IMG/VR virus record: IMGVR_UViG_3300007504_000079
Span: 1 to 21,016 of that record
Direction: 5' to 3' (one strand)
Source of the DNA: a virus
DNA: 21,016 nucleotides
Below are positions 1-21,016 of this stretch, one piece after another (position 1 is the stretch's first letter; every line of letters starts with the position of its first letter). The notes under the pieces were generated by a model that was given only the letters and a program-made list of their open reading frames with translations, did no database searches and was not told the origin of the DNA. The translations under genes were made by a program, and so were the position numbers.

Positions 1-995
1 CTAGCAGCATCACCGTCTGGAGTGGCTGGCGCACGAATCGCAAGCTCTACAGCTGACTGATGGAATAGTACGTTTGGAGTGTAGCTAGCACCCACCGCAA
101 TAGTCTCATTGTCTGCAATAGCTACCTGAGCACCAGGAGTACCGATAGTCATGGTTGCTGAAGCTGCGTGAGTATGCAGGATATAGTTGCGAGTAGTGTC
201 TCCACTGAATTGCAAGATATCACCAGCAGTACCGTCAGTAGTCTGAACCCCGTCTACTGTGATGGTAGTACCGTTCAGTGCAACTGCGCCATTAACAACG
301 TGGTCATCAGAACCGACAGCGGTATGAACTGCAATCTTGCCAGACTCTTTAAGCATACAGCCCTGAAGATCAAGCAATGTGCCTTGACGAAGAAGCTGAG
401 AACCGCCAGACTCATTAGCCTTCTGGAGTTGTGCCAGATTACGGAGCTTGGTACCTGCAGCAGTATTAAGTACAAGACTCAAACGACCGTCGTTGGTTAC
501 GCCGCCATTGTCAGCGATAACCTGACGAGCATCTGCAATCAGATCAAAGTTAGAAGCGAATGGGGTAGTGCCTGCAGTACCAACAGCGCGTGAAGCACCC
601 TGATAAGCTGCTTGCCACAGATCCTCTTCAATCTCGTTAGTCAGAGTACGCATAGCCTGTGCAATCTGATCTCCATAGATAGTCTCGAAGCCTGAACCAT
701 TATTAACATGTTTCATATCCTCACCAGTCCAAGGAATCTGAACTGCGCGAGCATTATCGATAGTCATTGTCTTAGTATCAACGGTCTGATCTGTTCCCTG
801 AGGAATAGTCATTGACTCGGAGATACTAGTTGCAGAAGCTGTACGAGTGAAGTGTGAACGAACAGTATCATTCAACGCCACACGAGCCGTGTCCGCATTA
901 ATTGTGGAAGAAGGGATAAAGCCTACAAGCTCTCGTCCCACGGTATCTGCTGCCTTGTAAATGTCGGCAGCCAGATTAGTAAGTGTATTCGCCAT
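1..995 (-). CDS. Major capsid (coat) protein, P22 coat-like, partial at the left edge
   Basis: The frame is open from an ATG at 995-993 to the window edge, giving about 331 residues with the C-terminus missing. The start reads MANTLTNLAADIYKAADTVG and continues through GRELVGFIPS. This matches the N-terminal pattern of the P22 coat-protein family (HK97 fold), which builds the icosahedral shell. Further in are IPWTGEDMKHVNNGSG and a helical stretch containing EIEEDLWQAAYQGASRA, as expected for this family. An AAGGAA ribosome site lies just upstream, inside a small hairpin. The gene follows the scaffold gene on the same strand, the usual scaffold-then-coat order. The family is assigned from remembered sequence patterns, not from a search; the position next to scaffold, portal and terminase supports it strongly. 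Confidence 0.88.
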   Translation of the reverse strand, partial: MANTLTNLAADIYKAADTVGRELVGFIPSSTINADTARVALNDTVRSHFTRTASATSISESMTIPQGTDQTVDTKTMTIDNARAVQIPWTGEDMKHVNNGSGFETIYGDQIAQAMRTLTNEIEEDLWQAAYQGASRAVGTAGTTPFASNFDLIADARQVIADNGGVTNDGRLSLVLNTAAGTKLRNLAQLQKANESGGSQLLRQGTLLDLQGCMLKESGKIAVHTAVGSDDHVVNGAVALNGTTITVDGVQTTDGTAGDILQFSGDTTRNYILHTHAASATMTIGTPGAQVAIADNETIAVGASYTPNVLFHQSAVELAIRAPATPDGDAA

Positions 996-1012
996 TTTTA
1001 ATTTCCTTAAAA
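996..1012 (-). promoter_or_regulatory. Ribosome-site hairpin of the coat gene
   Basis: Read on the minus strand, TTTTAA-GGAAA-TTAAAA is a perfect 6-bp stem whose loop carries the Shine-Dalgarno core. It directly abuts the ATG at 995. The stem is all A/T, so it would be weak alone. It matters because six other genes in the window have the same arrangement with different stems. Confidence 0.5.
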
Positions 1013-1108
1013 GTTACTAATTTACTGAGAACAATAAGCTGCCCTCTTACCAAGTTCAGACTGTACCACAATCCAAGGTAGTGACACTGCCACTAATATC
1101 TGTTACAC

Positions 1109-1126
1109 CTATGATATAGATCATAG
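1109..1126. repeat. 7-bp inverted repeat between scaffold and coat
   Basis: CTATGAT and ATCATAG are perfect inverted arms around a 4-nt ATAG loop, in the 142-nt gap between the scaffold stop and the coat start. On the plus strand a short T-run follows (1132-1137), but no plus-strand gene ends here, so a terminator is unlikely. In the scaffold-coat mRNA it would be a modest hairpin just after the scaffold stop, perhaps a processing or stability element. No convincing promoter was seen in this gap. Confidence 0.35.
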
Positions 1127-1137
1127 ACTGATTTTTT

Positions 1138-1881
1138 TCAATTGTCAACTACTTTTCCGCCTTTTTTTGCATATTCACTTCTTGCCAGTTGACTCATATT
1201 ATCAAACTCATTTCGAGTAACAGTCCGACCTTCACTATTACTTCTATTCCCATGCTGAGAACCTGATCCTGTAGAAGTAGCAAATAAATGAGGGGCGGAT
1301 TGAGTAAGCCCCTTCATCCATTCGTTCACTGCCATTGGAGTAACCCCATCTGCTCCATATATGACATGACCATTAGTATCATGCGGAGTAGCTTGTCCAT
1401 CAACTAGCTTAAAGGCAGATCGTGCTCTAAGCAGGATATCCTCTCCTGCTGTAGCCAAGGCTCCTTCTTTAGCAGATAATTCCCTTACCGCATTATCTAT
1501 TACCAATCCTTCTAGCTGACGATTGTATGTTTCATTCTGAGTAGAAAGACCTTTGATCTGTTCCTCGTATTCTTCTTTCATTCGCTTGGTACGTTCTTCT
1601 ACCAGCTCCTCTACCTTGCCTGCGTCAATTAACTTCTTATCCTTTTGTCTTCTAGCAACAGATCTAAGTTTCTCATATTCATCTAGGTCTATCTTTCCAT
1701 AAGAAGATTCCAAAGACTCCATCTTTTTCATCAACTTTACATTATTCTCTCGAAATTCATCCACCTTTGACTTGTCTACCATTCCAGATACTCCTAAAAT
1801 ATAAGAGCCATCTTTTTCAACGTAGTGATCCTGAAGTGCCTCTGGCACATTATCCAAACTATCTACCTTTGCTTCTAACAT
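1138..1881 (-). CDS. Scaffolding protein (capsid assembly)
   Basis: The 247-residue product is highly charged. It opens with SLDNVPEALQDHYVEKDGSYI, the usual opening of tailed-phage scaffold proteins (a VPEA..lY.ekdGkyvL-type motif). A long predicted coiled coil follows at about residues 40-125, rich in E, K and R. The C-terminus contains EFDNMSQLARSEYAKKGGKVVD, a common ending in such scaffolds and possibly the coat-binding part. Scaffold proteins nucleate coat assembly into the procapsid and then leave. The ATG at 1881-1879 is preceded by a GGAG site inside the perfect hairpin at 1885-1897. It lies 17 nt after the portal gene and directly before the coat gene, which fits this role. Confidence 0.85.
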   Translation of the reverse strand: MLEAKVDSLDNVPEALQDHYVEKDGSYILGVSGMVDKSKVDEFRENNVKLMKKMESLESSYGKIDLDEYEKLRSVARRQKDKKLIDAGKVEELVEERTKRMKEEYEEQIKGLSTQNETYNRQLEGLVIDNAVRELSAKEGALATAGEDILLRARSAFKLVDGQATPHDTNGHVIYGADGVTPMAVNEWMKGLTQSAPHLFATSTGSGSQHGNRSNSEGRTVTRNEFDNMSQLARSEYAKKGGKVVDN

Positions 1882-1884
1882 TTT

Positions 1885-1897
1885 TGATCTCCGATCA
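1885..1897 (-). promoter_or_regulatory. Ribosome-site hairpin of the scaffold gene, GGA triloop
   Basis: On the minus strand this reads TGATC-GGA-GATCA, a perfect 5-bp stem with the GGA of the Shine-Dalgarno as its triloop, three bases before the scaffold ATG. The identical 13-mer occurs before the plus-strand gene at 16788. Reuse of the same element at a late structural gene and at a gene in the replication block suggests function. Confidence 0.6.
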
Positions 1898-1898
1898 T

Positions 1899-3227
1899 TT
1901 AATCCGCATCGTTAGGTTTCCCAGGGGATACAGTTGCCCTTTCCTTCAATCTTACAATCTCTTCTTCTACTGTAGAATCAGGAGGGAGCAATTCTCCTTT
2001 CTTAATGTTCCAGGTAGCTGCTTCTTGAGAAATCACTCCGTTTTGCCAAGCTCCGACTAAGGCAGTTAAATCCTTACTACTCATCTTAGCATCGATGATG
2101 TCCTTGTTAATCTCTACTGAGATTCCCTCTGAATCAATCCCCTGCCATTCTGCCATCTTCTTCAAGGCTTGAGTAATTCCCTGCTCAACAATATTAAGTG
2201 ATTGAATAACAGTGGAAGTTTCCGCATTCTGCCTCAGTCGAACGGTTTCAGCTGCCTCTACTCCCTCTCGACTTTGCTCAAGCATCTGAGCCCCGAGGGT
2301 TGCCATCATGCGTCGCTTGTCATCAAGAGCAGTCTCCAATGCTCTCAATCCTTGACCGCTGAATTCCAAATATCCAGCTTTTGATTGAACGTCAGGGAGT
2401 ACCCAGGCAGTACCTGCTCCAATTCTCAGTTCAGTATCAACGTCAATCCCAGTAACATAAGGGGTAGGAAGAGCAGTATAGTGTCGTCCATGCTCAAGAT
2501 CCGCACTTGTCCTATAATGACTGAGGGACATGTTAACCAGGTTAATTGAGCTAGGGCTGGAGATATTGAGTCCAACTCCTTCTTTACTAAGTACCACCAA
2601 CGGAATACCCTCAATAGCAGTACCTCTCAAGGTAGGCTGAATCTTTTCTACTATTTCCCAACCATAATCTTCTTGCCATAGATTAACCTGATACCCCTCT
2701 TCAGTAGCGATTAACTCTCTTAATTGAGTAATTTCCTCGATGTCATATACATCATCGGGGGCTACCTGCTGCACGGTCTCTCCCAATACTACACTGGAAT
2801 TTGACCAGTTTCTAATCGATTCTGCAGTATACCCCGTTAGATAAGGACGATCTCCATCGTGATCCACTAGGATGGCATAACGGCTCATTAGCAGGTGTTC
2901 CTCAATCATCTGCTGAATAAATCCGTTTAGAGATATCCCTGTATTGGTAATATCCTGTAACCAAGGCCGCATCTTATCGGGCACATTAACTACAGGGGGG
3001 ATTCTAGTAGAGGATCCTACCATTCCCTGGATTGTTCTTGAGATGACTGAATAGTACAGAGCCCTCTTCTTATAGGCTGAATAATCGTCGTCATCTTGCC
3101 CTGAGAGCTGAGGAAGGTAGGTTGTTCCTCGATCCTTTACCTCGTCTTCCCCCTCAAAGCAATCTCGACAGCGCTGCCACTTATCTTGATAGGTCTCATA
3201 CTGAGGATGCAATAGTTCTACGCCCAT
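1899..3227 (-). CDS. Portal protein, DUF4055 type
   Basis: The 442-residue product begins MGVELLHPQYETYQDKWQRC. It contains TTYLPQLSGQDDDDYSAYKK (about residues 35-54), then RTIQGMVGSSTRIPP (about 63-77), and later GISLNGFIQQMIEEHLLMSRYAILVDHDG (about 97-125). This order (leading HP..Y..W, a YLP motif, a YxxYkxRA helix, a vG..frk-like motif and a 'slisRy.iLVD' strand) is typical of DUF4055 proteins, which serve as portals in many tailed phages. The portal forms the dodecameric ring at one vertex through which terminase drives DNA. The gene starts 3 nt after the large-terminase stop and is followed by scaffold and coat. The ATG at 3227-3225 has only a weak ribosome site, suggesting coupling to terminase translation. 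Confidence 0.85.
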   Translation of the reverse strand: MGVELLHPQYETYQDKWQRCRDCFEGEDEVKDRGTTYLPQLSGQDDDDYSAYKKRALYYSVISRTIQGMVGSSTRIPPVVNVPDKMRPWLQDITNTGISLNGFIQQMIEEHLLMSRYAILVDHDGDRPYLTGYTAESIRNWSNSSVVLGETVQQVAPDDVYDIEEITQLRELIATEEGYQVNLWQEDYGWEIVEKIQPTLRGTAIEGIPLVVLSKEGVGLNISSPSSINLVNMSLSHYRTSADLEHGRHYTALPTPYVTGIDVDTELRIGAGTAWVLPDVQSKAGYLEFSGQGLRALETALDDKRRMMATLGAQMLEQSREGVEAAETVRLRQNAETSTVIQSLNIVEQGITQALKKMAEWQGIDSEGISVEINKDIIDAKMSSKDLTALVGAWQNGVISQEAATWNIKKGELLPPDSTVEEEIVRLKERATVSPGKPNDAD

Positions 3228-3230
3228 AAT

Positions 3231-4529
3231 CTATATTCCCATAACCTTTTTAATGTCCAACGTATTCTTAATCAGGGGGTATTCCCCGTGTATCAAATAC
3301 CCTAATGCATCTGGGGCATGATCAATATCAAGCGACTTATCAGGAATACTGGTCCCCTGCTTATAAGTCATGCCTTCCAAACCTCGAATCAGTTCCTTAC
3401 ATTTTGGATTAATATGCAGACGCCGTAAACCCTCAACATTACATAACATCGCATTAACCTCATTCACCCTGTCTACCACCTTTGGCGCTCTGCTGGGGGC
3501 AATAACTCGGAAGCCATATTGCCTGAGAATGGTAAAGTCAGTTTGTCCTACAGGGGCCGAGGTCTTCCGCGCTCTGCCAGATGGATCTGGATATATTGTA
3601 ATCGGTCGGGTCGGATACCGATTTCTCAGCTCCTCCGCCATCTCCTCAGTAGTAGCGTTCTCCATGATAATCTCGTCGAATATATGCAGCTCCTCTACTT
3701 GGGTCTGATCAATCGGGGTTACGTTGTCTCCCTTCTCAGGATTCAGAGGTCGTTTGACCTTTATTCCCAGAGTCATGCAGGAGGGTGATACGTTGAAGTC
3801 CTCTCCTACAAATAGTCTTGCTTCTGGGTGTTTATCAATCACATTAGCTGAAACATTATGCGCCTTGCTAAAGGCTGAGTAAACTCGATTTGACAAGGTC
3901 TCGAAGCTAGCTAGATACTCCTGCGCAAAGGCTCGCTCATCCATCTGTAATCTAGCTGCCTCCAGCTCTTCCTCAGAAACATTTCCTCCCTCCGCCGTGG
4001 TATACGAGAAGTAATTCCAGTTAGCATATTCAGGTGCATCACTCGCTCCCATATCCGCCAGGTCCTTTGCCCAGTTATGCCCGTGGGGCGTGCCAATGAA
4101 CAGCACCCTCGCCATCTGATCCGCGCAGGCAGGTCTCAGTACCTCTTGCCAAACCTGCTCCTTGCAGAAAGGGAACTCATCCATAACCAGGAAGGAGATT
4201 GAAACCCCTCGAAGGGCATCCGCATTCTCAACTCCCTTCAGCGTGATCCGCGATCCATTTTTCAACCAAAGGGTTAGCTTGGTCTCATTGACCTTTTCAA
4301 TCCAACCCGAGGGAGCCAATTTCTTGAGAATGAACCATTCAATTGACTCAGCTGCCGCATGAGTAGGTGCCGTGTAGTAGCACAGGCTGCCAGGTTTCTC
4401 TCTCGCCGCTCTCAGCAACTCAACAGCAGCCAGAAAGGACTTCCCGAATCGTCGTCCTGAAATAACTACCCGAAACCGGTGCTCATCTCCAAAGATAACG
4501 GACTGAGGCTTGGTGAGATTTATCTCCAG
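3231..4529 (-). CDS. Terminase large subunit; no canonical start codon
   Basis: This is the packaging motor. Numbered from the CTG at 4529, it shows Walker A SGRRFGKS (about 24-31), Walker B FLVMDE (113-118), the coupling motif IGTPHGH (145-151), and an RNase H-like nuclease domain. Nuclease acidic residues lie in GEDFN (D near 242), IFDE (near 284) and DIDHAPDALGY (near 401-405). The total of about 432 residues is normal for the family. The frame opens after a TGA at 4544-4542, and no ATG, GTG or TTG occurs before Walker A. The first TTG (4418-4416) would remove the P-loop. Likely starts are CTG at 4529-4527, 2 nt after the small-subunit stop, or AUA at 4535-4533; a -1 frameshift from the small subunit is also possible. 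Function is certain; the start is not. Confidence 0.93.
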   Translation of the reverse strand: MEINLTKPQSVIFGDEHRFRVVISGRRFGKSFLAAVELLRAAREKPGSLCYYTAPTHAAAESIEWFILKKLAPSGWIEKVNETKLTLWLKNGSRITLKGVENADALRGVSISFLVMDEFPFCKEQVWQEVLRPACADQMARVLFIGTPHGHNWAKDLADMGASDAPEYANWNYFSYTTAEGGNVSEEELEAARLQMDERAFAQEYLASFETLSNRVYSAFSKAHNVSANVIDKHPEARLFVGEDFNVSPSCMTLGIKVKRPLNPEKGDNVTPIDQTQVEELHIFDEIIMENATTEEMAEELRNRYPTRPITIYPDPSGRARKTSAPVGQTDFTILRQYGFRVIAPSRAPKVVDRVNEVNAMLCNVEGLRRLHINPKCKELIRGLEGMTYKQGTSIPDKSLDIDHAPDALGYLIHGEYPLIKNTLDIKKVMGI

Positions 4530-4531
4530 GA

Positions 4532-4789
4532 CTATATCTCTTCAGCAGTAACTGCCTCTGCCATGTTGATAACCAGCGGAGCCATCTCCACTGAGAGATC
4601 ACCAGAATGTTCTACTGCCTTGAGCTTCGGCTCAACATACTCAGCCACTGCCTTGTGACACTTGAACTTGAGATCAGGATCCTCAATTTCTGGATCATTG
4701 GCCATGTGTGCCATTGCCAGAAGAGGATGATAGTTGCCAAATTCTGCCTTCAGACGATCTTTGAATGCTTGTTTCTTGCTTATTGACAT
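4532..4789 (-). CDS. Terminase small subunit
   Basis: The 85-residue protein starts at an ATG with AAGGA about 10 nt upstream. It has the pattern of short phage small terminases: a basic helical N-terminus (SKKQAFKDRLKAEFGNY), a central helix (HPLLAMAHMAND), and KCHKAVAEYVEPKLKAVEHSG, close to the familiar 'hkevA.Yv.PkLkavE' segment. The small subunit recognises the packaging site in DNA and controls the large subunit. It lies directly before the large subunit, with its TAG stop within the start region of that gene, so translation is probably coupled. It is the first gene of the minus-strand operon. Confidence 0.85.
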   Translation of the reverse strand: MSISKKQAFKDRLKAEFGNYHPLLAMAHMANDPEIEDPDLKFKCHKAVAEYVEPKLKAVEHSGDLSVEMAPLVINMAEAVTAEEI

Positions 4790-4839
4790 CTGTTCTTGAT
4801 CCTTTAATTGTAACAGTAGTATAAACCCAGTTAACTACT

Positions 4840-4868
4840 ATCCTAGGTTATATCTTTGGAAATGTAAA
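4840..4868 (-). promoter_or_regulatory. Possible sigma70-like promoter of the packaging operon
   Basis: On the minus strand, TTTACA (4868-4863) is separated by 17 nt from TAGGAT (4845-4840), an acceptable -35/-10 pair about 50 nt upstream of the small-terminase ATG. The transcript leader would contain the inverted arms AGTAGT and ACTACT. It is the best candidate found in the divergent region for driving the structural genes. The match is only moderate, and AT-rich sequence produces such matches by chance. Confidence 0.4.
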
Positions 4869-5007
4869 CAAGGTTTATAAAAATATTTTATAGTCTGTAA
4901 GGTGAGGTGAGCTGTGCAGATTAGATCGGGTAGTTTGAGTAGATGAGAATTATTCTTATTTAGTTTAAAATTTGATGTTCTTTTTTTGTTGACGGTATGC
5001 GCGCGAA

Positions 5008-5025
5008 GGGGGGAGGGGGGACCCC
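5008..5025. other. G-tract block in the AT-rich divergent region
   Basis: Two runs of six G are split by one A (5008-5013 and 5015-5020), followed by A and CCCC (5022-5025), with GCGCGCG-like sequence just before (4999-5005). AAGGGG and CCCCTT form an inverted pair. This is the only strongly GC-rich patch in roughly 700 bases of AT-rich DNA, about 220 bases from the small-terminase start. It could be a packaging (pac or cos) determinant, a structure-forming element or a barrier; the sequence alone does not decide. Confidence 0.35.
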
Positions 5026-5460
5026 TTATTAGCTGAGTTTATTCGATATAACCCGAGTTAATAATTAATATTTATTATTAGCTGAGTTTATTAATAATAA
5101 ATTGGGTTGATAACATGAATTAAATTAATCTCGGATTAATAGAATTAATAATATAAATAAAATTCATTGAGAATAAATAGAGTTGATGATGTGAATTATT
5201 TTTATTGGGAATAAGCTTAGTTAATAATATAAATAGATTTTATTGGGAATAAATAAAATTCATGATGTAAATAAAATTAATCTCGAATTAATAAAGTTAA
5301 TAGTATAAATTAAATTCATTAAACATAAATAAAATGGATAGTATAAATTAAATTCATTAAATATAAATAAAATCCATGAATCGAATTATTATAAATAAAA
5401 TTCATTGAATATAAACAACTTTATTATAAATAAAATTCATTGGATATAAACAACTTTATT
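5026..5460. repeat. Degenerate AT-rich tandem repeats
   Basis: This stretch has no gene. It holds several repeat generations. An 18-bp direct repeat TTATTAGCTGAGTTTATT lies at 5026-5043 and 5075-5092. A 38-nt tandem pair with 3 differences lies at 5302-5339 and 5340-5377. A 35-nt tandem pair lies at 5388-5422 and 5423-5457, differing at one position. A related but looser unit built around ATAAATAAAATTCATT recurs from about 5150 onward. Stops are dense in every frame. It may be an unwinding or protein-binding region, or decayed copies of the promoter leader found intact at 5423-5521 and 5702-5799. Confidence 0.7.
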
Positions 5461-5521
5461 TGTACAATGCTGGTTTATTATTCTAAGATACGATTTATAA
5501 ATAAAAATAAATTTATTTATA
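5423..5521 (+). repeat. Leader repeat, copy 1 (promoter plus hairpin)
   Basis: This 99-bp block is nearly identical to 5702-5799: three substitutions plus a short changed segment. Each copy lies immediately upstream of a small gene (5538 and 5816). Within it are TTGTAC and TAAGAT spaced 18 nt apart, then a perfect 10-bp inverted repeat (TATAAATAAA and TTTATTTATA around AATAAA, 5496-5521). It looks like a promoter and 5' leader cassette duplicated to drive separate small genes. Confidence 0.75.
5460..5489 (+). promoter_or_regulatory. Predicted promoter of the 5538 gene
   Basis: TTGTAC (5460-5465) and TAAGAT (5484-5489) are spaced by 18 nt. The same pair recurs in the second leader copy, and TTGTAC preceded by AACTTTAnT also recurs before 12710. 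Recurrence in three places raises the likelihood above what the moderate -10 match alone would allow. Transcription would start just ahead of the hairpin at 5496-5521. Confidence 0.5.
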
Positions 5522-5537
5522 TAACGGAGAAAGTAAT

Positions 5538-5708
5538 ATGATTTTTAAAAGTTACGATCCCGAAAATCGCAAATTGATTTTCGATGGTTGGAAAGAATTA
5601 ATAATTTTTTTCGATCTTTCTAAGGAGGATTATAAAAAAATACGAGATTCCTTCCATGGAATTACTCTTAGCAATGGAATAACCATTACGAAATATCCAA
5701 CATTATAA
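5538..5708 (+). CDS. Small hypothetical protein, 56 aa
   Basis: The ATG at 5538 is preceded by CGGAGAAAG, a good ribosome site about 7 nt upstream, and follows a complete promoter-hairpin leader. The product, starting MIFKSYDPENRKLIFDGW, is a soluble, mixed-charge protein without a membrane segment or a motif I recognise. Its position as the first plus-strand gene, under its own duplicated leader, suggests early expression and perhaps a host-takeover role; that is inference. The stop TAA at 5706-5708 lies inside the start of the second leader copy. Confidence 0.65.
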   Translation: MIFKSYDPENRKLIFDGWKELIIFFDLSKEDYKKIRDSFHGITLSNGITITKYPTL

Positions 5709-5799
5709 ATAAAATTTATTGGATATAAATAACTTTATTTGTACAATGCTGGTTTATTGTTCTAAGATTAGTTTATAAATAAAAATAAATTTATTTATA
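5702..5799 (+). repeat. Leader repeat, copy 2 (promoter plus hairpin)
   Basis: This is the second copy of the block at 5423-5521. The inverted repeat (5774-5783 and 5790-5799) is fully conserved. So is the region around TTGTACAATGCTGGTTTATT. The differences lie outside the -35, -10 and hairpin arms. It ends 16 nt before the next gene's ATG. Confidence 0.75.
5739..5768 (+). promoter_or_regulatory. Predicted promoter of the 5816 gene
   Basis: TTGTAC (5739-5744) and TAAGAT (5763-5768), spacing 18 nt, are conserved with the upstream leader copy. It would transcribe the small-gene operon 5816-6649. Confidence 0.5.
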
Positions 5800-5815
5800 A
5801 ACTTTGGAAAATATT

Positions 5816-6055
5816 ATGAAAGAAAAAATAATTCGCGTTCCAATTTCGATTTCTAAGAATCGAAAAGCACACATCTCAGTCACTGATACTGATGCAATTA
5901 TTACTCCGATTGAATATATATCGAAATCTGCTGACGAAGATGAAAGAATAATGCTTAGTTTATACTGTTTTGATGAAAAGATCTGTGCTGCATTACTAAA
6001 GAAAATTCCGAATTCTTTAGACTATTCCTTATATAAGAATTTTAACACAATATAG
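5816..6055 (+). CDS. Small hypothetical protein, 79 aa
   Basis: I chose the ATG at 5816, with TTTGGAAA upstream, over an in-frame TTG at 5804 that lies within the ribosome-site region. The protein starts MKEKIIRVPISISKNRKAHI and is probably a small alpha/beta soluble protein; strand-like VPISISKNRKAHISVTDTDAIITPI is followed by charged helices. No family is recognised. It lies downstream of the second leader copy and heads a run of small, closely spaced genes whose AT content is higher than that of the replication genes. An early accessory role is plausible but unproven. Confidence 0.7.
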   Translation: MKEKIIRVPISISKNRKAHISVTDTDAIITPIEYISKSADEDERIMLSLYCFDEKICAALLKKIPNSLDYSLYKNFNTI

Positions 6056-6069
6056 AAAGTGAGCTAAAA

Positions 6070-6276
6070 ATGAAACTACAAAAAAGTAAGCTATTCAATT
6101 CTCCCACTTCCGATGAAAGAATTGGATTTATATTTAATGATTTATATATTATAAATCCATATATCGATGAAAGTGGAAGATTTTCAGTAGATCCTCAGAA
6201 ATATTATGGATTGAGTAATGACGATGTAATGGAAATCACTCTTCACAACAATCTTCAAGGAGTATATGAGAAATGA
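6070..6276 (+). CDS. Small hypothetical protein, 68 aa
   Basis: The ATG at 6070 follows the upstream stop by 14 nt, with AAAGTGAG as a weak ribosome site. The product MKLQKSKLFNSPTSDERIGF... is aromatic- and acid-rich (DLYIINPYID, KYYGLSNDDVMEI) without any membrane helix. No family is recognised. Its TGA overlaps the next ATG (ATGA at 6273), so the two are translationally coupled. Confidence 0.68.
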   Translation: MKLQKSKLFNSPTSDERIGFIFNDLYIINPYIDESGRFSVDPQKYYGLSNDDVMEITLHNNLQGVYEK

Positions 6277-6470
6277 ACCGTACAAAATTAAAACATAAAA
6301 CTAGAATTTTGGTCACTAAGAAAGATGATGAAAATTACTTGAAAGAAGGACAAATTGCCGTATTGGTTGAATCAGATGGTCCTATTCAATACTCTATAGG
6401 CTTTCCCAACCGCATCATCACCGAAAGATACAATATTTTTGAGTTTACAGTTCTAGGAGAAGAAAAATGA
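6273..6470 (+). CDS. Small hypothetical protein, 65 aa, beta-rich
   Basis: It starts in an ATGA overlap with the preceding gene and ends in another ATGA overlap with the next (6467). The alternation of short strands (KTRILVTKKDD, EGQIAVLVESDG, QYSIGFPNRIITERYNIFEFTVL) suggests a small beta-barrel, perhaps SH3-like, but this is only a pattern judgement. Function is unknown. Membership in a coupled operon with single-base-scale overlaps supports it being a real gene. Confidence 0.7.
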   Translation: MNRTKLKHKTRILVTKKDDENYLKEGQIAVLVESDGPIQYSIGFPNRIITERYNIFEFTVLGEEK

Positions 6471-6649
6471 GATATGAAAGAGTTCATAGTGTGAGTGAAT
6501 TGCTGAGGGCTGCAACCTGGTATTTTAAAAGTCAAGATGTAGATGGTCTTATGTGGTTGAAGGATCTTGCTAATGGTTGGATGCAGACTGAGGAGGAAAG
6601 ATTTGCTCAAGTAGAGATGCTGGATGCAATGATAGAATTTTTGGATTGA
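6467..6649 (+). CDS. Small hypothetical protein, 60 aa
   Basis: The ATG overlaps the upstream stop (ATGA), with GGAGAAGAAAA just before it. The product MRYERVHSVSELLRAATWYF... is helical and acidic, ending FAQVEMLDAMIEFLD. No family is recognised. It is the last gene of the coupled 5816-6649 run. Ninety-three bases with a hairpin follow before the next gene. Confidence 0.68.
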   Translation: MRYERVHSVSELLRAATWYFKSQDVDGLMWLKDLANGWMQTEEERFAQVEMLDAMIEFLD

Positions 6650-6672
6650 GTCGAAACCCCTGAAAAGGAGTC

Positions 6673-6696
6673 CACTGAAAACTGACCAACTCAGTG
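6673..6696 (+). repeat. 6-bp inverted repeat in the 6650-6742 gap
   Basis: CACTGA and TCAGTG flank a 12-nt loop. It lies between the small-gene run and the 6743 gene and could be a mild terminator or processing hairpin; there is no U-run. A further hairpin over the next gene's ribosome site lies at 6721-6739. Confidence 0.3.
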
Positions 6697-6720
6697 CTGA
6701 TGATGACAGGTCAAAACTTA

Positions 6721-6739
6721 AATTCTTAGAAGGAGAATT
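6721..6739 (+). promoter_or_regulatory. Ribosome-site hairpin of the 6743 gene
   Basis: AATTCT-TAGAAGG-AGAATT is a perfect 6-bp stem. Its loop holds the AAGG of the Shine-Dalgarno, with the rest of GGAG running into the stem, three bases before the ATG. It is the same design as other start-proximal hairpins here, but with a seven-base loop. Confidence 0.5.
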
Positions 6740-6742
6740 AAC

Positions 6743-7327
6743 ATGAACATTTATTATTTGATTAACAATAGGACCTTTCAACCGTCTGCCTTTAAATACC
6801 TCAGCAAAGCTGATGAGGTGGGCAGCAAGATGAAGGATGATTTTTCCATTATTCAAGATGAGGATGATCTGTCCCTTTACAATGGATCTGAGCTAATTAA
6901 GATCTATGCAAAGCTTGGTCATAAGGTCAAGAAGTTTAGCTCTAAGCCAGATGGTGCTCAGAAGATCATGAAGGTGATTGAGGAGCTGGAAGTAAATGAA
7001 GAGAAGGGAAACCCACCCTATTTGATCAACAACGTTGAACAGTCCACTGACCCTATAGCTACGGATGACCAACCGCCTAAGAGAAAGTCACCAGTGATTC
7101 GCTCTAAGAAAATCAGGGGAGTGGGTCAGTTAGTCAAGCAAGGTATACTCCATGGAATGGGTGATGGAGAGATCCTTGATCTAGCTCATGCTCAATATCC
7201 TGAGAATACTACTTCCCAGAAAGATCTCAGTTGGTGGAAGTGGGATATGAGGAATAAGGGCTTGATTGATGAGTTTAATGAGCCTACTGAGATTGGCTTG
7301 GCTGCCAGGATTGACCTTGCAGCTTGA
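6743..7327 (+). CDS. Hypothetical protein, 194 aa, putative DNA-binding C-terminal domain
   Basis: The product is a two-part protein. Residues 1-85 form a charged domain (MNIYYLINNRTFQPSAFKYL...). A proline- and lysine-rich linker (about 105-125, with PPKRKSP and RSKKIRG) leads to a C-terminal domain (about 126-194). That domain contains GQLVKQGILHGMGDGEILDL and TTSQKDLSWWKWDMRNKGLI. This resembles a helical domain seen in some phage proteins, in which a 'yP.nktt..dv.wyr.dLrkkG' segment looks like a winged-helix recognition region. I do not know its function; a DNA-binding or regulatory role is inference. The start is supported by AAGGAGAA three to nine bases upstream. Confidence 0.75.
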   Translation: MNIYYLINNRTFQPSAFKYLSKADEVGSKMKDDFSIIQDEDDLSLYNGSELIKIYAKLGHKVKKFSSKPDGAQKIMKVIEELEVNEEKGNPPYLINNVEQSTDPIATDDQPPKRKSPVIRSKKIRGVGQLVKQGILHGMGDGEILDLAHAQYPENTTSQKDLSWWKWDMRNKGLIDEFNEPTEIGLAARIDLAA

Positions 7328-7337
7328 GGAAAATGGG

Positions 7338-7370
7338 ACGATAGGAGGGATTTAATTAACCCCCTATCGT
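7338..7370 (+). terminator. Hairpin after the 6743 gene, possible weak terminator
   Basis: ACGATAGG-A-GGG pairs with CCC-CCTATCGT across an ATTTAATTAA loop, giving an 11-bp stem with one bulged or mismatched base. It begins 10 nt after the stop codon. No U-tract follows, so it is not a standard intrinsic terminator; it could protect the 3' end or attenuate read-through. Confidence 0.4.
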
Positions 7371-7384
7371 TACCCTTAACTTAC

Positions 7385-7417
7385 TCTCCTCTGTTTGGTG
7401 ACGGACCTACGAGGAGA
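7385..7417 (+). repeat. 7-bp inverted repeat upstream of the 7435 gene
   Basis: TCTCCTC and GAGGAGA are perfect arms around a 19-nt loop. The right arm is an SD-like GAGGAG that lies 5 nt before an in-frame TTG (7423). If that TTG is used, the hairpin would hide the ribosome site; the ATG at 7435 has its own GGAG outside the stem. Confidence 0.35.
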
Positions 7418-7434
7418 TCAATTGGAGAAGAAAA

Positions 7435-7623
7435 ATGGATGAAATGGTACGAATGGAGATGATCGATGAGATTGTTGAACAAAAGATTGAGTATGAGCTA
7501 ACCAAGCAGCAGGTCATCTCTTATGCTTATTTAGGACTAACCAAGGAGATTTCAAATTACTCTGATCAAGATCTACAAGATGAGTGGGATGACACCGTTA
7601 GGGAGGACTGGATCGATGATTAA
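7435..7623 (+). CDS. Small acidic hypothetical protein, 62 aa
   Basis: The ATG at 7435 has TTGGAGAAG upstream. A TTG at 7423 in the same frame is a possible alternative start. The product MDEMVRMEMIDEIVEQKIEY... is strongly acidic and helical, with a C-terminus rich in D and W (DQDLQDEWDDTVREDWIDD). Acidic phage proteins of this size sometimes bind or mimic nucleic-acid partners, but nothing specific is recognised. Its last 8 nt overlap the next gene. Confidence 0.65.
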   Translation: MDEMVRMEMIDEIVEQKIEYELTKQQVISYAYLGLTKEISNYSDQDLQDEWDDTVREDWIDD

Positions 7624-7717
7624 TATTCTCTTTAGATTAATATTGATTGGAATCGTTGGTCTGTTCTTCTTTGTCATTATCTGGGGGATCTTTCTCTCCC
7701 TTATCATCAATTACTAG
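7616..7717 (+). CDS. Very small single-pass membrane protein, 33 aa
   Basis: The ATG at 7616 overlaps the previous gene by 8 nt and is preceded by GGGAGGA about 9 nt upstream, a strong site. The protein MINILFRLILIGIVGLFFFV... is almost entirely one hydrophobic helix (about residues 4-31) ending in NY. It is too short for a family assignment. In phages such peptides may be holin-like, spanin-like or membrane effectors. The good ribosome site and the tight packing with the next small membrane gene support it being real. Confidence 0.55.
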   Translation: MINILFRLILIGIVGLFFFVIIWGIFLSLIINY

Positions 7718-7731
7718 AGAGGACCAACCGC

Positions 7732-7878
7732 ATGAACTTTGATGATCCAAGAAACTTTGACTATAAACCTCGAACCTCTGGTCGTGCTCCCTTTATGGGG
7801 GTACTAGAATTGTTAGGAGAGACCCTCCAGTTCGTTCTCCTTTTGATCCTGGTTCTAGCTCCTCTTTTTCTCTTTTAA
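7732..7878 (+). CDS. Small C-terminally anchored membrane protein, 48 aa
   Basis: GAGAGGA lies 8 nt before the ATG at 7732. The N-terminal 25 residues are polar (MNFDDPRNFDYKPRTSGRAP). Residues 31-48 form a leucine-rich hydrophobic helix that ends the protein (TLQFVLLLILVLAPLFLF), suggesting tail anchoring with the N-terminus in the cytoplasm. It follows the 33-residue membrane gene by 14 nt, and the two may work together. No family is recognised. Confidence 0.55.
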   Translation: MNFDDPRNFDYKPRTSGRAPFMGVLELLGETLQFVLLLILVLAPLFLF

Positions 7879-7907
7879 TAACCAGGTTTTCTTCCTAAAT
7901 CAAAAGC

Positions 7908-8213
7908 GTCCTAAAACGGTCCATTTACGCAAAGTTCACCGCACGCAGCAGGAGGCACCTTGCGAAAAAATGACTACTGTCTACTTATTATATTAGCTTT
8001 ATAAAAGGACAAAAGGACAAAACACCCTAAAAACCATGGTAGGCAAGGAAAAATCGGTGTCCTTTTACCCTTGTCCTAACTGGTTTTTTAAGGGGAAAGT
8101 TTAGGGACAAGGACGCCATTTTTACACAATACTTAATGATATTGCTAAGTATTGTCTGGGGTGTCCTAAAGAGGGCCCTAAAAAGGACCACCAAAAAAGG
8201 ACCATAAAAGGAC
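7908..8213. repeat. AGGAC iteron-like repeat array, both orientations
   Basis: Six copies run forward (8006, 8014, 8110, 8184, 8198, 8209) and four reversed (7908, 8059, 8073, 8163). Near matches occur at 7918 (GGTCC) and 8104 (GGGAC). Spacing is irregular, but the copies cluster in pairs about 8 to 14 nt apart: 8006/8014, 8059/8073, 8198/8209. Several share flanking A-runs. Two GGGCCC palindromes (8173 and 8219) flank the last cluster. Confidence 0.75.
8126..8155. repeat. Perfect 10-bp inverted repeat at the centre of the array
   Basis: ACAATACTTA (8126-8135) and TAAGTATTGT (8146-8155) flank the 10-nt spacer ATGATATTGC. Arm centres are 20 nt apart, two helical turns, as expected for a dimeric protein on one face of DNA. 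AGGAC copies lie on both sides (8110 and 8163). It could be the initiator-binding core or an operator. Confidence 0.7.
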
Positions 8214-8233
8214 ACCAAAGGGCCCAAAAATGG

Positions 8234-8261
8234 TTTACATGGATCCTCCAACCGTGATAAG
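8234..8261 (+). promoter_or_regulatory. Possible promoter before the primase operon
   Basis: TTTACA (8234-8239) and GATAAG (8256-8261) are spaced by 16 nt, about 47 nt ahead of the ATG at 8308. The match is partial and the call is tentative, but the replication genes need a promoter near here. Confidence 0.3.
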
Positions 8262-8307
8262 ATGCTGCTTACTTTCCACGATAAAAGCAAGATAAAAAGG
8301 AGAACGA

Positions 8308-8679
8308 ATGAGGTATTTTTATCAAGGGAATTTGCTAACCTTGGAGGGATGGGCTCATTTCCTGGCACAAACTCCCAAATTCAAGGATGACAATCCAGAG
8401 ATTATTCTTGAATTATTAAAGAAGGATCCACAGGAAAAGATAGAACAGTTCTGGAGATGGTCAGTTACTTCTAAATCGCTGATTCATTCTTCTACTGGGG
8501 AGGTTCATTCTTTGGCAGAATGGGCGATCAAGTCAGATTTAGATCCAAGAACTATTCAATTTAGGTTAGATAATTTCTGGGTAGTTGATCTGGCAATTAA
8601 AGGATCAAGAAGAACTAGTCGGAAACCTCAACTAAAGTCTGAGGTAATTATAATTGGGGAAATGGAGGCAGCGGCGTGA
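8308..8679 (+). CDS. Putative HTH DNA-binding protein beside the origin, 123 aa
   Basis: The ATG at 8308 has AAAAAGGAGAA upstream. The C-terminal half contains GEVHSLAEWAIKSDLDPRTIQFRLDNFW (about residues 64-91). It resembles the 'Ge..slaeWar..gi...ti..Rl..gW' helix-turn-helix common in phage DNA-binding and homing-endonuclease-associated proteins. The N-terminal half (FYQGNLLTLEGWAHFLAQTP...) is helical and unrecognised. The gene starts right after the AGGAC array, and its stop overlaps the primase start (TGATG), so an origin-binding or primase-loading role is attractive but inferred. It could instead be a transcription regulator of this operon. Confidence 0.7.
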   Translation: MRYFYQGNLLTLEGWAHFLAQTPKFKDDNPEIILELLKKDPQEKIEQFWRWSVTSKSLIHSSTGEVHSLAEWAIKSDLDPRTIQFRLDNFWVVDLAIKGSRRTSRKPQLKSEVIIIGEMEAAA

Positions 8680-10937
8680 TGGAGAATGTAGTGGATATGC
8701 GAGGAGATTCCTTACAAAACTTGAGAAACCATGTACTGGAATATCATCAAAATGGTTGGAATGTAATTCCAGTAAAGTATAAGGGGAAGAGTCCAATTGG
8801 AAAGGACTGGCAAAAGGGAGTAACGGCTTCAACCGAGTATTTAGATCAGCAGCTATCTTTTGGAATCTGCAATTTGGGATTGCTCTTAGGGAAAGAGGTA
8901 ATTGACATAGACTTGGATTGTGCAGAGGCAAGGTATTTCGCCCCTAAGTTTCTCCCAATCACCTTGTCCTTTGGTAGGAAATCCTCAGAAAATAGTCATC
9001 TGATATACTCTTTAGGGCAGATGATTGACAAGGCAGCAACCCTAAAGTTTACTTGGCCAAAATCCTTAAAGGTTGAAGAAGAACATGCCACCATCTTGGA
9101 GCTACGGGGACAGACAGAATCTGGTAACTATACCCAAACCGTAATCCCCCCTAGCATCCATCCCTCAGGAGAGGAGATAACCTGGAATGATTCTCTGTCA
9201 AAGATCAGAGAAATCCCCTCCCTTAAGCTAATTGATAAGGGAGTTCGGTATACGGCAATCGCCTCTTTCTTAGCTAAGATATGGAACTCCTCTCAAAGAG
9301 AGAATCTAACTGGAGCCTTAACCGGTTGGATGTTAAAGATGGGAGAGGATTCTGAAAAAGTAAGAGATTTGTTGGATGAGGTAATTAGATATGTAGGAGA
9401 TGAGGAACACCGATCCAGACTAAACTACATTGATAACACGATTGTAAAGTATGAAAATGGAGGAGAAGTATCTGGTATAGGAGCAATAGAAAAGGAACTA
9501 GGAAAACCGCTAGCTGAATGGTTGATTAAAACCCTAGGAGATGATGGACTACTCAGTGGAGGATTCCAGAGACCTAACTTTGAGGAGCTGCAGTACAAGG
9601 ACTTGCCAATACTAGGGGTGGACGAGAACTATCGTCATCTGATCTATGTCCAAGATCTGAATCGATATGTGAGAATTATAGGGGGGAATTTTGATAGAGA
9701 GCCTTCCCTATTTGATCAACAGCACGTGGGAAATGCCTACCGAACCTATCTAGGGAAGACCGCGGGAGAGATCATTCGAAATTCAGTACCCGATGTAGTA
9801 ACCATGGGATATGCCCCTGGTGATTCAATATTAACGATAGATTCAGGAACAGGAGAAACCATCCTAAATACCTGGAGAGGGCCCGTTAGAGAACCAGCTG
9901 AAAAAGTAAATCCAGAAGAGATTAGTCTATTTGAAAATCATCTACTGGCCCTATGCTGTGGAAGAGAAAGGGAAGCCGAGCTACTAACTGCTTGGCTAGC
10001 CTATCTGATTCAACATAATCAAAGTAGATGCACCTGGGGAGTGCTATTTATAGGAGGAGAAGGTACCGGTAAGGGAACCATTCTAACAATCATGAGAGAG
10101 ATCCTGGGAATTTCCAATGTTACTAGTCGAACGGCAAGTAGCGCCATGAAAGATGAAACCTTCAATGGTTGGCTTTCCAGTAAAAGATTGGTAGCAATTG
10201 AAGAGATTATGATGGGCCGAATAAGCAGTGTTAAGCTAGGTAACGCGATCAAGGAATGGATAACCGAGGAAAGGGTGTTAATAAGAAAGATGAGAAAGGA
10301 ACCGATCTCCTTTCCAAACTATGCTCAGTTCTTATTCACCACCAATAATGAGAATGCCCTACATTTAACAGAAGGCAACCGTCGACTGATGGTTCTCAGA
10401 AATGGGGATAGTATGTATGGTAAATCTAGTCATGAGGTAAGAGAGGACAATGAATCGTGGTTAAGGAATGGGGAATATTTTACCTGGTTAGATAATGGAG
10501 GATACGAGCAGATATATCGTTATCTTATTGATTTTGATACAAAAAAAGTGAAGGAATTTGATCCAAGAATGGCCCCAATGACCCTAGACAAAACAGAATT
10601 AGTACATGGAACTCAAACAGAGGTATTCAAGCATATTGAAGAAGGAATTGAAAGTTATGACTACCCCTTCGAGAAAGATCTAATCAGGCCAAAGGAGATT
10701 GCTAAGTGGTTAAAAGAAGATTTCAGTCTAAGGGTAAATGTTTCAGAGATTAAACAAGCATTGAAAAGTTTAAAGGCGGTCGAGATTCCTTCAGAACAAT
10801 GTAGAAGAAAATTAAATGGTAAAAATCGTAAGTTCGCCACTTGGTGCATTCGAAACTGGAAAGAGTGGAAATTAGCAAAACCATCTGAACGATTCAACTA
10901 CGTTGTAGAAGGGGAAGAAGAAAGCTATGAATTCTAG
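8676..10937 (+). CDS. PrimPol-type primase fused to an SF3/DUF5906 helicase
   Basis: This is the replicative primase-helicase. Residues 15-180 form a bifunctional primase-polymerase domain: metal-binding DIDLD (77-81), SENSHLIYSL with a probable catalytic H108, and LELRG (141-145). A linker leads to an AAA+/superfamily 3 helicase domain typical of DUF5906 proteins: Walker A GGEGTGKGT (460-468), Walker B VAIEE (506-510), sensor TTNN (555-558) and arginine finger NRR (568-570). A winged-helix-like tail follows at about 660-720. The 753-residue length is typical. Translation may start at GTG 8676 or ATG 8679; GGAGG at 8662-8666 suits either, and the ATG gives a TGATG overlap with the upstream stop. 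It would unwind DNA and make primers at the adjacent origin. Confidence 0.93.
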   Translation: MMENVVDMRGDSLQNLRNHVLEYHQNGWNVIPVKYKGKSPIGKDWQKGVTASTEYLDQQLSFGICNLGLLLGKEVIDIDLDCAEARYFAPKFLPITLSFGRKSSENSHLIYSLGQMIDKAATLKFTWPKSLKVEEEHATILELRGQTESGNYTQTVIPPSIHPSGEEITWNDSLSKIREIPSLKLIDKGVRYTAIASFLAKIWNSSQRENLTGALTGWMLKMGEDSEKVRDLLDEVIRYVGDEEHRSRLNYIDNTIVKYENGGEVSGIGAIEKELGKPLAEWLIKTLGDDGLLSGGFQRPNFEELQYKDLPILGVDENYRHLIYVQDLNRYVRIIGGNFDREPSLFDQQHVGNAYRTYLGKTAGEIIRNSVPDVVTMGYAPGDSILTIDSGTGETILNTWRGPVREPAEKVNPEEISLFENHLLALCCGREREAELLTAWLAYLIQHNQSRCTWGVLFIGGEGTGKGTILTIMREILGISNVTSRTASSAMKDETFNGWLSSKRLVAIEEIMMGRISSVKLGNAIKEWITEERVLIRKMRKEPISFPNYAQFLFTTNNENALHLTEGNRRLMVLRNGDSMYGKSSHEVREDNESWLRNGEYFTWLDNGGYEQIYRYLIDFDTKKVKEFDPRMAPMTLDKTELVHGTQTEVFKHIEEGIESYDYPFEKDLIRPKEIAKWLKEDFSLRVNVSEIKQALKSLKAVEIPSEQCRRKLNGKNRKFATWCIRNWKEWKLAKPSERFNYVVEGEEESYEF

Positions 10938-11009
10938 TTATAGGATATAAAATAGTTTTAGTCCTCTTTACTAGTTAATTAGTTTAGAATAGATCCATCT
11001 TAAATCAAA

Positions 11010-11020
11010 GACCGGAGGTC
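11010..11020 (+). promoter_or_regulatory. Ribosome-site hairpin of the 11026 gene, GGA triloop
   Basis: GACC-GGA-GGTC is a perfect 4-bp, mostly G/C stem with GGA as the loop, five bases before the ATG at 11026. Nothing convincing as a promoter was seen in the 88-nt gap before it, although TAGAAT at 10986-10991 could be a -10. Confidence 0.55.
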
Positions 11021-11025
11021 AAAAG

Positions 11026-11232
11026 ATGTCATTTCACTTTCCCCTATACGTAGGTCCTGCCTACGGCAGACAGTATAAAACCATTGCTCAGGTAGAAAAG
11101 GACTGGGAAGCAGGCAAGGATTTCAAGATTCATGGTGGTCCTTACATAAACAAAGAGGACTATTCCCGATATAAGGCAAATCAATCTTGCTTGGTATTTG
11201 AGCAAGGGTCCATGCAGTTTAGGATTGTCTGA
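11026..11232 (+). CDS. Conserved phage protein with 'YxxPAYGRxY' motif, 68 aa
   Basis: The product MSFHFPLYVGPAYGRQYKTI continues with AQVEKDWEAGKDFKIHGGPY and INKEDYSRYK. I recall this shape (PAYGRdYks...v..dw..gkDF......gYiNk.D) from short uncharacterised proteins in many tailed phages. No function is known to me. It has its own hairpin-embedded ribosome site, and its stop overlaps the ATG of the SNF2 helicase (TGATG), so both are made from one transcript in coupled fashion. A partner role for the helicase is possible but unproven. Confidence 0.75.
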   Translation: MSFHFPLYVGPAYGRQYKTIAQVEKDWEAGKDFKIHGGPYINKEDYSRYKANQSCLVFEQGSMQFRIV

Positions 11233-12641
11233 TGAAGTGGAAAACACAACCCTATCAACACCAGCTAGATGTCTGGGAAAGATCAAAGGATCTTGAATAT
11301 TTTGGTCTCTTTCTAGAACAGGGAACGGGTAAAACCATTACCACCCTAATCACAGGGGCCCATCTACATCAAAAAAAGAAGATTGAAGCAATCGTGGTGC
11401 TTGCTCCCAAGGGAGTTCACCTTAACTGGGAAGAAGAAACCAAACAGCATCTGCCAATTGAGGACTATAGCTTCTTTGTGTGGAATTCCACCTTTTCTAA
11501 GAAGGTACAGCAAAGCTTGGAAAAGACGATTAGTTATCCTGGATTAAAGATATACTCTTTCAATATCGATGCGGTTAATACCGACAAGGGAAGAAAGATC
11601 ATAGAATGGATTATGCAAAAGCAGGAAACCCTGCTAGTTCTAGATGAATCCAGCAAGATTAAGTCCCCCAAGGCAAAGCGAACCAAGGCTCTTCTCAAGT
11701 TAGCTCCTAAAGCTAAGTATAGAAGAATTCTAACTGGGACTCCGGTTACTCAGTCCCCTCTTGATGTCTGGTCTCAGCTGCAATTCCTGTCTCCTCGAAT
11801 CCTTGCAATGGGGAGTTTCACCGTATTTAGCAATCATTTTGCTCTTTTTGAGGAAAAGATAAACATGGGGACTGGTCGTCGATTCCGAGTAGTGAAGGAG
11901 TATCGAAATCTGGATGAATTGAAAAGACTTATCGACCCCCATACCGTTAGAATTACCAAGAAAGAATGCTTAGATTTACCAGACAAGATCTATATAACCA
12001 GAAGAATTGAGCTAAATCCAAACCAAAAGAAGATGTATAAGGAGATGAAGGATAATCTGCTGGTAGAGATTGAAAACCAAGAGGTAACCGCTCCTTTGTT
12101 AATCACAAAGATGCTTCGACTATCTCAAATAACAGGGGGGTATCTTGAGAAGCTTCCTATCCCTGGAAACAATCCAAAGATCGAAGCGGTAAAGGAAATC
12201 CTAGAGGAACTGGATAATACAAAAAAGATAATTATCTGGTGTAGATTCATCGATGAGATTAAAGGACTGGAAAAGGAACTGAAAAAGATAGGAAAGGTGG
12301 TTACTTATCACGGAGAAGTAAAACAAGAAAATCGACAAAAAGCAATAAAGTCCTTTCAAGAAGATCCAAAAACAAGATTCTTTGTGGCAAATGCAGCCAC
12401 AGGGGGAACTGGCATCACGCTTACAGCAGCAGATACGGTAATTTATTATTCCAACAGCTACTCCTTAGAAGATCGACTTCAATCAGAAGATCGCTGCCAT
12501 CGCATAGGTCAAACCAACCGTGTAACCTACTATGACCTTGTAGCAAATAGTACCATTGATACTCACGTTCTGGCCGCCCTAAAACAAAAGAAAGGGTTTG
12601 CCGATACCATTACGGGTGATGGTATTAAAAATCTTTTATAA
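11232..12641 (+). CDS. SNF2-family DNA helicase/translocase
   Basis: The 469-residue product has both RecA-like lobes of SNF2 ATPases. Walker A is LEQGTGKT (28-35), the DEAH-box equivalent is DESS (138-141), and motif III is LTGTP (167-171). The second lobe contains IIIWCRF near 335, ATGGTGITLTAA near 395-410, and motif VI QSEDRCHRIGQ near 430. The N-terminal PYQHQLDVW is the Q-motif-like segment. Such phage proteins are double-stranded DNA translocases thought to act in replication, recombination or fork repair. No extra domain is visible, so it is a minimal helicase. It starts in a TGATG overlap with the preceding small gene. Confidence 0.93.
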   Translation: MKWKTQPYQHQLDVWERSKDLEYFGLFLEQGTGKTITTLITGAHLHQKKKIEAIVVLAPKGVHLNWEEETKQHLPIEDYSFFVWNSTFSKKVQQSLEKTISYPGLKIYSFNIDAVNTDKGRKIIEWIMQKQETLLVLDESSKIKSPKAKRTKALLKLAPKAKYRRILTGTPVTQSPLDVWSQLQFLSPRILAMGSFTVFSNHFALFEEKINMGTGRRFRVVKEYRNLDELKRLIDPHTVRITKKECLDLPDKIYITRRIELNPNQKKMYKEMKDNLLVEIENQEVTAPLLITKMLRLSQITGGYLEKLPIPGNNPKIEAVKEILEELDNTKKIIIWCRFIDEIKGLEKELKKIGKVVTYHGEVKQENRQKAIKSFQEDPKTRFFVANAATGGTGITLTAADTVIYYSNSYSLEDRLQSEDRCHRIGQTNRVTYYDLVANSTIDTHVLAALKQKKGFADTITGDGIKNLL

Positions 12642-12658
12642 CCTATAAATAACTTTAG

Positions 12659-12687
12659 TTGTACTTTATTATAGAAAAAGCTAAAAT
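12659..12687 (+). promoter_or_regulatory. Predicted promoter of the 12710 operon
   Basis: TTGTAC (12659-12664) and TAAAAT (12682-12687) are spaced by exactly 17 nt, just after the SNF2 stop. The -35 and its upstream AACTTTAGT match the two leader promoters at 5460 and 5739 (AACTTTATTTGTAC), suggesting a shared phage promoter class. Confidence 0.5.
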
Positions 12688-12709
12688 TAACACATTAAAA
12701 GGAGAAAAC

Positions 12710-13258
12710 ATGGATTTATCAGAGATATTTCAAGAGGATACGGGAACGATTACGGCTCCTCAAGAAGAGGATCTTTCCACCATCACTAGTTTGGCTAGGA
12801 TGCAGATAAACTATCAAAGAGAGATCGAAAAAGCAGAACTATCCCTTAAGGATTTAAGGGAAAAGCTACGAAAGATTGAACAGGAAGATCTACCAGAGGC
12901 TATCCTAGCTACTGGACTTCGTTCTCTTACCCTAGAATCTGGACAAAAGATAACGATTAGCGATGAGATAACCGCTACCATTAAAGCGGATAATAAGGAA
13001 GAAGCTTTTGGATGGATTAGAGGTCAGGGATATGGATCCTTGATTAAGCATGATGTAAATACCCAATTTAAAAAAGGAGAGGAGGAGGCAGCAAGACATT
13101 TTATAGATTATCTTCAGGATAACGGTTTCGCATATTCCGACAAGGAGTCAATCCATTGGCAAACCTTAAGAAAATTTGCAAAAGATCTCATGGAAGAAGG
13201 TAAGCCTCTTCCTCCTGAGATTGATATTTACGAGTATAAAAAGGCTATCATTAAATAA
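12710..13258 (+). CDS. Conserved phage coiled-coil protein, 182 aa
   Basis: The ATG at 12710, with AAAAGGAGAAAAC before it, is preferred over a TTG at 12659 that lies in the promoter. After an acidic leader, residues 25-65 form a coiled coil (SLARMQINYQREIEKAELSL...). Then come EDLPEAILATGLRSLTLESGQKITI and a domain with GWIRGQGYGSLIKHDVNTQF. The end contains IHWQTLRKFAKDLMEEGKPLP. I recognise this arrangement as a widespread but uncharacterised protein next to phage replication genes (the 'lP..m.elgl..f.l.dG.kv' and 'hp.TL..fv.e.l.eg.plP' patterns). Its partner is likely in the replisome because of location; function is unknown. Confidence 0.78.
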   Translation: MDLSEIFQEDTGTITAPQEEDLSTITSLARMQINYQREIEKAELSLKDLREKLRKIEQEDLPEAILATGLRSLTLESGQKITISDEITATIKADNKEEAFGWIRGQGYGSLIKHDVNTQFKKGEEEAARHFIDYLQDNGFAYSDKESIHWQTLRKFAKDLMEEGKPLPPEIDIYEYKKAIIK

Positions 13259-13271
13259 CTTTCGGAGAAAG
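13259..13271 (+). promoter_or_regulatory. Ribosome-site hairpin of the 13276 gene, GGA triloop
   Basis: CTTTC-GGA-GAAAG is a perfect 5-bp stem with GGA as the loop, four bases before the ATG at 13276. It begins directly after the previous gene's stop codon. Confidence 0.55.
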
Positions 13272-13275
13272 AAAA

Positions 13276-14025
13276 ATGGCAAAAAATTTGACAGATAAGC
13301 AAACCCAAGAATTGGCACTAGCCTCTTTTGAGGAGGATGCAGGAATTGGTACTGAGGACATGAGCAAGGACGATCTGGTTCTTCCCTTCTTGCGAGTAGC
13401 TCAGAAAATGAGTCCTATTCTTGATGAGGACGATGGCCAGTATAATCCTGAGGCAAAGGTTGGGATGTTTTATAATACTGCAACCGGAAAGCTCTATAAC
13501 TCGGTTAGGGTAGTTCCAGTATATTACTCTAGAACCGCCTTAGAGTGGGCCCCAAATGGTGGAGGTTTTGTGGCAGAACACCCTATAACTATCTTGGATA
13601 CCTTGGAGCGAAATGACAAAGGAAAGTATCTTAAGGGAGAGAATGTAGTGGATGATACTCGTCAACACTATGTATTTATCATTAACGAGGATGGTTCTTA
13701 TGATCCTGCCCTTCTTTCCCTCTCTTCTACTGGTATCAAGACCTCTCGTAATTGGAATACCATGATGAGAAACCTTAAGATACAGGGAGCAAACGGTTCT
13801 TTTAATCCCCCTATCTTCTCTCAGATTTATGGGCTTACCACCGTTTCACAAAGCAATGACTTTGGTACTTGGAAGGCAATTCATGTAGCTCACGAGGGAT
13901 CTATTACTACTCCTGAACTCTATACTGAGGTCAAGCAAGCTCACGATAGCTTTGCAGCTGGAGAGGCAAAGGTTGATTATAATGAGAATGTAGATAAGAA
14001 AGAGTCCTCATCTGAAGAGTATTAA
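13276..14025 (+). CDS. Putative single-stranded DNA-binding protein
   Basis: The 249-residue product has SKDDLVLPFLRVAQKMSPIL (about residues 30-49), then a beta-rich core (GMFYNTATGKLYNSVRVVPV at about 63-82, YYSRTALEWAPNGGGFV after it) and SLSSTGIKTSRNWNTMMRNL (about 149-168). The tail is acidic (DYNENVDKKESSSEEY). This pattern belongs to a common phage family next to replication genes that is often annotated as ssDNA-binding or left hypothetical. The acidic C-terminal tail is typical of SSB proteins such as T7 gp2.5 and suggests protein-protein contacts. The function is inferred from context and tail, not from a known catalytic motif. Its ribosome site lies in a hairpin loop. Confidence 0.6.
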   Translation: MAKNLTDKQTQELALASFEEDAGIGTEDMSKDDLVLPFLRVAQKMSPILDEDDGQYNPEAKVGMFYNTATGKLYNSVRVVPVYYSRTALEWAPNGGGFVAEHPITILDTLERNDKGKYLKGENVVDDTRQHYVFIINEDGSYDPALLSLSSTGIKTSRNWNTMMRNLKIQGANGSFNPPIFSQIYGLTTVSQSNDFGTWKAIHVAHEGSITTPELYTEVKQAHDSFAAGEAKVDYNENVDKKESSSEEY

Positions 14026-14032
14026 TAACAAA

Positions 14033-14046
14033 GCCCCTTCGGGGGC
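14033..14046 (+). terminator. GCCCC-UUCG-GGGGC hairpin after the 13276 gene
   Basis: The 5-bp all-G/C stem is closed by an exceptionally stable UUCG tetraloop, 8 nt after the stop. There is no U-tract, so full termination is doubtful. It may block 3' exonucleases and set the high level of the upstream message, which fits an abundant SSB-like product. Confidence 0.5.
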
Positions 14047-14058
14047 AGAGGAGAGAGA

Positions 14059-14235
14059 ATGGAGTTTCGAGTAAACTGTAGAAAGTGTCTATACCATTTC
14101 AATATAATTCGCTTAATAGAAGAAGATCCAAGTGTTAAGAAAGTAGAAGATAAGGTAACAGGGGAGAGCAGATTACGATTTACCTGTCCTATGTGCGATT
14201 ATTCTCAAGAATCTATAATCTGGAGGAAACCATGA
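14059..14235 (+). CDS. Small zinc-ribbon-like protein, 58 aa
   Basis: The ATG at 14059 follows GAGGAGAGAG. The product MEFRVNCRKCLYHFNIIRLI... has two CxxC pairs, C7/C10 and C43/C46, the spacing of a zinc ribbon, with a charged hairpin between (LIEEDPSVKKVEDKVTGES). The stop overlaps the DNA polymerase ATG as ATGA. Such small zinc ribbons may bind nucleic acid or a polymerase subunit. The coupling suggests it is made in fixed proportion with the polymerase. The precise role is unknown. Confidence 0.7.
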   Translation: MEFRVNCRKCLYHFNIIRLIEEDPSVKKVEDKVTGESRLRFTCPMCDYSQESIIWRKP

Positions 14236-16106
14236 GTAATGAATTTAATTTCAATTTCCCAGATCTAGATAGATCTACCCTATTATCCTTGGATGTAGAA
14301 ACCAGAGATCCAGATCTACTTACCATGGGTCCCAGTGATTTAAGAGGGGGAGGATATGTTGTAGGTTATTGTGTAGGATTTCATGATGGAGAAAGATGTG
14401 TGGGCCACTATCTTCCCATTCGACATCCTGAGGGATTCAACTATCCAGAGGATAAGGTAATTGGATGGATCAAAGAACAATTGGAGAAGGAAATAACGGT
14501 AATTGGTCATAATATTGGGGGTTATGATCTGGGATGGATGGCTACGGATGGACTATACTGTAAAGGAAAGATCATAGATACCATGGGAGTAGAGGCTATC
14601 GTTGATGAAAATGCAGTTTCTTATTCTTTGAATACCCTTGCTAAGAAGTATCTAGGTTCCTCCAAGACAGAGGAAATATTATACGAATATTGTGCAAATC
14701 ACTATGGAGGACGAGCTAATCGCTCTCAGGGGAATAATTTCTGGCGAGTTCCCAGTGAGATAATGAGGGAATATGGAGAGGGAGATGCGATACTCCCCTT
14801 GCAAATATGGGACTATCAAAAGAAACTTTTAGATAAGGAAGATCTTTGGGAGATATTCGATCTTGAAATGGATCTTTTACCCTTGCTGCAGAAAATGCGA
14901 AAGCGAGGGGTTCGAGTAAATATGGAAAAAGCCCATAAACTCAAGTTAGAGATGAGAGTAAAGCAAGATCGAATTCAAAGTGAGTTAGAAGAGATAGTAG
15001 ATTTTAAAGTAAATACAGCTCAAGCTTCTAGCTTAGTTACTCTTTTTGAAAAGTTGAATCTTCCCATTCAAGAGACAGAAAAAGGGAATCCTTGTTTTAA
15101 TAGTGAAGCTTTGAAAAAGATAGATCATCCGGTTACAGAGATGATCTCTACGATCAAGAAACTAGAAAAATTCAGAGGTACATTTTTAGAGGGGTATTTT
15201 GATAAATATGAATTAAATGGACGGCTACATCCCCAGTTTCATCCTCTTCGTAAGGGAGATGGAGGAACGGTAACGGGTCGCTTTAGCTCTTCTCAACCAA
15301 ATCTACAGAACATCCCTGCAAGAGATGGGGAATATGGTCCTATCATGAGATCTTTATTTATTCCAGACAAGGGACAGGTATGGACGGGTATTGACTATTC
15401 TTCCATTGAAGTAAGAGTCTTTATGCACTATGCCAAGGGAAATCTTGCGGATAAAGCAAGAGCAGAATTTCATGCAAAGCCAGATATTGATTATCATCAA
15501 ATGGTAGCAGATATGACTGGACTCCCTAGACAACAAGCAAAAACGGTAAACTTTGGAATCTTATATGGGATGGGAAAGAAAAATCTCGCAATTCAATTAG
15601 GAGTTCCTGTAAAGGAAGCCGAAAAGGTTCTTGCACAATACCATAAAAAACTTCCCTATGCAAAGGATCTACTATGGAAGGTAGCGAATGTAGCTGAGGA
15701 CAGAGGATACATCAAGACCATTCTAGGACGTCGAAGAAGGTTTAACTTATGGGAACCTAACAGATGGACTCCGGGAGCTTTCCCCTTACCTTTAGGAGAA
15801 GCACAGGAGAAGTATGGAACGGGTATCAAAAGAGGATTTACCTATAAGGCCCTGAATGCTCTTATCCAAGGGAGTGCAGCAGATCTGATGAAGAAAGCAA
15901 TGGTGGATATTTATAAATCTGGGGTATGCGATGAAATTGGGGTTCCTTTGATGACGGTTCACGATGAGCTTAGTTTTAGCCATGATCCAGATAAGGAAGA
16001 GGCTCTACAGGAAATGAAGAATATAATGGAAAATGCAATTCCAATTCGAATCCCTATATTGGCAGATATGCAGGCAGAAAAATCTAACTGGGGAGAGGCC
16101 CATTAA
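14232..16106 (+). CDS. Family A DNA polymerase with 3'-5' exonuclease
   Basis: The ATG at 14232 (GGAGG 7 nt upstream, ATGA overlap) is preferred over GTG 14193. The 624-residue enzyme shows exonuclease motifs: Exo I LSLDVET (D21, E23), Exo II IGHNIGGYD (N94, D99) and Exo III YGEGD (Y181, D185). Polymerase landmarks are TGRFSSSQPNLQNIPAR (348-364), motif A DYSSIEVR (D388, E393), motif B RQQAKTVNFGILYG (R433, K437, F441, Y445) and motif C HDE (577-579). It lacks a 5'-3' exonuclease domain, as usual for phage replicative polymerases. F441, rather than Y, matches the position in family A enzymes that discriminates against dideoxynucleotides. It is the replicative polymerase. Confidence 0.95.
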   Translation: MSNEFNFNFPDLDRSTLLSLDVETRDPDLLTMGPSDLRGGGYVVGYCVGFHDGERCVGHYLPIRHPEGFNYPEDKVIGWIKEQLEKEITVIGHNIGGYDLGWMATDGLYCKGKIIDTMGVEAIVDENAVSYSLNTLAKKYLGSSKTEEILYEYCANHYGGRANRSQGNNFWRVPSEIMREYGEGDAILPLQIWDYQKKLLDKEDLWEIFDLEMDLLPLLQKMRKRGVRVNMEKAHKLKLEMRVKQDRIQSELEEIVDFKVNTAQASSLVTLFEKLNLPIQETEKGNPCFNSEALKKIDHPVTEMISTIKKLEKFRGTFLEGYFDKYELNGRLHPQFHPLRKGDGGTVTGRFSSSQPNLQNIPARDGEYGPIMRSLFIPDKGQVWTGIDYSSIEVRVFMHYAKGNLADKARAEFHAKPDIDYHQMVADMTGLPRQQAKTVNFGILYGMGKKNLAIQLGVPVKEAEKVLAQYHKKLPYAKDLLWKVANVAEDRGYIKTILGRRRRFNLWEPNRWTPGAFPLPLGEAQEKYGTGIKRGFTYKALNALIQGSAADLMKKAMVDIYKSGVCDEIGVPLMTVHDELSFSHDPDKEEALQEMKNIMENAIPIRIPILADMQAEKSNWGEAH

Positions 16107-16107
16107 T

Positions 16108-16320
16108 ATGACTAGAGAAGAAAAAAGAATACTGGAGTTGATGAGAAATATCTATCCAGAACCTCTTTATGTAGCAGACTTCTGGCTTAGTCATCAACAT
16201 CGAGCAGCAGCAATAAAACGATTCAAGACAGATGGCGTCTTATTAGTAAATCCCTTGGATCATGGAGTTACCAAGATCGAATTAAAAAGGGGACTGGATT
16301 CTTTAGAAGGAGCTCACTAA
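16108..16320 (+). CDS. Small hypothetical protein, winged-helix-like, 70 aa
   Basis: I chose the ATG at 16108, 1 nt after the polymerase stop, with GGGGAGAGG upstream; upstream in-frame alternatives lie inside the polymerase. The product MTREEKRILELMRNIYPEPL... has a helix-rich first half (REEKRILELMRNIY, DFWLSHQHRAAAIKRF) and a short strand pair (GVLLVNPLDHGVTKIELKR). This could be a small winged helix, as in phage regulators, but the call is weak. Its stop overlaps the next ATG (TAATG), so it is coupled to the VRR-NUC gene. Confidence 0.68.
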   Translation: MTREEKRILELMRNIYPEPLYVADFWLSHQHRAAAIKRFKTDGVLLVNPLDHGVTKIELKRGLDSLEGAH

Positions 16321-16721
16321 TGGCAGGTCCTGAGGCAAGATTTAAGATGAGATTTGTTAAGAAACTCCGAGAATACGGTCATATTCAACCGATTGAAAGT
16401 ATAACTGCTCCTGGTATACCCGATGTCAATGGGTGTATAGACGGAATAGAGTTCTGGATAGAGCTAAAGTATTTCCCTATCTGGCCAAGGAAAAAATTCA
16501 ATTCTAAGCTTAGCGAGTATCAGAAGTTATGGCTACGAACTAGATGGAAAAATGGAGGGAAAGCCTTTTACCTTGCTCAAATTGAAAAGGATTATCTTTT
16601 TCTTATGGGGAAAACGGTCATGGAGATAGATGGAGAATATCCAATGGATGTGATATGTCAAGGTAAACTCTGGGAAAAAGGGATAAATTACGAAGAACTT
16701 ATATCCTATATTAAAAGATAG
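16320..16721 (+). CDS. VRR-NUC domain nuclease
   Basis: The 133-residue product carries the PD-(D/E)xK core of VRR-NUC proteins: GIPDVNG (32-38, D35), FWIELK (45-50, E48 and K50) and the downstream glutamine of SEYQKLW (65-71, Q68). Such minimal nucleases in phages act on branched DNA, flaps or Holliday-junction-like structures during recombination and packaging. It follows the polymerase and starts in a TAATG overlap with the small upstream gene. The length is that of a stand-alone VRR-NUC protein. An unrelated PD-(D/E)xK activity, such as restriction-type cleavage, is possible but less likely. Confidence 0.85.
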   Translation: MAGPEARFKMRFVKKLREYGHIQPIESITAPGIPDVNGCIDGIEFWIELKYFPIWPRKKFNSKLSEYQKLWLRTRWKNGGKAFYLAQIEKDYLFLMGKTVMEIDGEYPMDVICQGKLWEKGINYEELISYIKR

Positions 16722-16723
16722 TA

Positions 16724-16732
16724 TGCTATAAT
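16724..16732 (+). promoter_or_regulatory. Extended -10 promoter of the 16788 gene
   Basis: TGCTATAAT is a perfect extended -10 (TGn plus TATAAT). No good -35 is present at the expected position, as is usual for extended -10 promoters. The predicted start site is near 16739, at the first base of the palindrome at 16740-16758. Confidence 0.6.
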
Positions 16733-16739
16733 AAACGAA

Positions 16740-16758
16740 TCTTAAGAAGATCTTAAGA
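16740..16758 (+). promoter_or_regulatory. Palindrome at the predicted transcription start
   Basis: TCTTAAGA-AGA-TCTTAAGA is a perfect 8-bp inverted repeat (each arm also self-complementary). It lies right at the start site of the extended -10 promoter. It could be an operator covering the start or a 5' hairpin protecting the transcript. A second hairpin with the ribosome site follows at 16772. Confidence 0.55.
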
Positions 16759-16771
16759 CAATTCAATTAAC

Positions 16772-16784
16772 TGATCGGAGATCA
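16772..16784 (+). promoter_or_regulatory. Ribosome-site hairpin of the 16788 gene, GGA triloop
   Basis: TGATC-GGA-GATCA ends three bases before the ATG at 16788. The 13-mer is identical to that before the scaffold gene on the other strand (1885-1897). Confidence 0.6.
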
Positions 16785-16787
16785 ATC

Positions 16788-17057
16788 ATGGCTAGAAAAG
16801 CGATTAATAGATCGTATAATCCAGGTGTAGATCTGGCAGAAGCGAAGGTTCGTGGGCATCAGAAGTCTATCTTAGATATGGTAGCAGCTAACCCTGGAAT
16901 CGATAGGATTACCCTTATTGAAAGACTGGAAGGGGTAATGGAAACAAAGATGAAAACGGGAGTTGCTGGTTTACTTTCTTATTACGAGAAATCACTTATA
17001 GAAAAGGGATATCTTGAGGTAGAGAAATTACCAGAAGCAATGGCAGAAGCGGCTTAG
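16788..17057 (+). CDS. Hypothetical protein, 89 aa, possible winged helix
   Basis: The product starts MARKAINRSYNPGVDLAEAK. Residues 30-80 look like a compact helical or winged-helix domain (MVAANPGIDRITLIERLEGV, then GVAGLLSYYEKSLIEKGYLE), followed by an alanine- and glutamate-rich tail. It has a private promoter and a hairpin-embedded ribosome site, which suggests separately controlled expression, as for a regulator. No family is recognised. Confidence 0.68.
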   Translation: MARKAINRSYNPGVDLAEAKVRGHQKSILDMVAANPGIDRITLIERLEGVMETKMKTGVAGLLSYYEKSLIEKGYLEVEKLPEAMAEAA

Positions 17058-17108
17058 CAGTTCCTTCTAGAGGTCTCACTACCCTCTCTAATCCTCCCAT
17101 AGTGCGTC

Positions 17109-17127
17109 TGTTCCACGATACGGAACA
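17109..17127 (+). repeat. 6-bp inverted repeat before the dUTPase gene
   Basis: TGTTCC and GGAACA flank ACGATAC in the 93-nt gap upstream of 17151. It may be an operator or a leader hairpin. No clear promoter was identified in the gap, so the operon may be read through from 16724. Confidence 0.4.
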
Positions 17128-17135
17128 CTCATTTC

Positions 17136-17148
17136 TAGCCGGAGGTTA
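17136..17148 (+). promoter_or_regulatory. Ribosome-site hairpin of the dUTPase gene, GGA triloop
   Basis: TAGCC-GGA-GGTTA forms five pairs, one of them G-U, with GGA as loop, two bases before the ATG at 17151. It fits the pattern at 1885, 11010, 13259 and 16772. Confidence 0.5.
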
Positions 17149-17150
17149 AG

Positions 17151-17570
17151 ATGCTAAAGATAAAAAGAACAAGCGAAGATGCAATTATTCCCACAAGAGC
17201 AAATACTGGAGATGCAGGATATGATGTATATTCTCCAGTTAGTCAACAGATAATTGGAGGAGGAGATGTAAAGATACCTCTTGATTGGAAATGTTCTTTT
17301 CCTTCTGGTTATGCTATGGTATTCTTTAATAAATCAGGACGAGCTACCAAGGATAAGCTAATTGTAGGAGCAGAAGTTGTGGATTCTGGCTACCGTGGAA
17401 TTGTGCATGCTCACTTATTTAATCTAGGACAAGAAACCATTTATATCCATAAGGGGGAGAAAATTACTCAATTTCTTATGCTAAGGATCAATACTCAGGA
17501 AATCGAAGAAGTAAATTTTTTAGACGAGACAGATAGAGGAGAAGGTGGTTTTGGGAGCAGCGGACTATGA
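17151..17570 (+). CDS. dut: dUTPase (trimeric type)
   Basis: It converts dUTP to dUMP and pyrophosphate, keeping uracil out of DNA and feeding dTMP synthesis. All five motifs of trimeric dUTPases are visible: motif 1 GDAGYDVYSP (20-29), motif 2 NKSGRATK (60-67), motif 3 VVDSGYRGIV (76-85, catalytic D78), motif 4 GEKITQFLM (102-110) and motif 5 RGEGGFGSSG (129-138). The 139-residue length is standard. Motif 2 has N and R at positions usually P and L/R, and motif 3 has G rather than D before Y; these are small deviations. Its stop overlaps the next ATG (ATGA), placing it first in the 17151-20772 operon. Host dCTP/dUTP branches could both feed it. Confidence 0.93.
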   Translation: MLKIKRTSEDAIIPTRANTGDAGYDVYSPVSQQIIGGGDVKIPLDWKCSFPSGYAMVFFNKSGRATKDKLIVGAEVVDSGYRGIVHAHLFNLGQETIYIHKGEKITQFLMLRINTQEIEEVNFLDETDRGEGGFGSSGL

Positions 17571-18673
17571 CTACCAAATATAAGATGGGATCTAATCTTC
17601 GGCTAGATATGCTAGAGGGGATTATTGATCTGAACTGTAAAGAAGGAACAACCAATCTTATTAATGAGTTTTACGGTTCGATTAGACAGGATGCTTGGTT
17701 ATCAGCTAGACCAGAATTTAGACTTCCTGATCTTGAAGATGCAGAACTAGAAAACTATGTTAAGGAATGTAATGATCTGAATATTACCTTTAACTATACC
17801 CTTAATACTATCTCACCTGGTAGCAAGGAATTTCTTGCTAAGAATAAAAAAAGAATACAGGATAGACTTAGATATCTGATTGATATTGGGATAGGCCGGA
17901 TCACCATGGCACATCCTCTGCTGATGGAACTTTTGAGAGAGATTGATTCAAACTTTCCTCTTGAGGTATCCACCATTGCGGAAGTTCGAACTATCTCGCA
18001 GATTCGATATTACAAGGATATGTACAATGCAGACAAGATTTGTCTTGCTTTAGAAAGGAATCGGGATATATCCTGGCTAGAAGAGGCAGCAAAAGTAGCC
18101 AATGAAATAGAAGTTAATCTTGAATTACTGGCAAATGAATTTTGCATGGTAGGGGCAGAAGGTTATACCACTCCATGTACCTATCGAACTTCTTGTTATG
18201 AAGCTCATGCTACCGATACCACTCAGGAATCTGCGGAGAACTTTAACTGCTATCCCATGGACCGCTGCATGACAGCTAGGGCTCAATCCAAATCGGCATA
18301 TTTGAAATCTAAATTTATCCGACCAGAGGATGTTAAGCGATACCATGATATTGGTATTCGTCATATGAAGATTACTGGTAGAACGGGATCAACGGATTAT
18401 ATTCTCAAGATGGCTGAGGCTTATCTTGCAGAAAAATATGAGGGAAACCTATTAGGTTTGTGGAAACAGCTGGATACTATCTATAATCATAAGTCTGAAT
18501 TGGAAGATAATACCGGAATCTACATTGATAATCGTGAGCTAGATGGTTTTATGAATTACTGGTTTCAAAAGAGAGATTTCCGTTGTGCTGAAAAAGATTG
18601 TGGTTATGAGTGTAGCTACTGTGATAATTTCTTAGAATGGGGGGAGAAGCGCGAGGTCTTCTTTGAAAAATGA
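17567..18673 (+). CDS. U32-family Fe-S protein (RlhA/TrhP/UbiUV superfamily)
   Basis: The 368-residue product follows the U32 TIM-barrel pattern: an opening GIIDLNCKEGTTNLINEFYG..., a 'yvt.N' strand (FNYTLN, 75-80), RITMAHPLLMELLRE (111-125) and EVSTIAEVRTISQI. It then has LELLANEFCMVGAEGY followed by the cysteine set C204, C210, C228, C234, matching the 'Ga.C...gRCy.S....n...C...CR' 4Fe-4S motif of the family. Established U32 proteins catalyse O2-independent hydroxylation: RlhA of cytidine in 23S rRNA, TrhP of uridine-34 in tRNA, UbiU/UbiV in ubiquinone synthesis. Despite the old name 'peptidase', proteolysis is unlikely. A second cluster, CX4CX3CX2C (340-352), ends the protein. Coupled in ATGA overlaps on both sides to dUTPase and the kinase, it may act on nucleotides or nucleic acid. 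Confidence 0.8.
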   Translation: MTTKYKMGSNLRLDMLEGIIDLNCKEGTTNLINEFYGSIRQDAWLSARPEFRLPDLEDAELENYVKECNDLNITFNYTLNTISPGSKEFLAKNKKRIQDRLRYLIDIGIGRITMAHPLLMELLREIDSNFPLEVSTIAEVRTISQIRYYKDMYNADKICLALERNRDISWLEEAAKVANEIEVNLELLANEFCMVGAEGYTTPCTYRTSCYEAHATDTTQESAENFNCYPMDRCMTARAQSKSAYLKSKFIRPEDVKRYHDIGIRHMKITGRTGSTDYILKMAEAYLAEKYEGNLLGLWKQLDTIYNHKSELEDNTGIYIDNRELDGFMNYWFQKRDFRCAEKDCGYECSYCDNFLEWGEKREVFFEK

Positions 18674-19560
18674 TAATACTAGAAGGACCAGATGGCAGTG
18701 GTAAATCTCATCTCTTGGAGAGAATGAAAAAACCAGACTCCGCCTTTTATAGATGGGGGAAACGACACTATTCCAAGTCAGATTTCAGATGGATGCTACA
18801 TGATCTTTGGGCAGATCCAGATAGATTTATCTATGATAGAGCCTATTTATCTGAACAGATTTATGGGCCCTTATTAAGAGATGAAGATAAAATCGGTAAA
18901 TCGGGCAGAAGGATGTTGGATAGAGTTGCTCTTTCTAAGCAAGGGATAGTAGTATTATGCATTCCCCCCTTTGAGGTAGCGAAGAAGGCCTGGGCTTCTA
19001 GGAAGGAAGAGGAACTTATTCAGGATGGTAATTTATATAATCAACTTTACTCAGAATATTTATCCCTTGAAACAGATCTTCCTATCATACAATATGATTG
19101 GACCGTGGATACCTATATGGATCTCGAGAGAAGAATCCTCGAGGCCATGCCAAATAAAAACCTAGGTTACGGGATAGGGAATTACAGTGGTAGCAGCACT
19201 CTACTAGTAGGAGACATGGTAAAGCACAGGGGGCAGTTCGAGGCTTGTTTTTGTTGGGATCAGGGTAGTGCTCCATGGTTAGCTGATAAACTAGAAGAGG
19301 CTAGTATTCCAGAGGATAGACTATACTGGATTAATGCAAGAAACTATCTAGGACGAGTCAATCCAGCAGATTTTATCGAGAAGATGAACCCTGAAAATAT
19401 AGTTGCCCTTGGAAATAAAGCAGCGAGTTGGTGTGATAACAACAGCTTAGCCTATGAAAAGGTAAAGCATCCACAGTATTGGAAGAGATTTAAGAGTAAA
19501 GAAGAATACCCATTAATACCATTGCTAAAGGAGAGGATAAGTGGTTTACAATATTATTGA
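18670..19560 (+). CDS. P-loop nucleotide kinase fused to a UDG-like domain
   Basis: Residues 1-155 are a thymidylate-kinase-like domain: P-loop EGPDGSGKS (5-13), a DR motif in FIYDRAYLSEQIYG (53-66), and a lid-like ASRKEEE (109-115). Residues about 165-290 form a uracil-DNA-glycosylase-superfamily-like domain: TLLVGDMVKHRG (177-188), WLADKLEEASIPEDRLYWIN (203-222), ENIVALGNKAASW (242-254) and KHPQYWKRF (266-274). This is the order GE-pocket, helix, yitN, P.iivaLG.A, HPs..rr of family 4-like UDGs. The GE.PG motif and usual catalytic residues are altered, so glycosylase activity is doubtful; nucleotide or base sensing is possible. Natural nucleotide kinase activity (dTMP, dUMP or modified dNMP) is inferred. 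ATGA overlap with the U32 gene. Confidence 0.78.
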   Translation: MIILEGPDGSGKSHLLERMKKPDSAFYRWGKRHYSKSDFRWMLHDLWADPDRFIYDRAYLSEQIYGPLLRDEDKIGKSGRRMLDRVALSKQGIVVLCIPPFEVAKKAWASRKEEELIQDGNLYNQLYSEYLSLETDLPIIQYDWTVDTYMDLERRILEAMPNKNLGYGIGNYSGSSTLLVGDMVKHRGQFEACFCWDQGSAPWLADKLEEASIPEDRLYWINARNYLGRVNPADFIEKMNPENIVALGNKAASWCDNNSLAYEKVKHPQYWKRFKSKEEYPLIPLLKERISGLQYY

Positions 19561-20353
19561 TAAGTTTTGGATTCTTCCCGCCATCATAAAGGGAACAAGA
19601 GAGGTAATCTGGGAAAATAGGGGGGAATTTCCTTACTTAGAGGATATCTGGATTAAGGAAAAATTACTTACTGAAAAAGGAAACTTAACTTTTCTAGGAG
19701 AGGAAACGATCGAATGTCTAGATCTTTTTGAATATGAACTTCGATTGGTTCAATCTCAAGTTAATGAACCTAGACCAGAGACTATTCCTGAAAACTATAG
19801 TTTATTGAGATCAGGACTAGCAGCTTATACTGAGGAATTTCTTTTACCTTATTGGAGAGATATTGTTAAGGCCCAAAGCTTTAATAAGAAAGAAGCAAAG
19901 GTTTTAGATTATGGAGGAGGAGCGGGGCAGTATGCTATAGAATACCGCTCTCTCTATCCTAATTCTGAGTGTTTTATAGCAGATAAGGCAGATCCCAAGA
20001 CAGAAGAGGATATCGAGTATATCCCCGTTGATTTTCGATACAATCCTAATTGGTATCATCATTGGGAAGAGAGATTTGATCTTATTCTACTCAATGAAGT
20101 AATGCATCTAGGAGATGAACTCCATGACTATCTCCTACAATCATCTAAAGAGATGCTTAAGCCAGGGGGATATCTCATTGTAGGAGAGCAGTTGCCAAAC
20201 CCTAGATTTAACTGGAGAATGGCAGCATATACTGAGAACGGACGGTGTCTCTCTCCCCACGAGCTTAATGAGATGGCCAGGAACAATGGTTTAAATCCTC
20301 ATTTTTCTTCAGCCATAAATGGCAGTCATTACTTTTCAGTACTACAAAAATGA
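19541..20353 (+). CDS. SAM-dependent methyltransferase, O-methyltransferase-like
   Basis: GTG at 19541 is preceded by AAAGGAGAGG inside the kinase gene (20-nt overlap). The 270-residue product has an N-terminal helical region with LTEKGNLTFLGEE (43-55), reminiscent of the winged dimerisation domain of small-molecule O-methyltransferases. A class I SAM fold follows: motif I VLDYGGGAGQ (121-130), motif II CFIADKAD (144-151), FDLILLNEVMHLGDELHDYL (179-198) and LKPGGYLIVGEQ (206-217). DvGGGtG and 'hvlHdw.de' are hallmarks of the Methyltransf_2 group, which methylates hydroxyl oxygens. The hallmark DNA C5 or N6 motifs (PCQ, DPPY) are absent. Sitting two genes after a putative hydroxylase and immediately before dCMP deaminase, it may methylate a hydroxylated pyrimidine. 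Its stop overlaps the next ATG. Confidence 0.82.
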   Translation: MVYNIIDKFWILPAIIKGTREVIWENRGEFPYLEDIWIKEKLLTEKGNLTFLGEETIECLDLFEYELRLVQSQVNEPRPETIPENYSLLRSGLAAYTEEFLLPYWRDIVKAQSFNKKEAKVLDYGGGAGQYAIEYRSLYPNSECFIADKADPKTEEDIEYIPVDFRYNPNWYHHWEERFDLILLNEVMHLGDELHDYLLQSSKEMLKPGGYLIVGEQLPNPRFNWRMAAYTENGRCLSPHELNEMARNNGLNPHFSSAINGSHYFSVLQK

Positions 20354-20772
20354 TTAGACCTGACATAGATGCCTACTTCATGGAGATGGTTCAACTTGTA
20401 GCAAAAAGAGCTACCTGTGTTCGTCGCCAGGTGGGTTGTATACTGGTCTCCAACCGCGGACACATCTTAGCAACTGGGTATAACGGAGTTCCCAGCGGGT
20501 TTCCTCATTGTTTGGATAAACCTTGCAAGGGAGCTACTGCTAGTTCTGGGAAATCTTTAGATGATTGTTTAGCTATTCATGCAGAACAAAATGCTCTTCT
20601 TCAATGCTCCGATGTTAATCTAATAAAAACTGCTTATGTAACTACTAGCCCCTGTATTACCTGTACTAAACTATTAATGAATACCAGTTGTGGTAGAATA
20701 GTATTTCTGGAGGAATATCCGCATTCACGATCAAAAGAAATTTGGCAGGGGGAGTGGACTCGGTATGCCTAG
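20350..20772 (+). CDS. dCMP deaminase
   Basis: It deaminates dCMP to dUMP. Zinc-site motifs are clear: HAEQNALL with H77 and E79, and SPCITC with C102 and C105. GYNGVPSGFPHC (43-54) matches the allosteric or substrate segment of T4-type dCMP deaminases, and the 140-residue length is normal. With dUTPase it makes dUMP by two routes; no thymidylate synthase is seen in this window, so dTMP synthesis may rely on the host or on genes outside. A role on a modified dCMP cannot be excluded. The start is an ATGA overlap with the methyltransferase. Confidence 0.93.
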   Translation: MIRPDIDAYFMEMVQLVAKRATCVRRQVGCILVSNRGHILATGYNGVPSGFPHCLDKPCKGATASSGKSLDDCLAIHAEQNALLQCSDVNLIKTAYVTTSPCITCTKLLMNTSCGRIVFLEEYPHSRSKEIWQGEWTRYA

Positions 20773-20944
20773 TTACCACGGCACTACTGCCAAACTGAAC
20801 GTAGCTCTGGAAATGGCAAAGAAAGTGATGAGGTTGAAGAAGAACCTAAAAGATGCCGACACAGAGTGTCGTTATGAGATAGACGATCTGGCAGCGATGG
20901 CTCAGATGATCTTGCTTGAAGTAGAAGAGAGGGAGAAAGAATGA
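20765..20944 (+). CDS. Small helical hypothetical protein, 59 aa
   Basis: The ATG at 20765 lies inside the end of dCMP deaminase (8-nt overlap) with GGGGGAG about 11 nt upstream. The product MPSYHGTTAKLNVALEMAKK... is a charged, almost wholly helical protein (ALEMAKKVMRLKKNLKDADT, then a helix to the end), suggesting a coiled coil. No family is recognised. Its TGA overlaps the next ATG (ATGA at 20941), which supports a real, coupled gene. Confidence 0.62.
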   Translation: MPSYHGTTAKLNVALEMAKKVMRLKKNLKDADTECRYEIDDLAAMAQMILLEVEEREKE

Positions 20945-21016
20945 GCTACACCGACCACGAAGGTACTGAGTTCAAAACCAAAGGAGCAATGTGCCGCCAC
21001 TGGGGGATCACGCATT
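20941..21016 (+). CDS. HTH-type protein, partial at the right edge
   Basis: The ATG at 20941 overlaps the previous stop (ATGA). Twenty-five residues are visible before the window ends: MSYTDHEGTEFKTKGAMCRH and WGITH. This is the 'yDh.Gn.f.s...MC..wgi' opening of the phage HTH segment also suspected in the 8308 gene. It might belong to a DNA-binding protein or to the C-terminal type of domain accompanying AP2/HNH proteins. Too little is present to say more. Confidence 0.55.
   Translation, partial: MSYTDHEGTEFKTKGAMCRHWGITH

Follow-up and report, generated by a model that had tools for sequence, protein, structure and literature searches.

Several phages are reported to carry a sugar on the cytosine of their DNA. 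In RB69 and NP this is arabinose or another pentose, attached via an oxygen at C5 (PMC13390438). Arabinose or another pentose on cytosine has also been reported for LC53 (PMC12409353), and for Thanatos DNA, where fragment masses point to a C5-oxygen link (PMC12838424). The synthesis of 5-hydroxy-dCMP in T-even phages has been ascribed to a TS homologue, called 5-hodCMP synthase, and not to a U32 protein (PMC13390438). Among U32 proteins, RlhA and TrhP are known to need prephenate for C5 hydroxylation (PMC6599085).

Here, we analyze an operon that combines a U32 gene with genes of nucleotide metabolism, located in a 21,016-nt stretch of DNA (the window) from an uncultured virus of bacteria. On the basis of the genes, their homology, the conserved catalytic-type residues and the gene neighbourhoods of relatives, all of which are observed directly, we will argue that the operon probably produces an altered pyrimidine deoxynucleotide that is built into the DNA of the phage itself, with C5-hydroxylation by the U32 protein, charging by a kinase and a methyl cap.

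The operon in the window

The operon consists of the following features.

17151..17570, + strand: dUTPase, trimeric dUTP diphosphatase family (PF00692, 5.6e-28; TIGR00576 above cut-off; RBS CCGGAGG upstream)
17567..18673, + strand: U32-family protein, viral clade phrog_5757 (PF01136, 7.2e-14; phrog_5757, 1.6e-122)
18122..18268, + strand: U32 core motif with Glu186, Cys193, Cys204, Cys210 and Cys234 (alignment with E. coli TrhP, RlhA, UbiU and UbiV)
18584..18622, + strand: clade-specific C-terminal Cys knuckle, C340-x4-C345-x3-C349-x2-C352
18670..19560, + strand: fusion of a thymidylate-like dNMP kinase (residues 1 to about 155) and a C-terminal domain that may or may not be UDG-like (phrog_761, 1.7e-11)
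19541..20353, + strand: class I SAM methyltransferase, proposed to O-methylate the newly made 5-OH (Methyltransf_23, PF13489, 1.1e-12)
20350..20772, + strand: dCMP deaminase (PF00383, 9.8e-22; phrog_174, 7.4e-40)

The preliminary description spoke of five overlapping, coupled genes, and this is borne out. All five ORFs are confirmed at these coordinates, three of the junctions are ATGA overlaps, and the kinase fusion and methyltransferase genes share 20 bp, the GTG start of the latter being preceded by AGGAG. The translated dCMP deaminase contains the HAE and PCxxC zinc motifs.

In this 21-kb fragment, neither a chorismate mutase (CM_2) nor a TS gene, whether of the 5-hodCMP synthase type or other, was found, and the scanned ORFs, among which were part of the small ones, included none for pentose synthesis or transfer. 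A defence-system library gave only generic matches. As to relatives of the phage itself, the one DNA-level similarity found was a 170-bp match in the deaminase gene, and none with its methyltransferase or kinase protein was found in IMG/VR.

The U32 protein and its phage relatives

The window U32 protein scores 52.1 bits against Peptidase_U32 (PF01136; curated cut-off 22.4) and 410 bits against phrog_5757. The phrog_5757 clade is virus-only, with members in 218 GenBank phage records that include RB69, LC53 and Thanatos-1 and -2; the T-even proteins are 46-47% identical to the window protein and a jumbo-phage protein 44%. The clade's motif, NEFC-x5-GYTT-x-C, is present in 13 viral contigs, whereas 84,980 prokaryote species genomes contained no copy of it, and a search for bacterial members returned none. 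Database names for the phage relatives include 'peptidase' and 'collagenase-like'. The U32 protein of MT838955 was considered as a member and rejected, being of a different, typical U32 kind.

Mutants of TrhP have shown E162, C170 and C177 to be essential (PMC6599085). Their counterparts are kept in the window protein as E186, C193 (one column off) and C210, together with C234, and the core motif residues are invariant across an alignment of 12 phage U32 proteins. The C-terminal knuckle is likewise invariant in the phage alignment and is missing from E. coli TrhP, RlhA, UbiU and UbiV; it is possibly a second metal site. The best PDB fold match of the predicted structure is 5d88, a U32 protein (E 1e-5, TM 0.39/0.56; the model is modest, and poor near the cysteines), and the protein as modelled has the U32 TIM-barrel fold.

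In every T-even phage examined, the U32 gene lies inside a pentose/nucleotide gene cluster. A chorismate mutase gene adjoins it in nine of the ten U32 phages examined, the corresponding count for phages without U32 being zero of six (Fisher p 0.0009, with relatedness among the phages ignored). These chorismate mutases keep R11, R28, K39, E52, S84 and Q88 of the E. coli enzyme, and the product of chorismate mutase is prephenate. In Mosigvirus no recognisable chorismate mutase was found alongside U32, and the assignment of a 79-aa ORF there as such an enzyme was unsupported. On a 230-kb jumbo-phage contig, the genes next to U32 are homologous to that of the RB69 nucleotidyltransferase-kinase (E 1e-47) and to that of a T-even 299-aa protein, in a region that also holds a dNMP kinase, a nucleotidase and a dUTPase. 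Judging by gene context, the 'U32 peptidase' is not a protease. The earlier statement that no such phage system had been described holds for this gene make-up, but the U32 clade itself is common in phages and mislabelled there.

The kinase fusion and the methyltransferase

The third gene had been labelled a kinase-UDG. Its thymidylate-like kinase part stands, with the phrog_761 match, a profile match to YorR (2axp, 1.6e-6) and the features of a TMPK-related P-loop kinase with a DR motif, scoring under the NCBIfam TMPK cut-off. The UDG part is unproven; the C-terminal domain matches PF03167 with E 0.15 and 12.6 of the 24.3 bits, in one of four members, and a PDB profile search with it gave no meaningful match. 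Full-length relatives of the fusion are present in AXL3, PW916 and ctUtU524 (28-35% identity), where it adjoins a gene for a TS-type pyrimidine hydroxymethylase; in the window, U32 is found in that place. The TS-type enzymes of these cassettes have Asp at the pyrimidine-discriminating position, which is the cytosine type. AXL3 DNA is resistant to 35 out of 37 enzymes and is cut only at sites made up of A/T (PMC7504290).

The methyltransferase scores 22.3 bits against Methyltransf_2 (PF00891), exactly at the cut-off of 22.3, and Methyltransf_23 scores higher. It can be aligned weakly, in register, with hydroxyindole O-methyltransferase (4a6d, E 0.04) around VMHLGDE/VLHDWAD, a stretch that includes the catalytic histidine of that enzyme. 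This weakly suggests an enzyme of the aromatic-OH type. Since the one match lies at its threshold and the other is weak, the O-methylation step of the preliminary description is still something that we infer. The single-sequence AlphaFold model has a pLDDT of 36. No match to the protein was found in GenBank phages, and the AXL3-type methyltransferase was rejected as an orthologue on comparison.

Proposed pathway and alternatives

In the mechanism that we propose, the U32 protein would act on a free pyrimidine deoxynucleotide, more likely dCMP than dUMP, and hydroxylate its C5 without O2, using host-derived prephenate as co-substrate and a metal site (Fe-S or other) bound by the conserved cysteines. 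The methyltransferase would cap the 5-OH to give 5-methoxy, replacing the pentose of the RB69-type phages, and the kinase fusion would phosphorylate the product so that it can be polymerised. Competing nucleotides would be cleared by the dUTPase and the dCMP deaminase, which would also feed the dUMP/dTMP supply. The substrate, the use of prephenate, the order of the steps and the methylation of the 5-OH are what we infer here. The five genes probably put an oxygen on a DNA base, most likely C, and a methyl group is perhaps then added to that oxygen.

The preliminary idea is partly supported, with cytosine likelier than uracil. Pyrimidine hydroxylation for phage DNA is well supported because two independent comparisons point to it, namely the presence of U32 in phages with 5-O-glycosyl-cytosine and its occupation of the hydroxymethylase position in the kinase-fusion cassette. 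Tentatively, and as a plausible rather than a probable generalization, viruses may own a separate U32 class that uses prephenate, and no O2, to hydroxylate pyrimidine deoxynucleotides in their free form, probably dCMP. Some of these viruses would bring a chorismate mutase of their own, and in the window phage the 5-OH would be methylated to give 5-methoxy-pyrimidine DNA. We know of no natural DNA that contains such a base.

A doubtful variant is that the dUTPase and dCMP deaminase, which flank the cluster, supply dUMP, which U32 would convert into 5-hydroxy-dUMP and the methyltransferase into 5-methoxy-dUMP, replacing thymine. It agrees with this that the scanned window genes yielded no dCTP-specific pyrophosphatase; on the other hand, T4-type phages have a dCMP deaminase alongside cytosine modification, and cytosine is the base modified in the T-even relatives. 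The substrate of TrhP is indeed uridine (PMC6599085), but the earlier emphasis on dUMP is weakened by the cytosine-type Asp in the TS-type enzymes of the homologous cassettes and by the resistance of AXL3 DNA to enzymes with G/C in their sites. We consider it unlikely that U32 is auxiliary in the window phage, tuning, assisting or replacing, only without oxygen, a TS-family 5-hydroxy-dCMP synthase encoded outside the 21-kb fragment as the real C5 hydroxylase. For the T-even phages themselves U32 may be auxiliary, because the TS homologue is the named synthase (PMC13390438) and because JS10 and Konradin, with RB69-type TS and pentose genes, manage without U32; all T-even U32 phages whose neighbourhood was examined also encode this TS. 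Against an auxiliary role, no RB69-type TS homologue was found on the 230-kb jumbo contig, which has pentose genes along with U32 and a canonical ThyA as its sole TS-family gene (the contig may be a fragment), and the window U32 takes the place of the TS-type enzyme in the kinase-fusion cassettes (the window, too, may be a fragment).

Host tRNA modification and quinone chemistry, the alternatives offered earlier, found no support. The B. subtilis operon trhP1-trhP2-yrrM couples U32 with an O-methyltransferase (PMC6599085), and the window pair could by analogy with Bacillus TrhP and TrmR convert ho5U of host or phage tRNA into mo5U, aiding translation. This is very improbable given that the window U32 is only 14-21% identical to RNA- and quinone-acting U32 proteins in the alignment, where the long RlhA extension has no visible counterpart, that deoxynucleotide enzymes surround it in each of the three lineages, and that no TrmR or CmoB match was obtained with NCBIfam. 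Its NCBIfam equivalog scores are far under the cut-offs (UbiU 24.3 against 440, TrhP 21.3 against 534; RlhA is unlisted), so orthology to RlhA, TrhP or UbiU was rejected. A protease or a quinone hydroxylase of the UbiU/UbiV type, to which the database labels and a weak UbiU profile match (1.5e-5) could point, is hardly credible in view of the same UbiU score and of the deoxynucleotide context throughout, with no quinone genes seen nearby.

If the proposed hydroxylation is true, a function could be assigned to the 'peptidase' of hundreds of sequenced phages, and U32 chemistry would extend from RNA and quinones to deoxynucleotides. A new DNA base would be predicted, and a route to oxidised bases without oxygen suggested for phages. 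A small-molecule deoxynucleotide substrate would also be far easier to handle than tRNA or ribosomes in studying U32 chemistry, in which prephenate may be oxygen donor or cofactor.

Compared with the known systems, the window shares its U32 clade (46-47% identity) with the 5-arabinosyl-hydroxycytosine phages RB69, LC53 and other Straboviridae and with the pentosyl-cytosine Shewanella phage Thanatos, as well as a nucleotide kinase nearby and, in the proposed product, an oxygen on C5 like that of their final cytosine base. It differs from them in that neither an RB69-type TS nor an arabinose isomerase, a nucleotidyltransferase or a chorismate mutase was found in its 21 kb, and the operon includes a methyltransferase instead. 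The cassette of AXL3, PW916 and ctUtU524 consists of an NTP pyrophosphohydrolase, the kinase fusion, the TS-type pyrimidine hydroxymethylase and a dCMP deaminase. Common to it and the window are the kinase fusion, the deaminase, a methyltransferase and an enzyme that cleans up NTPs, but in the window U32 replaces the TS-type enzyme, the dUTPase replaces the MazG-like hydrolase, and the methyltransferase is non-orthologous. TrhP-TrmR (mo5U in tRNA) and RlhA (ho5C in 23S rRNA) resemble the window in the U32 fold, the Glu and Cys counterparts, the chemistry at pyrimidine C5 proposed here and the logic of U32 plus O-methyltransferase, whereas they act on RNA, show the low identity given above, and lack the extra Cys knuckle and insert of the phage clade. 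Finally, the CmoX pathway to carboxymethylcytosine in Synechococcus phage S-B43 adapts the cmo5U pathway of tRNA to the modification of phage DNA and depends on prephenate, as proposed here for the window, but it places the carboxymethyl group directly onto C5 of cytosine, and a U32 protein is not mentioned for it (PMC12783734).

The operon and its counterparts

The cluster is an unusual operon on a phage genome fragment: the window, which also encodes portal, terminase, DNA polymerase A, helicase and primase, is the entire virus record of 21,016 bases and probably only part of a genome. Between 17151 and 20772, five ORFs are arranged head to tail; three of the four junctions are ATGA overlaps, and at the remaining one the neighbouring genes share 20 bp. 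Domain searches identify a dUTPase, a U32 protein (Peptidase_U32 family), a domain like that of thymidylate kinases, a methyltransferase of class I and a dCMP deaminase. These results confirm the five overlapping, coupled genes of the preliminary description; of its kinase-UDG fusion the kinase part stands, while the resemblance of the C-terminal domain to UDG is weak (PF03167, E 0.15). Elsewhere in the window, 13276-14025 encodes a protein of the Pam3 gp34 family, named after phage Pam3 (PF23977, 1.3e-58).

Among the phages found, the full-length kinase fusion occurs outside the window only in AXL3, PW916 and ctUtU524, in the gene row NTP pyrophosphohydrolase, kinase fusion, TS-type (thymidylate-synthase family) pyrimidine hydroxymethylase and dCMP deaminase, with a methyltransferase upstream; a marine phage has a short version (NTP hydrolase-kinase-TS-deaminase). 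The window, in contrast, has the order dUTPase-U32-kinase fusion-methyltransferase-deaminase, with U32 in place of the TS-type enzyme. Its methyltransferase was considered as the counterpart of the AXL3-type ones and rejected, since they are not orthologous, and the parallel should not be pressed. The AXL3-type methyltransferases (L022:8691-9440, L004:4602-5426 and, in PW916, L023:934-1758) are 79% identical between the otherwise distant ctUtU524 and PW916, and the AXL3 protein is 73% identical to one from Nitrospira (PMC7504290); the sequences suggest recent spread.

The viral U32 proteins

The window U32 protein matches phrog_5757 ('peptidase') with 410 bits, and a tblastn search of GenBank with it gives matches of 46-49% identity in 218 phage records, T-even-like among those checked. 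A T-even U32 query likewise returns 218 such records, 130 of them at 99% identity or more. The clade motif NEFC-x5-GYTT-x-C is present in 13 viral contigs and has no match in 84,980 prokaryote species genomes. Alignment with E. coli TrhP, RlhA, UbiU and UbiV gives 14-21% identity, and the TrhP residues E162, C170 and C177, which are essential (PMC6599085), correspond to E186, C193 and C210; C234 is an additional cysteine. The viral clade has in addition an insert and a four-Cys knuckle at the C-terminus. The AlphaFold model is modest (pLDDT 67, pTM 0.72), its best solved match being the U32 protein 5d88. A phage family of no known function, phrog_2895, matches the window protein weakly (3.9e-6); it may represent another group of U32 proteins in viruses.

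It is important to point out in which phages these proteins occur. RB69 and NP DNA carries arabinose on cytosine C5 via oxygen (PMC13390438), the LC53 genome is arabinosylated (PMC12409353), and Thanatos DNA contains a cytosine-bound deoxypentose whose fragments indicate oxygen at C5 (PMC12838424). RB69, LC53, Thanatos-1 and Thanatos-2 all encode U32, and in every T-even examined its neighbourhood holds pentose-isomerase-like or nucleotidyltransferase genes and a homologue of the RB69-type TS. That the U32 protein hydroxylates a pyrimidine nucleotide for phage DNA modification, as proposed earlier, is thus well supported by gene context, namely by the U32 relatives and the kinase-fusion cassettes.

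Proposed source of the hydroxyl group

We now consider whether U32 could act without the TS homologue. A 230-kb jumbo-phage contig (L035, L043) encodes a U32 protein 44% identical to that of the window and 51% to that of LC53, and the gene immediately before it codes for a homologue of the RB69 nucleotidyltransferase-kinase (28%, E 1e-47). It also encodes a homologue of a T-even 299-aa protein (E 3e-8; phrog_3891), and a canonical ThyA is its only TS-family gene.

Predicted pentosylated-pyrimidine cluster of the jumbo phage
L043:9137-17035: ThyA, phrog_3891 protein, YfbR-like nucleotidase, dNMP kinase, nucleotidyltransferase-kinase, U32, dUTPase

The T-evens JS10 and Konradin, on the other hand, have the RB69-type TS and pentose-type genes, and lack both U32 and chorismate mutase. 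U32 and the RB69-type TS are therefore separable in both directions, which is the strongest hint that U32 alone can supply the hydroxyl. A serious caveat is that the TS homologue has been named as the source of 5-hydroxy-dCMP in T-evens (PMC13390438); Lee et al. 2025, cited elsewhere in that passage, may already discuss U32. Because the two genes come apart both ways, we keep a model with two routes, in which an O2-independent U32 route would stand beside another, by analogy with TrhP/TrhO. Konradin infects a strict aerobe, Acinetobacter, and this would be consistent with an alternative that depends on O2; JS10, however, likewise without U32, infects E. coli.

In most T-even-like U32 phages a chorismate mutase domain, the only one in the genome, is encoded directly or almost directly after U32, between it and TS; in Thanatos the pair lies on the opposite side of the TS gene, still together. 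The domain was found in nine of ten U32 phages examined, the exception being a Mosigvirus, and in none of six without U32 (T4, JS10, Konradin, AXL3, PW916, ctUtU524); the Fisher p of 0.0009 is descriptive and no test, since the phages are related. At the mutase site the Mosigvirus has a 79-aa ORF (L002:11149-11388), apparently unrelated and with no detectable family. Six of eight active-site positions of the E. coli enzyme that were compared are kept in all seven aligned phage proteins, R51 and D48 being changed. Since TrhP and RlhA require prephenate (PMC6599085), the most economical interpretation is that it would also be used by the U32 proteins of phages. Neither the 21-kb window nor the jumbo contig contains a chorismate mutase, so both would have to draw on host prephenate.

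Probable modified base and proposed methyl step

In the TS superfamily, Asn at the discriminating position specifies dUMP and Asp, as in T4 gp42, dCMP. Asp was found in all T-even homologues, in the AXL3, PW916 and ctUtU524 enzymes, and in the marine phage enzyme (LGLPYD). The PW916 enzyme (L023:3280-4098) is labelled a deoxyuridylate hydroxymethyltransferase, yet its Asp suggests that it acts on dCMP. AXL3 DNA resisted 35 of 37 restriction enzymes and was cut only at A/T-only sites (PMC7504290). Together, the Asp and this restriction pattern point to cytosine as the more probable base; uracil is a possible alternative, kept in play by the dUTPase and dCMP deaminase of the operon.

For the O-methylation of the preliminary description, support is moderate. 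In B. subtilis, TrmR/YrrM O-methylates ho5U and shares an operon with U32 genes (PMC6599085), which makes it a natural guess that the window methyltransferase would O-methylate the hydroxyl that U32 is proposed to make. However, its best score is to Methyltransf_23, that to Methyltransf_2 lies exactly at the cut-off, and the alignment with hydroxyindole O-methyltransferase, in register at VMHLGDE/VLHDWAD, is weak (E 0.04).

Phage DNA with C5-oxygenated cytosine is a kind already known, from which the window differs in its enzyme set and in the proposed methyl cap.
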